From contig JAAEZT010000001.1 of NCBI GenBank assembly GCA_018222765.1, forward strand, positions 207,462-271,461: 64,000 bases of DNA, read 5' to 3'. The position numbers and the translations under genes were made by a program. Origin of the DNA: a bacterium (GTDB taxonomy: Bacteria; Verrucomicrobiota; Verrucomicrobiia; Verrucomicrobiales; Akkermansiaceae). The notes beneath the pieces were generated by a model. That model ran no database searches, was not told where the DNA came from, and saw only the letters and a list, made by a program, of their open reading frames with translations. Within the stretch, counting starts at the first letter, position 1, and every line of letters begins with the position of its first letter. Positions 1-64,000 of the stretch are shown here, one piece after another.

Positions 1-85
1 ATTACCGACAGGCAGAGGAGCGAAAATGAGAAAAAGGATTTCATGGTGAGATTAATCAAGTGGAATACGTTCCGCACAGGGCCGA

Positions 86-1519
86 TCATTTCGATGGTTC
101 AGGAGTTGGGCTGCTCTTCTTTGCTTCGCGTTCCTTGATACGATCAGCTTTCTTTTTCTCGCGTGCCGCTTTCTTTTCTTTATTCGACATTTTTTTGACG
201 GGCGCACCGACATCAGGCTTCCAGCGTTTGGCCTGCTTACTTACCGGATCTGCCATCTCGTCGAGCCATGTATTGTATTTGGCGGTGAGTTCGGAAACCA
301 CTTTCGGGTATTTGGCCGCGAGGTCTGTTGTTTCGCCGAGGTCTTTTTCGAGATCGAAGAGTTCAGTACGTTTTTTCTCTGCGACCAACTTCCAATTCCC
401 GGAACGAATGGCCCACTTTCCTTTTTCACCCGCAGAACTCCAATACAATTCGTCGTGGAGTTTGTCGGTCTTACCTTTGAGGGCGGGCAGGATGCTCTTG
501 CCGTCCAAGGCTTTGTCCTTCGGCATCGGAAGCCCGGCCGCGTCAAGGGCGGTGGCAAAGAGATCGATCGACCACATGGGAACGTCACACTTCTTCCCGC
601 CTTTTAGTTGGTCGGGCCACGAGACAACGAAGGGAACATGAACTCCACCCTCGTAGTCCATCTGCTTGAAGCCACGAAGCGGAGCATTGTTGGCGCTCAT
701 GGCCCCCGAACCGCCATTGTCCGTGAGAAAGATGAGCAGGGTATTGTCAAAAAGGTCGTGCCTTTTCAGCGAGTTCACAATCTCGCCCACTCCGAGATCG
801 AGATGCTTGATCATGGCCATCAGAGTATCGCGTTTCTTGTCCCCGGTCACATTCTTGATATCTTCCTCGGGAGCTTCCGGTGGCGAATGCACGGCGTTGT
901 AGGCGACATAGAGAAAGAATGGATTCTCCTTGTGGCGATCGATAAAGTCGACCGCTTCCTCCGTGATTCGAGTGGTGAGGTAGCCCTCTTCGTTGATCGG
1001 TTTAAAGCCGCGGTATATGGGATGATCCATATCCGAGTGGTCAAAGTAGGGATGTGCCCCGCGCCCCATAAAACCATAGAATTCATCGAAGCCCCGATTC
1101 ATTGCGTGATACTCTTTCGTGAGTCCGAGGTGCCACTTGCCCAAGGCGCCGGAGACGTAGCCGCCTGGCTTGAGTCGTTGAGGAATAAACACCTCATCAA
1201 GCGGAACGCCTGATCCTCCCTCGCCGGCGGTATAGATTCCAAAGCGTTGCTGGTAACGACCTGTCATGAGCCCGGCACGAGTCGTCGAACACACGTGCCC
1301 ACTGGTGTAGCCCTCAGTACAGATGATGGACGAATGAGCAAGGGCATCGATATTCGGCGTACTAACTTCCGGTGGAGAATGGGGATTGTAGCTGACGTCG
1401 GCATAGCCCTGGTCGTCGCTGAGAATGATGACGATGTTCGGTTTGTCTTCCGCCAAAACAATGGAAGGTATTCCGCTCAGGCTGAAGACTAGTGTATATA
1501 GGATGTATCGAAGTTTCAT
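86..1519 (-). CDS. Secreted sulfatase with atypical CSTTR active-site motif
   Basis: Type I (formylglycine-dependent) sulfatase, 477 aa, expected to hydrolyse sulfate esters outside the cytoplasm. The N-terminus (residues 1-23) is a signal peptide ending LAE. The metal-binding strand follows as PNIVIILSDDQG, then the modification site C77-S-T-T-R81 followed by AGLMTGRY, and a downstream TDNGG metal site. The family consensus is C-x-[P/A]-x-R. Here the third position is Thr (codon ACG, one base from CCG), so whether formylglycine is formed is uncertain. The C-terminal 40 residues are Lys/Arg/Glu-rich and look like a charged tail. The gene is last of a minus-strand set: ECF sigma, FecR-LamG, sulfatase, with 15 bases separating it from the FecR gene. 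The substrate cannot be told from sequence. Confidence 0.93.
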   Translation of the reverse strand: MKLRYILYTLVFSLSGIPSIVLAEDKPNIVIILSDDQGYADVSYNPHSPPEVSTPNIDALAHSSIICTEGYTSGHVCSTTRAGLMTGRYQQRFGIYTAGEGGSGVPLDEVFIPQRLKPGGYVSGALGKWHLGLTKEYHAMNRGFDEFYGFMGRGAHPYFDHSDMDHPIYRGFKPINEEGYLTTRITEEAVDFIDRHKENPFFLYVAYNAVHSPPEAPEEDIKNVTGDKKRDTLMAMIKHLDLGVGEIVNSLKRHDLFDNTLLIFLTDNGGSGAMSANNAPLRGFKQMDYEGGVHVPFVVSWPDQLKGGKKCDVPMWSIDLFATALDAAGLPMPKDKALDGKSILPALKGKTDKLHDELYWSSAGEKGKWAIRSGNWKLVAEKKRTELFDLEKDLGETTDLAAKYPKVVSELTAKYNTWLDEMADPVSKQAKRWKPDVGAPVKKMSNKEKKAAREKKKADRIKEREAKKSSPTPEPSK

Positions 1520-1534
1520 CGTTACTTTTGGGAT

Positions 1535-3079
1535 TTAGTTGGATGGAGTAATGTTAAAAAGATGCTCGATCTGTTCGCTGGTCAGAGCGGATTCGAAGAA
1601 GGCGAGTTCGTCGATCCGTCCGTGCCAAAAGCCTGATCGTTGATAGCGTCTCCTACCGTCGGATTTCTTGGGTGTTCCCCCGATGCTGAAAGGCTTGTGT
1701 GCTCGTGCTTGAAACCCATCCATTGGCTCTGAGGAAACGAGGACTCCGTCTCGGTATAGCTGCAAACTTTCACTGGCCTTAACAACGGCAACATGCGTCC
1801 AGTCTTCGAGCGGCAAGGGTGACGAGTCTACGATTTGTAAAGATCGCTCTTCGTTCACGAGAGTGAAACCTAAATGCCCATGATCACCAACAAGCCCCAA
1901 ACGAAATGTCTCATCGCCCGAGAGACTCATGTCTGAGACAAGAACGGCATCCCTTGGAAAGGTCTTGGTGCGGATCCAAGCCATGATGGTGAACTCTCTT
2001 GTTGGGAGTTCGAGGCTCGGAGAAATCTGTGCATACCCTCCCCTTCTGGGTCCATCCAACCGAAGAGATGAACCGATACGACCGGGAGCGAATGGCTGGC
2101 GCCGCTTAACTCCTTTCACTACTGAGGCCGTATGTTTCTGGCCTTTGGAAGCATCCTTCAAGGTCTGTCCGTCGTCGATGACCGCCATGCGATAGTATGC
2201 GAGAGGCAGGAGTTCACGAACGCTTCCGCTATAGCTTGGATCCGGCTCATCGAGGCTTCTGAGAAATCTCTGGTCGTCTACCGAGATGCCGAGAGGAATG
2301 AAGGACGAGTGATTGATGCGAGTCGCTTGATTCGTAACCAGACGAACCGGATTGATCAAGGGATCCTGCTCCTTGGGTCGCACTTCCACTTCACCCTTGA
2401 ACACGTGGACTTCACTACTGCGTTCGCCAACGACTTCGATGGCGAATTCCGTGCCGTAATCGACCACTTCCGCATCGGGAGTTTCCACAGTGAAGCCGAT
2501 CCCTTCGGGAGGGACATTAGCAGCCAGACGCCCTTCGTTCAAAATCATGAACTCAGGGCTATGAATTTCGAAAGAAGCCGGTGCTTCGATGACCACTTCG
2601 ACTCCTGATTCAAACGTAATTTGAACAAGACCTTCATCGAGTTGATAACTGCCGGTTCGCACGGCACTGCCATTGACAAAGTCAGACGATGCGCCGAAGA
2701 GCTCCAGACTGGCGGCCACACTCCGGGTCAGAGAAGCGACCGGTTCGCCTGGTTTCATCTTTGATGAAGTCCCCCATGGTGACCACAGAACTAATCCGGC
2801 CAGCACCAAGGCTGCGGCCATGGCCAATGGTTTCCATATGCGGAAGGAACTTGAAAGAAGTTCGGGCGTGCTCGAAAGATCCGGCAACTGGTGTTCCCCC
2901 AATACGCCGTGCTCCCACGCAAGCATGGTGTGCATCTGGCAGTATTCGAGATACTGTTGTTTTGCCTCGGGAGACTGCTTCATTAGCTCCACCAAACGGT
3001 GGCTTTGTTCCGACGAAAAATCGCCCTCCGTCAGTTCCATCAGGAGAGACTCCAGTTCGTTCTCCTCTTGTTTCGTCAT
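1535..3079 (-). CDS. FecR-type transmembrane protein with C-terminal LamG domain
   Basis: Membrane protein of 514 aa from the ATG at 3079. That start overlaps the sigma-factor stop as ATGA; the frame is open 11 codons further upstream but that extension lies inside the sigma gene. Order: N-terminal cytoplasmic anti-sigma-like helix bundle (about 1-75, with an EYCQMHTMLAWE motif), one membrane helix (about 85-100, AMAAALVLAGLVLWS), a FecR domain (about 145-245, including EAPASFEIHSPEF and DYGTEFAIEV), then a LamG/concanavalin-like domain (about 320-510, including EFTIMAWIRTKTF and WHGRIDELAFFESAL). Families with this layout in Planctomycetes and Verrucomicrobia sit beside ECF sigma factors and sulfatases. 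Its likely role is to couple extracytoplasmic glycan sensing to the sigma factor; the coupling is inferred from gene order. Confidence 0.9.
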   Translation of the reverse strand: MTKQEENELESLLMELTEGDFSSEQSHRLVELMKQSPEAKQQYLEYCQMHTMLAWEHGVLGEHQLPDLSSTPELLSSSFRIWKPLAMAAALVLAGLVLWSPWGTSSKMKPGEPVASLTRSVAASLELFGASSDFVNGSAVRTGSYQLDEGLVQITFESGVEVVIEAPASFEIHSPEFMILNEGRLAANVPPEGIGFTVETPDAEVVDYGTEFAIEVVGERSSEVHVFKGEVEVRPKEQDPLINPVRLVTNQATRINHSSFIPLGISVDDQRFLRSLDEPDPSYSGSVRELLPLAYYRMAVIDDGQTLKDASKGQKHTASVVKGVKRRQPFAPGRIGSSLRLDGPRRGGYAQISPSLELPTREFTIMAWIRTKTFPRDAVLVSDMSLSGDETFRLGLVGDHGHLGFTLVNEERSLQIVDSSPLPLEDWTHVAVVKASESLQLYRDGVLVSSEPMDGFQARAHKPFSIGGTPKKSDGRRRYQRSGFWHGRIDELAFFESALTSEQIEHLFNITPSN

Positions 3080-3606
3080 ACCGTTTCCTCCGAGGGTTGA
3101 CGTTTGACGCATTCGATCAGAGCTGCGCGGGCTCTGAAAAGAGCCTGCTTGATTGAATTCTCTGACTGACCGCTCTGAGAGGCGATGGATTTTAGCGTGG
3201 CCCCTTCGGTATATCGCCGGCGGATGAGCACCTGATAGCGTTCATTGAGTTTTTCAATGCAGTCGCTCAAAAGCCGTTGTTTTTCCTCCTGCGACTCGCA
3301 GTGCTGCTCCGCGTCTTCAGCAACGCCATGCAGGAAGGAATCGTCGAAGACAAGGCGATCGCGGGTAAGTTTCTGGCGATGTGCCATAACCTGAAAGTAG
3401 GCGACTTTGAGCATCCAGGCCCCGAAATTGGTGCCGGGTTCGAAGTCATGCGCCTTACGCCAGAGAACAGTATTGGTCTCCTGCATGACGTCTTCCGCCT
3501 GATTGCGGTCGCCAAGAAGAGACAGCACATACGCGTAGAGCCGGCTCTGATGACTGGTCAGAAGCTGAACGAATTCTAGAGATGGTTCTGGTCGTTTTCC
3601 GGGCAT
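3076..3606 (-). CDS. ECF sigma-70 family RNA polymerase sigma factor
   Basis: Alternative sigma factor, 176 aa. Region 2 spans about residues 15-85 (LYAYVLSLLGDRNQAEDVMQ, then TNFGAWMLKVAYFQVM). Region 4 with its helix-turn-helix spans about 115-165 (LNERYQVLIRRRYTEG, then SIASQSGQSENSIKQAL). There is no region 1 or 3, as usual for ECF factors. It is the first gene of the minus-strand operon, and its stop overlaps the FecR start (ATGA), implying translational coupling. The short form and SENSIKQAL ending fit the Verrucomicrobia/Planctomycetes ECF groups that pair with FecR proteins. The 218-bp gap upstream is shared with the divergent sulfatase operon at 3825 and must hold both promoters. Likely targets are this operon and neighbouring sulfatases, which is an inference. 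Confidence 0.93.
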   Translation of the reverse strand: MPGKRPEPSLEFVQLLTSHQSRLYAYVLSLLGDRNQAEDVMQETNTVLWRKAHDFEPGTNFGAWMLKVAYFQVMAHRQKLTRDRLVFDDSFLHGVAEDAEQHCESQEEKQRLLSDCIEKLNERYQVLIRRRYTEGATLKSIASQSGQSENSIKQALFRARAALIECVKRQPSEETV

Positions 3607-3824
3607 GTATTTTCGTGATTGATACCGGCTGTTCAGGAAGGATATAGCACGGGACCACGGCTAGGTTACGGTCGAGAGCAAAATAGACGGGAAATTGTAA
3701 GCAGTCGAATACGACCTCATGCAAACAAAGGAGTTTTAATCACAATTAAAAAGCTCTATTTGTCGTTCCTAAGAAGCTTGAACATCACTTTCCAGCACCC
3801 CGCTCAAATCGTCAGTAAATAACC

Positions 3825-5336
3825 ATGACCAACCGCCGTCTCCTCTTCCTTTTAGGATTCAGTATTTCGAGTTTAAAGCTCTCTGCCCTCGACAGGCCCA
3901 ATATCCTCTTCTGCATTTCCGACGATCAAAGCTACGCTCACACCGGAGCAAATGGCGATCCCGTCGTAAAAACCCCCGCCTTCGACCGTATCGCTAAGGA
4001 GGGCCTCCGCTTCACCCATGCCTTCTGCGACGCCCCCACTTGTGGGCCCTCCCGCTCCGCCATTCTCACCGGTCAAGCGATCTGGCGACTCGAAGAGGCT
4101 GGCAATATCCACAGCACTCTCCCGGCCAAATTCGAAACCTATCCCGACCTTCTCCAAAAATCCGGCTACTCCATCGGCTACACCGGAAAGGGATGGAGCC
4201 CCGGCCGCCTCGAACCCGGGGGGCGCACGGAAAACCCCGCCGGACCACCCTTCCAAAAGAAGCGCCTCCAGCCGCCCTTCAAGCAAATACGTCACACCGA
4301 CTACGCAGGCAACTTCTCTGACTTCCTTGCGCAGTCTCCAAAAGACAAACCGTTTTGCTTCTGGCTCGGCACCTCGGAACCCCACCGCGGCTTCGAATCC
4401 GGCGCCGGAAAACGAACCGGCAAAGATCCCTCCAAAGTCATCGTCCCGCCTATTTTCCCCGACAACGAAATCGTCCGCAACGACCTCCTCGATTACTTTG
4501 TCGAAATCGAACACTTCGATTTCCAAGTGGGACGCGCCATCGCACTGTTGGAAAAATCCGGACAACTCAACAACACCATTATCGTCGTCACCAGCGACCA
4601 CGGCATGCCTTTTCCCCGTGCCAAAGCCACCCTATACGACGACGGCTCCCGCATTCCGCTCGCCATCCGCTGGCCCGGAGGAATCACCAAGCCGGGCCGC
4701 ACCAGCGACGCCTTACTCAATCTCAGCGACCTCGCCCCCACTTTTCTCGAAGCAGCCGGTCTCAAACCACCAAGCATGATGACCGCACAAAGTCTTTTCC
4801 CTCTCTTCAAAAACCAAGCGTCGAAAAATCACAACGCCGCCTTCATTGCGATGGAACGCCACGATGGCTGCCGCAAGGGGGGCAAAGGCTATCCGTGCCG
4901 CGCGATCCGGACTTCCGACCACCTCTACATCCACAACTTCGAACCCACCCGCTGGCCCTCCGGCTCTCCCGACCCATCGGTCTGCGCCCGTGCCATTCCC
5001 TATGGCGAGATCGATAGCTCCCCCACTAAAACCTTCATGATGAAACACCGTAATGAGCACGGTATCGCCCGCTTGGCAGAACTCGCCTTTGGGATGCGTC
5101 CCGCCGAAGAACTCTACGATCTCAAAACAGATCCCCATCAATTGAACAACCTCGCCGGATCAGTTCACCTCGAGAGGACCCAAACCACCTTGCGAAAACA
5201 ACTCTTCGATCACCTTAAGACAAGCAAAGACCCGCGCGTTACTGGCCGCCCCGTCAACTGGGATCACTACCCCTACTACGGCGTCATTCACACCAAAGGA
5301 TGGTCCGTCGACCCAGCCCCAAAATCAAAAAAATGA
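3825..5336 (+). CDS. Secreted sulfatase (CGPSR motif)
   Basis: Type I sulfatase of 503 aa, resembling the heparan N-sulfatase-like branch. Signal peptide about residues 1-21 (MTNRRLLFLLGFSISSLKLS). The metal site is RPNILFCISDDQS and the canonical formylglycine site is C73-G-P-S-R77. A second metal/catalytic segment reads TSDHGMPFPRAK, where Lys follows the DHG element. The C-terminal part (ELYDLKTDPHQLNNLA) is typical of the family. It heads a four-gene plus-strand operon whose next gene starts inside its stop (ATGA at 5333). Part of its signal peptide, LGFSISSLKLSA, closely resembles that of the sulfatase at 9040 although the mature proteins differ. The substrate is unknown; a sulfated polysaccharide is likely. 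Confidence 0.93.
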   Translation: MTNRRLLFLLGFSISSLKLSALDRPNILFCISDDQSYAHTGANGDPVVKTPAFDRIAKEGLRFTHAFCDAPTCGPSRSAILTGQAIWRLEEAGNIHSTLPAKFETYPDLLQKSGYSIGYTGKGWSPGRLEPGGRTENPAGPPFQKKRLQPPFKQIRHTDYAGNFSDFLAQSPKDKPFCFWLGTSEPHRGFESGAGKRTGKDPSKVIVPPIFPDNEIVRNDLLDYFVEIEHFDFQVGRAIALLEKSGQLNNTIIVVTSDHGMPFPRAKATLYDDGSRIPLAIRWPGGITKPGRTSDALLNLSDLAPTFLEAAGLKPPSMMTAQSLFPLFKNQASKNHNAAFIAMERHDGCRKGGKGYPCRAIRTSDHLYIHNFEPTRWPSGSPDPSVCARAIPYGEIDSSPTKTFMMKHRNEHGIARLAELAFGMRPAEELYDLKTDPHQLNNLAGSVHLERTQTTLRKQLFDHLKTSKDPRVTGRPVNWDHYPYYGVIHTKGWSVDPAPKSKK

Positions 5337-6577
5337 ATCCCAAACTTCCTCGCCGCAACGTCCTCCGTGGACTCGGAGTCTCTCTCGCCCTTCCAAGTTT
5401 CCATAGCCTTCAAACAGGCTTCGCCGCTCCCAAAGAATCCACTCTTCCCCGCCGCCTCCTATGTCTCGGCAACCACCTCGGCTTCCATCCACCCGCCTTC
5501 TTCCCAAAAGAAACCGGCTCCGACTATACCAGTAGCCCCACTCTCAAGAACATCGAGAACCACCGAAAAAACTTCACCGTTTTCTCGCACCTCGATCACG
5601 CAGTCGGCGGCGGCCACAATGGCGTCGAAGCATTCCTTACCGGAATCCGCAAAGAGGAATCTTCCGGCTTCCCGGAAAAAAACATCTCACTTGATCAAGT
5701 AGCCGCTGAACACATCAGGAGCACCACCCGCTTCCCCTCCATCAATGCCGGGCTCGGCACAGGAACCGACATGTGCTGGACCCGCACCGGCGTCCGCATT
5801 CCCCCCGTCAACAATCCCGCCCGCCTCTTCGAGGCCCTCTTCGTCCAAAGCGACGCCTCTACTCGCAAACAAGAACGCCAACGACTCAGCGAACAAGCCA
5901 GCGTCCTCGACGCCCTACGCGAATCCGCAAAATCTCTCCACCGTGATCTCAATCCCACCGATCGTGACAAACTCGACCAATACCTTACCTCGGTCCGCGA
6001 CGTCGAGCGTCGCCTTCAGATGTCGGAGGCTTGGCTCGACAAACCAAAACCCAAGCCTGCAATCAAACCCATCACCGATGAAGAGCGACCTCACATCGAA
6101 GAAATTCCTCTCTTCTTCGACCTCCTCACCCTTGCCCTGCAAACGGATTCAACCCGCGTTGCCACTTTCGAAATCCCCATGGGTTTCACTGTCTCCGATC
6201 TCAACAAAGTCGAATTGGGCTACCACGGCATCTCCCACCACAGCAAAGGCGAAGGAAAACTTGCGCAACTCAAAATCGTCGAAGATTACATCTTCACCCA
6301 AGTCAATCGGCTCTTAAGCGGCCTCGAGGAAGCCCAACTCCTCGACCACACCCTCGTCATCATGGGCAGCGGCATGAGCGATGCCTCGACCCACAGCAAC
6401 AAGGACCTCCCAGTCCTCCTCGCCGGCGGCGGGCTCAAACATCGAGGACACCTCTCATCCCCCGCCGACCATCATCGCGTCCCCCTCTGCAATCTCTGGC
6501 TCTCGGCCCTCCAATGGTTCGGCCTTGAACGCGAACACTTTGGAAAAAGCACCAGCACCTTCTCCAGGCTCTTCTAA
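5333..6577 (+). CDS. DUF1552 family secreted protein (Tat signal)
   Basis: Protein of 414 aa from the ATG at 5333, which overlaps the preceding stop as ATGA; the frame is open further upstream but that extension would lie inside the sulfatase. The N-terminus carries a twin-arginine-like signal, RRNVLRGLGVSLALPSF, suggesting folded export. The body has the DUF1552 features FSHLDHAVGGGHNGVEAFLTG, GTDMCWTR and YHGISHHS, and LLAGGGLKHRGHL near the C-terminus. The biochemical role of DUF1552 is not established. In Planctomycetes and Verrucomicrobia it is nearly always paired with a DUF1592/1588/1587-type cytochrome protein, as here with the next gene (TAATG overlap). The enzyme pair probably works in the periplasm on the same substrate as the flanking sulfatases. 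Confidence 0.9.
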   Translation: MNPKLPRRNVLRGLGVSLALPSFHSLQTGFAAPKESTLPRRLLCLGNHLGFHPPAFFPKETGSDYTSSPTLKNIENHRKNFTVFSHLDHAVGGGHNGVEAFLTGIRKEESSGFPEKNISLDQVAAEHIRSTTRFPSINAGLGTGTDMCWTRTGVRIPPVNNPARLFEALFVQSDASTRKQERQRLSEQASVLDALRESAKSLHRDLNPTDRDKLDQYLTSVRDVERRLQMSEAWLDKPKPKPAIKPITDEERPHIEEIPLFFDLLTLALQTDSTRVATFEIPMGFTVSDLNKVELGYHGISHHSKGEGKLAQLKIVEDYIFTQVNRLLSGLEEAQLLDHTLVIMGSGMSDASTHSNKDLPVLLAGGGLKHRGHLSSPADHHRVPLCNLWLSALQWFGLEREHFGKSTSTFSRLF

Positions 6578-9033
6578 TGCTCCGCCACTACATCATCGCA
6601 CTGTTCGGCTTTACTCCCTCCAGCCAGGCTGCCCTTCCGCAGACCTTCCTCGCCAAGCATTGCTATCAGTGCCACGGACCCGAAAAACAAAAAGCCGACC
6701 GCCGCTTCGACAATCTCTCCCCGAATATCGAAAACTTCCAGCAACAGGAACGCTGGCAGGAAATCGTCGACCAACTCAACCTCGGCGAAATGCCACCCGA
6801 GGACGAACCCCAGCCTACCCAGGCCGAACGGCTCGCCGCCATCAACTCCCTCACCGACGGGATCACCACAGCCCGCGAAAAACTCAAAGGAGCCGGCCAG
6901 CACACGACCCTCCGACGCCTCAACAAGGTGGAATACCGCCAAACCATCGGCGACCTTCTCGGCCTCAACGTCGAAGCCTGGGATCCCTCGGAAGACCTCC
7001 CCGCCGATGTCACCCACCATGGATTCGACAACAATGGAGCCCAACTCGTCACCTCAGGTCTTCTGTTGGAAAAATACCTTCCCGCCGCCGAAGCGGCAAT
7101 CCAACGCGCCACCTACTTCGAAGAAAAACCCGAGTCAAAACACTACACCCAATCCTCCCCCTTCTACTTCCAGGGTAAAGAATCTAAAAATCTTCCAAAA
7201 CTCTTCCTAACTGGGCGCTTTCGCTTCGTCCCCGAAACTCCCTATACCGACCTCTACGGAAGACACTACCGGGGTGGCCACCTCGGCTTCCTCCCCCTCT
7301 ATCGACAGGGCGGAGTTCCCCACAGCGGTCAATACACCATCCGCGTCCGCGCCGCCGCCATCGACCGCACCCACGACTATCGGGAAGGCATCCTTACCTC
7401 CCGCAACGGTGACCCCCTCGTCCTCGAACTAGCTTCCGTCGACCGTCGGGGGAGCGTCACTTCCGCCGGCAGCGTCCGAAAAATGGTCTCCCTCAACACT
7501 TACGAACTTACCGAACCCAAACCAAAATGGATCGAATGGACCGGCTATCTCGAAAAAGGTTACGAACCTGAAGTCCGCTTCCGCAACGGCACTCTCTCCG
7601 CCAAAAACCTCGTCTTCAAACTCGGCCGGCTCGCCCAGGACCGCCCTGAAATTAAGCCCTTTCTTCATCTCAAGCCGGGTAACGAACGCGGCCACGGTAT
7701 GCTCCGCGCCTACCAAGGCCCCAAACTCCGTGTCTGGGAGATCCAAGTCGAAGGCCCTCATCTCCCGAGCTGGCCCCCGCCCGGACATCAACTCCTCTAC
7801 GGCAAACTCAAACCTGCCGACTTAGATCAAGAAATCATTCACGAACGGCTTAGACTCTTCGCCCAACACGCCTTCCGCCGAGGACCGAGCAAAGGCGAAC
7901 TCCAACCGATCCTCTCTCTCGTCTCCGCCAAACTGGAAGCCGGAGTGGCCCCCTTAAAAGCCCTCCAACTCGGCTTCCAAACCATCCTTTGCTCACCCGG
8001 ATTTCTCTACCTGAAAGAAGACCAAGGCGACCTCAACCCTCACGCCCTGGCCTCGCGTCTCTCCTACTTTCTCTGGTCCACTCTGCCCGACGAAAATCTT
8101 CTCCAGCTCGCCGAAAACAACACTCTCAACGACCCCAAAGTTCTCAAAGAGCAAGTCAATCGAATGCTTAACAATCAGAAAAGCGAACGCTTCACCAGCA
8201 ACTTCCTCCGCATCTGGCTCGAACTCGACAACATCGGTGAAATGCCTCCCTCCACTGATTTCCGAAACTACTACCGTGACAATCTCGAAAGCGCCATGCG
8301 CAAGGAAACCGAGCATTTCTTTTCCCATCTCCTTCAGCAAAACCTCCCCCTCCGCGAATTCCTGGCAGCCGACTACAGCTTCCTCAACCGTGAACTTGCC
8401 AAACACTACGGCATCTCCGGAGTTGAGGGCACCGAATTCCGCAAAGTCGATCTCCCAAAAGCCACACGCGGCGGCATCCTCGGCCACGGCAGCTTCCTCA
8501 CCGCCTCCGCCAATGGCGTCGACACCTCACCCGTCGTGCGGGGGATTTATGTCATGAACAAACTCCTTGATTACACCCCGCCACCACCGCCCGACGACGT
8601 CCCTGAAATCGAACCCGACGTCCGCGGCGCCACCACCCTCCGTCAACAACTCGTCAAGCACCGCGCCGACGCCACCTGCGCCCAGTGCCACAACAAGATC
8701 GACCCCGCTGGATTCGCCCTCGAAAACTACGATGCCATCGGCACCTGGCGCGATCGCTACTCCGACAAACTCGCTGTCGACTCCTCTGGAAAACTCCACA
8801 GCGGCGAAACCTTCAGCACCAACCCTGAGTTTCGCCAACTCATCGCCTCCCGGGAAAAAACCTTCACCCGCTGCCTTACCAAAAAACTCCTCACCTACGC
8901 CATCGGCCGCGAACTCAACAGCAACGACCGCCCCACCATCGACCGCATTTGCCAGGAAATGGCTGGCCCCGAAAAAGGACTACGCGATCTCATTCAAGCC
9001 GTCGTCACCAGCACCACCTTCCGCCAAAACTAG
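6577..9033 (+). CDS. DUF1587/1592/1588/1585 multidomain protein with two haem-binding CxxCH motifs
   Basis: Large secreted protein, 818 aa, of the planctomycete-type cytochrome family. Signal peptide about 1-18. A first haem site is C29-Y-Q-C32-H33 followed by GPEKQKADRR, and GEMPPEDEPQP is the likely Met-ligand region. The DUF1587 segment begins TLRRLNKVEYRQTIGDLLGL. A beta-rich insert follows (about 190-410), then the DUF1592 segment (ASRLSYFLWSTLPDENLL), DUF1588 (FRKVDLPKATRGGILGHGS) and DUF1585 near the end. A second haem site is C701-A-Q-C704-H705 with NKIDPAGFALENYDAIG. The start overlaps the DUF1552 stop as TAATG. The role is probably electron transfer linked to periplasmic oxidation by the DUF1552 partner, but this is unproven for the family. 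Confidence 0.92.
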   Translation: MLRHYIIALFGFTPSSQAALPQTFLAKHCYQCHGPEKQKADRRFDNLSPNIENFQQQERWQEIVDQLNLGEMPPEDEPQPTQAERLAAINSLTDGITTAREKLKGAGQHTTLRRLNKVEYRQTIGDLLGLNVEAWDPSEDLPADVTHHGFDNNGAQLVTSGLLLEKYLPAAEAAIQRATYFEEKPESKHYTQSSPFYFQGKESKNLPKLFLTGRFRFVPETPYTDLYGRHYRGGHLGFLPLYRQGGVPHSGQYTIRVRAAAIDRTHDYREGILTSRNGDPLVLELASVDRRGSVTSAGSVRKMVSLNTYELTEPKPKWIEWTGYLEKGYEPEVRFRNGTLSAKNLVFKLGRLAQDRPEIKPFLHLKPGNERGHGMLRAYQGPKLRVWEIQVEGPHLPSWPPPGHQLLYGKLKPADLDQEIIHERLRLFAQHAFRRGPSKGELQPILSLVSAKLEAGVAPLKALQLGFQTILCSPGFLYLKEDQGDLNPHALASRLSYFLWSTLPDENLLQLAENNTLNDPKVLKEQVNRMLNNQKSERFTSNFLRIWLELDNIGEMPPSTDFRNYYRDNLESAMRKETEHFFSHLLQQNLPLREFLAADYSFLNRELAKHYGISGVEGTEFRKVDLPKATRGGILGHGSFLTASANGVDTSPVVRGIYVMNKLLDYTPPPPPDDVPEIEPDVRGATTLRQQLVKHRADATCAQCHNKIDPAGFALENYDAIGTWRDRYSDKLAVDSSGKLHSGETFSTNPEFRQLIASREKTFTRCLTKKLLTYAIGRELNSNDRPTIDRICQEMAGPEKGLRDLIQAVVTSTTFRQN

Positions 9034-9039
9034 CTCTCC

Positions 9040-11052
9040 ATGATCCGCCCCGTTCTCACCCTCGCCTACCAACTCTTCCTCTTTCTAGTAGGATTTAGCA
9101 TTTCGAGTTTAGACCTTCTTGCCAGCGAAAGGCCCAACATCATTTTCTTCCTCGTCGATGACCTGGGTCAGCGGGATGTGGGTTGCTACGGGAGCCAATT
9201 CCACGAAACTCCGGCGATCGACCAGTTGGCAAAAGAAGGTATGCTGTTCACCGATGCCTATGCCACCTGCCACGTGTGCTCACCCAGTCGCGCGAGTATT
9301 CTCACCGGAAAATATCCCGCCCGGACCAATTTGACGGAATGGCTGGGAGGGCGTCCCGAGCGGGACTATGAACCGCTTCATCACGGAGAAAAACTGACCG
9401 CATTGCCAGACGAGGAGGTCACCCTCGCCGAGACCCTCAAGCGCCATGGCTATGCTACTGCGAACTACGGCAAAGCGCACGTGAGCGTAAATCCGAAAAC
9501 CTACGGTTTCGACGAAGAGATCACGGGATGGGTGCGCTCCTATCACCATCCTTTTGGTGGCGCCTATGATAAAAAGCTACCGGCGAAAGAAGGCGACTAC
9601 TACACCGACAAGCTGACCGATGCGGCCTTGGATTTCATTGAACGAAATCAAAATCAGCCCTTTTTTGTGCATCTTGAACACTTCGCGGTACACGACCCGA
9701 TTCAGGGGCGCCCGGACTTGGTGGAAAAATATCGCAAGAAGCTCGCGGCGATGCCGAAACAGAAAGGGCCGGACTTCATTCTTGAACCCAACCCGGACGG
9801 GCCGCAGCTCACGAAGGAAGAGCTTAAGGCGCTGGCTGAAAACGACGAGTTACAGGCTCATCAGGACGCTCGCGTCTGGTGGGTGAAGCAGAAACAAGAC
9901 AATGTCGAGTTTGCCGGCATGCTTGAAGCAACGGACGAGAGCTTGGCGCGTATTCGCGCGAAGCTTAAGAAACTTGGACTGGAAGAGAACACCATCATTG
10001 TCTTCACGGGGGACAATGGCGGCATGTCGGCCTCGAATCAGTATCGCGGCATCAATCATCAGCGCAAATCACTGGACGCTCAATTCGCAAGTTCCAACCT
10101 TCCGCTGCGCGGGGCCAAAGGATGGAACTACGAAGGCGGCATTCGCGTGCCCTTGGTCGTTTATTGGCCTGGCAAAACTCAAGCCAACACCACTTCGCAA
10201 GCTATCGTTACGGGTACGGACTTCTACCCCACTCTACTCGAAATGTTGGGCCTTCCCGCATTGCCTGATCAACATAAAGACGGCCGCAGCTTTGTCCCAG
10301 CTTTGAAAGCGGAAGCCTACGACCGCGGACCGATCTACTGGCACTTCCCCCACTACAGCAATCATGGTTACCAAAGCCCAAATGGTGCCATTCGCTCCGG
10401 GCGATACAAATTAATCGAATACTACGAAAACGGAACCGTTCAGCTCTTCGATCTGGAGGATGATATCGGCGAACGCAAAGACCTCGCAAAATCAAAACCA
10501 GAAATTGCCCGAAAACTGAAGAAAATGCTCCATGACTGGCGGGTGGAAGTTGACGCCAAGATGCCCTATCCAAAAACCGCCACTTCCAAACCCGCGCCGG
10601 GGGCGCGAATTCCCAAACCGGCCAGCAAAGCCAACAACTTGCCTGCAGATGTCAAAAAATTTGCGCCGGGTTGGACAATCAAAAACTGGGGTGGACCAGG
10701 GATGAAGCCGGGCCTGCGAAAGACATGGGGTGGGCGTAAAAACGTTCTGTTGACTCACCCGCTAAGCAGGGAGATTCCATGCGTTCTATCCCGTCGTATT
10801 GATGTGCCCGCTGGAAAGAAGACCGCCCTCACCTTCGCGGTCAACAATCATCCGAAAGGAAACTGGACCCTGCTCGTCAGGATCGATGGTGTAGAAGTCC
10901 TGAGTAAATCCATCGAAGAGTCATCCTGGCAAGAGTTCCAATTCGACCTAACGAAGCACGCGGGAGAAACGATCAAGATCGAACTGGAAAACCGAGCCAG
11001 TGACTGGACTTTCGAGGCCGCATTATGGAATCGAATTGAACTGGTTAAGTAG
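9040..11052 (+). CDS. Secreted sulfatase with C-terminal beta-sandwich extension
   Basis: Type I sulfatase of 670 aa, longer than usual. Signal peptide about 1-29, ending DLLASE. The metal strand is RPNIIFFLVDDLG and the canonical formylglycine site is C80-S-P-S-R84. The second metal site is FTGDNGGMSASN. The sulfatase core ends around residue 515 (EVDAKMPYPK). It is followed by a Pro/Ala/Lys linker (about 520-550) and a roughly 110-residue beta-rich module (DVPAGKKTALTFAVNN, then TIKIELENRASDWTFEAALW) that looks like a carbohydrate-binding jelly roll. It is the fourth gene of the operon, 6 bases after the DUF1592 gene. Its first 90 bases resemble the start of the sulfatase at 3825, while the rest is compositionally less C-rich on this strand than the three preceding genes. 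Confidence 0.92.
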   Translation: MIRPVLTLAYQLFLFLVGFSISSLDLLASERPNIIFFLVDDLGQRDVGCYGSQFHETPAIDQLAKEGMLFTDAYATCHVCSPSRASILTGKYPARTNLTEWLGGRPERDYEPLHHGEKLTALPDEEVTLAETLKRHGYATANYGKAHVSVNPKTYGFDEEITGWVRSYHHPFGGAYDKKLPAKEGDYYTDKLTDAALDFIERNQNQPFFVHLEHFAVHDPIQGRPDLVEKYRKKLAAMPKQKGPDFILEPNPDGPQLTKEELKALAENDELQAHQDARVWWVKQKQDNVEFAGMLEATDESLARIRAKLKKLGLEENTIIVFTGDNGGMSASNQYRGINHQRKSLDAQFASSNLPLRGAKGWNYEGGIRVPLVVYWPGKTQANTTSQAIVTGTDFYPTLLEMLGLPALPDQHKDGRSFVPALKAEAYDRGPIYWHFPHYSNHGYQSPNGAIRSGRYKLIEYYENGTVQLFDLEDDIGERKDLAKSKPEIARKLKKMLHDWRVEVDAKMPYPKTATSKPAPGARIPKPASKANNLPADVKKFAPGWTIKNWGGPGMKPGLRKTWGGRKNVLLTHPLSREIPCVLSRRIDVPAGKKTALTFAVNNHPKGNWTLLVRIDGVEVLSKSIEESSWQEFQFDLTKHAGETIKIELENRASDWTFEAALWNRIELVK

Positions 11053-11561
11053 AGAGAGGGAAGCAAATCAGACCCCCTTTTCTGAGACAACATGTGCTGT
11101 CTCTCTTATTTTACGGGTTCAAATCCAGTCATTGGAAAACAGATCAAGGCTTCAAGCTCCCTTCTCACCATCTAAAGCTCCCCCACCCGACCGGGGGAAG
11201 ACGCGGCGGACGCTCTACATAATACGGTGAGAGATTTTTTGCCCTGATATGGGCCTGCCCTCGATTGGCTCATCATTCTCCGGCCCAAATGAAATTATTT
11301 TGAGCAACAAATGGGCAACAAGCCAACACTCCTTAGCCTGACCACGGTCTCAACCTTAACAGACCCATCGCAGCTCACGGCGAGTCACTGATAACGACTA
11401 AGCCTTCCGGACAGTGGATTCAACCTGGAAGCGCAACGCGAGGTTGAGCTGAAAATATATCGTTAGAGGTAGCGTGTTCGAGAGTTTTTCGTGGTCGTAC
11501 GTTGAGGAAGTTTCGCCCCCTTGCCTCCGTGTCTGCGATCTAACAATTTTTCACCAACTCC
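11053..11561. other. Gene-free interval between convergent genes
   Basis: About 510 bases between the sulfatase stop and the stop of the minus-strand phosphoesterase. I see no convincing reading frame in it. A T-arm-like string (GGGTTCAAATCC near 11115) has no tRNA around it. I found no clear terminator with a T-run, although both neighbours end here and transcription from both sides must stop in it. Confidence 0.5.
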
Positions 11562-13439
11562 TCACTGCACCTCCAGCTGCCCAAAGAAACTTGGCAGGGT
11601 ATTCCCATACCAGAAGGTCGGAGACCATTGATAGGATTTTCGTTCTTCCATTCTGGGACGATGGCGAGCCATTTGAAACCCCCAATTCTTATTGGCCTTG
11701 AGATCAGCTTCAATATCTTTGAGGGGAATGGCCATCTCCAAAGTCCATGCGCTATCTTCCTTTCCGGTCTTCCATTCCGAAGCGCTGTTCCACTTTGCAT
11801 CACGCAGACGCGCGTCATACAGAACACCTTTGGGATTTAGCATAAAATGGTGAAACGATTTCTTATCGTGGTTGGTATCGAAAAGAATCTCGATGGAATC
11901 ATCCTCCCGAAGGTCACTATCCCGTGTTTCCACCTCACTTAAAATGTCGCGCATCATGGGCTCCTGACACCGAACACCGATATAGACGAAGGAGTCGTCG
12001 TAACTCAACCACGCTTCTGTTTTTACCGGCGCATATCCATCGGCTCTCCTTGGAATGAGCCGGCTTATGCTTGGTTCGCCTTTCCACAAAGCATCATCTA
12101 ATTTCCCGTCGATCACTGGCCTTTTCTCAGCGGCTGTCATTTGAGTTTTCTCAGGATACTTCTTCACGTGATCGGTCAGGTCGAGGGGCAGATAGAGTGC
12201 CTTGTCGAGATGATACTGGTCTTCTTCCCCATGAAAATGAACATCAAGACGAGGCAAGGGAAAGTAGGTCGAGACATCGCCCTGATGGCTCACCGTGAAT
12301 TGAATTTCCTTCTTCTCCCCGGGAGCAACATCCAATGAGACTCTACGGGGACTCACGGTCCAGTGATCCGAAACAGGGAGCATCCACGACATCCGCCCCG
12401 AGAGCTTGGTATCGAGAGGATTCTCCACCTGCAGAGTTACGACCTTTTCGCGGAATGGAAAAGTTTCCTTAAAGCTCTCTGTGAACTTCATCCCTCTCCA
12501 AAACTTTTGTTTCGCCTCGGTCGTAACGTCTTCCGCCAACATCCCGTCGAGGGTAAGGTTCATCATCCTCGGCCCCTGCTCTGTCATCGTGATCCAGGTG
12601 GCATGATCAAACTCCCCGAAGGAACTTCCTCGCAACGCGCTTCCTCCGCCTGTGGTCCCGAGAGTGTAATAATTAGCCTGATTTCTCTCATACTTGGCGT
12701 AGCGATGCACGTGCCCTGCATAAACGGTGTGCTTTTTACCAGCCAATACGGCCTCAATCTCCGGCCATCCAGTTTTTGATTTCTTTAGGACAGTTTTCCC
12801 ATTTACATTGCGCTTAATCCCCTCTTCCGAGACCCAGAGAGGCTGATGGATGAATACCATCGTCCAGCGAACATCAGAGTGCTTCTCGATTTCTTTCTTT
12901 GCCCAAGCAATCTGTTCCTTGCCGAGAGAAGGACTGGAGCCTTCGCCATCCTGCGTATTCAGACAAAGAAACAGGACATTCTTGTAGACGAAGGTGTAGT
13001 AGCGCACGCCAAACATCTCGTCCCAAATCTTGTCCATCACTCCGTTGCTTACATCGTGATTTCCCGGCAGGTAAAAGAAGGGCATTTCAAAGCCCTTAAC
13101 GAATCCATTGAATTCATCCCACTGCCGTCGAATTTCTTTTTGATCTCGCAGCCGTCCGCCGCCCGGAATTAAGTCGCCAACCGTGATCACGAACTCAGGT
13201 TGCAGCTCGTTCACCTTTTTGACCGCACGCGGAAATACCCCCGGCCTCAGTCCTCCGGTTCTGTCGGTGACGATCGCGAACTGAAAGTCATTTGGATCGT
13301 TTCGGAATTTACGTTTTGTCCATGGCTTCTGGGGAGTAGAGACGCTGTGCGAAAAATTCTCGTCGCTTTCCGGCCCTGTCTCCGAGAGAAGAGTCAAAGG
13401 AAAACAGCAACTTAAAAAAAGCGATAGGCGGTATTTCAT
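11562..13439 (-). CDS. Secreted metallophosphoesterase with C-terminal CBM9-like domain
   Basis: Secreted protein of 625 aa with a signal peptide (about 1-19). The N-terminal half is a calcineurin-like metallophosphoesterase: FAIVTDRTGGL (the usual D-x-H here reads D-R-T), VGDLIPGGG, the GNHD motif in YLPGNHDVSNG, a later H at VFIHQPLW, and YAGHVHRY. A middle segment (about 300-430) is a beta-sandwich-like region. The C-terminal 190 residues form a CBM9-type carbohydrate-binding/DOMON-like module: KRPVIDGKLDDALWKGE, then DSIEILFDTNHD and WTLEMAIPLKDI. This layout suggests a phosphodiesterase or phosphatase anchored to sugar-rich material. It stands alone on the minus strand and shares a 109-base promoter gap with the divergent serine hydrolase at 13549. 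Confidence 0.88.
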   Translation of the reverse strand: MKYRLSLFLSCCFPLTLLSETGPESDENFSHSVSTPQKPWTKRKFRNDPNDFQFAIVTDRTGGLRPGVFPRAVKKVNELQPEFVITVGDLIPGGGRLRDQKEIRRQWDEFNGFVKGFEMPFFYLPGNHDVSNGVMDKIWDEMFGVRYYTFVYKNVLFLCLNTQDGEGSSPSLGKEQIAWAKKEIEKHSDVRWTMVFIHQPLWVSEEGIKRNVNGKTVLKKSKTGWPEIEAVLAGKKHTVYAGHVHRYAKYERNQANYYTLGTTGGGSALRGSSFGEFDHATWITMTEQGPRMMNLTLDGMLAEDVTTEAKQKFWRGMKFTESFKETFPFREKVVTLQVENPLDTKLSGRMSWMLPVSDHWTVSPRRVSLDVAPGEKKEIQFTVSHQGDVSTYFPLPRLDVHFHGEEDQYHLDKALYLPLDLTDHVKKYPEKTQMTAAEKRPVIDGKLDDALWKGEPSISRLIPRRADGYAPVKTEAWLSYDDSFVYIGVRCQEPMMRDILSEVETRDSDLREDDSIEILFDTNHDKKSFHHFMLNPKGVLYDARLRDAKWNSASEWKTGKEDSAWTLEMAIPLKDIEADLKANKNWGFQMARHRPRMEERKSYQWSPTFWYGNTLPSFFGQLEVQ

Positions 13440-13548
13440 GAAAAATCTGGAACCAACTAAGCGGATTATTTAGAATTTACCAAGATCTGAAAATGGGGAG
13501 AGGAATATTGATCAAGGAACTGAGAAGACGCGTAACATACTGAGAAAG

Positions 13549-15120
13549 ATGACAATCAAACGAATTTCACTACAGTGGTTGATCTTGGCGGCATGGATGG
13601 TCGGCGATTACAGTTCCGCGCAGGAAGTGAAGACGCGCCTTCCCCACGGCTACCGCGAAGTTGGTTTGGATAAGGCAGCGGCACTGCGCGACTTATGCCA
13701 AGCTACGGCTGAAACCGGACTATTCTCAGGCGCCGTGCTGGTAGCCGACAAAGGGGAGGTGATTTATCAAGAGGCCTTTGGTTTGGCGAATCGGGAATGG
13801 AACATCCCCAACACCACAGATACCAAGTTCCGGCTCGCTTCTGTCAGCAAGCAGTTCTGCACCATGGTCATAATGCAATTGATCCAGGAAGGCAAAGTGA
13901 ATCTGGACGACAAGATCACAGATCACTTGTCCTATTACCGGAAGGATACCGGTGACAAAATCACGATTCATCATCTGATGTCTCATCAATCGAACATCAA
14001 GGATTTCACGGCGAGCTTCGACTATCGTGGCAGCATCTCCCGTTTGTCATTCGACAAAGATGAATTCATTCAACAATACTGCAGTGGTGATCTCTCGAAT
14101 GAACCCGGAACGATATACTCCTATTGCAATGCGGGCTATTTGATTCTTGGCCGGATCATCGAGAAAGTGACTCGCAAAACCTTCGAGAAAAATATCGAGG
14201 AGCGCATCTTCGAGCCACTCGGAATGAAAAATAGCGGGTATGACCGAAACCGCTATGTGCTTGAGAAGCGGGCAGATGGCTACACGCGCGGGCCCTTCGG
14301 ATATACGAAAGCCGATTACATGGAGATGGACTCCTCTCCCGGCGCGGCCGGCTCACTCTATTCCACGGTGAAAGATATGTTTCTCTGGGATCGAGCTCTC
14401 TACACCGACCAACTTCTGGATCAGGAAAACCGGAAGCTGATGTTTACCCCGAACCGGGATGTTCCAGAAGTGAAAGCAGCGGGTGGCCGAGCTCAAAGTC
14501 GTTATGGCTACGGCTGGCAGATTTACACTCAATCTCATCCAGTGACGAAACGACGCACCAAGGTGATCAACCACGGAGGAGCCATTAATGGATTTCGGGC
14601 CATGGAAAATCGCCTCGTAGACGATGATTCGTTTATCATCGTTCTCTGCAATCAGGGAGATTCTTTTGGCAATTCTGATGTCTGGAAATCGGTCGTTAAT
14701 TTGAGCACCGAACTGATTCATATCGTGACCGACCAGCCCTTCCGAATGCCGGGCAAAGCGCGCCTTAGCCAGGATCAACTTCTTTATACCATGGTCAAAC
14801 GCGATGGATTGGAAGCCTCCATCGAATGGTTCAAAGCCAAAGGAAAAAAAGCCGCCTGGGGAGGCACCAACATGGCGCTGGCCCAACAACTGATCGATGA
14901 TGGAAGCGTCGACGACGGTCTCCGCTTCATGGAACTCGAAATCGAACTAAGCCCTGGCAAAGCCTGGCTGCTTCGTAAAACAGCCGAGGCCTGCTTGAGC
15001 AACGGCCGTCCAGAGAAAGCGTTAACGATCGCCAAGCGCGGACTGGAGTTGAAACCTGATGATGAAAAACTGCAGACACTGAAGTCGGAAGCAGAAAAGG
15101 ATCTGGAGTCACTGCGGTAA
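13549..15120 (+). CDS. Secreted serine hydrolase, class C beta-lactamase/esterase fold
   Basis: Protein of 523 aa with signal peptide (about 1-24, ending SSAQ). Catalytic elements of the beta-lactamase/DD-peptidase-like fold are all present: S98-V-S-K101 (SxxK), Y192-C-N194 (YxN) and H342-G-G replacing KTG, the pattern of the broad esterase/D-aminopeptidase-like group rather than a true antibiotic-resistance enzyme. The C-terminal 100 residues form TPR-like helices (ALAQQLIDDGSVDDGLRFME, then GRPEKALTIAKRGLELKPD). The substrate is unknown; candidates are short peptides, esters or acylated sugars. It is the last gene before the island boundary at 15488. Confidence 0.88.
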   Translation: MTIKRISLQWLILAAWMVGDYSSAQEVKTRLPHGYREVGLDKAAALRDLCQATAETGLFSGAVLVADKGEVIYQEAFGLANREWNIPNTTDTKFRLASVSKQFCTMVIMQLIQEGKVNLDDKITDHLSYYRKDTGDKITIHHLMSHQSNIKDFTASFDYRGSISRLSFDKDEFIQQYCSGDLSNEPGTIYSYCNAGYLILGRIIEKVTRKTFEKNIEERIFEPLGMKNSGYDRNRYVLEKRADGYTRGPFGYTKADYMEMDSSPGAAGSLYSTVKDMFLWDRALYTDQLLDQENRKLMFTPNRDVPEVKAAGGRAQSRYGYGWQIYTQSHPVTKRRTKVINHGGAINGFRAMENRLVDDDSFIIVLCNQGDSFGNSDVWKSVVNLSTELIHIVTDQPFRMPGKARLSQDQLLYTMVKRDGLEASIEWFKAKGKKAAWGGTNMALAQQLIDDGSVDDGLRFMELEIELSPGKAWLLRKTAEACLSNGRPEKALTIAKRGLELKPDDEKLQTLKSEAEKDLESLR

Positions 15121-15487
15121 TTAACAGCATAGCTCGAAAAGCTCAGCGAAAGAAAGACGGATACATCCACGGCCTTACGATCTGCCGAACGGATCCCGTG
15201 ATTATTCAGTCGATGATCGGGCACGCTTAGATTGCTCCGTAGAATCAGATCATTCAACTGCAATCAAAACCTGCTTCCCCACCGGTGGAGTCTTCCCCTT
15301 CACCGCTGATTCCCGAACGGTGACTCCTTTATCGACCTGCTCTGGCAGGCTTCCCCCTCCCTACTCCAAAACATCAGGGGTTCAGCGAAAAAGGATGCGG
15401 AAATCGGGAATTGCTTAAATTGTGTTCACACCCTCCATTCCACAAAAAAAGAAACCCGCTTATCCGGTAGGATGAACCAGGTTATAT
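15121..15487. other. Gene-free flank just outside the island
   Basis: About 370 bases with no reading frame I would defend. It contains TGTGTTCACACC at 15421-15432, which resembles TGTGTTTACACC found inside the right end of the island at 45260-45271. In the ancestral chromosome this stretch would have lain directly downstream of the tRNA-Lys gene now at 45321. Confidence 0.5.
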
Positions 15488-15522
15488 AAAGTACGCAGAC
15501 TGGGACTCGAACCCAGGACCAA
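15488..15522 (-). repeat. Left attachment site (orphan tRNA-Lys 3' fragment)
   Basis: This 35-base sequence is identical to 45317-45351. It holds the T-arm, acceptor 3' strand and discriminator of tRNA-Lys in minus orientation, plus 4 bases beyond the tRNA end. The bases on either side differ from the right copy (T versus A before it, A versus T after it). It marks the far end of the integrated element. Confidence 0.9.
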
Positions 15523-15713
15523 AAAGACTCTAGACGCTGATTATCAGCACTTAAAAGAACCTCCAACACGGAGAAACACCCTCAAACATCCAGAGTGTTT
15601 ACATTTATGGTCCCACACCGATTCGCCTCCCTCCACCTCATCGAGGGCAAGTTCGACAGGGAAAGCGCATACTATTTTAGGTGCTCGAACCCAAAATCGA
15701 ACCCATTACTGAT

Positions 15714-16916
15714 ATGGCCACAATATTCCGACGCAACAACAGCCGGTATTGGTGGACCTACTTCACTGATCGAAACGGAAAACGAATCGGCAGATCAACA
15801 GGCACTGAGAAGAAAAGCGAGGCCCGTGATGTCGCCAACACGCTTGAACTCGAAGAAAAGAAGGCCAAGCGGAAGATGATTCCTATCCAAAAGGAAATGG
15901 CCGATATACTCTACAAGGCTGCCGTTGAATCGAACAAAGGCGCCTTCACTGTTGAGAAAGCACGCAGTTACTTATTGGAAATCTACGAGATCGCAAATCA
16001 TGAGGCTCTGCCGAGCTTTACCGTGGGAGATTGGCTCGAAAAATGGCTCACTGACAAAGCTGCCAACATCAAAGAGAAAACGATGCTGCGCTATTCAGGC
16101 TCGATTCGCGACATAAAGAAAGCTCTCGGGAAAAACGCACAACTCCCTCTCGAACTTTTTTCGACCCAGCACGCAAAGGATCTCAGAGAAGCCCTAATAA
16201 AAAAACGAGGAAAAGCTCGAAACTCTACGATCAACGTCAAACTGACCGATTTCAAGTCGGCACTAACCGCCGCTTTTGAGGAGCGAATGACTCAATACAA
16301 CCTTGGTGTCTCGATCAAATACTTACCTGAAGACGATAGTAAAATCGTGACTCATTTCGAACCTGAAGAGGTTAGAAAACTTATCCAGGCAACCGATCGA
16401 TCTGATTGGAAACTCGCCATTCTCCTCGCAGCTGAGACCGGGTTACGTCTTTCGGACATTGTGGCGATGAAAGTCAATAGCATTAAATTTGCCCGAGGCT
16501 GTCTTGTCGTCAGCCCAAGAAAACAGATGCGAGCAAGGAGCAAAAAAACAGTCACGATCCCTCTCAGCGAGAAAACCATGAAGCGGCTCCAAGCCGTCAG
16601 TAATTCAAAAGAGGAGTTTCTCTTTCCGAATTTAGCGACCAAGACAAGCTCGACTCACAGTTCCAATTTCAACAACCTCATGGCTCGCGCCAATATCCCA
16701 AAGCAAATCAAACTCGATAATGGCGAGACCGGACACCGATCCTTTCACAGCCTCCGACACAGCTTTGCAACGTGGCTATTGAGAGCGAATGTCGGCAAAG
16801 ATGTAAGGAAATCCCTCATGGCTCATTCAAGCGACGACGTTCATGAAATCTATGCAATCCACGATGAAAACACCCTGAGAAAGGCGATTGAAAATCTACC
16901 TACATTGACGGTGTAG
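15714..16916 (+). CDS. int: Tyrosine recombinase (phage-type integrase)
   Basis: Site-specific recombinase of 400 aa from the ATG at 15714; an in-frame start 33 bases upstream is possible, but the protein from MATIFRRNNSRYWW looks native. The N-terminal arm-binding domain covers about 1-60 (YWWTYFTDRNGKRIG). A SAM-like core-binding domain covers about 105-200 (FTVGDWLEKWLTDKAANI). The catalytic domain follows with the expected residues: Arg in AETGLRLSDIVAMK, the H-x-x-R box in HSLRHSFATWLL, the second His in LMAHSSDD, and the Tyr nucleophile in HEIYAIHDEN. Its position just inside the left attachment repeat identifies it as the integrase of the tRNA-Lys island. No excisionase gene is visible next to it. 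Confidence 0.93.
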   Translation: MATIFRRNNSRYWWTYFTDRNGKRIGRSTGTEKKSEARDVANTLELEEKKAKRKMIPIQKEMADILYKAAVESNKGAFTVEKARSYLLEIYEIANHEALPSFTVGDWLEKWLTDKAANIKEKTMLRYSGSIRDIKKALGKNAQLPLELFSTQHAKDLREALIKKRGKARNSTINVKLTDFKSALTAAFEERMTQYNLGVSIKYLPEDDSKIVTHFEPEEVRKLIQATDRSDWKLAILLAAETGLRLSDIVAMKVNSIKFARGCLVVSPRKQMRARSKKTVTIPLSEKTMKRLQAVSNSKEEFLFPNLATKTSSTHSSNFNNLMARANIPKQIKLDNGETGHRSFHSLRHSFATWLLRANVGKDVRKSLMAHSSDDVHEIYAIHDENTLRKAIENLPTLTV

Positions 16917-17012
16917 CCTATGTGATGTGAGTAGAAGAATCTGCGGATTACCTCCAATACACCAGCCATCCAAATAATCCGATTCAGTCACCACCCCGCA
17001 TGACTGCATAGC

Positions 17013-17033
17013 GCGAGAAATTTTCTCGCTTTT
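17013..17033 (+). terminator. Possible intrinsic terminator after the integrase
   Basis: Inverted repeat GCGAGAA / TTCTCGC (17013-17019 and 17023-17029) with a 3-base loop, followed by a short TTTT. The stem is stable but the T-run is short, so termination is plausible rather than certain. It separates the integrase from the leader gene at 17074. Confidence 0.45.
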
Positions 17034-17036
17034 CGC

Positions 17037-17067
17037 TGGAATAAGATTATCAGTTCCCTCTCTGATA
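17037..17067 (+). promoter_or_regulatory. Shared TGGAATAAG box and inverted repeat upstream of Cys-rich leader gene
   Basis: TGGAATAAG at 17037-17045 lies 28 bases before the ATG at 17074. The same 9-mer occurs 31 bases before the paralogous leader gene on the minus strand (44907-44915). Between box and start lies an inverted repeat TATCAG (17048-17053) / CTGATA (17062-17067) that could be an operator or a leader hairpin. The box may include the -10 region. The regulator is unknown. Confidence 0.45.
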
Positions 17068-17073
17068 GGCAGA

Positions 17074-17541
17074 ATGGTTCGCAAAGGAACAACTCTAATT
17101 ATGTTTTGGCTCATGACGGTGGTAGTTGCCACCTCGCAGCCAGGTCTTAACTATTGCCTCTGCTTAGAGACCATATTCGTGGGAGAATGTGAATGTATAG
17201 ACCTTGTCAACGAAGGAACCTGTTCACGTGCTTCCGACGAAGGCCCTTGTGACTGTTCTTCGCAAGACAGCACAGAGATCAGGGAAGAAATTTTCACCCC
17301 GTGTCAGGATTGCATCCTCAGTCTTCGGCTTGAATTAGACGACTTCGTCGGTGTCGATTCCATTCAGACTCCCAGCCACGAAGGATTCGAGCTTGTTCCT
17401 TTGCCAAATAAGGCCGGAGAAATCGACATTGCCTTTTCGCTTAAAAATTCCATTCATGGAATTCGAGGGAGCCCCCCGGCTGTTACAGGGTTGGTTCCAT
17501 CTGTCTCACTACGCGTGAGATACTCAGTGTTTCTTGTTTGA
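17074..17541 (+). CDS. Small secreted Cys-rich protein, leader gene of the ABC efflux operon
   Basis: Unrecognised 155-aa protein with a signal peptide or N-terminal anchor (about 1-23, LIMFWLMTVVVATSQ). The next 60 residues hold eleven Cys, arranged as YCLC, GECEC, then single and paired Cys up to PCQDC, and continue as LELDDFV. The C-terminus is beta-rich and ends RYSVFLV. The protein at 44474-44875 aligns over the same landmarks (YC, DCGC, PCDDC, LDVDDLV, final YSVFRL) and also starts MVR, so the two are paralogues. A more distant relative precedes the second pump at 24126. The gene lies 143 bases before the HlyD gene and may share its transcript. Its likely role is extracytoplasmic metal or thiol binding or sensing; this is inference from Cys content and position. 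Confidence 0.7.
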   Translation: MVRKGTTLIMFWLMTVVVATSQPGLNYCLCLETIFVGECECIDLVNEGTCSRASDEGPCDCSSQDSTEIREEIFTPCQDCILSLRLELDDFVGVDSIQTPSHEGFELVPLPNKAGEIDIAFSLKNSIHGIRGSPPAVTGLVPSVSLRVRYSVFLV

Positions 17542-17684
17542 TTCATTGGTTTGACGGCGTGCGCTGCTTTCTAGCGCTCGTCTTTTTTGTGCACTGATTT
17601 TCGCACCTTTGCTGCGATCTCACTCCTACGATAACGCCTTCTCCAGGCCATTCGTTTCCTCAAACCACTTTCATCGATACACTT

Positions 17685-19130
17685 ATGTCTTTAGACGACC
17701 TTACCAAACAAACCTCCACTGATCGGCTTCCATCAGCCACCTCACCCAAGCGAAAGCGTTCTCTTGCTTGGCTTCTACCAGTCGGGCTCCTCCTCGGCTT
17801 CGTTCTTATCCTCACTCTTCTTTTTGGAGAGCGATTGATCCCAGCCACCGAAGTCGATACCGCTCCGGTCATCACTGTCCGGGCTGGAGAGTCGGCTCAA
17901 CAGGAGCCTCCATCAAGCCCCTCAGAATCGCTAACCCCACCAACAGGGAAAGGAGGATTACTCTTCCAAGCTTCCGGATGGGTCGAACCCGACCCCTACA
18001 CTGTTTACTCCTCAACGCTGATCAATGGAGTAGTTTCAAAAGTGGAAGTCCTTGAAGGCGAGGCCGTCAAGAAAGGCGATCTTCTCGCAACGCTGATCGA
18101 TGACGATGCCAAGCTCAACCTTCAGGAGGCTAAACAAAAACACCAAAGCATGGAAAAGCGTATTGTCGCCCACTGTGCTGGCCTGGAGATTGTCGCAGCT
18201 GAAATATCTGCAGCGCATCTCAAGGTTGAAAGCCTCGAAACGGTCCTGGAAGAAGCGCAAGACAACTACTCAAGAATCAGTCAGCTCAGCGAAGGCTCCA
18301 TATCCAAACAACAACTGATCCAGGCACGTCTTGCCACCGAAAGACAGATTGCGATGCTTGCCGAAGCCCGGGCAGAGATACCACGACTAGAAGCGCAACG
18401 AACTCAAATTGAGGCGGAGAGAGACACGATGAGAGCGGCTCTAAGCGAGCTTTCAACCGCCCAAGAGCGAGCCCAACTTAACCTCGACCGGACTCGAATT
18501 AAGGCTCCAATGGACGGCATTGTTCTGCAACTTCATGCGGCACCTGGAAAGAAGCGTATGCTTAATATGGACGATCCTCTTTCTGCCGTGATCGTGGAAC
18601 TTTACGATCCAAATCAACTCCAAGCTAGAATCGATGTCCCCTTGAATGAAGCTGCTGCTCTATCCGCCGGGCAATCTGTGGAACTCATCTCGGAGCTTCT
18701 GCCCGATCGAACTTTTGAAGGAACTGTCACTCGAATCAGCGGACAAGCTGATCTTCAGCGAAATACTCTTCAAGCCAAGGTCTCCATCAAAAGTCCCGAT
18801 TTCCGCTTGCGCCCGGACATGTTGGTTCGAGCAAAATTCTTTGCTCTGAGCAATCGGAAGAATAGCGAAAATACGGACAATAGTGCTAGCCAAACTTCGT
18901 CAGGTCGGCTGTCCATTTACGTCCCTGAAAATGCTCTCGTCAGCGATAGCAAAGTCTGGGTGGTCTCACCTGACAACACCGCCGAAAGCCGAACGGTTAC
19001 ACTCGGCACCGAAACAAGGGATGGCCATCGCCTTGTCATCGAAGGCCTACGCTCCGGCGAATCAGTTATCCTTCCTCCTCACGCCGATCTCGAAGACGGC
19101 ACCCGGATCACAACATCCAACACTCACTAA
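17685..19130 (+). CDS. HlyD/MacA-type periplasmic adaptor of ABC efflux pump
   Basis: Membrane-fusion protein of 481 aa that would bridge the inner-membrane ABC permeases and the outer-membrane channel. Residues 1-28 are cytoplasmic and basic, followed by one membrane helix (about 28-47, LAWLLPVGLLLGFVLILTLL). The lipoyl half-motifs are GWVEPDPYTVYSSTLINGVV and LDRTRIKAPMDGIVLQL, separated by a long coiled coil (about 140-270). A beta-barrel (about 300-380) and membrane-proximal domain (about 400-475, SIYVPENALVSDSKVWVVS) follow. The next gene starts 7 bases after its stop. The linker after the membrane helix is Pro/Ser/Glu-rich. The exported substrate is unknown. Confidence 0.88.
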   Translation: MSLDDLTKQTSTDRLPSATSPKRKRSLAWLLPVGLLLGFVLILTLLFGERLIPATEVDTAPVITVRAGESAQQEPPSSPSESLTPPTGKGGLLFQASGWVEPDPYTVYSSTLINGVVSKVEVLEGEAVKKGDLLATLIDDDAKLNLQEAKQKHQSMEKRIVAHCAGLEIVAAEISAAHLKVESLETVLEEAQDNYSRISQLSEGSISKQQLIQARLATERQIAMLAEARAEIPRLEAQRTQIEAERDTMRAALSELSTAQERAQLNLDRTRIKAPMDGIVLQLHAAPGKKRMLNMDDPLSAVIVELYDPNQLQARIDVPLNEAAALSAGQSVELISELLPDRTFEGTVTRISGQADLQRNTLQAKVSIKSPDFRLRPDMLVRAKFFALSNRKNSENTDNSASQTSSGRLSIYVPENALVSDSKVWVVSPDNTAESRTVTLGTETRDGHRLVIEGLRSGESVILPPHADLEDGTRITTSNTH

Positions 19131-19136
19131 AAAATC

Positions 19137-19835
19137 ATGAATCCTCTTATTTCCATCAAATCCGTCACCAAATCCTTCACCAAGGGAACGACCACCATCA
19201 CACCTCTTGAGAACCTTTCGCTCGATGTTCCTCGCGGCGAATTCCTCTCCCTTATGGGGCCTTCCGGTTCAGGAAAAACCACCCTCCTGAATCTCATCGC
19301 CGGAATTGACACTCCCACTTCGGGTGAAATTCTAATCGATGGCAACGACATCGCCAAACTCTCTCGCGCACAACTCACCCGTTGGCGTGCAGAGCACGTT
19401 GGCTATATTTTCCAACTCTACCATCTCGTCCCGATTCTTTCGGCATACGAAAATGTCGAGCTACCTCTCTTGCTAGGCAATCTCGGCAAGAGCGAAAGGA
19501 AGAAAAAAATCCTCTCTGCACTCGATCTCGTCGGCCTCGGTGACAGGGCTGATCACCGGCCCTCCGAACTCTCAGGGGGACAAGAACAACGCGTCGCGAT
19601 TGCCCGCGCCATTGTTCATGATCCAGAGCTGTTAGTAGCCGACGAACCCACGGGGGATCTCGACCGGGAGTCTGCCGATTCTATCCTCAACCTCCTCGAT
19701 ACCCTGGCGACAAAACATGAAAAAACAATCGTGATGGTCACGCACGACCCCAAAGCATCCGCGTCTGCCCATCGGGCACTCCAGTTGGAAAAAGGCCAGT
19801 TCATCGAAGAAGGTCACCTTTTAACCCACGCATAA
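19137..19835 (+). CDS. ABC transporter ATP-binding protein (MacB/LolD type)
   Basis: ATPase subunit of 232 aa. Walker A is GPSGSGKTT (about residues 38-46), the Q-loop is YIFQLYHLVP, the signature is LSGGQEQRVAIARA (Glu where Gln is most common), Walker B is LLVADEPTGDLD, and the switch His is in MVTHDPKA. The sequence places it in the MacB/LolD/FtsE clade, which powers mechanotransmission rather than classical substrate translocation. It sits 6 bases after the adaptor gene and 9 bases before the first permease, so the module is co-transcribed. Confidence 0.93.
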   Translation: MNPLISIKSVTKSFTKGTTTITPLENLSLDVPRGEFLSLMGPSGSGKTTLLNLIAGIDTPTSGEILIDGNDIAKLSRAQLTRWRAEHVGYIFQLYHLVPILSAYENVELPLLLGNLGKSERKKKILSALDLVGLGDRADHRPSELSGGQEQRVAIARAIVHDPELLVADEPTGDLDRESADSILNLLDTLATKHEKTIVMVTHDPKASASAHRALQLEKGQFIEEGHLLTHA

Positions 19836-19844
19836 GGCACACTC

Positions 19845-20981
19845 ATGAAACTACTAATTTTAGCCATGAAAAATCTCACTCGAAATCGATTGAGATCAGT
19901 CCTGACCATTGCTGGGGTCGCTGCCGGAATGTTCCTATATGCCTCCGTCCAAACCATGCAGCACTCGCTTTCCGTAGCCACCCAAAGCAGTGCTGATGAC
20001 ACTACCTTGGTCGTCTATCGTGAAAACCGCTTCTGTCCTTCGACGTCGCGCTTGCCGGAACACTACCTATCTACAATCAAGCGTATTCCTGGTGTTAAAG
20101 AAGTTATCCCAATTCAGATCGCGGTAAACAACTGTGGAGCCTCGCTCGATGTTATCACCTTCAGGGGAGTGCCGCCGGAGACACTAAAGCAATACAATCC
20201 CGGCATCACCGTCATTGATGGCTCTTTTGATGATTTTCTTAATCGCACCGATGGAGCCCTCGTCGGTCAACACCTTGCCGAGAGACGAGGACTGACTCCC
20301 GGTGACAAGTTTGAAGCTGTAGGCGTCAACGTTACGGTCGCAGGAATTATCACCTCGGACACGCCTCAAGATGAAAATGTCGCCTACGTCCACCTCCCCT
20401 TCCTTCAGCAGGCCTCTCGCATCGGACTTGGGATCGTGACGCAGTTTAATGTCAAAGTGGACTCTTCCGATCAGCTTCAAGCGGTCTCAGACAAAATCGA
20501 CGAGACCTTCCAAGCAGATCAGCAGCCGACAAACACCCGCCCGGAGAAAGCCTTTTTTGCCGAGACGGCAAAGCAGATGATCGAACTCATCGGCTTCACC
20601 CGCTGGCTCGGTCTTGGGGCTGTATTCGCGGTCCTTGGCCTCGTTGCCAATGCCGTTCTTCTTATCGTGCGCGGTCGAGTGAAGGAAACAGCTATTCTTC
20701 AAACACTTGGATTCTCTCGTATCGCCATCGGCGTCATCGTGATCATCGAAGGTGTTCTCCTGGGTCTCATCGGGGGACTTGCTGGAGTAATTGGGGCCAT
20801 GGGGTTTTTCAAATTCAAAGCATTCACCCTCGGAAACGAAGGACTCACCCTTGCCCTCACTCCGTCCGCCTCAGTCACCATTAGCGGCCTCGGCGTAGCG
20901 ATGGCTCTCGGCCTACTCGCCTCGCTCTACCCTGCGTGGAAAGCGACCTCCCGTCCTCTCGTCGAATCTCTTAACGCCTAA
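19845..20981 (+). CDS. ABC transporter permease, FtsX/MacB family (first)
   Basis: Inner-membrane subunit of 378 aa. An N-terminal membrane helix (about 10-32, RSVLTIAGVAAGMFLYASVQ) is followed by a MacB-like periplasmic domain (about 35-240) and three C-terminal helices (about 258-280, 300-325, 345-370). The motif KETAILQTLGFSRIAIGVIV is the FtsX coupling-helix region. There is no fused ATPase domain. It is followed by a second related permease at 20995, so the pump probably uses a permease heterodimer. The periplasmic domain has Cys at FCPSTS and NNCGAS that could matter for a metal-related role, but this is speculative. Confidence 0.9.
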   Translation: MKLLILAMKNLTRNRLRSVLTIAGVAAGMFLYASVQTMQHSLSVATQSSADDTTLVVYRENRFCPSTSRLPEHYLSTIKRIPGVKEVIPIQIAVNNCGASLDVITFRGVPPETLKQYNPGITVIDGSFDDFLNRTDGALVGQHLAERRGLTPGDKFEAVGVNVTVAGIITSDTPQDENVAYVHLPFLQQASRIGLGIVTQFNVKVDSSDQLQAVSDKIDETFQADQQPTNTRPEKAFFAETAKQMIELIGFTRWLGLGAVFAVLGLVANAVLLIVRGRVKETAILQTLGFSRIAIGVIVIIEGVLLGLIGGLAGVIGAMGFFKFKAFTLGNEGLTLALTPSASVTISGLGVAMALGLLASLYPAWKATSRPLVESLNA

Positions 20982-20994
20982 TAGAAAAACTCAA

Positions 20995-22152
20995 ATGTTA
21001 CCATTTACTTACGCTCTGCGGAATCTCTTCCGGGACCCTTCCCGCCTCGCACAAACAGTCGGCGGCTCGGCAGTCGTCGTGCTCTTACTCATTGCCGCCG
21101 TCGCGCTCAATCAAGGCATGGACACCGTGCTCTCAGCTTCCGGCTCCCCTCAAAACGTCATCCTTGTTGGCAAAGGGTCGGAAGAATCCATCGAACGCTC
21201 GGAAGTCGAAATCAGCGCCGAATCCGCCGCAGCCACATCCATCTCCGGAATCGAGTCCAAGCTTGGAGTCCTCGCCGTCTCTGGCGAGATCGCCTATCAA
21301 GCTCCCATCACAACCGCATCGGGAGTCGAAGAACAAGCGCTCCTGCGGGGAGTTCTGGAAAAGTCCCTTCTTGTCCATACCACCGTCAGCTTATTGGAAG
21401 GTCACTTCCCCGGTCCCGGTGAAGCGATGGTCGGTCATCTCGCACATCGAAAAATCGGTGTCGATAAGGATGATCTTGCTGTCGGAAAATCACTCAAGTT
21501 CGGAGATACCGAGGTGAAAATATCAGGACGCTTTGCTGCACCTGGCACCGTTCTCGAATCTGAAATTTGGTTTGATCGAAATGACCTGGCCTCACTTACT
21601 CAACGGGGCAGCCTTTCTTCCATCACGATCCGTCTCGCTGAAGATGGAAGCGGGAGCATCGATGATGTTGAGCTTTTTACCTTTCAGCGAAACGATCTCG
21701 AACTTTCAGCCATTCGTGAAGATCACTACTACGACAAATTGAGCGTCTTCTATAAGCCAATCAAAATCATGACCTGGGTCACCGCCGCTCTCGTTGCTGC
21801 CGGTGCCGTGTTTGGAGGCCTCAATACCCTCTACGCCGCCTTCGCTGCGCGCATCAAGGAAATGGCCACTTTGCAATCCATCGGCTACACTCGAGTCGCC
21901 CTCTTCGTGTCATTGATTCAAGAGTCACTGCTGGCGACCCTCACTGGAACCCTCCTTGCATTCATCCTCGCCTACTTCCTGTTAGATGGCCGAACCGTTC
22001 CGTTTTCCATCGGAACATTCACCCTGACTTTGACTCCAACGGTCCTCTTTTCTGGTCTTGTGGCAGGAATCCTTCTGGGAACCATCGGAACTTTGCCACC
22101 TGCGATTCGATGCCTCCTACCGAGTCTTCCAAAAGCTCTCCGTTCAAGCTGA
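20995..22152 (+). CDS. ABC transporter permease, FtsX/MacB family (second)
   Basis: Second permease of 385 aa, starting 13 bases after the first. Layout is the same: N-terminal helix (about 20-42, GGSAVVVLLLIAAVALNQ), a periplasmic domain (about 45-255), and C-terminal helices around IMTWVTAALVAAGAVFGGLN, ATLTGTLLAFILAYFLLD and FSGLVAGILLGTIG. The FtsX coupling motif reads KEMATLQSIGYTRVALFVS. It shares only the general fold with its neighbour, consistent with a heterodimer rather than a recent duplication. The downstream lipoprotein begins 25 bases later. Confidence 0.9.
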   Translation: MLPFTYALRNLFRDPSRLAQTVGGSAVVVLLLIAAVALNQGMDTVLSASGSPQNVILVGKGSEESIERSEVEISAESAAATSISGIESKLGVLAVSGEIAYQAPITTASGVEEQALLRGVLEKSLLVHTTVSLLEGHFPGPGEAMVGHLAHRKIGVDKDDLAVGKSLKFGDTEVKISGRFAAPGTVLESEIWFDRNDLASLTQRGSLSSITIRLAEDGSGSIDDVELFTFQRNDLELSAIREDHYYDKLSVFYKPIKIMTWVTAALVAAGAVFGGLNTLYAAFAARIKEMATLQSIGYTRVALFVSLIQESLLATLTGTLLAFILAYFLLDGRTVPFSIGTFTLTLTPTVLFSGLVAGILLGTIGTLPPAIRCLLPSLPKALRSS

Positions 22153-22177
22153 ACTCAACAAAAAAACAAAAACTAGA

Positions 22178-22714
22178 ATGAAAATGAAAAAATACTCCAT
22201 CCTCGCCCTCGTCTCTATCTTCACTTTGACATCATGTTCAGAGGATAAAAACACGTCCACTCCTTCCACCACGAATGAAAATAGCTCTCTCTCCTCACTT
22301 GTTCTCAAAGAAGAACCGGCGAAACCCACGGAGATTTTCGAGCTCCGAAAATCCGCCAAGCCGGGTGATCAAGTCACCTTCTCCGGCGACGTCCTCGGCA
22401 GCATGGATGTCTTTATGGACGGCCGGGCCGTCATGATTTTGGGCGACCCAAAGAAATTGACCGCGTGTAGCTTGAGACCCGGCGACGAGTGTGAAACTCC
22501 TTGGGATGTATGCTGCGATGACCCCGACGTTATCAATGCGTCCATTGTAACAGTGCAAGCGGTCGACGAAACTGGAAAACCTCTCAAGGAAGGCTTCAAA
22601 GGGGTCGGAGGAATGAAAGAACTTAGCTCTCTCGTCATCACTGGAGAAGTAGCCAAGGGGTCCACCGAATCCAACATGTTGGTCAACGCGACCGGCATTT
22701 TTGTTAAAAAATAA
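22178..22714 (+). CDS. Small lipoprotein with Cys cluster in ABC efflux operon
   Basis: Lipoprotein of 178 aa from the ATG at 22178; a second in-frame ATG at 22184 is equally possible, and codons upstream belong to the permease region. The signal ends in the lipobox LTSC (about residue 20). A Ser/Thr/Asn-rich linker follows, then a compact beta-rich domain (about 55-178) with FSGDVLGSMDVFMDG, LTACSLRPGDECETPWDVCC and LVITGEVAKGS. The fold could be an OB-like barrel. The four Cys in the middle are unusual for a periplasmic lipoprotein and suggest metal binding or disulfides. It sits between permease and outer-membrane factor, so it is probably an accessory of the pump. I do not recognise a named family. 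Confidence 0.7.
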   Translation: MKMKKYSILALVSIFTLTSCSEDKNTSTPSTTNENSSLSSLVLKEEPAKPTEIFELRKSAKPGDQVTFSGDVLGSMDVFMDGRAVMILGDPKKLTACSLRPGDECETPWDVCCDDPDVINASIVTVQAVDETGKPLKEGFKGVGGMKELSSLVITGEVAKGSTESNMLVNATGIFVKK

Positions 22715-22727
22715 ATCTAACCAAGCC

Positions 22728-24062
22728 ATGTATCCACGAGTTCTCGCCATCGCTACAACTACCGCTCTTTTCTTAACCGGGTGTTCGTCTAACACGCCCT
22801 CCTCAAGGGAATCATTAGCGGCCTCTTCAGCCATGAAGCAAGCCTCTGTTCAGTGGTGGCGACAACTCGGCGATCCATCTTTGAATAGCGATATCCAGTC
22901 CGCATTTTCAAATAACCCCGACCTCAAAAGCGTGGCCCTACGGATCGACCAGGCAGAGGCCGCTGTCGCAAATGCCCGCGCGGCCATGCTACCAAAGTTG
23001 AATCTTGGGTTCGGATACAGTGAAGGCCGGAGACAAAACATCGACTTTGGTCCATACTCGCTTGCCCCTTGGGAAACAGGCGGAAATCTCTCTTGGGAAA
23101 TCGATATCGCAGGCAAACTACGAGCTGCCAAACGGGCTTCAATTGCAAATACCGAAGCGGCTATCTGGGACTTCCAATCTGCCAAGCTTTTGCTCTCCAG
23201 TCGCATCGCCGCTACTCGCCTCAATCTCTATCGCTTCAATGCGGAAATCGCTTCCCTCAATGAATCCTTGGCAGCAAGTCGCGACACTCTTTCCACTCTC
23301 ACCGAGCGAAACCAAGCCGGAATTATTTCGAATTCCGCCGTTTCCAACCAGCGAGCCGAAAACGAAAAACTGAAACGACTCCAACTCGACCTCACTCGCC
23401 TCCGTGATCTTACAATCGTCCAGCTCCGCACCTTGCGAGGTGGCAGCGACGCGGGAAGCTCTTCTAAAGCTTCGTTCCCATCTTTTACGCTACTTTCATC
23501 AAAACCACTCAATCAGGTCCTTGCTCTTCATCCTTCTCTGTTGGCAGCTGAGGCAAAAGTGCGAGCCGCCTTCGAGTTGGAGAGCGCCGCCCGACTTAAC
23601 CTCCTCCCCTCCTTCAAATTCAACGCCCTCGCTTCGGGAAGATCCTCCTCCCTCACCAATCGCTACAACACCTGGATCACGACCGTCGGCCCCACCCTCG
23701 ATATCCCCATTTACGACCCGGCTCGTCTCGCTGCTGTAAAATCTCGCAAAGCTCAGATGTCATCCGCAGCTGCCGAATATCGCAAAACCGTCTTGAGAGT
23801 TCTAGAGGAAATAGATACCGCGAATATCAACCTCCGAAGCCAACAAGCCCAACTTTCCACAGTTCAACGCGAAGTCAGTGAAATCAAAACCACCCGCGAC
23901 TACGCCCGCGAACAATTTGAAGCCGGACTTACCTCCCAGATCGAATACCTCGACGCCGAACGCCGTTGGCTCGAAGCAAAGCGCAGCGCCATCACACTCC
24001 AACAAGCGGCTCTAAATTCCCGCATCGACTTGGTCAAAGCCACCGGAGGATCGATTCTTTGA
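22728..24062 (+). CDS. TolC-family outer-membrane efflux lipoprotein (ABC system)
   Basis: Outer-membrane channel of 444 aa from the ATG at 22728. This start gives a clean lipoprotein signal, MYPRVLAIATTTALFLTGC; an in-frame start at 22701 would overlap the preceding gene. The mature protein shows the duplicated alpha-helical hairpin of the outer-membrane efflux family: WWRQLGDPSLNSDIQSAF, then GNLSWEIDIAGKLRAAKRAS, and in the second repeat TTVGPTLDIPIYDPARLA and REQFEAGLTSQIEYLDAER. It completes a full tripartite ABC pump (adaptor, ATPase, two permeases, channel) and ends the first operon. Confidence 0.9.
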   Translation: MYPRVLAIATTTALFLTGCSSNTPSSRESLAASSAMKQASVQWWRQLGDPSLNSDIQSAFSNNPDLKSVALRIDQAEAAVANARAAMLPKLNLGFGYSEGRRQNIDFGPYSLAPWETGGNLSWEIDIAGKLRAAKRASIANTEAAIWDFQSAKLLLSSRIAATRLNLYRFNAEIASLNESLAASRDTLSTLTERNQAGIISNSAVSNQRAENEKLKRLQLDLTRLRDLTIVQLRTLRGGSDAGSSSKASFPSFTLLSSKPLNQVLALHPSLLAAEAKVRAAFELESAARLNLLPSFKFNALASGRSSSLTNRYNTWITTVGPTLDIPIYDPARLAAVKSRKAQMSSAAAEYRKTVLRVLEEIDTANINLRSQQAQLSTVQREVSEIKTTRDYAREQFEAGLTSQIEYLDAERRWLEAKRSAITLQQAALNSRIDLVKATGGSIL

Positions 24063-24125
24063 AATCTTCCGATCCCAAAAATTCCTAGTTGCTTTTAGGT
24101 AAATAGAGTTTTAGTTACCATACAC

Positions 24126-24578
24126 GTGAGACAAGTCCGAGCCAGTTTCCTGCTCCTGCTCTTCATCACCTCCTTTGCGAGGTGCTGGGCAGACTCGAAT
24201 GGACTACTTGGCCAATCGACTATTTCCTATTGTGATCCCGCCGAACATTCTCATGACTGTGCTGGCGAGGAAACTGAGCACAAGGAACATCACGAAGAAG
24301 AGGAAGACAAAGAAGACCCTATCGACAATTGCTCTACTTGCCTCATTGTGAAGGCTGGATTCACAGCAAGCACTCTGGACCTCAATCTTCCCACACCCTT
24401 TTTTGCCGATTCTAACCGAGAATGGAATGAAATGCTCCTCCGTATTGAGCATCTCTTTTCATTCGAAGATTCTTTTAATCTCCCCCCCCCGGTGCCTCCC
24501 GAACAAGGCACTGTTTTGTTAGCGTCACGCATTGTGACCACCTCTGCGGTTTCCGTAAGGGGCCCCAATCTGGTGTAA
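24126..24578 (+). CDS. Small secreted Cys/His/Glu-rich protein, leader gene of the Czc-like operon
   Basis: Unrecognised 150-aa protein with a GTG start (no upstream ATG in frame). Signal peptide about 1-22 (ASFLLLLFITSFARCWA). The mature N-terminus carries Cys and a strongly acidic, His-rich stretch (residues 43-65: SHDC, HKEHHEEEEDKEDP), followed by NCSTC at a position matching PCQDC/PCDDC in the leaders at 17074 and 44474. The C-terminus is Pro-rich then hydrophobic (NLPPPVPPEQG, ending RGPNLV), again like those proteins. The His/Glu stretch differs from the Cys-only versions and would suit Zn, Co, Ni or Cd. It sits 131 bases before the channel gene. Role in metal binding or sensing is inferred. 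Confidence 0.65.
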   Translation: MRQVRASFLLLLFITSFARCWADSNGLLGQSTISYCDPAEHSHDCAGEETEHKEHHEEEEDKEDPIDNCSTCLIVKAGFTASTLDLNLPTPFFADSNREWNEMLLRIEHLFSFEDSFNLPPPVPPEQGTVLLASRIVTTSAVSVRGPNLV

Positions 24579-24581
24579 GTC

Positions 24582-24608
24582 AATCAGCTCGCATTTCTTG
24601 AGCTGATT
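24582..24608 (+). promoter_or_regulatory. Hairpin between Cys/His-rich leader and TolC gene
   Basis: Inverted repeat AATCAGCTC / GAGCTGATT with a 9-base loop, directly after the leader stop. No T-run follows, so it is not a standard terminator. A second small hairpin (GGCAC TATC GTGCC) follows about 20 bases later. Either could be an mRNA processing or attenuation site that separates expression of the leader from the pump genes. Confidence 0.4.
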
Positions 24609-24708
24609 CCACCTTGTCTGCCCTCGGCACTATCGTGCCTTTGAGGCATTGACCATCACGTTGTTCACCCATTCTGGGTGGGTTTTATCAATCTCAAATC
24701 ATGTATCC

Positions 24709-25995
24709 ATGAAAACACCCTTTTTCCTATTCCCTATTTTTCTAACAGCTTGTAGCGAGCAAGCGATGACTCATCCACCTTTGGTGAAAGTCCGACCGTT
24801 GCCAGAAACCGAGACTGCAGTCAAGTCGAGCGTCCCGAAGTCACTGACAGTCGATTTTGACTCCTTGGGAGATCAAGTCTCCAAATACAACCCATCACTC
24901 GCCAGTGCGCGACAGTTAATCGCAGAAGCTCAAGGACAGCTTCGGGCTTCTGGAATCCGGAGTCGACCTGAACTGGAAGTGGAGTTTGCTGCAGACCCTC
25001 GCTTTCGTGATGTCATGCTCACGGTGGGTGTTTCTCAAAAATTCCCGCGAACCAATCGCTTGCTGATTGAGAAGCGGGTCTCAGAGATTTTGGTCGATGC
25101 GGCCCGAGCTGAAGTAAAAAATGTTGGACGTATTTTGACAGGAGAGGCCCGCCAGGCTTTCGTAGAGATTTTGGCAATCCGGGAACAAAGAAAGCTTCTC
25201 TCGGATCAGGAAGCGACAGCTCGAAAATTGGCCGAATTTATCAAGGCCTCTGCCAATCGCGGAGAAGCCTCGCTTTTGGAGGTGGGCACGGCTACTCTAG
25301 AGGCGACTCGATTTGCCAATCAAGGGGCGCAGATTGAGATAAAGGAGAAGTTTGCCCTGGCAAATTTGAAACCTCTCCTGGGGATGCCCCCCGAGGGCGA
25401 GTTGATTCTGAAAGGGCCACTGGAAAATCCAGAAATGCCTCCCATGAATGTCACCAGCTATCACCGGCCGGATCTCACTGCAGCTCGCTTGCGTGCGCAA
25501 AGCGCCCTCACCGAAACGGATTTGGAGCGATCAAAGATGATCGATGACTATGAGGCCGGAATCTTCGCGGGGATTGGGCAGGCGGAAGATGCTCCTGAAG
25601 GAATCGAGGCAGAACAAGTTTTGGGTATTCGCTTTAAATTTCCACTGGGAAAAAATTATGCCCAACAAGGAGTGATTGATGCGGCGCGGGCGAAATCGAA
25701 TCGCTTGACATTGGGAGCGGAAGCTCTGAAACGCAGAATCAACGGGGAATCTCACGCGGCATACGCCGAAATGAATCAATGGATGAAGCTAGCGGGGCAG
25801 ATTGAATCTGAACTTTTTCCGCTAGCTGAAGAGCAGATCACTAAAACCAAGGAGGCCTACTCGAATGGTGAGATACCGCTCCAAGATGTCCTTCGCGCCG
25901 TGGAGCAAAAACTCGCCCTATCGATAGCTCATCTTGAAGCCCGTCGCGACTTCCATCTCGCGCGGGTAAAATATTTAACCTCTACGGCCCAATGA
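24709..25995 (+). CDS. TolC-family outer-membrane efflux lipoprotein (Czc-like system)
   Basis: Channel component of 428 aa from the ATG at 24709, chosen because it gives the lipoprotein signal MKTPFFLFPIFLTAC; an in-frame start at 24649 would add 20 codons of non-signal sequence. Helical repeats of the outer-membrane efflux family are visible: YNPSLASARQLIAEAQGQ, FPRTNRLLIEKRVSE, NRGEASLLEVGTATLEA and SNGEIPLQDVLRAVEQKLA. It is CzcC/CusC-like in length and order. The adaptor gene follows after a 160-base gap with no gene of its own. Confidence 0.88.
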   Translation: MKTPFFLFPIFLTACSEQAMTHPPLVKVRPLPETETAVKSSVPKSLTVDFDSLGDQVSKYNPSLASARQLIAEAQGQLRASGIRSRPELEVEFAADPRFRDVMLTVGVSQKFPRTNRLLIEKRVSEILVDAARAEVKNVGRILTGEARQAFVEILAIREQRKLLSDQEATARKLAEFIKASANRGEASLLEVGTATLEATRFANQGAQIEIKEKFALANLKPLLGMPPEGELILKGPLENPEMPPMNVTSYHRPDLTAARLRAQSALTETDLERSKMIDDYEAGIFAGIGQAEDAPEGIEAEQVLGIRFKFPLGKNYAQQGVIDAARAKSNRLTLGAEALKRRINGESHAAYAEMNQWMKLAGQIESELFPLAEEQITKTKEAYSNGEIPLQDVLRAVEQKLALSIAHLEARRDFHLARVKYLTSTAQ

Positions 25996-26155
25996 ATTCA
26001 TTTTCTCTCACCGCTTTTAAAAAACCGGCCTCATTTGCCGAAGCACGTGGGTATCGCAGTAAGTTGCGAATTCACGGACTTGAAAAATCTTCACAAGGCC
26101 ACGCGCCATCTACGAATCCCAACTCGGTTACTTATAGCCTCACCCAATAAGACTC

Positions 26156-27301
26156 TTGAAAACTTCTATCTATTCCCTGCTCCCATTTCTTGTCATCACG
26201 CCGCTTGTCGCCGAGGAGGCGATTGATCCCGATCGTGCTGCCAATACCATCCTGCTAACCGACTCCGGGGTGAAAAATCTCCGCCTCGAAACAATCGAAG
26301 TCGAAGAGCGCACCTTTAACGAAACGATTTTCGCCATCGGTCGCGTCGAAGACGTTCCTGGTCGTGGCTATGCCATATCCTCACGAATTCCAGGCCGAGC
26401 CTTGACTGTGAATCCGCGGATTGGTGATCGCGTCAAACGCGGAGAGACTTTAATCGAGGTCGAAAGTCGCCAACCTGGCACTCCTCCGCCCATCATTTCC
26501 CTCAAGGCTCTTCGTGACGGAGTCGTCACCGAGACAAATATTATCGAAGGAAAACCCGTCAATCCAGACGATGCCCTGCTCACCATCGCGGACCGTTCGT
26601 TGATGTGGGTTTCTGCTGAAATTCCCGAGCAACGTGCTGCCGGCATCAAGGAAGGGACAAAAGCAGAGATCTCCTTCCCCGCCCTGGGAGGCGACCCGGT
26701 CACGGCAACCCTCCTACGATTTGGAGTGGAGGCCGACGCAACGGCTGGATCGGTTCACGGTATTTTCGAACTGGAAAACTCGACTGGCCGCCTCAGTCCG
26801 GGAATGCGGGCCGAACTGAATATCATCATTTCCTCCCGGCAGGATGTCATGGCTGTCCCAGAAGAATCCATCCAGGGAGATCCCTCATCGCGCCTCGTTT
26901 ACGTGAAGGACCTCGAGCTGGAGAATGCCTTTGTTAAAGCTCCTGTCGTCCTTGGTGCAAGCAGTGGAGGCTGGGTCGAAGTTCTTGAGGGTCTGTTTCC
27001 AGGCGATGATGTTGTCACGCGTGGTTCCTACGCACTTGGTTTTGCCGGGGCTGGTGGTGGGCCATCGCTCAGAGAGGCGCTCGATGCCGCTCACGGGCAC
27101 AAGCATAATGAAGACGGCTCGGAAATGACGCCGGAACAACTGGCAGCCGAAGAGAAAGCCCACGGAGACGATCACGGCCACGAGGGCGGCAGTGCTCCGA
27201 AGTGGCTCGTCTACTATGCCGGTGGGATCACAGTGGCATTTTTAATTGCCATCCAGCTGCTCTGGAACAAGCGTAGAAAGGTAGGGGCATCCCATGCTTA
27301 A
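26156..27301 (+). CDS. RND efflux periplasmic adaptor (CzcB-like) with His-rich C-terminal segment
   Basis: Membrane-fusion protein of 381 aa with a TTG start; no ATG or GTG upstream in frame gives a signal peptide, whereas this start yields MKTSIYSLLPFLVITPLVAE. Lipoyl elements are IPGRALTVNPRIGDRVKRGE and SLKALRDGVVTETNIIEGK, and the usual coiled-coil hairpin between them is nearly absent. A beta-barrel follows (about 160-225). Residues about 315-350 are rich in His, Asp and Glu (AHGHKHNEDG, HGDDHGHEGG), a likely metal-binding loop, and the protein ends with a membrane helix (WLVYYAGGITVAFLIAIQLL) and a basic tail. A C-terminal membrane anchor is uncommon for CzcB. The stop overlaps the RND gene by 8 bases. 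Confidence 0.85.
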   Translation: MKTSIYSLLPFLVITPLVAEEAIDPDRAANTILLTDSGVKNLRLETIEVEERTFNETIFAIGRVEDVPGRGYAISSRIPGRALTVNPRIGDRVKRGETLIEVESRQPGTPPPIISLKALRDGVVTETNIIEGKPVNPDDALLTIADRSLMWVSAEIPEQRAAGIKEGTKAEISFPALGGDPVTATLLRFGVEADATAGSVHGIFELENSTGRLSPGMRAELNIIISSRQDVMAVPEESIQGDPSSRLVYVKDLELENAFVKAPVVLGASSGGWVEVLEGLFPGDDVVTRGSYALGFAGAGGGPSLREALDAAHGHKHNEDGSEMTPEQLAAEEKAHGDDHGHEGGSAPKWLVYYAGGITVAFLIAIQLLWNKRRKVGASHA

Positions 27302-30300
27302 TGCCCTCATCAGATTCTCGCTCGCGCAGCGGGGACTTATCATCATCGGCGCGGTGATCGTCCTGATTCTGGGTGTGCGCAACGCCATCCAGACGCCTGT
27401 CGATGTCCTCCCGGATCTCACCAAGCCAACCGTCACCCTGCTTACCGAGGCGGGTGGCTATTCACCCGAGGAAGTCGAGACCTTGATTTCGATACCATTG
27501 GAGAATTCTCTCGGAGGGGTGACTGGCGTTGACCGTATCCGCACCGTCAATGACATCGGCCTCTCACTGGTTTTCATCGAGTTCGATTGGGGAACCGATA
27601 TTTATCAGGCCCGTCAGTTTGTCCAGGAACGACTAATCGGGGTCGCGGGTGAATTGCCCGAAGACATTACCCCTTACATGACTCCGGTCTCTTCGCTCAT
27701 GGGGGACATCATGCTCATCGGCTTGCGCGACCATACAGGGAAAACCTCGCCGCGTGACCTTCGGGTTCTCTCGGAATGGACCATCGCGCGTCGCTTGCAG
27801 TCCATCCCCGGAATCGCCGAAGTCCTCTCCATGGGCGGTGGCGTGAAGCAGGTGCAAGTCCAGCCCGATCCAGAACGGATGCGGCTATACAACATCACCT
27901 ACGAGGAGTTGCGAGACGCCGCCGCCGAGGCTGTCAAAAATACCACGGGGGGCTTCCTCACCGAGCGCGCGCAGGAAATCATGGTGCGAAATTTGGCCAT
28001 GACCTCATCTACGGAGGTCATCGGAGCCACGATTGTCGATTATCGCAATGACCGCCCAATTCACATTCGCGACGTCGCCAAGGTGACCTGGGATATCGAG
28101 CCCATGCGTGGGGATGCAGGGTTTGGTCTCGCTGACGGGGAAAAGAACGAAAACGGCGACCTAGGCAGTCGCGGGGTCATTATCTCGGTCCGCAAGGCTC
28201 CTGGTTTCGATACCATCGCTCTGACAAAAGAGGTCAATCAAGCCCTCGAAGAACTCAGCACCTCGCTCCCGGAAGGAGCTGAACTTGTCCCACTCTATCG
28301 CCAGGAAGAATTCATCGAATTGTCCATCGATAACCTCATCGAAGCCCTGCGCGACGGCGCCATCATGGTAGCTCTGATTCTTTTCCTTTTCCTGCTCAAC
28401 TTCCGCATCACTGCGATCACCCTGACCGCCATTCCGCTGTCATTGGCGATGACAATGCTCGTCTTTGATCTTTTCGGCCTGACAGTGAACTCGATGACCC
28501 TCGGCGGTCTCGCCGTAGCCGTTGGCATGGTCGTAGATGATGCTATCGTAGACGTGGAAAACGTTTTTCGCCGTCTGCGGGAAAACGCCTCGCTCAAAGA
28601 ACCGTTGCCAAAGATCGAGGTCATCGCACGAGCTTCCAGTGAGGTTCGTTCCTCCATCCTCTACGCGACGATTCTCATCATCCTCGTTTTCCTCCCGCTC
28701 ATGGCTCTCAGTGGTGTCGAAGGCAAATTGTTCACTCCGATTGCCATCGCGACCATCGCCAGCATGGCCGCGTCCTTTGTTGTCTCCCTCACGGTCATTC
28801 CGGTTCTCAGTTCATTTCTGCTGAATCCGAAAGCGGGAAAGGAACACAAGGACTTCATCCTCGTCCGTTGGCTCAAGGCGGTATTCCGCGCCACCTGGAT
28901 GCGCTTGGCGCTTGCCCAGCCCTTGCTTGTCATCGCCATTACGGGTTGCCTCATTGTCTTCGCCTGGTTCCAGTATTCTGAAATGGGGAGAAATTTCCTC
29001 CCGCCTTTCCGTGAGCCGACTGCTCTCGTCGCCACCACGATGAACCCGGGCACTTCCTTGAAAACAACTTCTGAAATGTCCGATGTCGCAATGGAAAGAT
29101 TATTGGAAATTCCGGGGATCAAAACCGTGGCCTTTCGAGCCGGCCGAGCCGAACGGGGTGACCATGTTGTGCCAGTTTCAACCATTGAATTCGATGTCGA
29201 ATTCGAAGAAGACACTACTAGAGACCGCTCTGAGATCATCGCAGACATACGTGCCACTATGAAAGATATGCCTGGCACCTTCAGTGCCATGAGCGGACCA
29301 CTCGCCGACCGCATTGGTCACATGCTCAGCGGAGTTTCAGCCAAGGTTGCGGTCAAAATATTTGGCCCCGACCTTGATGAACTCCGACGCCTAGGCAATG
29401 AAGTTGCCGACGTGGCCCGCTCGATTCCGGGATTGGAGGAAGCTACCGTTGAACAGCAGGCAAGCGTGCCGCAATTGCGCATTGAACCGAAGATCGAACG
29501 CGCCGCTGCCTATGCGGTCACCCCTGCCAGTCTCACCGAAGAACTCTCAGCCCTCATGGGTGGTGAAGAAGTCGCCGAGATTTACGAAGGCGTTCGTGTT
29601 TACGATTTGGTTGTCCGTCTGCCCAAAGAATGGCGGGAGAATCCGGAGAAGCTCAAAGACCTCTACATCGACACCAAAGCCGATTCCCTCGTCCCACTCG
29701 ACACGATTGCCCACATCCGCATGGCCAAGGGACCAAACACCATCAAGCGGGAGAATCTTCGTCGCCGCTTCGTTGTCGGCATCAATCCCACCAACCCCGA
29801 TCTCGTCGCCGCAGTCGATCAGCTCAAGGCCGAAGTCGCAGAAAAGGTGAAACTCCCAGAGGGATATAGTATTTCCTACGAAGGCGAATACGTAGCCCAA
29901 AAGGAGGCAGCTCGGACCATCGCGCTCAGCTCGGCCTTGATCATTCTCGTGATCATTTTCCTGCTCCACTCCTTTTTCAAGAGCTTTGGCTTCGTCGCCC
30001 TCGTGCTGACGATCCTTCCTGTCTCGCTGATTGGCGGCATTCTCTACACTGGGATGACCTTGAATAATATCAGCATTGCTACTCTCGTTGGCTTCATCGC
30101 CGTCGGCGGTATTGCGGCCCGAAATAACATCATGCTGATTTCTCATTACCTGCATCTCATGAAGCACGAGGGCGAATCGTTTACGAAAAAAATGGTCATC
30201 CGAGGCACGGAAGAACGCCTTGTCCCCATTCTCATGACTGCCATCTCGGCGGGCCTGGCCCTTGTGCCACTAGTCATCGCTGCCGATGAACCGGGCAAGG

Positions 30301-30449
30301 AAATCCTCAACCCCGTGGCCATTGTCATTGTTGGCGGCCTCATTAGTTCGACCTTGCTGGGTCTTCTGATTACGCCTGCCCTTTTCTACGCTTTCTGTCG
30401 TAAATCTGCAGAAAAGGCACTCCGGCTCAACGCCAGTGCCTGCTCATAA
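27294..30449 (+). CDS. RND efflux permease, heavy-metal type (CzcA-like)
   Basis: Proton-driven inner-membrane pump of 1051 aa, full family length, with 12 predicted helices and two large periplasmic loops. The N-terminus (ALIRFSLAQRGLIIIGAVIV, then PVDVLPDLTKPTV) matches the heavy-metal RND family. The proton-relay helix reads VGMVVDDAIVDVENV, with paired Asp and Glu in the positions expected of that family. The segment GHMLSGVSAKVAVKIFG resembles CzcA. The paired Met sites typical of copper/silver CusA proteins are not complete. Divalent cations such as Zn, Co, Ni or Cd are the best guess, supported by the His-rich partner and CDF exporter downstream. The start overlaps the adaptor gene. 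Confidence 0.9.
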   Translation: MLNALIRFSLAQRGLIIIGAVIVLILGVRNAIQTPVDVLPDLTKPTVTLLTEAGGYSPEEVETLISIPLENSLGGVTGVDRIRTVNDIGLSLVFIEFDWGTDIYQARQFVQERLIGVAGELPEDITPYMTPVSSLMGDIMLIGLRDHTGKTSPRDLRVLSEWTIARRLQSIPGIAEVLSMGGGVKQVQVQPDPERMRLYNITYEELRDAAAEAVKNTTGGFLTERAQEIMVRNLAMTSSTEVIGATIVDYRNDRPIHIRDVAKVTWDIEPMRGDAGFGLADGEKNENGDLGSRGVIISVRKAPGFDTIALTKEVNQALEELSTSLPEGAELVPLYRQEEFIELSIDNLIEALRDGAIMVALILFLFLLNFRITAITLTAIPLSLAMTMLVFDLFGLTVNSMTLGGLAVAVGMVVDDAIVDVENVFRRLRENASLKEPLPKIEVIARASSEVRSSILYATILIILVFLPLMALSGVEGKLFTPIAIATIASMAASFVVSLTVIPVLSSFLLNPKAGKEHKDFILVRWLKAVFRATWMRLALAQPLLVIAITGCLIVFAWFQYSEMGRNFLPPFREPTALVATTMNPGTSLKTTSEMSDVAMERLLEIPGIKTVAFRAGRAERGDHVVPVSTIEFDVEFEEDTTRDRSEIIADIRATMKDMPGTFSAMSGPLADRIGHMLSGVSAKVAVKIFGPDLDELRRLGNEVADVARSIPGLEEATVEQQASVPQLRIEPKIERAAAYAVTPASLTEELSALMGGEEVAEIYEGVRVYDLVVRLPKEWRENPEKLKDLYIDTKADSLVPLDTIAHIRMAKGPNTIKRENLRRRFVVGINPTNPDLVAAVDQLKAEVAEKVKLPEGYSISYEGEYVAQKEAARTIALSSALIILVIIFLLHSFFKSFGFVALVLTILPVSLIGGILYTGMTLNNISIATLVGFIAVGGIAARNNIMLISHYLHLMKHEGESFTKKMVIRGTEERLVPILMTAISAGLALVPLVIAADEPGKEILNPVAIVIVGGLISSTLLGLLITPALFYAFCRKSAEKALRLNASACS

Positions 30450-30493
30450 GGAGCAACTTCCAAACCAAAAACCAAAAACCGAAAAACAAAGAA

Positions 30494-31081
30494 ATGAAAT
30501 TGAAAAACATCCTGCCCATCGCGGCATCAGCCTTCGCTATCACGGCGACTCCCTTCGTTCTCGCAGACGAGAAGGAGAAAGACCACGACCACAAGGAACA
30601 CGCAGATCATAAGGATCACGACCATGACGACCACGAAGGCCATGACCACGGAGAGAAAATGGCCGGTCCAAATGGCGGCCGCATCCTGACCGAAATCGAG
30701 CCTCACCTTGAGTTCTTCGTCACCAAGGATCGCAAAGTCAAAATCTCTGCGGTCGACGACCACGGCAAAGCCATTCCTCTTGCCAAGCAAAGCGTCGATG
30801 TCATCGCCGGAGATCGCAAGAATCCTATCCGGATGAAGTTTAAAAAAGACGGAAACTCCCTCGTCTCTGACAAGGCTTTTCCGGAGGGCAACGATTTTCC
30901 AGTCATCGTTTCAATCAAGGTCAGTGAAGACGCCAAGAAAGTCCGCGAGAAGTTCAACCTGAACCTCAGAGACTGCCCCACCTGCGACTACCTCGAATAC
31001 GCCTGCACCTGTGACCACGGCCATGATCACGAGGGTCACGATCACGATGATCATGACCACTCCAAGCACGAGAAGAAATAG
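30494..31081 (+). CDS. Periplasmic His-rich metal-binding protein
   Basis: Secreted protein of 195 aa with a signal peptide (about 1-24, ending VLA). His/Asp clusters lie at both ends: residues about 27-55 (KDHDHKEHADHKDHDHDDHE) and 170-195 (HGHDHEGHDHDDHDHSKHEK). The central domain (about 58-160) is beta-rich, with GPNGGRILTEIEPHLEFFV, a form often found in proteins beside CzcABC. Just before the second cluster is CPTCDYLEYACTCDHG with four Cys. This combination implies high-capacity metal buffering in the periplasm that feeds the adaptor and RND pump. Genes before and after on the same strand are close, so it is in the operon. Confidence 0.85.
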   Translation: MKLKNILPIAASAFAITATPFVLADEKEKDHDHKEHADHKDHDHDDHEGHDHGEKMAGPNGGRILTEIEPHLEFFVTKDRKVKISAVDDHGKAIPLAKQSVDVIAGDRKNPIRMKFKKDGNSLVSDKAFPEGNDFPVIVSIKVSEDAKKVREKFNLNLRDCPTCDYLEYACTCDHGHDHEGHDHDDHDHSKHEKK

Positions 31082-31147
31082 CTGATCCCGCCAGATTAAG
31101 GTGAGAGCAGTAAGGAACTGCTCTCACTTTTGCCCCCCAATTTCCTC

Positions 31148-32080
31148 ATGTCCCGCGACCACCATCATCACCACGCCGGGAAGAACCTTGGAATCGCCTT
31201 TTTCCTCAATCTGGTCTTCACCATCATCGAGGCCATCGGCGGCGTGTTGACCAATAGCATCGCGATTCTGTCCGATGCTCTCCACGACTTCGGGGATACA
31301 CTTTCGCTCGGGCTAGCCTGGTATTTCGAGAAAATCTCAGGCAAGCAGCCGACCGCACAGCACACCTACGGCTACAAACGCTTTCGCCTTTTGGGTGGAC
31401 TGATCACCGGCCTCGTCCTCGTGGCAGGACTCTCGGTGGTTCTTTGGAATGCAGTGCAACGCCTTGCCGCTCCAGAGACTGTCCATGCGGGAGGAATGAT
31501 GGCTCTGGCCGTCCTGGGAATTGTCGTCAATGGCCTGGCTGTCCTGCGGGTTCGTAGCGGAACTTCTCTCACTGAGAAAGTCGTCAGTTGGCACCTTCTC
31601 GAAGACGTGCTCGGCTGGGTAGCCGTGCTCATTGGTGCAGCGGCTATGGCCATCTGGGACCTTCCCATCATCGATCCCATCCTTTCGATCGGCATCTCGC
31701 TCTTTGTTCTGTGGAATGTCGCGCGCAATCTAAAGCAGGTGATAATGGTCTTCCTGCAGACCGCGCCCGAGGGCTTCGATGTCAATCATTTCGAAAGCCG
31801 GGTCAAAGAACTCCCAGGAGTCTCTTCGATTCACCACCTGCACCTCTGGTCTCTCGATGGTGAAGACCACGTTCTAACTATCCATGTTGTTCTCGCCTCC
31901 GAAGTTAAGCAGGAGAGAATCGTCTCCATCAAAAGAGAAATTCAAAGCCTTCTCAGCGGGAATGATTTCACTCACATCACAATCGCAACAGAACTTGAAG
32001 GAGAGCAGTGCACACCAAATACGGACCGGCCTCAAAAGTCGTCTTCCTCACGACATTCCTCGCCGAAACCAACCTCTTAA
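31148..32080 (+). CDS. Cation diffusion facilitator exporter (CzcD/ZitB-like)
   Basis: Inner-membrane metal/proton antiporter of 310 aa. The ATG at 31148 starts MSRDHHHHHAGKN, a His-rich cytoplasmic tail; an upstream TTG at 31130 is possible. Six membrane helices cover about residues 12-200. Metal site A is formed by S-D-A-L-H-D-F-G-D in helix 2 and H-L-L-E-D in helix 5, the H/D pattern usual for Zn-type CDFs. The C-terminal cytoplasmic ferredoxin-like domain includes LPGVSSIHHLHLWSLDGEDH. It would move metal from cytoplasm to periplasm for the RND pump to expel. It overlaps no neighbour but lies 66 bases after the His-rich gene. Confidence 0.92.
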   Translation: MSRDHHHHHAGKNLGIAFFLNLVFTIIEAIGGVLTNSIAILSDALHDFGDTLSLGLAWYFEKISGKQPTAQHTYGYKRFRLLGGLITGLVLVAGLSVVLWNAVQRLAAPETVHAGGMMALAVLGIVVNGLAVLRVRSGTSLTEKVVSWHLLEDVLGWVAVLIGAAAMAIWDLPIIDPILSIGISLFVLWNVARNLKQVIMVFLQTAPEGFDVNHFESRVKELPGVSSIHHLHLWSLDGEDHVLTIHVVLASEVKQERIVSIKREIQSLLSGNDFTHITIATELEGEQCTPNTDRPQKSSSSRHSSPKPTS

Positions 32081-32102
32081 TCTCCACCGGAGGCGCTCGA
32101 AT

Positions 32103-32288
32103 ATGAAGAAGGATAGCGAGCATTGCTGCGGAAGAACTAAAAACTCCTGTTGCGGGGCCGATGGGTCACACACTTACCGGATCGACTACCTCTTCTGGAT
32201 CGGGATCATCGGCGCATCCATCGGCTACTTGCTGCACCTCGTAGTCGAATCCAGTGGATGGATGGGCTCGCTGAGCCACCCGACCTAA
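32103..32288 (+). pseudogene. 61-aa Cys-rich single-helix protein; likely truncated permease N-terminus
   Basis: The ATG at 32103 starts a 61-aa frame: a Cys-rich head (CCGRTKNSCCG, residues 8-18), then YRIDYLFWIGIIGASIGYLL as one membrane helix, and a short tail ending SLSHPT at a TAA. From memory, predicted permeases of the DUF318/ArsP-like group begin with a similar Cys-rich head and first helix, and this frame stops where the next helices would follow. I see no continuation in any frame before the next gene at 32345. It may be a broken permease or a genuine small membrane metal-binding protein; neither is proven. Confidence 0.45.
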
Positions 32289-32344
32289 GTTAGATCAGTG
32301 GTTGAAAATATCGCCTGAATGGCTAAAAAAGACGCCCTCGACAC

Positions 32345-33088
32345 ATGAAATTATCATTCTTATCTCTCACCACCCTTTGCAGCCTCTTCCCTTTGGTAGG
32401 TTTCGCGACACCTTGCCCCCTCGGCGGGACTTGTCCGTCGGATTACCGAATTGCCCTCGGACATTCCGACGGAGACTCAGTTGAATCCGGAGTCGTTTCC
32501 GAAGTCCCTTCATGACCGATGTGACCAGGCGAAGGCGGCACCGTGAGTGGCGCAGCAGAAAAGAGTAATTTTGTGTTCTCCGGTCGCTGGATTCCCGAAA
32601 AGAGCGATGCCGGGCAGGTGTTCTTCAGTTTCAAGTATTGGGCAACCGACGACTTAGGACTGGGAGTGGACTATCGACCACTGGTAGATTCCGCGAGCTT
32701 TACCGCCACCTATCGACTCATCTCGGAAGATCCGCACACTTGGAAACCAGCTGTCATTGTCGGAACAAGTGTCGACGACTTCACTGATGGAGGTGATTCC
32801 GTAGAATCACGATCCTACTACGCAACAGTTAGTAAGGCCTACCCACAGGCCAAGTTCTGGGGCATCACTCCTGCTCCTTATGTTGGTGCCGTCTGGATCG
32901 ACAAGCTCAACGAGCTAAGACCCCTGGCAGGCATCAACCTCAGCCACAAGGAAGCCTCACTCATGCTACAATACAGCGGAACCGACACCCACTTGACATT
33001 GACACGCCGGCTGAATGATCACGTCTCAGTAAGTGCTATTTATTGGGGCTTGAAATACCCCGGACTAGGCATGCGCTTAAAGTTCTAG
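32345..33088 (+). CDS. Candidate selenoprotein: outer-membrane barrel-like protein with U57-x-x-U60
   Basis: From the ATG at 32345 one frame runs to 33088, interrupted only by TGA at 32513-32515 and 32522-32524 (codons 57 and 60). Before the first TGA lies a signal peptide (MKLSFLSLTTLCSLFPLVGF) and a Cys pair (TPCPLGGTCPSD). After the second the frame continues for 187 codons with alternating beta strands and a terminal Phe (GLGMRLKF), the signature of outer-membrane barrels. Read as selenocysteine the site is U-P-M-U-P, a CxxC-type motif. A hairpin with bacterial SECIS geometry begins 10 bases after the second TGA. Alternatives are a pseudogene, or a start at the GTG at 32543 without a signal peptide. 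It is the last gene of the Czc-like operon, 56 bases after the previous frame, and is followed by a terminator. Confidence 0.6.
32535..32553 (+). promoter_or_regulatory. Candidate SECIS hairpin (gene at 32345)
   Basis: GCGGCAC (32535-32541), loop CGTGA, GTGGCGC (32547-32553): seven-position stem with one central G-G mismatch. The loop starts 17 bases after the second UGA and 26 bases after the first, and its second base is G. The published bacterial SECIS model allows 16-37 bases from UGA to the loop and requires G in the first two loop bases. It was paired by eye, not folded. Confidence 0.5.
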
Positions 33089-33108
33089 AGACTCACCAAT
33101 TTCAATCA

Positions 33109-33147
33109 GGGCAAGTAGCCGAAATTACTGGCTGCTTGCCCTTTCTT
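33109..33147 (+). terminator. Intrinsic terminator at the end of the Czc-like operon
   Basis: GGGCAAGTAGCC (33109-33120) pairs with GGCTGCTTGCCC (33130-33141) over 12 positions with one G-U pair, and is followed by TTTCTTATT. It lies 21 bases after the stop of the gene at 32345. Confidence 0.85.
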
Positions 33148-33333
33148 ATTGGTTCATATGCTTCTCATCTACCGAGGGGGCTTGGGCCTTGTGGCGTGAA
33201 CATCTAATACGCGGTTCCTTGGCGACCAAACTGCCAGACTCAGCCAAAATGTTTTTGCAACTGCCTCTTGCCCGGTCAGGACCGTTCTTCACGAGTGATC
33301 ACGACCTTCAATCCCAAGCCGATTACCCTTACA

Positions 33334-33876
33334 CTACTTGAGAATGGAGCTGACGTTTTTCGGAAAATTAAATTTTCCCAACTCCTGTATACACTTTCTC
33401 AAATCAACCTCAATTCCTGCAGGATCAGCAAACATCCGCGCACAATATTTGTAACTGGACTCCCCTTCCTCCTTCTTTGCAACAAGGATGCATTGAGCAT
33501 CATCAACCGTCCTTGATGCCACCTCTGGAGGCAAACCCTCATTTGATATTCTCTCTAACAATTTCAACAGATTTGCATAATCCTTCTTTTCCAAGATCTT
33601 CCTTACAATTATCCATTCTGAACGATTTCCAAATGGAGGATAGGCCCTAGATACTCGAATGGTTTCTCGGTCGGAGGGAACATACACCTCTGTAATCTGT
33701 CCTCCAAATCCCCCACACAACGATACATACAAGGAGCCTTCATCCAAAGATTTCGGATAACTCATTCCCGCCATATCCAATTTCGATAGGATCGCTGCTA
33801 TTGTCCTCCCTTCATTCCCAAAACAACAGGAATGAAAGAGGAAGAGAATCACGACAAGCACCACTGGTTTTTTCAT
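33334..33876 (-). CDS. Hypothetical secreted protein in island variable zone
   Basis: Unrecognised protein of 180 aa from the ATG at 33876, chosen because it gives a signal peptide (KKPVVLVVILFLFHSCCFG); a start at 33912 adds 12 codons. The mature part is mixed alpha/beta with four Cys (SLCGGFGG, AQCILVAKKEE, KYCARM, RKCIQE). No motif of a known family is evident. The surrounding 33.3-34.3 kb is A/T-richer by eye than the efflux genes on either side. Together with the HipA remnant next door this suggests a small insertion between the two convergent RND operons. Confidence 0.6.
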   Translation of the reverse strand: MKKPVVLVVILFLFHSCCFGNEGRTIAAILSKLDMAGMSYPKSLDEGSLYVSLCGGFGGQITEVYVPSDRETIRVSRAYPPFGNRSEWIIVRKILEKKDYANLLKLLERISNEGLPPEVASRTVDDAQCILVAKKEEGESSYKYCARMFADPAGIEVDLRKCIQELGKFNFPKNVSSILK

Positions 33877-33955
33877 AAAGCGACTAAGCAATCCCCCGCA
33901 GAGACTATACAATCCAAATATTTCATACCTTTAACAACCTCAGACAATGTCTCAT

Positions 33956-34267
33956 CTAGAGGCACACTACACAAGGAAAAATCTTTGTGTGCCCCATGAA
34001 TCCTCCGCGTTTGTTGGCCCTAACGTGAGTATAGTGCTTCAAGAACTGCATTTCAAAATCCTCCGTAAGCCTCTCCGAAAGCTCCCAGCCGCCGTCCCAT
34101 TCTTCATCAAGAACCCCAGCCAAGAACGAAAGCGTATCTGGATACATTTCCTCATAGTCAGAATCTCGAAGACGCGAGATCAAATCCTCGGGAACAACCT
34201 CTCTTGCAACTACCTCAGCTACTTTGAGCCAGTCTTGCGGTTTTGATAAATCCAGAACTTTGCTCAT
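33956..34267 (-). CDS. Hypothetical 103-aa protein
   Basis: Unrecognised small cytoplasmic protein with no signal peptide or membrane helix. It is acidic and helix-rich over the first 80 residues (LSKPQDWLKVAEVVAREVV, then YPDTLSFLAGVLDEEWDGGW), ending with a Lys/Arg-rich then hydrophobic tail. It could be a small accessory or immunity-like protein, but nothing in the sequence proves this. It lies 59 bases downstream of the HipA fragment on the same strand. Confidence 0.5.
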   Translation of the reverse strand: MSKVLDLSKPQDWLKVAEVVAREVVPEDLISRLRDSDYEEMYPDTLSFLAGVLDEEWDGGWELSERLTEDFEMQFLKHYTHVRANKRGGFMGHTKIFPCVVCL

Positions 34268-34326
34268 GATGGATTGCTGTCGATACTTAACCTGCTGGAA
34301 TCTACCTCTCTCATCCTTCCCTCAAC

Positions 34327-34839
34327 CTAATTAAAGTTACCGGTTATCACCTGAATCACTTTTGATTCAGTTTCGCTAGTTTGCGGCCAAGCCTCCAAGG
34401 CTTTTTTGACCTTCAGGCATAATGCCTTTCGTCTCTTGGAAGCCGCAGCAAAAGACAACCCCGCCTCTTCAAAAAACTTCTCCCAATTCCTCTGACGTAA
34501 TCTGGACGGCTTCCGTTCTCCACCAATCTTCATTGCCATTTCATCAGACAAATCCGGATATGCCTGCGTGCAAACCAAATCGTAAAGCGGTGCTAACCTC
34601 GTTTCCGATTCATGGTAGAGGAACGAGAAATTCTTCCCATGCGCGTCGTTATTTCCGATAATTTGGTTGAATATAACTGCATCAAAGAGACGCAAAAGAT
34701 CGACACCAGGCATTGATGAAATTTCTTTAACCAGCGCAAAGCATCGCTTCAAATTCGGACCTCCTTCTTGCTGATACTTGAGCTCAGGAGCAATGCCCAT
34801 CGCCTGACAGAAATCCTCTTGATGGATGCGCTCAAGTTG
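34327..34839 (-). pseudogene. HipA-like kinase C-terminal remnant
   Basis: The frame carries the C-terminal half of a HipA-type serine kinase, the toxin of HipBA persistence modules. Starting upstream of any ATG it reads LERIHQEDFCQAMG, then KYQQEGGPN, the catalytic loop IGNNDAHGKNFSFLY, and the metal-binding segment APLYDLVCTQAYPDL. The largest ATG-started part is 157 aa (34327-34800), against about 400 aa for intact HipA. The N-terminal half and any HipB antitoxin are missing. The 5' end of the remnant runs into the 3' end of the glutaredoxin-MauE gene, so the truncation point is a recombination junction near 34840-34860. A functional kinase is unlikely because the nucleotide-binding lobe is absent. 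Confidence 0.75.
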
Positions 34840-35576
34840 GCCTTCAGCAACATCCAGATGGACATCCCCATCATCATGAGGTTTTCAGTTAAGGAAATAA
34901 AACCAAGTGGGACGCTACTTCCTCCCCCTACACAAGCACAGCTAAGGTCCCGTTTCTCTATGTAGACGGCCTTGAAGACGGAAATCGCACCAATCGTGGA
35001 GACGATCAATGCAGCCGGAGCAGCGACCCAGGTGAACAGTCCTGCTATCATCAGAGTCCCGGCCCCAGCCTCAACGAACGGGTAAATGTAGGAATAGGGC
35101 ACATAGCGTTGAGCGATCATGTCGTATTGGATAAATCCCGTTGCGAAGGACTGAAGGTCCTGCAGCTTGAAAATACCAAGCACGCACATACTGAAAGCTA
35201 CGAACAACTCGAAAATTCGAACCGGTGCCAATTCACCTTGTAGTGCCCAGCTTGTGGTTAACGCCATCAAAATCGTGACGGCAAAGATCGCGACAACGGG
35301 CTGATAGCTCTCCCCTTCCTTCGGGTCAGGAGGAAGATCGAGATACTCACGAAGCTGATCGTAGCCACCAATATGCTCAGCTCCAACCCAAACCTGTGGA
35401 GTCTCGTCATGCCCATTTTCCTCTTTGTAGGCCTTGTTAGCGTCCATGCTCTCGAGGTGCTCGTCTGCAACCTCGAAACCATTACGCTTTAAAAGGTCGA
35501 AAGCCTTGATTCCCCATGGGCAAAGGTGGTCGGATGTGACCATCCGGACAATCTTAGCCTGTTTTTTTGCCATCAT
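34749..35576 (-). CDS. Glutaredoxin-MauE/DoxX fusion with abnormal C-terminus
   Basis: Inner-membrane redox protein of 275 aa. An N-terminal glutaredoxin-like domain (about 1-82) has the motif HLCPWGIKAF (CPWG) and the conserved TPQVWVGAEHIGGYDQLREY. A MauE/DoxX-type four-helix membrane domain follows (about 92-250) with CACVGGG (Cys pair) before the last helix, ENLMMMGMSIWMLL. The final 27 residues (from about KANLSAS) are encoded by sequence that belongs, in another frame, to the HipA remnant, so the natural stop has been lost and the tail is acquired. The protein probably shuttles thiols or reductant across the membrane. It follows the UxxU gene in the Cus-like operon, a fitting partner for a diselenide or dithiol protein. 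Confidence 0.8.
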   Translation of the reverse strand: MMAKKQAKIVRMVTSDHLCPWGIKAFDLLKRNGFEVADEHLESMDANKAYKEENGHDETPQVWVGAEHIGGYDQLREYLDLPPDPKEGESYQPVVAIFAVTILMALTTSWALQGELAPVRIFELFVAFSMCVLGIFKLQDLQSFATGFIQYDMIAQRYVPYSYIYPFVEAGAGTLMIAGLFTWVAAPAALIVSTIGAISVFKAVYIEKRDLSCACVGGGSSVPLGFISLTENLMMMGMSIWMLLKANLSASIKRISVRRWALLLSSSISKKEVRI

Positions 35577-35599
35577 CTTTCCCTAGATTTTGAAAAGAC

Positions 35600-36502
35600 T
35601 TAGAAACTATAGCTCAACCCGAAGCTCCAAAGCGGGCCGACGGTCAACGCGGTTTCATTGACATCCCGGTAGACTGGAACCGCTACGGAAAGCGAGGCAT
35701 TGACGTCATCATTGATGGAGTAGATTAGCGAAGGCGTAATGGAAAGCGTGGTCGAACCAGTGTCGGCGATGTCGACGCCAAGGAACTCATCTCGTTCCCC
35801 ATGAAACAGATCCAAGGACAGCTTTGCGCTAAGGTTTTCACTCAGGCTCCGGCTCACTCCTGTGCTGAAAAACAAGGTCTCGGCAGGCCGAAAATCCTTC
35901 GAGCTTTCATAGAGCGGCAATGTCAAATTCAAGCTGGAGAAGTAAGACCAATCATCAATCTCACCTGAATAGCGTGTCCCAAGTGTCAGCTGAGTCGTCC
36001 CAGTGCCCAGTTGAAATACACTCGGATTCACTCCCCCCACACGGGGATTGTCTCGAGCTTCTCCGGTGGGAAGTATGAATCCAAAGTTGAAACTCAATCC
36101 ACTGAGAGACGAATCATCGTTGGACCATGGTGACAAGATCGCGGTCAGGCTCATATCACCCAGTCCACTGATGTTGACATCGCTTTGTCCGTCCTCTCTC
36201 CGTGTCCCATCGGTGAAAGGAACGCGCAAACTGAAAATCCAGTTCTTGTCGAATCGGTAGGAGCCACCCAGCGAAAACTGGTGAAACTCAGTTGAAATAT
36301 CGCTTGGATTTCCGACTCTGTTCGAGCCGTCAAAGATCTCATCATTGAGACGATAACGGTAGTCGAACGCGAGACTGAACGCGGATCCATCAGCAACAGA
36401 ATCACCGCCAACTGGCGGCGCAGTGAGTTTTCATCCGTCTCATCCAAATGAGGAGAGAGGAAGGAGCGCGACAATGGCAACAGTCGTTTTTATCAGGTTC
36501 AT
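35600..36502 (-). CDS. Candidate selenoprotein: outer-membrane transporter-like barrel with U21-x-x-U24
   Basis: The ATG at 36502 lies one base after the CusA stop (TAATATG). It starts the signal peptide MNLIKTTVAIVALLPLSSFG, followed at once by TGA (36440-36442), Asp, Gly and TGA (36431-36433), then an unbroken 276-codon frame to 35600. The sequence right after the second TGA is already convincing barrel protein (TAPPVGGDSVADGSAF, LAFDYRYRLNDEI), and the first usable start in that frame after it is a TTG 68 codons on. Hence the natural product must read through both TGAs or the gene is dead. It ends in Phe (GLSYSF), as outer-membrane barrels do. Read as selenocysteine the site is U-D-G-U, right after the signal sequence. 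A SECIS-like hairpin follows at the same distance as in the gene at 32345. Confidence 0.62.
36403..36420 (-). promoter_or_regulatory. Candidate SECIS hairpin (gene at 36502)
   Basis: On the minus strand CGCCGCC (36420-36414), loop AGTT, GGCGGTG (36409-36403): seven pairs including one G-U. It begins 10 bases after the second UGA. The loop starts 17 bases after the second and 26 after the first UGA, and its second base is G. Spacing and arm length are identical to the hairpin at 32535. Confidence 0.55.
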
Positions 36503-36503
36503 A

Positions 36504-39500
36504 TTATTGGATTTCATGTTTTTTTGGAGAGCGAAGTTCTTTGGTAAGGCAATACAGGACGGGCACCACGAACATGGTGAGGAGTTCGATCAGCATGCCG
36601 CCGAAGATGGGAATGGCCATTGGGACCATGAGATCGGAGCCGCGGCCAGTGCTGGTGAGGACCGGCAGGAGCGCAAGAAGCGTGGTAGCGGTGGTCATGA
36701 GACAGGGGCGAACGCGACGCATTCCAGCTTCAAGGGCTGCCTGGCGCATTTCGGAAATTGTCGTTGGCTTCAGTTCCTCGAATTTTTGGCGGAGGTAGGT
36801 CGAGATGACCACTCCATCATCTGTGGCGATGCCAAAGAGGGCGAGAAAGCCGACCCAGACGGCGACCGAGATATTAACAGGGCCGACATTGAAAAGGTGG
36901 GCAACGTTGTGGCCGAAGACTTCGAAGTTGAGGAAGCCGGGTTGGCCGTAGAGCCAAAGCATGAGAAATCCCCCGGCCCAGGCGACAGCCACGCCAGAGA
37001 AAACGATGGCTGTGGAGGCGGCGGATTTGTTGTCCAGGTAGAGGATCATGAAGATGATGCCGAGACAGAGTGGCACCGCAAACATGAGGGTTTTATTGGA
37101 CTCCAAAGCAGACTGATAGTTGCCCGCAAACTCGTAGCGAACACCAGCAGGGCGCTTCAACTCCCCCGTCGATTCCATCTTCTTGAGGTAAGCCTGCGCT
37201 GCTTCCACAACATCTATCTCGGCATTGCCAGCTTCAGCTCCGAAGGTGACATAGCCGGTAAGGAAAGTATCTTCAGCTTTGATGTTTTGAGGCCCACGAA
37301 CGTAGCGAATGGAGGCGAGCTGGGAGAGCGGAATTTGCGCCCCTCCTTTCGCTTTAATCAGAATCCTGTTCAAATCTTCAATAGCATCACGATTCTCCCG
37401 CATGTAGCGAACTTGGACCATGTAGCGCTCCCGCCCCTCCACCGTGGTTGAGACCATACGTCCTCCTATTGCGGTTTGAATGGCATCATGGACATCAACG
37501 ATATTCAGGCCGTAGCGCGATGCCTCATCGCGATCAGGAATGATCTCTAAATAAGGTTTTCCGACAATTCGGTCAGCATTCACTGTTGCAGTGTTGAGAC
37601 CTTTGATCATCCCGCTACGAAGGTGGCGCTCGATCTCGATTCCAAAGTCCTCAATGGTGCGGAGGTCGGGACCTTTGATTTTCAACCCCATGGGCGCACG
37701 CATCCCGGTTCTCAACATCACGAGACGGGTTTCGATCGGTTGAAGCTTCGGTGCACCGGTTACTCCGGGGAGTTGGGTCACACGACTGATTTCAGCCCAG
37801 ATATCGTCGGGAGATTTGATATGCGGCCTCCATTGACGAAAAGGTTTTCCGTTATCGTCAGGAACCAGAGCCTCATTTTCATAAACAAAGTCACCTTTGT
37901 CGTCGGTCTTGAAACGAAGAATTTCGCCTTTCTCACTACTTTTAAACTCTGAGACGTAGTTAATGACGGTCTCAACCATCGAAAGCGGTGCCGGATCGAG
38001 AGGAGTCTCGGCACGACCGATCTTCCCAACCACTCGCTCAACTTCTGGAATCGAGGCGATGGCGGCATCGAGTTGCCTGAGAGATTCTTGAGCTTCCTCG
38101 ATAGAAGCATGAGGAGCCACGGTAGGCATGAAGAGAAATGTTCCTTCATCGAGAGCTGGTCGAAATTCCTCACCGAGCCCCGGAAACTTCTTTGAAGCAT
38201 CCTTATAGAGAGCGGACTGCTTGGCTGATTCCGGAAGGAAAGAAAAGACCTTGGGGAAGCCAAGCCAAATGCTGAAAGCCATCGCGAGCAATAACACCGG
38301 CGCGGAGAGAAAGAGTGCCTTGTGGTTGAGGCACCATTTTAAAATTCCTCCGTAGAGCTTTTCGAAGCCCTTGAAGAAAATCAGGAGCCCACCAATCACA
38401 AGGCAAACGAAAAGAATATTGACCCCTGTCGTGCGGTCGAGACCGAGCGGCATCCAGTCTTTTGCGAGAAGCCAAGTAACGAAAAAGGCCACTGCGATGT
38501 TAAACCCGATGAATGTGAATTTGAGAGATTTTGACTTTCTCAGAGCAGCAAACTTGCGGAAGAGCGGGAAACGGTATCCGAAAAGGATGTGGGCCACCGG
38601 AGGAATGATAGTGAGTGCCACTACAATGGAAGCTATGAGCGCAAAAGACTTGGTGAACGCCAAGGGTTTGAACAGACGCCCCGCCTCCCCTGTCATCGTG
38701 AAGACCGGGAGGAAGCTCACTACCGTGGTCGCTACCGAAGTTGTCACGGCCCCGGCGACTTCAGTGACCCCACGATAAATGACGGCAGCTTTCGACTCCT
38801 CGGGATCCGCTTCATCGAGGTGCTTCAATATATTTTCGGTAAGAACAATGCCGACATCGACGACGGTGCCAATCGCAATGGCGATACCAGAAAGGGCGAC
38901 GATATTGGCATCGACTCCCCAAATCTTCATCGAGATGAAAGTGATGAGAACCGCAAGTGGGAGCATCATCGCGATGAGAATACTGCTCCTAAAATGGAGC
39001 AACATGATCACAACCACGATAATAGTAACGAGAACCTGCTGATAAAGAGCATCGTCAAGAGTGTTGAGCGTTTCACCGATGAGCTCTGAGCGGTCGTAGA
39101 AAGGAACCACGGTCACCTTCGAGGTTGTAAACCACGCAGGCCAAGATCCTGGATCGAGTTGGCCAAAGTGAGCCATCCAAGCGTCTTCATTGAGAGAAAT
39201 ACCATCTGTAAAAGGAGTGCCAATCCCCTTCTGATCTGCGAAGGCAGCCGCTTCTTCAAAGCTTATTTTAGTCCAATCAATGACAGGACGGATCGGCAGG
39301 GCTTCCGTGAGTTCCTCAACCTTCTTCTTCGTTGCTTTGATCGCAGCCAGCGGGTTCGTTCCATAACGAGCAACAACAACTCCGCCCACAGCGTCGGCAC
39401 CATTCACGTCAAGCATCCCGCGCCGGATTGCTGGTCCAAGTTGCACCGTTGCAATATCAGCGACAGTGATGGGGCTATTGTCACGAACAGCCACCACTGC

Positions 39501-40286
39501 TTTCTCGATATCCTCTACCTTCTCAATGTAACCGGTTCCGCGGAGGAAATACTCGACACCATTGACCGCAAGATTCCGCGCGCCTATTTCTTGATTGGAT
39601 TTCCGAACAGCATCTGCGACTTGAGCCAAAGAAATATCATGAGCTCGAAGAGCATCTGGATCAATATCGACTTGATATTGCCGTTGGAAGCCTCCAACAG
39701 AAGCAACTTCGGCAACCCCGTTAGCCGCCAATAGCGCATAGCGAACCTGCCAATCTTGAATCGATCGAAGTTCGTCAAGATCCCAACCTCCGGCGGGATT
39801 ACCCTGCGGATCACGACCTTCAAGAACATACCAAAAGACCTGCCCAAGCCCAGTTGCATCGGGTCCCAGTGTTGGCGTGACATTCCCAGGAAGAAGGTTT
39901 GCCGGAAGAGAGTTTAGCTTCTCCAAAACCCTGCTTCGACTCCAATAGAAATCAATTTCCTCCTCGAAAATCAGATAAACGTAGGAATAACCGAACATGG
40001 AGAATGAGCGAACTTCCTTGACCCCCGGAACGCCCAAGAGGGCGACCGTTAGTGGATAGGTAATCTGGTCCTCCACGTCTTGTGGTGATCGGCCATTCCA
40101 CTCGGTGAAGATAATCTGCTGATTATCTCCAAGGTCAGGGATTGCATCGACTGCGACAGGATCACGCGGGTAATCCCCGGTATCCCAGTCAAAAGGGGCA
40201 ACCTTTACTCCCCAGCCGATGAAGAAGGTGAGAAGAAGAAAAACAACCAGCTTTTGGTGGAGGCAAAAATGAATGAGAGCTTTCAC
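36504..40286 (-). CDS. cusA: RND efflux permease, copper/silver type (CusA-like)
   Basis: Inner-membrane pump of 1260 aa, longer than CusA or CzcA (about 1050), the extra length lying in inserts of the periplasmic loops and near residues 340-400. The proton-relay helix reads AIAIGTVVDVGIVLTENILK, of the Cus type. Three Met positions resemble those lining the CusA metal path: LFMPTVAPH, APLSMVETV and LVMLRTGMRAPMGLK. KIGRAETPLDPAPLSM is a close match to the CusA segment. Predicted cargo is Cu(I)/Ag(I), supported by the metal-binding domains of the adaptor encoded 22 bases upstream. The UxxU gene starts immediately after its stop. The symbol is given by family resemblance. Confidence 0.88.
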   Translation of the reverse strand: MKALIHFCLHQKLVVFLLLTFFIGWGVKVAPFDWDTGDYPRDPVAVDAIPDLGDNQQIIFTEWNGRSPQDVEDQITYPLTVALLGVPGVKEVRSFSMFGYSYVYLIFEEEIDFYWSRSRVLEKLNSLPANLLPGNVTPTLGPDATGLGQVFWYVLEGRDPQGNPAGGWDLDELRSIQDWQVRYALLAANGVAEVASVGGFQRQYQVDIDPDALRAHDISLAQVADAVRKSNQEIGARNLAVNGVEYFLRGTGYIEKVEDIEKAVVAVRDNSPITVADIATVQLGPAIRRGMLDVNGADAVGGVVVARYGTNPLAAIKATKKKVEELTEALPIRPVIDWTKISFEEAAAFADQKGIGTPFTDGISLNEDAWMAHFGQLDPGSWPAWFTTSKVTVVPFYDRSELIGETLNTLDDALYQQVLVTIIVVVIMLLHFRSSILIAMMLPLAVLITFISMKIWGVDANIVALSGIAIAIGTVVDVGIVLTENILKHLDEADPEESKAAVIYRGVTEVAGAVTTSVATTVVSFLPVFTMTGEAGRLFKPLAFTKSFALIASIVVALTIIPPVAHILFGYRFPLFRKFAALRKSKSLKFTFIGFNIAVAFFVTWLLAKDWMPLGLDRTTGVNILFVCLVIGGLLIFFKGFEKLYGGILKWCLNHKALFLSAPVLLLAMAFSIWLGFPKVFSFLPESAKQSALYKDASKKFPGLGEEFRPALDEGTFLFMPTVAPHASIEEAQESLRQLDAAIASIPEVERVVGKIGRAETPLDPAPLSMVETVINYVSEFKSSEKGEILRFKTDDKGDFVYENEALVPDDNGKPFRQWRPHIKSPDDIWAEISRVTQLPGVTGAPKLQPIETRLVMLRTGMRAPMGLKIKGPDLRTIEDFGIEIERHLRSGMIKGLNTATVNADRIVGKPYLEIIPDRDEASRYGLNIVDVHDAIQTAIGGRMVSTTVEGRERYMVQVRYMRENRDAIEDLNRILIKAKGGAQIPLSQLASIRYVRGPQNIKAEDTFLTGYVTFGAEAGNAEIDVVEAAQAYLKKMESTGELKRPAGVRYEFAGNYQSALESNKTLMFAVPLCLGIIFMILYLDNKSAASTAIVFSGVAVAWAGGFLMLWLYGQPGFLNFEVFGHNVAHLFNVGPVNISVAVWVGFLALFGIATDDGVVISTYLRQKFEELKPTTISEMRQAALEAGMRRVRPCLMTTATTLLALLPVLTSTGRGSDLMVPMAIPIFGGMLIELLTMFVVPVLYCLTKELRSPKKHEIQ

Positions 40287-40307
40287 GTGAGTTTTCGTTG
40301 TTGAGTT

Positions 40308-42578
40308 CTACTTGCCGTGATTGTGCTTCTCCATTCCCTCCATCTTTTTCATGGGGGGCTTCTCCCCCAGCGAGAGAGTGGAGGTTACTGAACCGCAGTT
40401 CAGCATGGCGTCACCAAAATATGGGTTGAAGACTTCAGGAGCGTTGGAAATCCAATCCCCTCCCTTCCCATCCGCAACCATGGGACAATGAACAACATAG
40501 GCACTGCCGACTTGATCCAGCCCGTAAGAACGAACAAGCGAGATGAGCCGGTTACTGATGTTCTGAAAGACTACCCGCTGTTTCGAGATGTCGCCTTCTC
40601 CTGCAAGCGCATTGGCATTTTCTTGCAGGTATTTGGCATCCTCTGTCAGTGGAATCTTACCACTGGCCTTGGAAAAATCACGCGCAGCGGCTTGAGCCTT
40701 TTCAGGAGCATCGTCGGCGAGCGCCTTGGAGAGCGGCAAGTAGGTTTTGATAATCTCTTCGAGAGACCCGGCAATCACCGGATCAACCTTGGGAGGTGCT
40801 TCCGTGTGAGTGGGCAGGCCAAGATAGCGGCCGGCCTCTTCGGCAGACCGGGTTACAATCCGCGCCGATTGCTGAACGTTCTTGGGAAGTTGACGACCAG
40901 CAATCTTCAATCCATTCATGAGCCTGTTGGAAAATTCACCCCATAGCTTCAGAGTATCGGGTTGGAATGTTGACTGATCCACAGCCTCAATCGCACGCTC
41001 CATTCCGGCAATCGCTTCTTTGGCAGCCATAGGTTCACTGGCATGTTGAAGCCGGGCCAGAGAGCGGAGAAAAGGCGCCCATTGCCCGGCAAGATCTTCG
41101 GGAGCTGAATTTGCCGGAGCTTCCACCAATCCAGCGTTTGGATTCATCATGGAAGGTTTGGCCTTGATCTGGAGCTCGGAATCCAGCTTGAAAGCGCCTT
41201 GGGAAACAACCAATTCACCCTCGCTTAGTCCATTCACGACAATGAATTGTTTCCCAACCTTTGGACCAAGAACGATTTCGCGCCCTTCAAAGGTTGGGTC
41301 TACTTTTTCAGGAACACGGACATAAACGACGGCTCGCTCGCCGGTTTGAAGAACCGCTGATGCAGGAACGAGTATAGGAAGATCACTCTTCTCATCAGTA
41401 GTTGCAATAAAACCCAACTCACTAGCTGGAACCAAGGGCATGTCGCAAATATCACAGGTCCCGGGTCCGTCTTTCACAATCTCGGGGTGCATCGGACTAA
41501 TCCACTTCCCAGCCATGGATGGATCCACAACTTGACCTCCACTGGTCATGCGGGACTCGACATGAGCTCGGGCAAACATACTCGGCTTGAGCTTCTGACC
41601 AGGATTATCCAGATTCACACGCACTTGAGTCACCCTCGTGGTCGGGTTGATATCAGGGTCAATGAAGGCAACTCGTCCGTGATATTCCTCTCCTGGGAAA
41701 GCCTCAATGCTGAATGCCACATCCTGGGCGTATCGAATCCATGGAAGATCACTTTCATAAGCTTCCAAAATCAGCCACACTTTGGAGAGATCAGCGACCT
41801 TGAAGAGAGAATCACCCGTCTTGACGTAGGAGCCGAGATCAACCGATTTCTCAACAACAATTCCATCCTGAGGAGAGCGTATGGTGATGCGATCGCTGGG
41901 ATTCTTCTGCATTGCGATTTCATCAATCTGTTCCTCTGAGAGCTGAAGAAGCCGAAGCTTCTCACGAGCGGCATTGAGCAGACGCCGGCGGGTTTGCATG
42001 ACTGAATCGGAAGGCTTACCAGAAAGAGTCTTTATGGCTTTGGTCGCTTCAATTACCTCTCGCTGGGCAACATAAATTTCGGGCGAATAGATTTCTGCGA
42101 GGTGATCTCCCTTGCGAACCATCGCACCAGTGAAATCCACAAAGAGCCTGTCTATGCGTCCCCCAATTCGTGATGTGCTGGCCGAAACGCGACGTTCGTC
42201 GTATGCAATCCGACCAAAGAGAGAGACATCGGCAACAGCAGCAGAGCGAATGACCGGCGACACCTGCAAATTAAGCAATGCAGCGGCCTCAGAGCTGACC
42301 GTAACTTCGCGGATTCCCCCTTCTCCAGAGTCCTGAAGAGGAATTAGGTCCATTTCGCAGATCGGGCAAAGCCCGGGATTAGGCTGGCGAATCTGTGGAT
42401 GCATTGAGCACGTCCAAGTTTCGTCCGATTCTCCAGCTGACACCGTTTGTTTTGGTTTTTCGGCAGGAAGACCAAACCACCATCCCATCGCGAAGAGACT
42501 AAGAGGCAAAAGAATGGTGAGGATCTTACGGGGCTGACGAAAGATGGTTTTGAGAGCCTTTGGGATTTTCATTTTCAT
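40308..42578 (-). CDS. cusB: RND efflux adaptor (CusB-like) with two heavy-metal-binding domains
   Basis: Periplasmic adaptor of 756 aa, much longer than CusB (about 400). A membrane helix (about 20-36) is followed by a heavy-metal-binding domain, TCSMHPQIRQPNPGLCPICE (about 56-75). The lipoyl and hairpin regions follow (DRITIRSPQDGIVVEKSVD). A second, degenerate metal-binding domain, SPMHPEIVKDGPGTCDICD, in which the first Cys is Ser, is inserted at about 362-385. The C-terminal part (about 490-740) includes a DUF3347-like helical domain and ends with HCPMVADGKGGDW, LNCGS and a Met/His tail (MKKMEGMEKHNHGK). Cu/Ag specificity is the best reading. It lies between the CusC-like channel gene and cusA. 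Confidence 0.88.
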   Translation of the reverse strand: MKMKIPKALKTIFRQPRKILTILLPLSLFAMGWWFGLPAEKPKQTVSAGESDETWTCSMHPQIRQPNPGLCPICEMDLIPLQDSGEGGIREVTVSSEAAALLNLQVSPVIRSAAVADVSLFGRIAYDERRVSASTSRIGGRIDRLFVDFTGAMVRKGDHLAEIYSPEIYVAQREVIEATKAIKTLSGKPSDSVMQTRRRLLNAAREKLRLLQLSEEQIDEIAMQKNPSDRITIRSPQDGIVVEKSVDLGSYVKTGDSLFKVADLSKVWLILEAYESDLPWIRYAQDVAFSIEAFPGEEYHGRVAFIDPDINPTTRVTQVRVNLDNPGQKLKPSMFARAHVESRMTSGGQVVDPSMAGKWISPMHPEIVKDGPGTCDICDMPLVPASELGFIATTDEKSDLPILVPASAVLQTGERAVVYVRVPEKVDPTFEGREIVLGPKVGKQFIVVNGLSEGELVVSQGAFKLDSELQIKAKPSMMNPNAGLVEAPANSAPEDLAGQWAPFLRSLARLQHASEPMAAKEAIAGMERAIEAVDQSTFQPDTLKLWGEFSNRLMNGLKIAGRQLPKNVQQSARIVTRSAEEAGRYLGLPTHTEAPPKVDPVIAGSLEEIIKTYLPLSKALADDAPEKAQAAARDFSKASGKIPLTEDAKYLQENANALAGEGDISKQRVVFQNISNRLISLVRSYGLDQVGSAYVVHCPMVADGKGGDWISNAPEVFNPYFGDAMLNCGSVTSTLSLGEKPPMKKMEGMEKHNHGK

Positions 42579-42592
42579 GGCTTTAGATGGTA

Positions 42593-43909
42593 TTATTTGA
42601 GTCCTGCGGCGGCTTTGAGAGTGGCCACGGCTTTGCCAAGTTGTGCACGATTTCGAGCAAACTGGAGTTGGTAGGTCAGCAGTTGACGCCAGGTGTCGAT
42701 CACATTAATAAAGGTATCCTTTCCTGCTGCGTATGAAGTCAGGGTGACCTCATAGGCTTGCTGGGCGTCAGGGAGGAGACGCGTCTTAAAAAGATCTGAA
42801 ACCTCACGAGCAGTTTTGGCGCGGAAATAGGCATCCTGAACCCGGAAGCGAAGATCGGAACGGGTGGATCCGAGAAGAGCCTGGGTCTCTGCTATTCCAG
42901 CATTGGCCTCGCGAATCATGGCTCGGCGAGGCTCCTGCCAAAGCGGAATATTAAATCCCAACGTCCCGAAGATTTGATCATCGCCATTGGCTGACGGCGC
43001 AAGCCCGTTTGAGGCCACGGCTGCACCTTGAACACCAATGGTAAAATCGGGATATTTTTCGAGCTTAGCTCTAATGAGTCGATGTTTGAACGCTTCGATT
43101 CTATTCGCCGCAGAAACGACTTCGGGATGTCGGGTTTCGGCACCAACAAGAAGTGATTTTAGGTTCTGAGGAGGATCCACCTCACGATCTGTAGCTATTG
43201 GAAGTGGCGCTCCCGCAGGACGATTGAGAAGCGAATTTAAACGCGCTTTAGCAACCTTTTCGACACTTCTGGCTTCTGCAAGATCTCGATCAATTTTCGT
43301 GATTTCATTGGCGACACGAAGCTGATCGGCCTGCCCACCCTGACTTGCGGCAACCTGAGCCTCCACGGATTCCTCAACAACACGCAGAAGCTGCTGACTC
43401 TCCTTGCTAATCCGAATGGTGATTCCCGCGAGGTAGTAGTCCCACCAGGCACTACGAACTTGTTCAGTCAGTTTCAATTCATACGCTGCAACATCAGCCC
43501 GGACGGCAAGCACCTCTCGTCTAGCAGCAAGGCCTTCCTCGCGTCTCTTACCCAGAAAAGGAATTTTCTGACTCACGCCAACGACCGCATCAACACGACC
43601 AGCCGCCGTTTCAGGGAGGTTTCCAAGAGCTAAATTTGCCATCGGATCGGGGAGAGACTCGACTTGGGGAATCTTTGCCTCCATTCGCTCCACCCGATGC
43701 CTCATAGCTTTGAGTCGGGGATTATGTCGAGAGGCCAGCTCGGCTAGAGTTTCCGGCCCTGCCTGAGAAGGAATGTGATAGCTCTCAGCTTTTGATCCGT
43801 CGATGGTAGCTTCGTCTACTTTAACAAGAGGAATATCTCCCGAATCTGAAAATTCGGAACAGGATGAAAGGATCGCAAGCGCGCTCAAGCTGAGAATTGA
43901 AAGTTTCAT
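42593..43909 (-). CDS. cusC: TolC-family outer-membrane efflux lipoprotein (CusC-like)
   Basis: Outer-membrane channel of 438 aa with lipoprotein signal MKLSILSLSALAILSSC. Features of the family are a short linker, then a first helical repeat (ASRHNPRLKAMRHRVERMEA, VGVSQKIPFLGKRREEG) and a second (RHPEVVSAANRIEAFKHR, GFNIPLWQEPRRAMIRE). It is followed after 14 bases by the adaptor gene and then cusA, giving the CBA order of a complete pump. It differs from the channel at 24709, so each RND system has its own. Confidence 0.9.
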   Translation of the reverse strand: MKLSILSLSALAILSSCSEFSDSGDIPLVKVDEATIDGSKAESYHIPSQAGPETLAELASRHNPRLKAMRHRVERMEAKIPQVESLPDPMANLALGNLPETAAGRVDAVVGVSQKIPFLGKRREEGLAARREVLAVRADVAAYELKLTEQVRSAWWDYYLAGITIRISKESQQLLRVVEESVEAQVAASQGGQADQLRVANEITKIDRDLAEARSVEKVAKARLNSLLNRPAGAPLPIATDREVDPPQNLKSLLVGAETRHPEVVSAANRIEAFKHRLIRAKLEKYPDFTIGVQGAAVASNGLAPSANGDDQIFGTLGFNIPLWQEPRRAMIREANAGIAETQALLGSTRSDLRFRVQDAYFRAKTAREVSDLFKTRLLPDAQQAYEVTLTSYAAGKDTFINVIDTWRQLLTYQLQFARNRAQLGKAVATLKAAAGLK

Positions 43910-43964
43910 GATAATGGGAATGGGAGAGGAAGCACTAGCCCCCTCTCCCCTTGGTTTAATTCAG

Positions 43965-44261
43965 CTAAGGCTTCTTCAACTTTGCCAAATATTTGGCAGG
44001 TTCTTTTTTAAACTTGGGAAGGCATCCGTCGCAGCAGAAGCGAACCTCGGCTCCTTCGTGAGTAATGACGAATGGCTCGCCCATTGAGCCTAGTTTTTCA
44101 CCAGATACGACGCAGGTATCGAGGGGGTATTCGGAGTCGATCTTCTTTGTTTCTGAAGATGGCTCAGCAGAAGAATCGCCGGTTGCCGATTGATCGTTTT
44201 TGCAGGAAACGAGGGCGGTAAGAGACAAAGCTATCAGTATTGGAAGTTTCTTGAATTTCAT
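43965..44261 (-). CDS. Small YHS-like lipoprotein
   Basis: Lipoprotein of 98 aa: signal ending LVSC (about residue 20), an acidic Ser/Thr/Glu linker, and a compact C-terminal domain with DTCVVSGEKLGSMG and RFCCDGCLPKFKKEP. Such YHS/TRASH-type Cys motifs bind soft metals, typically copper, and are common next to Cus systems. It is the second gene of the Cus-like operon, 55 bases before cusC. The likely role is a periplasmic metal chaperone delivering Cu/Ag to the adaptor. Confidence 0.8.
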   Translation of the reverse strand: MKFKKLPILIALSLTALVSCKNDQSATGDSSAEPSSETKKIDSEYPLDTCVVSGEKLGSMGEPFVITHEGAEVRFCCDGCLPKFKKEPAKYLAKLKKP

Positions 44262-44473
44262 TTAATTTATTGGTTGGTTTTTGGATTTGGGAGATGACTT
44301 TCATCCCCGAAGAGGTCGAGAGCAGAACTTGCTTCAAATCGGCAACTAGTGAGATCCGAATGACGTTCCTGATGGATCAGGAAATGCTCACAATAACGGA
44401 CACCAAAACATTGGGCGTCCAAGTAGTGCTCAAGGGTGGCAAAACGAAAGCGCCAGCCGAGCAGGTCTATCGA

Positions 44474-44875
44474 TCAAAGTCGAAAGACAGAATAAAGGAG
44501 TAGTAGAGAGGCTTCCCGCGGCGGAGGTGGAGGACGAGTCGGAGAAACGGCAAATACAGATGAGGCAAGAAAATCGATCGACTCGGCTGCATCATCAACA
44601 ATAGAAGAACAGACGATCTTGGGATAATCAATGACCAGGTCAAACCAAACCAAATCATCCACATCAAGTTGGATTTTCTCAGAGCAATCGTCGCAAGGCT
44701 CGACAGGCTCCTCTTTTTGGCAGTGATTGCACTGAGTCTCAACTTCCTGTTCGCATCCGCAATCGCTGATGAAAAATTGATCCGTGTGCGTGCAGTATGC
44801 GAAAGCTGGTTGCTGGAAAAGCAACATGGCAATCATTCCAGAAAGGAAAAATAACGCTGACAAACGACGAACCAT
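44474..44875 (-). CDS. Small secreted Cys-rich protein, leader gene of the Cus-like operon
   Basis: Unrecognised 133-aa protein. Signal peptide about 1-26 (ALFFLSGMIAMLLFQQPAFA). The mature N-terminus carries eight Cys: YCTHTD, DCGCEQ, QCNHCQ and PCDDC. A beta segment LDVDDLVWFD follows, and a Pro-rich stretch (TRPPPPPRE) and hydrophobic end LLYSVFRL close the protein. It matches the leader at 17074 at every landmark, including the start MVR and an upstream TGGAATAAG box, so they are paralogues. Unlike the leader at 24126 it has no His/Glu cluster, which fits a Cu(I)/Ag(I) partner. It lies 212 bases before the YHS gene on the same strand; that gap holds no gene I can support. Role in sensing or binding is inferred. 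Confidence 0.7.
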   Translation of the reverse strand: MVRRLSALFFLSGMIAMLLFQQPAFAYCTHTDQFFISDCGCEQEVETQCNHCQKEEPVEPCDDCSEKIQLDVDDLVWFDLVIDYPKIVCSSIVDDAAESIDFLASSVFAVSPTRPPPPPREASLLLLYSVFRL

Positions 44876-44915
44876 CGAACTACAGATAGGATAGAGGAAG
44901 ACGATACTTATTCCA
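44876..44915 (-). promoter_or_regulatory. Upstream region with TGGAATAAG box
   Basis: On the minus strand TGGAATAAG (44915-44907) stands 31 bases before the ATG at 44875, followed by TATC and a TTCCTCT tract. The same order (TGGAATAAG, ATC, TTCCCTCT) precedes the paralogous gene at 17074. It may be a common promoter or operator. Confidence 0.45.
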
Positions 44916-45316
44916 TCTAAATTTCAAACGGGCAAAAAAATCACTTCAAAGGAGCGTTGAATAGCCCTTCCCTCTCAACTTCACTTGGGGACAATGATCG
45001 TTATTCCAATGGGCGCACCAAATCAAGTTGAGAGCAGATCGACCCAATCCTGCCCATGGACATTTTCCTCAGAATAGGAACGATATCCAGACCTTAGGTG
45101 ACCTTCTGGATTTCAGCCAACATCGAGAGTGGATGTAGCAACGTTTCAGTCATTGCCTCGCTTTTTTTGATCCGAGAAAGGGGCAGACTTTGCTATTGAG
45201 CTGGTGACATGACCAAAAACTCATTCTCAACAGGGATGTTTTCCGAAGTGCTTACACTTTGTGTTTACACCGACCCTGTTCGAAGCCGTAAAACCGGCTA
45301 CAACCCTTGTAGGTTA
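44916..45316. other. Right end of island, gene-free, with candidate integrase arm sites
   Basis: About 400 bases without a gene. GTGCTTACA (45249-45257) and GTGTTTACA (45261-45269) form a direct repeat with a 12-base period about 50 bases from the right repeat. GTGTTTACA also occurs at 15596-15604, about 75 bases inside the left repeat. Such repeats at both element ends fit arm-type binding sites for the integrase. Confidence 0.4.
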
Positions 45317-45351
45317 AAAGTACGCAGACTGGGACTCGAACCCAGGACCAA
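45317..45351 (-). repeat. Right attachment site within tRNA-Lys
   Basis: This 35-base sequence is identical to 15488-15522. Bases 45321-45351 are the 3' 31 bases of the tRNA-Lys gene, and 45317-45320 lie just beyond it. Confidence 0.9.
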
Positions 45352-45393
45352 TTGGTTAAAAGCCAACTGCTCTACCAACTGAGCTATCTGCGC
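45321..45393 (-). tRNA. tRNA-Lys (anticodon TTT)
   Basis: Complete 73-base cloverleaf on the minus strand. The acceptor stem is GCGCAGA / TCTGCGT (first pair G-U), the D-arm GCTC AGTTGGTA GAGC, the anticodon loop CTTTTAA with anticodon TTT, and the T-arm CTGGG TTCGAGT CCCAG. The discriminator is A and CCA is not encoded. The 3' third lies in the island attachment repeat, so integration rebuilt the gene. Confidence 0.97.
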
Positions 45394-45502
45394 TTTTGGT
45401 ATTTGGATGCCCCTTCCGTAGGAGAGTGCGGCGGAGCTTTATGACCTGCAGACCGTATTGACAAGTAATTCCTACTATTTTTCGCAAAAAAAATCGCAGA
45501 CT

Positions 45503-46399
45503 CTACTTCCCTTTCAAATACTGGGCCATTTCACGATTCAGAACAAAGGACATCGTCCCCTTGGCTTTGGGCTTCCCGCCATTCTCAACCTGATACTCGA
45601 GTGGCTTCAGCGGTTTCTTCCCGTTCACCTCGGACATGAGATAAAGACGGATCGTTAACACCGATTTGGGGTCTCCTCCGGGAATATCTTTGACGGTGTA
45701 TTGCAGGGTATTTTGACCATCTCTTGCTCCCCCAATAAGAACTTCAGCTCCCTGGGTATTTTGAAACAAATGACTGGAGATACCGTTGTTGCCCGTCACT
45801 CGAACCTCACGTCCCGGACAGAATACATACACCTTTGCAATATACTTGGCCATCCCGGTAATTGCGATGGGCAGTTTGGGGACAATCCCATCTGGAATAA
45901 AGTCTTTGGAATCGACAAATTTGTAATCTCCCTTGGCAATTTCCTCCCGAACTTTGGGGAGAAGATTCAAGTTCACAAATTCTCCCCCATCGTATTTCCA
46001 GCCCGTTCTCTCCTTAAGGTATGACACAACGAAAACATTATCCGTTGGCTGACCACCGACCCCAAAATCCACCTTGCCGTAATAAACTGACTTGGCGGTA
46101 TTCTTATTCACCCGGACTCGCAGCGCTTTTAAAGTCTGAATGTTCGGAGGAGAGACAGGCGCATTGAAAACACCTTGCGGAAAAGCACGCCGCTCACTCC
46201 ACAGGCGATTGCGAACATTGGTCTGCCGCAGCTGAGAGGTGTATTTCTGCCAGTTGTTGGGATTTTTAGCGATCATGGAAGTCCTCCAGGCGTTGTAAAC
46301 CTGCTTCAAATGCACCACCAATTTGGCATCGTCGTTTGCCCGGGCAGTCACGGGAACAAGCGAGACGGCACAAAAGATCATTAAAATCGCACGTTTCAT
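45503..46399 (-). CDS. Hypothetical secreted protein
   Basis: Protein of 298 aa from the ATG at 46399, chosen because it gives a signal peptide (MKRAILMIFCAVSLVPVTAR); the frame stays open upstream but would overlap the divergent gene at 46478. After a short helical segment (KLVVHLKQVYNAWRTSMIAK, NWQKYTSQLRQTN) it is beta-rich, with VDFGVGGQPTDNVFVVSYL and TGMAKYIAKVYVFCPGREV. No catalytic motif is recognised. It is the first gene outside the right end of the island, next to the tRNA, and its downstream end has no clear terminator. Confidence 0.75.
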   Translation of the reverse strand: MKRAILMIFCAVSLVPVTARANDDAKLVVHLKQVYNAWRTSMIAKNPNNWQKYTSQLRQTNVRNRLWSERRAFPQGVFNAPVSPPNIQTLKALRVRVNKNTAKSVYYGKVDFGVGGQPTDNVFVVSYLKERTGWKYDGGEFVNLNLLPKVREEIAKGDYKFVDSKDFIPDGIVPKLPIAITGMAKYIAKVYVFCPGREVRVTGNNGISSHLFQNTQGAEVLIGGARDGQNTLQYTVKDIPGGDPKSVLTIRLYLMSEVNGKKPLKPLEYQVENGGKPKAKGTMSFVLNREMAQYLKGK

Positions 46400-46477
46400 G
46401 GAGAAACTATGGACAATTGTGCGCACTTTTGAACAAGCTTTTCTCCCGACAATAAAAAAGTCGGTCCACACACACTT

Positions 46478-47326
46478 ATGAACGTCATTCCGAAGTCGCC
46501 CATGATCGGCGAAGCACGCAACAAAGAGCTTCTCTCCGCAGCGACCACCTACATTTACAATCAGACGGAACACGGCGATCTCCTGGCCCACTTTTTCTTC
46601 CCGCCAAATTTCAATTACGAAACCGACCGGTGTCCGGCCATCGTCTTTTTCCACGGTGGCCTCTGGGATATTTCCGCCGCCACTCAGTTCATCCCACACT
46701 GTCATCACTTCGCTTCCCGAGGGATGGTCGCAATCACGGTGGAGTATCGTAACAAGGCTGTGTTCAACGGCTCACCCGAGGATGCCATCATGGACGCCAA
46801 GGCGGCCCTCTCATTTTTCAAACTCCATGCCGATCAACTGGGACTGGATGCCGAACGTATCGTGGCAGCCGGAGCAAGCGCGGGAGCCAACGCCATCCTC
46901 GGTGCGACGCTTCATCCTCACACCAACGAGGAACTCCCCAGTCCCAAACCTGCAGCCCTCGTCCTCTTCTGCCCCATCACAGACACCTCACCCCGAGGCG
47001 TGGGCAACGGCCTCTTCAGCACGCCGAAAATTGGCAAGGCCCTCAGCCCGGGAAAAAACCTTCCTCAAAAAGCACTCCCTCCCTGCATTATTTTCCACGG
47101 GGAAGCAGACCGCGTCGTCCCCTTCGAACAATCAGTGAAATTTGCGAAGCGCTACCGCCGCAAGCGTAACAAATGCGAGGTCATGGAATTCCGCAATGCC
47201 GGACACACCTTCTTCAATTTCAATTCCGACGAGCGAAACTACAACCTCACCTTGCGAGCCGCCGACCACTTCCTGGTCGACCTCGGCATCATTGAGCCCG
47301 ATCCCTTCGCGAATCTCCTCGATTAA
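46478..47326 (+). CDS. Alpha/beta hydrolase (carboxylesterase-like)
   Basis: Hydrolase of 282 aa without signal peptide. The oxyanion-hole motif HGG is in VFFHGGLWDIS, the nucleophile Ser is in GASAGAN, the acid in FHGEADRVVPFEQ, and the base in NAGHTFFNF, giving a complete Ser-Asp-His triad. The HGG form belongs to the hormone-sensitive-lipase/acetyl-xylan-esterase-like branch. Likely substrates are short-chain esters or deacylation of sugars. It is divergent from the gene at 46399 and precedes ribBA by 63 bases, possibly in one transcript. Confidence 0.88.
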   Translation: MNVIPKSPMIGEARNKELLSAATTYIYNQTEHGDLLAHFFFPPNFNYETDRCPAIVFFHGGLWDISAATQFIPHCHHFASRGMVAITVEYRNKAVFNGSPEDAIMDAKAALSFFKLHADQLGLDAERIVAAGASAGANAILGATLHPHTNEELPSPKPAALVLFCPITDTSPRGVGNGLFSTPKIGKALSPGKNLPQKALPPCIIFHGEADRVVPFEQSVKFAKRYRRKRNKCEVMEFRNAGHTFFNFNSDERNYNLTLRAADHFLVDLGIIEPDPFANLLD

Positions 47327-47389
47327 TTCGCCGTCCCGGCAACGCCCCGCCCTTGCGCAGTTCCTGATGTGCTGCCATGCTCCCTCGAA

Positions 47390-48589
47390 ATGAGCTCATT
47401 GGAATTTTCTCCCATCGACGAAATCGTCACCGACCTCAAGGCCGGCAAGATGGTCATCGTGGCCGACGACCCGGGGCGGGAAAATGAAGCCGACCTCATC
47501 GGGGCCGCTTCCCTGGCCACGCCCGAAATGATTGCCTTCATGGCCAATCATGGCCGGGGCTTGATTTGCGCTCCGATTCTCGCCGACAAAGCCGAGAAAC
47601 TCGACCTCCCGCCAATGGCGCAAAAGAACCGCGAGGCCCACAAAACGGCTTTCACCATTTCCATAGACGCCGCCGAGGGTATCACCACCGGAATTTCCGC
47701 CGCCGACCGGGCTCACACCCTGCGCCTTCTCGCATCCGACGACACCAAGGCCAGCGACTTCGTGCAACCTGGACACATCTTTCCTCTGCAAGCCATGGAG
47801 GCCGGCGTCCTCCGCCGCGCCGGGCACACCGAAGCGGCAGTCGACCTGGCCCGCCTGGCCGGACTACCTCCTGCCGGAGTCATTTGCGAAATCATGCACG
47901 AGGACGGCACGATGGGACGGGTTGGCGATCTCGGTGACTATCAAAAACAACATCAGCTCAAATCCTGCACCATCGCGCAACTCATCGAATATCGTCGCCG
48001 CTCGGAACGTTTGGTGACCTGTGAGGAGGTTATCGAAATGCCCACCGATTTTGGCGACTTCAACTGCCACCTCTATCGCGTAAGCACCGACGACAGCGAG
48101 CATCTCGCCCTCGTCCGCGGCGAAATTGATCGCGAAAAACCAGTCTCGGTCCGAGTTCATTCCGAATGCCTCACCGGCGATGTTTTCGGATCCCGGCGAT
48201 GCGACTGTGGAGGCCAACTCCACACCGCCCTTGGACATCTTTCCAGAGAAGGAGGAGTCCTTCTCTACCTCCGGCAGGAAGGCCGTGGCATTGGACTCGC
48301 TGCCAAAATCCACGCTTACAAACTTCAGGAACAAGGACTCGACACCATCGAGGCCAACGAAAAATTGGGCTATGCCTCCGATCTCCGCGACTACGGCATG
48401 GGAGCCCAAATGCTTTACGATTTGGGAGTGCGAAAAATCCGCCTTTTGACCAACAACCCTAAGAAAGTCATTGGCTTGGAAGGTTACGGACTGGAAATCG
48501 TGGAGCAGGTCCCGGTAAGACTTCCCTCGAATCCCCACAACGAGAAATACCTCGAAACCAAGCGGACAAGAATGGGACATCACCTCTAA
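47390..48589 (+). CDS. ribBA: Bifunctional 3,4-dihydroxy-2-butanone-4-phosphate synthase / GTP cyclohydrolase II
   Basis: Riboflavin biosynthesis enzyme supplying both precursor branches, 399 aa from the ATG at 47390 ([10 protein letters not shown]); an ATG at 47369 in frame would add 7 residues. The N-terminal synthase domain (about 1-205) has [15 protein letters not shown], the Mg/substrate site, and [15 protein letters not shown]. The cyclohydrolase II domain (about 210-399) has the Zn ligands in [21 protein letters not shown]-binding [20 protein letters not shown], and [10 protein letters not shown]. Both domains look intact. Next genes are ribH and nusB, the usual cluster. No FMN riboswitch is visible in the short upstream gap. 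Confidence 0.96.
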
Positions 48590-48627
48590 TTGACAAATCC
48601 CTCTCTCCCGATCATACCAGCCTCCGC

Positions 48628-49140
48628 ATGTCGGCCATCATTCCACCAAAACCGCGGACCCTCACCGGGAGTAAGATTCGGATCGCCATTGTAGCGGCCA
48701 AATTTAATGCCGAATTCACCGACGCGCTCGTCGAGAATGCTGTTCAGGAAATTCAACTCTATTCCACTGCTCCCCGAGTCGATCTCATCCGCGTTCCCGG
48801 CGCTTTTGAAATCCCCATCATTGCCAAGACGCTCCTCGAAGAAGAGAAACCCGACTGCATCATTGCGCTCGGCTGTATTATTCGGGGGGGGACCGGACAT
48901 GCCGATCTGGTCGCTAAATCGGTCACCAACGGCTTGCAGCAACTTGCCCTGGAATTTTCCACTCCGGTCATCCACGAAGTTCTTCTCGTCGAGGACGAAA
49001 AGCAAGCTTACGCCCGTTGTATCGGCACCAAGCTAAATCGCGGTCGGGAAGCTGCGCGCAGTGCACTCGACATCATCGAGGTCGTTACCGAAGTTCGCCG
49101 CGCCAACCAATCCATGCGTCTCCACCCAAGCAATGGCTAG
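48628..49140 (+). CDS. ribH: 6,7-dimethyl-8-ribityllumazine synthase
   Basis: Enzyme of 170 aa that condenses the ribBA product with the pyrimidine intermediate. Family motifs are IAIVAAKFNAEFTDALVENA, RVPGAFEIPIIAK, ALGCIIRGGTGHADLVAKSV (catalytic His) and LNRGREAARSALDII. It forms icosahedral or pentameric assemblies in relatives. It starts 38 bases after ribBA, and its stop overlaps the nusB start by 8 bases, implying coupled translation. Confidence 0.96.
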   Translation: MSAIIPPKPRTLTGSKIRIAIVAAKFNAEFTDALVENAVQEIQLYSTAPRVDLIRVPGAFEIPIIAKTLLEEEKPDCIIALGCIIRGGTGHADLVAKSVTNGLQQLALEFSTPVIHEVLLVEDEKQAYARCIGTKLNRGREAARSALDIIEVVTEVRRANQSMRLHPSNG

Positions 49141-49987
49141 TCGCCGGCAAATCCGCGAAGCTGCGGTCCAACTTCTCTACGCACGTGAAAGCTCACCCAC
49201 CGACCAAGGGGGCTCGGATCTCTGGGATCTCATCAATGATCGTTCCGGTCTGACCTTTGACAAGGCCCGCGTCAAAATGCTGGCCCACTTCATGCAAGGA
49301 CGCCCGGCTATCGCCAAGAAGCTCTACAATATGCTGACAGATTGTCAGGCCGCGATTCATGCTGCTGACCCACTGGGGAAACTGGCCAAGCAATTTACCA
49401 CTCTCTCCACTGAGGAAGAACGACACGCCGAGACCTCAAAAAATCTTTTGAACCTAACCAAAGCCGATCTCGGCGGCTGGCGAGGCGACCTTGTCAAATT
49501 TCTCCTGAAATCCGCCGACCTCAAAAAGAAGCGCGCAGAGCTGCTCCCTGCCATCGACGGATTCCCTCCCCAGCAATCGAGCGACCTTAAAAAAATCTTC
49601 GCCCGCCTCGACGACTACGATAACCGGGCCCACATGGTTCAGTTCCCCGAACACTTCCCGGAACAACGTGATCTCGACCACCTCCACCGTCTCCTTAAAG
49701 AAATGAAGGCTCTGGAACAGGAAGTCGAATCTCAGGTCAACGCCGTCGAAGAAAAACAACAAGAGCTTGATCAGCTGATCAACGATGCTTCGACCAACTT
49801 TGACATTTCCCGACTTTCTAAAGTCGATCTTGCGATCTTGCGCCTCGCGACCTGGGAAATCAAATCCCTCCCGGACCTCGATTCTGCGATCTCGATTAAC
49901 GAAGCAATTGATCTGGCTCGCTCCTTCTCAGGCGACGAATCAGCGACCTTTGTAAACGGTCTTCTCGACACTATCGCTAAGGATTAG
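49133..49987 (+). CDS. nusB: Transcription antitermination protein NusB, extended form
   Basis: RNA-binding antitermination factor, 284 aa from the ATG at 49133; the longer frame from 49061 is shadow inside ribH. The N-terminus SRRQIREAAVQLLYARES and the C-terminus LSKVDLAILRLATWEIKSL, ISINEAIDLARSFSGDES and FVNGLLDTIAKD are typical NusB. Between them is a long charged, coiled-coil-like middle (about residues 60-215) that roughly doubles the length compared with the usual 130-150 aa. The insertion may be typical of its phylum. It follows ribH, as in many bacteria. Confidence 0.93.
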   Translation: MASRRQIREAAVQLLYARESSPTDQGGSDLWDLINDRSGLTFDKARVKMLAHFMQGRPAIAKKLYNMLTDCQAAIHAADPLGKLAKQFTTLSTEEERHAETSKNLLNLTKADLGGWRGDLVKFLLKSADLKKKRAELLPAIDGFPPQQSSDLKKIFARLDDYDNRAHMVQFPEHFPEQRDLDHLHRLLKEMKALEQEVESQVNAVEEKQQELDQLINDASTNFDISRLSKVDLAILRLATWEIKSLPDLDSAISINEAIDLARSFSGDESATFVNGLLDTIAKD

Positions 49988-50037
49988 CTCCCCCCCATCA
50001 CAAAAGCCGGAGGAATTTATCCTTCCCGCCACCGCCG

Positions 50038-51435
50038 ATGAGGGGCAATCTGTCCCGCGTGGATCAAGAACCCTCATTCCCCAACCAGTTCCAAAAGAAG
50101 ACCCTCTGGAAAGCCGTCACCGGTCTGGCCATTCTTGTTATCGGAGCTCTGCTCGTCGGCCTCATATGGCTGACCAGTTCCGTTCTTGGATACCTCCAGC
50201 CGGTTCTCATTCCTCTCGCGGTCTCAGGAATCGTCGCCTATCTTCTCGACCCGATTGTGCAGTGGCTACAAGGCAAGGGCCTCTCCCGCATGAAAGGAAT
50301 TGTTATCGTCTTCTCCACCTTCGTCCTATTCTTCGGGCTCCTTTTCTCGATTGTCGGAATCAAACTTTCCGGCCAAATCAAAAACGTCCTTAATAAAGAT
50401 TCGGGAAGTTCCATGGGCTGGATGAAAGTCGACACCTTGAGAGAGTCGAAAGAAAACAGTTTTTATGGCTGGATCATGCAGACCTCGTTTCAAAAAGATC
50501 CCGAAGCAGTCGAGAAGCGTCTACAGAACGGAGGTTCACTCACCGGCCCCCAGAAATCCAAGTGGCAACTCGATGCTAACACGGGAAAACTCGTCAACGA
50601 TGATGGGGAAAACCCTTCTCCTCAGCTATCGAAACTCTTCGATTCCAACTGGAACAACAGAATCGAACTCCCGGGCGAAAAAAACGCCCAAGAGCTGATC
50701 GCTTTGGAAAACTTTGGTGTTACCAAGGGAGGACAATGGCTCTCCAATTTGGGCGAAAAATCGCTCGGCTGGCTTTCCAATAGCTCGGGAAAGATTTTAG
50801 GATTCTTTGGGCTCATCATTGGATTCGCCATGATCCCAATCTACCTCTACTACTTTCTCAAGGAGAGCGAAGGCATTAAAGACGGCTGGACCGATTATGT
50901 TCCATTAAGAGCATCTCACTTTAAAGACGAAGTCGTAAAAACCCTCCGAGAAATCAATGGCTACTTGATCTCATTCTTCCGCGGGCAGGTCCTCGTCGCT
51001 TTCATAGACGGGATTCTCGTCGGAATTGCGCTCACCGTCTTCGGACTTCCTTACGGATTACTCATCGGAGTCTTCATGGCCTTCCTGGGCATCATCCCAT
51101 ACATCGGAAACATCCTCTGCCTGATCCCGGCCTGCATCATCGCTTACTTCCACGGAGCCTCTGAACCCTTCGGTCTACCGCAATGGGGATACGTCGCAGG
51201 AGTGCTCGCCATCTTTATTATCGTGCAGCAAATCAACTCGCTTGTGACGGCACCGAAAATCGTCGGAGATTCAGTTGGACTCCATCCCATGACCGTCATT
51301 TTCTCCATGCTCTTCTGGTCACTCATCCTCGGAGGATTTCTCGGCGCTCTCCTCGCAGTCCCGATGACGGCTGCGGTCAAAGTTCTCTTCCGGCGTTACG
51401 TTTGGGACCGCCAAACGCCGGAGACCACAGGGTGA
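50038..51435 (+). CDS. AI-2E family transporter (membrane permease)
   Basis: Inner-membrane protein of 465 aa. Two helices near the N-terminus (VTGLAILVIGALLVGLIWL and LIPLAVSGIVAYLLDP) and a third at FSTFVLFFGLLFSIVGI are followed by a long hydrophilic segment (about 120-260). Further helices lie around 265-285, 330-375 and 385-450. PYIGNILCLIPACIIAYFHG and the QQINSLVTAPKIVGDSVGLHP motif are diagnostic of the family. The hydrophilic insertion between helices 3 and 4 is larger than in typical members. The family includes exporters of AI-2 and Na+/H+ antiporters, so the substrate is unknown. It is separated by 50 bases from nusB. Confidence 0.9.
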   Translation: MRGNLSRVDQEPSFPNQFQKKTLWKAVTGLAILVIGALLVGLIWLTSSVLGYLQPVLIPLAVSGIVAYLLDPIVQWLQGKGLSRMKGIVIVFSTFVLFFGLLFSIVGIKLSGQIKNVLNKDSGSSMGWMKVDTLRESKENSFYGWIMQTSFQKDPEAVEKRLQNGGSLTGPQKSKWQLDANTGKLVNDDGENPSPQLSKLFDSNWNNRIELPGEKNAQELIALENFGVTKGGQWLSNLGEKSLGWLSNSSGKILGFFGLIIGFAMIPIYLYYFLKESEGIKDGWTDYVPLRASHFKDEVVKTLREINGYLISFFRGQVLVAFIDGILVGIALTVFGLPYGLLIGVFMAFLGIIPYIGNILCLIPACIIAYFHGASEPFGLPQWGYVAGVLAIFIIVQQINSLVTAPKIVGDSVGLHPMTVIFSMLFWSLILGGFLGALLAVPMTAAVKVLFRRYVWDRQTPETTG

Positions 51436-51475
51436 AAAAAGGGAAGGTATTCTAGAAACACCTCCCCTCAGATTC

Positions 51476-53335
51476 CTACCACTCGATGGTGGCACCGACG
51501 GAAACCGCGCGACCGGCTCCTTCCAACTGCGCGCCGAAAATGTCCGAGATGAGATAATCCTCATCGAACAAGTTCTCCACCCGGGCGTGTAACTTCAGAT
51601 ATTCGTTTACCCGATATTCACCGTAGAGACGCGCTACCGTGCGATCATCGGTCGGGATAAAGTTGAGTGGATCCGCGCCATAACTCGCCCCGGCCACATG
51701 GGACACTCCGGCACCCACCAGCCAATCACCGCCATCGTAGCTGAGATCCAAACTAATCATGCGATCCGGCACATCAATCACCTCCTCCTTACCTTGTTCC
51801 GTCCAAGCGAGCCGGTAACGCAACTCCTCACGAATCAGCTCACCACTCAAGGCCAACTCGACACCACTCACCCGCGAGGTTCCCGGGAAGTTTTGCCGCT
51901 GGGTCGTGCTTGGAAACCCCGCCGAAATCGTGCGGGTCGCAATGGCGTTCTTCAGCTCTTGCTGAAAAAACCCTACCTCTAATTGATGATCGCCAAAGTC
52001 ATGATCAATCCCAATTTCAAACCCAAGAATTTCTTCTGATTCGAGATCAGGATTGGCAATCTGAGTGGAAAACGCACCTGTAAAGCGAGCTGAATCCAGA
52101 CGCGAGGGAGTCCGGTAAGCCTGGGAAACCCGTGTCCGAAATCGAGTCCCGGAACCACCTAATTTATAAGCCCCACCAAAATTCCAGGCCGTATCACCAT
52201 CGAATTCACTGTGCTCATCGTATCGCACTCCACCTTCAACCAAGAAACCATCTATCGGCTTCCAGTTTCCGTGCAAATAAACACCTGCAGTGTGGTAATC
52301 CGTTTGACGGCCCGATGAATTCTTAAAATTGCTATCGGAGTATTCCAGACCGGTAAGAAGTTCGAATTGTTCATTCAACTGAATCTGCTGATTCCAATTC
52401 ACGGTGAACCGATCAAAATCCGTGCCAAAAACACTAGGACCGAAACTCCCATCGAAATTGCCAAGATAGGATTCATCATAATGCCCCAGCGTTAGCTTGC
52501 TCTGCCAATCTGGATTGACCTCATATTCCGCATTAAAAGCCACCAGGCGACTCTTGGTTTCAATGTCGCTGTATGAGGTAAACGACGAACTAATCGACGT
52601 CGTTCCCAGGTGATTTTCACTACCGCGATAACTGAATTTCAACAACACATCTTCCCTCGCCCGCCATTGCAATGCCAACGAAGCCTGGTCTTGTTCGTAG
52701 TCGTGTCGTGGCAATGTGGAGAAGACATCGTTCTCGGTCTCAAATCGACCCAGTTCGATGCCGTATTGCAATGCCCCCACCCGCCCTTGCGAGCTGAAGG
52801 TCGAACGATAGGAATCAAAGGACCCTCCCTCACCGAAGAACCGGTAGGTGGGCTCTCCATCCCCCACCGCTGTCTCGTAGCCGATCACCCCACCGGCAGC
52901 GCCTGTTCCATACAGAACACTCTGCGTTCCTCGCAGAATCTCAAGCTGCGAAAGACCACCGACATGTCCCCCCGCGAGAAAATTCCCCAGGCCATTGGTA
53001 GCATCGGTAATACGGACACCATCGACCACTAGTTGGGTGTAGGGAGTTGGAAGCCCGCGGAAGATCGCTGTCCCGGTATTTCCAACCAAGCCGGCCGTCG
53101 AGAGGCCTTGCACGCCCGGAATCATGTTGAGCACATCAAGGGTGCGATCCAGCTGCATTCTCACCAAATCCTCCGCTCCTACCACGTCCACCGCCGAAGC
53201 GTTGTCTTTGCGATCCGCTTCGAATTTCTTCGCAAGCACGGCCACTGGTTCCAATTCTTCAATCTTCTCCCGGGCGGATGCACCACCGAGGAGACCAACA
53301 AGTGCGAGCCCAATTTGGGCCCTGTGTTTTGTCAT
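51476..53335 (-). CDS. TonB-dependent outer-membrane receptor, probably cobalamin/cobinoid (BtuB-like)
   Basis: Receptor of 619 aa with signal peptide (about 1-21). The plug domain (about 30-150) contains DVVGAEDLVRMQLDRTLDVL, MIPGVQGLSTAGLVGN and TAIFRGLPTPYTQLVVDGV; a classical TonB box is not obvious. The 22-strand barrel region ends SVGATIEW, with the aromatic C-terminal residue expected for outer-membrane insertion. The size is that of BtuB. A cobalamin riboswitch lies directly upstream, and this, rather than the protein sequence, points to vitamin B12 as ligand. No btuCDF genes are adjacent. Confidence 0.9.
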   Translation of the reverse strand: MTKHRAQIGLALVGLLGGASAREKIEELEPVAVLAKKFEADRKDNASAVDVVGAEDLVRMQLDRTLDVLNMIPGVQGLSTAGLVGNTGTAIFRGLPTPYTQLVVDGVRITDATNGLGNFLAGGHVGGLSQLEILRGTQSVLYGTGAAGGVIGYETAVGDGEPTYRFFGEGGSFDSYRSTFSSQGRVGALQYGIELGRFETENDVFSTLPRHDYEQDQASLALQWRAREDVLLKFSYRGSENHLGTTSISSSFTSYSDIETKSRLVAFNAEYEVNPDWQSKLTLGHYDESYLGNFDGSFGPSVFGTDFDRFTVNWNQQIQLNEQFELLTGLEYSDSNFKNSSGRQTDYHTAGVYLHGNWKPIDGFLVEGGVRYDEHSEFDGDTAWNFGGAYKLGGSGTRFRTRVSQAYRTPSRLDSARFTGAFSTQIANPDLESEEILGFEIGIDHDFGDHQLEVGFFQQELKNAIATRTISAGFPSTTQRQNFPGTSRVSGVELALSGELIREELRYRLAWTEQGKEEVIDVPDRMISLDLSYDGGDWLVGAGVSHVAGASYGADPLNFIPTDDRTVARLYGEYRVNEYLKLHARVENLFDEDYLISDIFGAQLEGAGRAVSVGATIEW

Positions 53336-53389
53336 TCTTTAATGTTTCTTCAAAGACCCCGAACTCCGCAAGGTCGTGTTGATGATCAT

Positions 53390-53560
53390 CTTCAGGCTGG
53401 CGATCTGACTTGTCCGGCATTTCTACCAGACTCACAGTGGCGGGACCGTTCCGTATTACAGCGCCAAAACACCTTCACCGGATTCCCCATCTATTTCCTG
53501 CCCGTGCGACGAGCTTCCCGAAAACCACCCGGGTTTCCCCGGACACCCGAGTCGTAAAGA
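53390..53560 (-). ncRNA. Cobalamin (adenosylcobalamin) riboswitch
   Basis: On the minus strand the leader of the TonB receptor contains the class core: GGGAATCCGGTGAAGG, then GGTCCCGCCACTGTGA, and a B12 box AGTCAGATCGCCAGCC (53397-53412). The 3' part reaches within 60 bases of the start codon, fitting control of translation or termination when coenzyme B12 is bound. The 5' boundary is approximate. Confidence 0.88.
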
Positions 53561-53708
53561 ATTTCCCTCAAAAAATCAACCATCTCATTGTGCAAACTAT
53601 CGCATCTCCGCTCACGGCCCACCATCGGCCCCACCGAAAACCTCAATGTCACCCAAAGTTCTGAAGGCGACTTCATAAGCACGTGGAGGGATTAAGAGTC
53701 GCGATCAT

Positions 53709-53743
53709 AAAAAAGCCCCGCTCGCTTTTGCGAACGGGGCTTT
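53709..53743 (-). terminator. Intrinsic terminator after ppdK
   Basis: AAAGCCCCG / CGGGGCTTT stem with inner TTCGCAAAAGCGAG and T-runs on both sides, so it can work in either direction. It lies just past the ppdK stop on the minus strand. Confidence 0.9.
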
Positions 53744-53766
53744 GAAGTTTTTTGCTTGGTCAGCGT

Positions 53767-56538
53767 TTAGCTCACTTCACCGCGGGCCATTCCTTTTTCC
53801 TCGAGGGCGGCTTGCGCGAGGGCAAGACGGGCGACGGGGATACGGAATGGTGAACAAGACACGTAGTTGAGTCCGGTGCGGTGGAAGAACTTCACCGAAT
53901 CAGGATCTCCGCCGTGCTCGCCGCAGATACCGATCTTGAGTTTCTTCTTGGTGGTGCGTCCACCTTCAACACCCATTTCAACAAGTTTGCCCACACCTTC
54001 CTGGTCGAGACCAGCAAACGGGTTGTTGTTGAGAACTTCCGCATCCTGATATGTTGGAAGGAAGCTGGAAGAATCATCACGGGAGAGACCAAGTCCGGTC
54101 TGAGTGAGGTCGTTGGTTCCGAAGGAGAAGAACTCAGCGTGCTTGGCCACTTCTTCAGCGGTGATAGCAGCGCGAGGAATCTCGATCATGGTTCCGACGG
54201 TATACTTCAGCTCGCTCTTCTTGAGACCAAGCTTCTTGCGAACCTCAGCGGCGGTGGTGTCGATGACGTCCTTCTGGAGTTCAAGCTCACGGGCGTAGGC
54301 CACGAGTGGGACCATGATCTCAGGGAGAACCTTGGTACCTTTCTTCTGAACGTCCGCAGCGGCTTCAAGAATGGCTTCAACCTGCATTGCGGTGACAGCC
54401 GGATAGCTGATACCAAGACGGCAACCACGGTGACCCAGCATTGGGTTCTCTTCGTGAAGGGCGTGGATACGCTTGGTAATTGCAGGAGCGCTCATACCGA
54501 TCTTCTTGGAGAGATCCTTCTTCTGAGCAGCGTCCATGGTGCCGATAAATTCGTGAAGAGGTGGATCCAGAAGACGAATGGTCGCGGGGCGTCCTTCAAG
54601 TGACTTGAAGATGCCGATGAAGTCTTTCTTCATGAAGACCTTGATCTTCTTGAGTGCCTTGGCACGACCGGCATCGTCGTCAGCGAGAATCATCTCACGA
54701 ACGGCGTCGATGCGATTACCTTCGAAGAACATGTGCTCGGCGCGAGTGAGGCCGATACCTTCAGCACCGAATTTGATGGCCTGCCGCACCTGCTCCGGTG
54801 TGTCGGAGTTAGTACGGACACCAAGCTTACGAAGCTTGTCGGTCCAGTTCATGAGTTCCATGAACTTCTTGTAGGTGTCGGAACGCTTGGCGGCTGCCTT
54901 GTTCTCGATGAGTCCTTGGATGACTTGGGAAGGAGAAGACTTGATGCTGCCCTTGTAGACGCTTCCAACGAATCCATTCAGAGAAAGCTCGTCGCCTTCC
55001 TTAAGAGTCACCCCGTTTCCGGAGAGAGTCTTCTTGTTGTAGTCGATGCTCATACCGTGGGCACCGCAGACGCAAACCTTGCCCATCTGGCGGGCAACGA
55101 GGGCAGCATGTGAGGAAGCACCACCTTCAGTAGTAAGAATTCCGTCAGCAGCGATCATCCCGCGAAGGTCTTCCGGAGAAGTGGCCTGACGAACAAGGAT
55201 GACTTTCTCTCCTTTTTCGGCGGCTTTAACCGAGTCTTCCCAGTTGAAGTAGATCTTACCGGAAGCAGCTCCCGGACCCGCTGGAAGACCACTACCAACT
55301 TTCTTGGCAGCCTTCTCAGCCTTGGCATCAAAAATTGGGGCAAGGAGGTGTCCGAGGTCATCAGCAGGAATGCGAAGGATCGCCTCTTCTTTTTTGATGA
55401 GACGCTCTTTCACCATGTCGAGAGCGATATTGACGGCAGCGAAACCAGTACGCTTACCGTTACGGGTCTGCAGCATCCAGAGCTTGCCCTCTTCAATCGT
55501 GAACTCAACGTCCTGAACGTCACGGAAGTGCTTCTCAAGTTTCTTACGAATAACGAGAAGTTCTTTGTGCGACTTGGGAAGGTCCTTGGCCATCTTAGCG
55601 ATGGGCTTTGGTGTGCGAACACCAGCGACAACGTCCTCACCCTGTGCATCGATGAGATACTCACCGTAGAATACATTTTCGCCGGTAGCCGGGTCACGGG
55701 TGAACGCCACTCCAGTTCCGGAGGTCTTACCGGTGTTACCAAAGACCATGGCCTGCACGTTAACCGCGGTCCCCCAAGCGGCGGGGATCCCATACTTCTG
55801 GCGGTAAACGATCGCGCGATCGTTCTGCCATGAGTTGAAGACGGCATTGACGGCTCCTTTGAGCTGCTCGCGTGGGTCCTCCGGGAAGTTCTTACCGGAA
55901 CGCTTTTTGATGAGCGCTTTGAAAGCAGCAACCACTTCGCGGAGGTCTTTCTCTTTCAAACCGGAGTCGTCCTTCACCTTGGCCTTGGCCTTGGCTTTAT
56001 CGAGAATAACTTCGTAAGGATCGTGGTGCTCACCGGCTTCGGCTTCCACTTCCATCACAACACTTCCATACATCTGGAGGAAACGACGGTAGGAGTCCCA
56101 GGCAAACTTGGGATTGCCGGTCTTCTTGGCGAGAGCTTCGACAACCTCGTCGTTGATACCGAGATTAAGGATGGTGTCCATCATTCCGGGCATCGACTCA
56201 CGAGCACCAGAGCGAACGGAAAGAAGGAGAGGGTTCTTAAGGTCACCAAATTTCTTGCCCATCGCTTTTTCAACCTTAGTGATGTTCTCTTCAATTTCCG
56301 CGTCGAGAGTCTTGGGATACTTCTTCGCGTTGTCGTAGTAGTAGGTGCAGACTTCGGTGGTGATGGTGAAGCCAGCAGGAACGGGAACACCGATGCTGCT
56401 CATTTCGGCGAGGTTAGCGCCTTTACCCCCGAGGAGGGCTTTCATTGAGCCGTCTCCGTCGCACTTTCCAGCTCCGAAGTAATAAACGTTTTTGGTTTTC
56501 TTGGCGGCCTTTTTTGCAGCCTTGGTTTTGGTAGCCAT
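53767..56538 (-). CDS. ppdK: Pyruvate, phosphate dikinase
   Basis: Enzyme interconverting ATP + phosphate + pyruvate and AMP + PPi + phosphoenolpyruvate, 923 aa, slightly longer than usual (about 875) because of a Lys/Ala-rich N-terminal tail ([17 protein letters not shown]). The ATP-grasp domain covers about 18-370 ([37 protein letters not shown]). The phosphohistidine domain has the catalytic His in [18 protein letters not shown]. The C-terminal TIM-barrel PEP domain includes [32 protein letters not shown] and a catalytic Cys in [10 protein letters not shown]. It supports PPi-dependent glycolysis or gluconeogenesis. It is monocistronic and has its own terminator. Confidence 0.97.
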
Positions 56539-56734
56539 GGGTCTTTTGTTTTTGCTTCTGTATTGTGTCAGAACTCCGAACTAGAGGACGCAATTTTACG
56601 CCCCTCGCCGGAAAGGCGCGGACTTTAGCAATCAATAGCACCCTGTCAACTCGTGATCCGAGGTCGAAAAAAGCCTGCAAATCAGATTCTCCTGAAATAA
56701 GCTCTCCCAACCAAGCGTCCTCAAACCGCAAATC

Positions 56735-56827
56735 ATGAAAATCGCTGCCCTTATTGTCACCATTGGAGCTCTCATCGGGCTTTCTTCTTGCGCCAACGAG
56801 CCATCTCCTCTCCCAGCAACCGGCTGA
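56735..56827 (+). CDS. Very small lipoprotein (30 aa)
   Basis: The ATG at 56735 gives MKIAALIVTIGALIGLSSC, then ANEPSPLPATG and TGA. It has a perfect lipobox (LSSC) and only 11 residues after the Cys, like entericidin-type peptides. It lies in the gap between ppdK and rplS. In-frame sequence continues 12 codons past the TGA to a TAA, but no hairpin is at the right distance for recoding. Confidence 0.55.
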   Translation: MKIAALIVTIGALIGLSSCANEPSPLPATG

Positions 56828-56999
56828 CAGTTTAACCCCGAAAACGCTCTGGGTTCAGGGCGCTAAGTCTCTAATCCTGACTCTGCGGGACAATCTCGGC
56901 CTTTTTTTGTCCGATTAGCTGTATTCCTCAAAAAAGATTTGCATTCATTGCGGGCTTCCCGTAGTTCCTCCGCCCCGTCAACCGCCTACCGACACGACC

Positions 57000-57344
57000 A
57001 TGAATATCATCAACAAAATCGAAAAAGAGCAAATGAAGTCCGATACCCTAGACTTCAGCGTCGGTGACACCGTCAAGGTCCACAATCGCGTGGTCGAAGG
57101 CGGTAAAGAGCGAATCCAGATATTCCAAGGCATCGTGCTTGCCATCGGAGGCTCCGGAATCAATCAGGCCTTCACTGTTCGCAAGATTTCCTATGGCACC
57201 GGAGTGGAGCGAGTATACTCCTTCCACAGTCCACGCATCGCCAAGGTCGAGGTTGTCTCGAAAGGCAAGGTGCGTCGCGCCAAGCTCCACTATCTCCGCG
57301 ACCGCGTTGGCAAAAAGGCCATCCAGGTCAAAAACGTCGACTAA
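57000..57344 (+). CDS. rplS: 50S ribosomal protein L19
   Basis: Ribosomal protein of 114 aa at the 30S-50S interface. Typical sequence: FSVGDTVKVHNRVVEGGKER, IQIFQGIVLAIGG, FTVRKISYGTGVERVYSFHS and LHYLRDRVGKKA. It is alone, without rpsP-rimM-trmD beside it, and is followed by a terminator. Confidence 0.97.
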   Translation: MNIINKIEKEQMKSDTLDFSVGDTVKVHNRVVEGGKERIQIFQGIVLAIGGSGINQAFTVRKISYGTGVERVYSFHSPRIAKVEVVSKGKVRRAKLHYLRDRVGKKAIQVKNVD

Positions 57345-57370
57345 TCCCTCTCAGGAGAAGAAAGTTTCCG

Positions 57371-57404
57371 GGCCGTTTGGATTCATTCCAAGCGGCTCTT
57401 TTTT
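57371..57404 (+). terminator. Intrinsic terminator after rplS
   Basis: GCCGTTTGG (57372-57380) pairs with CCAAGCGGC (57388-57396) around ATTCATT, followed by TCTTTTTT. Confidence 0.9.
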
Positions 57405-57445
57405 GCACTTCACCTATGGCCCGCGAGCACACAATCTAGGAGCGC

Positions 57446-58420
57446 GTGCGAATTCACTGGTCCATCTCCCTCCTCGCTTCCCTTGGGGTAATCTTTCTAA
57501 CCTGGCATTTCAGGACGAAGGACCTTGATTTCATGACTCCGGGCAGCACCCCACTGCCCCGCGAGGACTTTGGAGAGGACCTCGCAGTGGGAGTTTCCAT
57601 CCTCCAACCCAAGCTGGAAGAAACCCCCGAAATTCTCGAGCCGCTGGAGATCAATCCGATTAACCCAGAGGAACCGGAAGTCAGACCGATTACCAGCACC
57701 GAACTCGGAGATCTCGAGGCCGCCCCCGGGCTGAATGCCTATCGCGAATTTGCCCAAAACAACTCCGCCGAGCGCCTCCTCGAACTCTCCTCCGTTCTGA
57801 GAACGATGGGACAATTCCAACGCTCCCTTCTCGCTCTGGAACGAATCATCGACACCTCCGAATCCTCCCCAGCCGAACTCCAGGAAGCCGGACAGGGAAT
57901 AGGAGCCCTGGAACCCTCGCTCCCCCCCTGGAATATTGATGCTGCAGGCGCTTACAATCTCACCTTCAATGTGGGAACAGCCGGAGATGCCAGCCCGGAG
58001 TTGAAAATTGCAGCTCTCGACATTGCCACGATGATCAAAAAGCATTCAGGAAACTTAATCGATCTCTCCCCCAAAATCACCCGAGGTGAATCCGAGGAAA
58101 TCATTCCCAATAGCCCGATCACCCTTTGGATCTCTGCGACCGCCGACAAAGGAAAATCGACCCCCGTCCTTTCGGTCAAACCACCCGAAACACCAGACCA
58201 ACTCGCGGACAAACTAATCTTGATGACCTTTCACTCCATCAGGAACCAGCTGGAGAAAGCGGACTATCCTCTGCCGCTCCCCATCGAAGAAGCACCGAAA
58301 ACACTTCTTTCCACCCAGATTACCCGCTTAATGTGGCGGGACTTCGCTGAATCGCTCATCCCCGCGAAATCAGCCCTCCCTCTCGACCCCACCAAAGCCC
58401 CGGAGACCGAAGTGAATTAA
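57446..58420 (+). CDS. Hypothetical membrane-anchored protein
   Basis: Unrecognised 324-aa protein with a GTG start. An N-terminal helix (about 5-21, WSISLLASLGVIFLTWHF) anchors it, followed by a Glu/Pro-rich linker (EETPEILEPLEINPINPEEP). Residues about 95-150 are helical and TPR-like (NSAERLLELSSVLRTMGQFQ, LLALERIIDTS). The C-terminal 170 residues are mixed alpha/beta without known motifs. It may act in the envelope with the next two genes, which are also exported. Confidence 0.7.
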   Translation: MRIHWSISLLASLGVIFLTWHFRTKDLDFMTPGSTPLPREDFGEDLAVGVSILQPKLEETPEILEPLEINPINPEEPEVRPITSTELGDLEAAPGLNAYREFAQNNSAERLLELSSVLRTMGQFQRSLLALERIIDTSESSPAELQEAGQGIGALEPSLPPWNIDAAGAYNLTFNVGTAGDASPELKIAALDIATMIKKHSGNLIDLSPKITRGESEEIIPNSPITLWISATADKGKSTPVLSVKPPETPDQLADKLILMTFHSIRNQLEKADYPLPLPIEEAPKTLLSTQITRLMWRDFAESLIPAKSALPLDPTKAPETEVN

Positions 58421-58464
58421 TTCTAAGATTATCATCTCCCCTCACGTTACAAGCTGCCGAAGTC

Positions 58465-59172
58465 ATGCACCACCTAGCTACTCTCACTTTCCTTGCGATC
58501 GCTCTTGTCGCGCCTACTTTGCAGGCTCAAGACCCGGCGCCTGAACCACCCAAGCCCGCGATAAAAAAGATTAACGACGCCGAATATAAAATCGGCAAGG
58601 TGCACCTCAACAAAGCCACCCGCGAAATCAGCTTTGGCGCCGGAGTCAATCTCACCGAGGGTCTTCTTGAGTTCATCATCGTCAACCAAAAGGGTAAGAT
58701 TCACGAAAGCCTTTTCATCTCCGACATCTCCCCGCTCAATCTCAACATCGCCCTCAAGCTCCTCGGAATCAAAGAATCACCCGAGCTCTTTGAAATCGTG
58801 GATGAGGACTACCGTCCCACTGGACAATACCCGGAGGTGGCCCCAAAAACCAAAGCGGCAGCTCGCATGGATATTTTCGTCGAATGGGGGAAGGATAAAA
58901 AACGGGTCACCCTCAATGACCTCATTTTAAATAACGTGACCGAGAAGACCATGGACCCCGGCCCCTGGCTCAATACGGGCTCCTACATCCACGAAGGAAA
59001 ATTCAAAGCAGAAGTCACCGGCGATCTCATTGCCGTCTTCACATCCCAACCCGCAATGATCAACTACCCCGGAAAAGATCGTGAAAACGACGACATCTGG
59101 ATTACCAATACAAAGCGTGCACCCAAGGAAGGGACCGTTGTCAAAATCATCATTAAACCTCACCAACCATGA
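58465..59172 (+). CDS. Secreted YdjY-domain protein
   Basis: Protein of 235 aa with signal peptide (about 1-22, ending LQAQ) and a Pro-rich stretch. The mature domain (about 45-232) carries VHLNKATREISFGAGVN, LLEFIIVNQKGKIHESLFI and MDIFVEWGKDKKRVTLND, which resemble the YdjY domain found in planctomycetes and verrucomicrobia, a secreted domain of unknown function that often accompanies prenyltransferase-like or iron-sulfur proteins. Its stop overlaps the start of the next gene (ATGA). Confidence 0.75.
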   Translation: MHHLATLTFLAIALVAPTLQAQDPAPEPPKPAIKKINDAEYKIGKVHLNKATREISFGAGVNLTEGLLEFIIVNQKGKIHESLFISDISPLNLNIALKLLGIKESPELFEIVDEDYRPTGQYPEVAPKTKAAARMDIFVEWGKDKKRVTLNDLILNNVTEKTMDPGPWLNTGSYIHEGKFKAEVTGDLIAVFTSQPAMINYPGKDRENDDIWITNTKRAPKEGTVVKIIIKPHQP

Positions 59173-60296
59173 AGCCTCTGATTACCGCCGCCATTCTGTC
59201 ACTCGCTATTCTGCATGCCCAAGACAACCAGGGTCACCTCTCCATCAAACTGGAGATGCAGGAAACCATCAAAAAAGGGAACGCCTATCTCCGCTCGAAA
59301 CAGCATGAGGATGGCTATTGGGGTGAACCCTCCCTACCCGCGTTCACCGCCTACGCACTTCGTGCTCAGCTTTCCGACCCTTCACTTGATCTCAAAAAGC
59401 CCCTTCCCGCCAATCTCAGCAAGGGTCTCGACTGGCTTGCTGCCCAGCAGAAGAAAGACGGCGGCATCTACAGCACCGGGCTTGCCACCTACAATACCTC
59501 TTCGGCTATTATGGCTCTCTACATCGCCGACCCGGTGAAATACAAAGAAGCCATCGTGAAAGCCCGCGGCTTCCTCATCGGACAACAAACCGATTGGGGC
59601 GTGAAAAACGAAAGTGACGACTCCTTCGATGGCGGCATTGGCTATGGCGGAAGCTACGAGCACTCAGACCTCTCGAATACCCACCTAGCACTCGAAGCCC
59701 TCTACCACACCCGCTCACTCGCCACCGATACTGGTGAAAAGAAAGTCACCGAACTCGACTGGGGCGCCGCCCTTGAATTCGTGAGCCGTTGCCAAAACCT
59801 GCAGGCCACCAACGACACCGAAAATGCCGGTAACGACGGAGGCTTCGTCTACTTTCCTGGTAATTCCAAAGCCGGCGAAGAACTCGACGAAAACGGAAAA
59901 ACAGCCCTCCGCTCCTACGGCTCCATGTCCTACGCGGGCCTCCTTTCCCTCGTCTACGCCGACCTCGACGCCGAAGATCCGCGGGTCAAGGCCGTCATCA
60001 AGTGGCTCTCCAACAACTACACCCTCAAGGAAAACCCCGGCTTGGATCAACAAGGACTCTACTATTATTACCACGTCATGGCTAAAACCCTCGCTGCGGC
60101 CAATATTCCTGTTCTTGAGACCAAAGCTGGCAAAAATGTCGATTGGCGCGCCGAACTCTCCACCAAAGTCATCAATACCCAGCGTGAAGACGGATCATGG
60201 ATCAATAAAACCGCTCGCTGGATGGAAAACGACCCAATTTTGGTCAGTTCCTACGCCGTGATGACTCTGGAGCAGATCCACGCAACCCTGCAATAG
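59169..60296 (+). CDS. Secreted prenyltransferase/squalene-cyclase-fold protein
   Basis: Protein of 375 aa with a signal peptide (about 1-18). It is built of repeated alpha/alpha-barrel motifs, the QW-like HEDGYWGE, LAAQQKKDGGIYSTG, ISKCQ-like FVSRCQNLQATND, and NTQREDGSWINK, with helices between. This fold is shared by squalene-hopene cyclases, prenyltransferases and secreted proteins of unknown activity in this phylum. A cyclase DxDD motif is not seen, so a cyclase activity is unlikely. It is coupled to the YdjY gene by an ATGA overlap, suggesting the two proteins act together. Confidence 0.8.
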   Translation: MKPLITAAILSLAILHAQDNQGHLSIKLEMQETIKKGNAYLRSKQHEDGYWGEPSLPAFTAYALRAQLSDPSLDLKKPLPANLSKGLDWLAAQQKKDGGIYSTGLATYNTSSAIMALYIADPVKYKEAIVKARGFLIGQQTDWGVKNESDDSFDGGIGYGGSYEHSDLSNTHLALEALYHTRSLATDTGEKKVTELDWGAALEFVSRCQNLQATNDTENAGNDGGFVYFPGNSKAGEELDENGKTALRSYGSMSYAGLLSLVYADLDAEDPRVKAVIKWLSNNYTLKENPGLDQQGLYYYYHVMAKTLAAANIPVLETKAGKNVDWRAELSTKVINTQREDGSWINKTARWMENDPILVSSYAVMTLEQIHATLQ

Positions 60297-60407
60297 GAGC
60301 AATTCGGCGAGATTTGAGAAGATCGGGAAGCGAGGTTGATAATTCCTTGACTCTCACTCACCAAACTCCTATTCCCCGCCCCCCAACGAACCTTTTCCAA
60401 CAAGATC

Positions 60408-60878
60408 ATGGCACTTACCGAAGTTATTCTCCGCGAAAAAATCAACTCTCTTGGCGCTGAAGCCGACGTAGTGAAAGTCAAAGCAGGCTTTGCCCGCAAT
60501 TTCCTGATCCCTTCAGGAAAGGCCTACGAGGCAACGAAAGGCAACCTTCGTCAGATTGAAAACCTTCAAAAAGCACGCGTTCAGCGTGAAGCCGAGGAGC
60601 TTGTTGAGGCTCAGGAGCTTTCCGGCAAGATTTCCCGCATGAAGCCCAAGTTCACCCTTTCCATCGGCGCCAACGGCAAGGCCTTCGGTTCCGTCACCTC
60701 TCTCGACATCCACAAGGCTCTCGAAGACAAAGGTATTTCCATCGACCGCACCGCGATCCACCTCGGCAAGCCTATCAAGTCGACCGGCAAGACCGAGGTT
60801 GAAATCAAACTTCACGCCGAAGTGACCACCACCGTCACCGTGACCGTGGAAGCCGAAGAAGCTGCCGCTGCCGAATAA
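60408..60878 (+). CDS. rplI: 50S ribosomal protein L9
   Basis: Ribosomal protein of 156 aa. The N-terminal globular domain is evident (ILREKINSLGAEADVVKVKA, GFARNFLIPSGKAYEATKGN), joined by the long helix (about 45-75) to the C-terminal domain (KFTLSIGANGKAFGSVTSLD). The end is Ala/Glu-rich. rpsF, ssb and rpsR, its usual partners, are absent here. A terminator follows. Confidence 0.97.
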   Translation: MALTEVILREKINSLGAEADVVKVKAGFARNFLIPSGKAYEATKGNLRQIENLQKARVQREAEELVEAQELSGKISRMKPKFTLSIGANGKAFGSVTSLDIHKALEDKGISIDRTAIHLGKPIKSTGKTEVEIKLHAEVTTTVTVTVEAEEAAAAE

Positions 60879-60902
60879 GCAGGGACACTCGATATTTTTA
60901 AG

Positions 60903-60931
60903 GAGCCCGGCTGATTTCAGTCGGGCTTTTT
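60903..60931 (+). terminator. Intrinsic terminator after rplI
   Basis: AGCCCGGCTGA / TCAGTCGGGCT stem with a TT loop (60904-60927 approximately), followed by TTTTTT. Confidence 0.9.
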
Positions 60932-60967
60932 TATTGCCCTCATCCCCAAGCTCTCCAAGGTCTCCCT

Positions 60968-61735
60968 GTGATTGGAATGATCGATTCCGGTGTCGGAGGC
61001 CTCTCGGTCCTTCGGGAAATTCACGCCCTCCTTCCCGACACTACCATTCAATACATCGCCGACACCGCTTGGTGCCCCTATGGAGTTCGCTCCGCGGAAG
61101 AAATCCGCGACCGGACCTCTGCCCTCACCGAGCTCCTCATCAAGCGAGGAGCCGAACTCATCGTCATCGCCTGCAACTCTGCGACCATCGCCGCGATTGA
61201 AGCCCTGCGCGCTCAATTCCCCGTCCCCTTCATCGGCATGGAGCCCGGCGTGAAACCCGCAGCCGCACTTACCAAGACCGACACCATCGGTGTTCTTGCC
61301 ACCGAACTCTCGCTCAAAGGAGACAAATTCCTCCACCTCGTCTCCACGCACGCCCGCCACCTCCGCGTCATCACCCAACCCTGCCCGAAGTTCGTTGAAC
61401 TGGTCGAAGCTGGCACCCTCGAAGGAGAACTGGTCGAATCTGCTATCATCGAATATACTCACGACATGATGGCAGCCAGTGCAGACGTCCTCATTCTCGG
61501 ATGCTCTCATTACCCCTTTCTCCGGCCAGCCTTGGAAAACTCTCTCCCCGAACACATTCAACTCATCGACACCGGTAGCGCCATCGCTCGTCGCGCGGCC
61601 AAACTCAAACCACAAAAAACCACCTCACCATCGATCAGCATCCTCACCACAGGATCTCCGGAGAAGATCAACTCACTTCTCCCCAAACTCACCCCGGGCC
61701 TCTCCGCGGAATGCCAACCGCTCTCCATCTCATGA
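60968..61735 (+). CDS. murI: Glutamate racemase
   Basis: Cofactor-independent enzyme making D-glutamate for peptidoglycan, 255 aa with a GTG start. The substrate Asp/Ser motif IGMIDSGVGGLSVLREI begins the protein, so the GTG is preferred over an ATG three codons on. YIADTAWCPYG follows. The two catalytic Cys are in VIACNSATIAAIEAL and ILGCSHYPFLRPALE. The stop overlaps the next start (ATGA). Confidence 0.95.
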   Translation: MIGMIDSGVGGLSVLREIHALLPDTTIQYIADTAWCPYGVRSAEEIRDRTSALTELLIKRGAELIVIACNSATIAAIEALRAQFPVPFIGMEPGVKPAAALTKTDTIGVLATELSLKGDKFLHLVSTHARHLRVITQPCPKFVELVEAGTLEGELVESAIIEYTHDMMAASADVLILGCSHYPFLRPALENSLPEHIQLIDTGSAIARRAAKLKPQKTTSPSISILTTGSPEKINSLLPKLTPGLSAECQPLSIS

Positions 61736-62583
61736 AACATCTTCCTCTCATCTCTGCGATCATTCTGCTCGCCGCCATCGGCTTCCTCTACTTCCAAAAA
61801 GAAGGAACTCCGGCAGAACCGGCCCCGCAAACAAACACCGAGCCCCCAAAGACGCCGCCGAAGCCCGAAAAGCCCGTCGAAATATCCGACCCGCCTACCA
61901 ACCCGCCTACCGACCCAGCAAAAGCCTCTTCGCCACCAGCGGTCGGCAAACATTGTGTCATCGGAGAGAAAACCCGCGACGGTATCGGAATCTATTATCA
62001 AGGTCGTGAAATCGCTCACGTCATGGGACACCCGGCGATCAACTGGCTCGAACGTGACAATCGCGAAGCCGAGGAATCCCCGCGCATGGCCATCAAAATG
62101 ATCGAGTTAAAACCCGGTCAAGTGCTCGCCGATGTCGGGGCAGGCTCCGGCTACTATAGCCTTCGCCTCGCCATGGAACACCCCGAGAGCCAGATTATCG
62201 GCGTCGATATCCAACCTGAAATGCTCACCTTCCTCGAGAAACGCAAAAAGCAACTCGACGTCAAAAACATCAAGACCCACCTGGGAAAAATTCACGACAT
62301 CAGCCTACCTCCCGAAAGCATCGATGCCGCCCTCATGGTCGATGCATACCACGAGTTTTCCCATCCCTACGAAATGATCAAGTCGATCTACGACGCCATG
62401 CGACCCGGCGGACGCATTTACCTTCTCGAATACCGTGCCGAGGATCCAAACGTCCCCATCAAAAAACTCCACAAAATGACCCAGGCTCAGGCAAAAAAAG
62501 AAATGGCCTTCGTCGGATTTGAATTGGAAAAAACGATGGACCAACTTCCGTGGCAACACTTCATGATTTTCAAAAAACCATGA
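61732..62583 (+). CDS. SAM-dependent methyltransferase with N-terminal membrane anchor
   Basis: Protein of 283 aa from the ATG at 61732. The first helix (about 5-20, PLISAIILLAAIGFLYF) is a signal or anchor, followed by a Pro-rich linker (TEPPKTPPKPEKPVEISDPP). A short segment with HVMGHPAINWLERDNREAEE precedes the Rossmann domain, with motif I VLADVGAGSGYYSLRLA, motif II IIGVDIQPEML and post-motif IDAALMVDAYHEF. An exported SAM-dependent enzyme is odd because SAM is cytoplasmic; the helix may be a membrane anchor with the domain inside. The substrate is unknown. It is coupled to murI and tilS by ATGA overlaps. Confidence 0.85.
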   Translation: MKHLPLISAIILLAAIGFLYFQKEGTPAEPAPQTNTEPPKTPPKPEKPVEISDPPTNPPTDPAKASSPPAVGKHCVIGEKTRDGIGIYYQGREIAHVMGHPAINWLERDNREAEESPRMAIKMIELKPGQVLADVGAGSGYYSLRLAMEHPESQIIGVDIQPEMLTFLEKRKKQLDVKNIKTHLGKIHDISLPPESIDAALMVDAYHEFSHPYEMIKSIYDAMRPGGRIYLLEYRAEDPNVPIKKLHKMTQAQAKKEMAFVGFELEKTMDQLPWQHFMIFKKP

Positions 62584-63515
62584 AGCCACCAGATTGGCTG
62601 GACCCCGAAAACGACCACCTGCTTGGACTTTCCGGCGGACGCGACTCCGTCTTTCTCGTTCACTGGCTCCATCAATCCGGCTTTCAAAACATCACCCTCT
62701 GTCACCTCAATCATCAATTCAGAGGAGAGGAAGCCGAACACGACGCCGCTTTTTGCAAAGAACTCGCCCAAGCACTCGACTTCCCCTTCCTCGCCGATTC
62801 CGTCGATGTCACCGCTCTCGCCAAGGAACAAAAACTCTCTCTCGAAACCGCAGCCCGACAAGCCCGCCATACCTTTTTCGCCCGCTGCGCGGCACAAACA
62901 AACTGCCCCCGTATCCTCCTCGCTCACCATGCTGAAGATCAGGCCGAGACGATCCTCTTCCGCCTCATCCGCGGCTCGGCAGGGATCAGAGGAATGGCTG
63001 CTCAAAAAGAAATCATCGTAAACGACACCCCTCTCCAGCTCCTGCGACCAATTCTCGGTCTCCGCCGAAGCCAGATCGACGCCTTTCTCTCAGGAGAGCA
63101 AATCGACTACCGTGAAGACGAAAGTAATCGTGAAGCTTTTGCCGTCCGAAATCGTATTCGGCACGAAGCCCTCCCTCTCCTGAGCGACATCTTCTCTCGC
63201 GACCCCATCCCCCCGCTCTTACGCGCCGAAGAACATGACCGTGAACTACGCGAACTCATGCGGTCCCAACTGGATCAACTCAACCCACTGGACCCCCAGG
63301 GACGCCTCCACCTTCCAACGCTAAGACAGCTCCCCCGCGCCATTCAACGTCAAATCCTTCACGACTACCTCCACGACCACGATATCCATGAGCTCTCCTG
63401 GGATCTTATTTCCAGGTCGATCAAGCTCCTTGAAACAGAATCCCCGCCCGCCCTCGCTCTTCCGGGTGGACTTCGCCTCCGCCGCCGCGAATCCCGCATT
63501 TTCATCTCACCATGA
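62580..63515 (+). CDS. tilS: tRNA(Ile)-lysidine synthase
   Basis: Enzyme that modifies C34 of the CAU-anticodon tRNA-Ile to lysidine, 311 aa from the ATG at 62580 (ATGA overlap); the frame open from 62550 lies in the preceding gene. The PP-loop SGGRDS is in HLLGLSGGRDSVFLVHWL. LCHLNHQFRGEEAEHDAAFC and LLAHHAEDQAETILFRLIRG are the family core, and EDESNREAFAVRNRIRHEALP closes the catalytic domain. A short C-terminal domain follows, as in compact TilS proteins. Confidence 0.95.
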   Translation: MKPPDWLDPENDHLLGLSGGRDSVFLVHWLHQSGFQNITLCHLNHQFRGEEAEHDAAFCKELAQALDFPFLADSVDVTALAKEQKLSLETAARQARHTFFARCAAQTNCPRILLAHHAEDQAETILFRLIRGSAGIRGMAAQKEIIVNDTPLQLLRPILGLRRSQIDAFLSGEQIDYREDESNREAFAVRNRIRHEALPLLSDIFSRDPIPPLLRAEEHDRELRELMRSQLDQLNPLDPQGRLHLPTLRQLPRAIQRQILHDYLHDHDIHELSWDLISRSIKLLETESPPALALPGGLRLRRRESRIFISP

Positions 63516-63967
63516 AATACCTCACCCTGATTCTCGCCCTCGGCCTTTGCTCCTGCAGTACATCGGAAGAAGATCCCAAGGACAAAAACGACCCCCATAA
63601 AAAGGACATCTCGATTAAAAAACAGATCATCGGGCGCATCGCCTCTGTTTCCTCCACCGGAGGATTCGTGCTCATCCAAAAGTACAGCGTCGGCAAAATG
63701 CCCGTGAATGCCATCATTCAAACCAGCGGGCCAGATGGTCGAACAGCCAGCCTGAAGCCCTCAGGCGAGAGAGTGCGAAACTTCTTCGCCGCCGATATCG
63801 TCAATGGCGAAGTCCAAATCGGAGATGCCGTCGCCGCCTATTTCGATCAACAGGAAAAAAAAGACCCGCCACACGCCGAGGACGAAAGCGAAAAAGAGGA
63901 CGAATCTGTCATATCTTCGCCGGAAAAAGACGATTTCAAGCCCTCAAACAACAAAGTTAAAACCTAA
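63512..63967 (+). CDS. Small lipoprotein of unknown function
   Basis: Lipoprotein of 151 aa with lipobox LCSC (about residue 15, MKYLTLILALGLCSC), an acidic/basic linker, then a small beta domain (about 37-110, QIIGRIASVSSTGGFVLIQK, GDAVAAYFDQ) and an acidic C-terminal tail (EDESEKEDESV). The start overlaps the tilS stop as ATGA, so it ends the murI operon. No known motif. Confidence 0.75.
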   Translation: MKYLTLILALGLCSCSTSEEDPKDKNDPHKKDISIKKQIIGRIASVSSTGGFVLIQKYSVGKMPVNAIIQTSGPDGRTASLKPSGERVRNFFAADIVNGEVQIGDAVAAYFDQQEKKDPPHAEDESEKEDESVISSPEKDDFKPSNNKVKT

Positions 63968-64000
63968 AAACATTGCGATTTTCGTGATAAAATCACCATT

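Follow-up and report, generated by a model that had tools for sequence, protein, structure and literature searches.

The gene lying one base beyond the CusA-family pump gene in the window (the whole stretch of DNA that was analysed, 64,000 nt) is interrupted by two in-frame TGA codons and, judging by its sequence and those of its relatives, almost certainly encodes a selenoprotein. The best explanation of the data as a whole, with a probability of roughly 0.6, is a selenoprotein barrel whose Sec-x-x-Sec (UxxU) tail holds a soft metal, with Cu(I) the likeliest. Redox enzymes, often with a thioredoxin-like fold, make up most of the catalogued selenoproteins. Here an outer-membrane channel encoded in metal-handling loci would open with two selenocysteines, which would tie selenium to the passage of metals across the outer membrane.

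Table 1. Features of the UxxU locus. Positions are those of the window, except in the last row, where they are those of the loci named.
Feature	Position	Strand	Remarks
Predicted UxxU outer-membrane channel CDS	35600..36502	-	300 aa if TGA is read as Sec; coordinates include the stop TAA
Predicted signal peptide, codons 1-20	36443..36502	-	Predicted cleavage directly before Sec21
TGA 1 (Sec21)	36440..36442	-	Predicted mature residue 1
TGA 2 (Sec24)	36431..36433	-	
Predicted SECIS hairpin	36403..36420	-	Core stem 36418-36414 with 36409-36405, loop AGUU
Stop codon TAA of the UxxU gene	35602-35600	-	
Glutaredoxin-MauE fusion	34749..35576	-	23 nt downstream; MauE over cut-off, Glutaredoxin below
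CusA/CzcA-family RND pump	36504..40286	-	One base upstream; TIGR00914 over cut-off, ACR_tran
CusB-type adaptor with heavy-metal-binding domains	40308..42578	-	HlyD_D23, HMBD
CusC-type outer membrane efflux protein	42593..43909	-	OEP
Small protein, weak YHS/TRASH-type domain	43965..44261	-	YHS 1.4e-6, below cut-off
Exported C-x-x-C proteins	L047 2582-2977; L049 485-976; L054 655-1050; L057 966-1349; L061 2502-2885		

Two UGA codons and a predicted SECIS hairpin

Exactly two TGAs, at codons 21 and 24 (TGA-GAC-GGA-TGA), interrupt an otherwise intact frame of 300 codons. The initial annotation had put the start at an ATG one base past the CusA stop, the TGAs directly after a signal peptide and ahead of 276 further codons, and the first in-frame start beyond them at a TTG. 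The sequence reads accordingly, with the ATG at 36502-36500, the CusA TAA at 36506-36504 and the TTG opening an ORF at 36229-35600. A second in-frame ATG at 36517, which overlaps the end of cusA, is a possible alternative start. As gene callers miss the first ~92 codons, genes of this kind probably go unnoticed in other genomes.

Among 144 genomes searched, the window's own included, 22 held a match to the UxxU protein. All 20 close full-length copies (from 19 genomes, own included; 40-93% identical to the window protein, its own copy left out) carry two TGAs, no more or fewer, at the same place: UDGU in 17, UDAU in two and UGGU in one. A conserved signal peptide precedes both TGAs in each copy, and KL and then mostly PPVGG follow the motif. 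Past the second TGA, dN/dS was 0.12-0.21 in the six pairs computed, a sign of purifying selection. By the measure of this recurrence in 20/20 copies and these ratios, the two-TGA arrangement exceeds chance. Six matches have no TGA (L037, L038, L039, L041, L042 and L043). One of them, L041, is a contig-end fragment in genome G065 that is 58% identical; as it begins only at residue 211, it says nothing about the N-terminus. A scan of genome contigs gave two loci.

Sequencing error, which had been named beforehand as a way in which the proposal could fail, is excluded by the presence of both TGAs in 20 copies from 19 genomes. Elsewhere in the window TGA acts as an ordinary stop, ending 12 of the 36 long non-overlapping ORFs; the code is thus not reassigned, and wholesale TGA reassignment is ruled out.

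The hairpin CGCCGCC-AGTT-GGCGGTG described in the initial annotation is present at 36420-36403. Its consensus in the copies is CCR-CC-AGUU-GG-YGG, with a conserved core of 5 bp, and the loop begins 17 nt past UGA 2 and 26 nt past UGA 1. In the available text of a 2026 review, the bSECIS model has a stem of 4-16 bp, a loop of 3-9 nt with a G within its first two positions, a distance of 16-37 nt from the UGA and an MFE of at most -7.5 (PMC13188914). The core, the AGUU loop and both distances lie within these ranges, as do the MFEs of six folded sequences (-9.4 to -16.6, all below -7.5), for which folding z-scores were modest (-0.96 to -2.28). One folded copy (G066) is without the outer pair and prefers another fold when folded alone.

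Conservation at synonymous sites also points to the hairpin. When the 35 fourfold sites shared by at least 19 of the 20 copies are ranked by third-base entropy, codons 30, 31, 29 and 32 come out lowest. Across 18 distinct rows, the stem is paired in 98.9% of cells; one third-codon-base pair is G-C in 14 rows and A-U in four, both changes being synonymous. The covariation score was above that of 500/500 shuffles, while a two-sided change occurred in only one pair, a count reached by 352/500 shuffles. Scans for sigma-70 promoters and terminators stayed at chance level, with the hairpin itself listed as terminator-like, and Rfam gave only one match near the gene, also at chance level. A single SECIS hairpin would decode both UGAs, which lie nine bases apart, and the gene would offer a clear-cut example from nature in which to ask how SelB handles two codons.

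The machinery for selenocysteine is present in the window's genome, where SelA, SelB and a tRNA-Sec with anticodon TCA each scored above cut-off. SelA was found in 17 of the 19 two-TGA genomes, tRNA-Sec in 15, and one or the other in 18; the sole genome in which neither was matched, G001, is 86% complete. SelA is more frequent in two-TGA genomes than in the others (17/19 vs 53/125, Fisher p 1.2e-4), an association confounded by kinship, since SelA occurs in 25 of the 27 genomes from the window's genus.

Cysteine forms and barrel fold

According to the initial annotation, UDGU stands in for a CxxC at the mature N-terminus, and homologues lacking Cys there would speak against this. The replacement is supported by a full-length alignment with L037 and L038, which have Cys at both Sec positions, the C21 and C24 columns being invariant. 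Among 29 distant barrels (L037, L038 and L046-L072), 15 show a Cys motif immediately behind the signal peptide (CxxC in ten, CACGC in five), in forms that include C-x-x-C-G-C and C-A-C-G-C. The motif is missing in the other 14, several of which are His-rich barrels.

The two-TGA form was found only in the window's family, with three genomes in a class sample of 384 and one in a phylum sample of 387. In a tree of the 20 UxxU rows and 14 chosen Cys forms, barrels without a Cys motif being left out, the two sets were split by one branch with 100/100 support and a long-branch warning. No NCBIfam family was found for two Cys forms tried, nor a Pfam family for L037. Related barrels at L092-L095 and L097 carry an N-terminal CxxC...CGC stretch followed by a His-containing APxGVMGDHxH. 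A plasmid search with a Cys form returned two records, with the motif SCGSANC rather than CxxC; the relative in CP114559.1 (L113 5649-6645) is broken by frame changes and that in CP114554.1 is intact.

Signal peptidase I recognises residues -3 and -1 ahead of its cleavage site, and a lipobox has L, V or I at -3 before Cys. In all 20 copies -3 is A or S and -1 is G (A or G at -1 in the 14 Cys rows). By the signal peptidase I rule, Sec is thus probably the first residue of the mature protein, a prediction held with good confidence. The same -3 residues rule out a lipoprotein.

The protein is very likely an outer-membrane channel, and its modelled fold is a 12-stranded barrel of the COG4313/FapF type. 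Phenol_MetA_deg (PF13557) was matched over its cut-off (1.3e-9, 39 bits vs 22), and AlphaFold2 gave a 12-stranded barrel with a pLDDT of 76.1, or 83.7 for the mature form, in which the N-terminal tail was the low-confidence part of both models (about 30-57). The best fold match of the two models was 4rl8 (Z 24.9 / 25.2, 252 / 254 residues aligned, rmsd 2.6 / 2.5), followed by FapF (Z 24.6 / 24.9); a profile search agreed weakly (FapF 0.0016, 4rl8 0.0045). The copper protein PcoB reached Z 12.8, only the level of other barrels. Of the earlier description as an outer-membrane transporter-like protein, the barrel is upheld by these matches and the transporter role stays conjectural.

Among known systems, the COG4313/PF13557 channels (4rl8, Pput2725) and FapF (5o65) are closest, sharing 12 strands, an N-terminal segment ahead of strand 1 and a Z of about 25 over 250 residues. 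The lumen of 4rl8 is plugged from its periplasmic side by the 14 N-terminal residues, according to the accessible part of its description (PMC4493636). The UxxU protein differs from both in its Sec-x-x-Sec at the mature N-terminus and its metal-type neighbours, whereas hydrophobic compounds are what 4rl8 is linked to and FapF is an amyloid exporter. The homologous Cys-form barrels of Verrucomicrobiota ('CSxCGCSLSxDW', 'CASCG', 'CACGCG') have Cys directly past the signal peptide; they carry Cys in place of Sec and add a third one (x-C-G-C), and their small Cys-motif neighbours are different.

Selenocysteine in outer-membrane β-barrels has precedents in the TonB-dependent receptor FCYXU type (NF049945) and the GSU2204/MtrB-PioB type (NF041027), as catalogued in the part of the 2026 review available (PMC13188914). 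These have one Sec each and belong to other domain families, whereas the UxxU protein has no TonB or MtrB domain; membership among TonB receptors is ruled out by the lack of a TonB domain in Pfam and NCBIfam. In the same catalogue, the U-x-x-U spacing occurs in a Prx-like thiol oxidoreductase, a metal-binding protein (NF041115) and an FmdB-like family, which are not β-barrel channels, the Prx-like type having a Trx-like fold (PMC13188914). The UxxU barrel had no match in NCBIfam 20. Table 1 of that review, with 119 families, has no PF13557 or COG4313 entry (PMC13188914), and the barrel was not found in the portions of a 2022 review, the deep-Sep paper and the Planctomycetes paper available in the open-licence PubMed Central literature. 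The family is therefore new to these sources, as far as their available text goes, and not proven unpublished.

Metal context and proposed function

The neighbours make copper the likeliest metal and the best-supported context for the channel: CusCBA lies beside it here and in the sister genome G021, and copper genes lie beside some Cys forms. In G021, CusCBA and the UxxU gene are joined by genes for a YHS protein and an HMBD-containing P-type ATPase. These are the only two of the 20 loci, several on short contigs, in which CusA adjoins the UxxU gene; it was not found in the other 18. There, a small secreted Cys-rich protein is encoded upstream on the same strand, at ~100-270 nt, in 15 of 18 loci (L074-L077, L079-L086, L088, L089 and L091); 12 are clustered ORFs, one was read by eye and two are contig-end tails only. 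The three loci without it (L078, L087 and L090) hold only 222-414 nt upstream. These proteins fall into two similar-looking groups, and seven that were tried matched no NCBIfam or Pfam family. A search with the L083 protein in five genomes (own, G021, G020, G015 and G066), run with no positive control, gave 0/5 matches. They look like an undescribed metal-carrier partner of the channel.

Among the 15 Cys-form loci read, with flanks of 1.5 kb and some of the neighbours scanned, three showed copper-type neighbours: SCO1 together with a CusF-SCO1 fusion at L057, a CusB-type adaptor at L051 and a multicopper oxidase at L050. Small exported C-x-x-C proteins with a PP-rich tail occur just upstream of Cys-form barrels (Table 1) and are perhaps the counterpart of the Cys-rich partner.

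In the mechanism proposed, signal peptidase I would leave Sec as residue 1, and the exported form would start Sec-Asp-Gly-Sec-Lys at a flexible periplasmic N-terminus. The two selenols, with the free amine, may coordinate a soft metal, Cu(I) being the likeliest, either inside the lumen or at the periplasmic mouth of the channel; the tail could thus hold the metal and gate its passage across the outer membrane. In the window's genome the channel would work beside CusCBA; in most relatives it would work with the small secreted Cys-rich protein, probably a periplasmic carrier of the same metal. Binding of a soft metal, mainly copper, is moderately favoured. The COG4313 channels known so far are tied to hydrophobic substrates in the available text on them, which counts against a metal role (PMC4493636). 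Gating of the lumen by the Sec tail is a far more tentative idea. Equally speculative is its fullest version, a selenium-gated channel in which a tail with a free-amine Sec start acts as a lumen plug that Cu(I) opens or loads, one SECIS serves two UGAs, and the gene at 32345 joins in a selenium-dependent envelope metal system of the lineage.

A redox role, although unlikely, is the alternative that survives best. The UxxU pair would cycle between diselenide and diselenol in thiol-disulfide exchange at the periplasmic face (e.g. redox gating), fed by MauE-type proteins, and metal would not be its main task. In the available part of the catalogue, many of the UxxC/CxxU families are redox proteins (PMC13188914). 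The glutaredoxin-MauE gene is next here, as the initial annotation had it, a MauE protein follows in G007, and a TlpA-family gene lies at least two genes downstream of two distant plasmid relatives. However, MauE-type genes follow in only these two of 20 loci (several contigs short), metal-handling neighbours are commoner, and the Cys forms C-x-x-C-G-C and C-A-C-G-C resemble a metal site more than a Trx active site. The UxxU protein itself has no thioredoxin fold; membership among Trx-type CxxC oxidoreductases is ruled out by the barrel fold and the lack of a Trx domain.

It is rather unlikely that the channel handles a metal complex or a different soft metal or metalloid (Hg, Ag, As, Zn) in place of free Cu(I). 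Such a substrate would suit the CDF cation exporter and second RND pump near the gene in the window, a Cys-rich partner that matches no family, and one plasmid relative near nickel and chromate genes, whereas CusF, SCO1, multicopper oxidase, HMBD-CusB and HMBD-ATPase neighbours indicate copper.

Highly improbable is an account without selenocysteine (a pseudogene, sequencing error, readthrough with another amino acid, or a late TTG start), which could point to the downstream codon that standard gene callers would take as the start and to the two of 19 two-TGA genomes without a SelA match and four without a tRNA-Sec match, but which faces both TGAs in 20 copies with the signal peptide ahead of them and the low dN/dS (grounds on which error, pseudogene and late start are rejected), a hairpin kept at synonymous sites, Cys counterparts, TGA as an ordinary stop elsewhere and only one genome, incomplete, without both SelA and tRNA-Sec.

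The window also holds a further metal cluster at 27294-32080 (+), with the second RND pump, a His-rich exported protein and the CDF cation exporter. Another UxxU candidate, at 32345-33088 (+), appears well supported as such and has no Pfam or NCBIfam match. Its close copies number 12, from 12 genomes that include the window's own, and have two TGAs each in the motifs UPMUPGEGG or UPLUP; 12 weaker matches have 0-2 TGAs.
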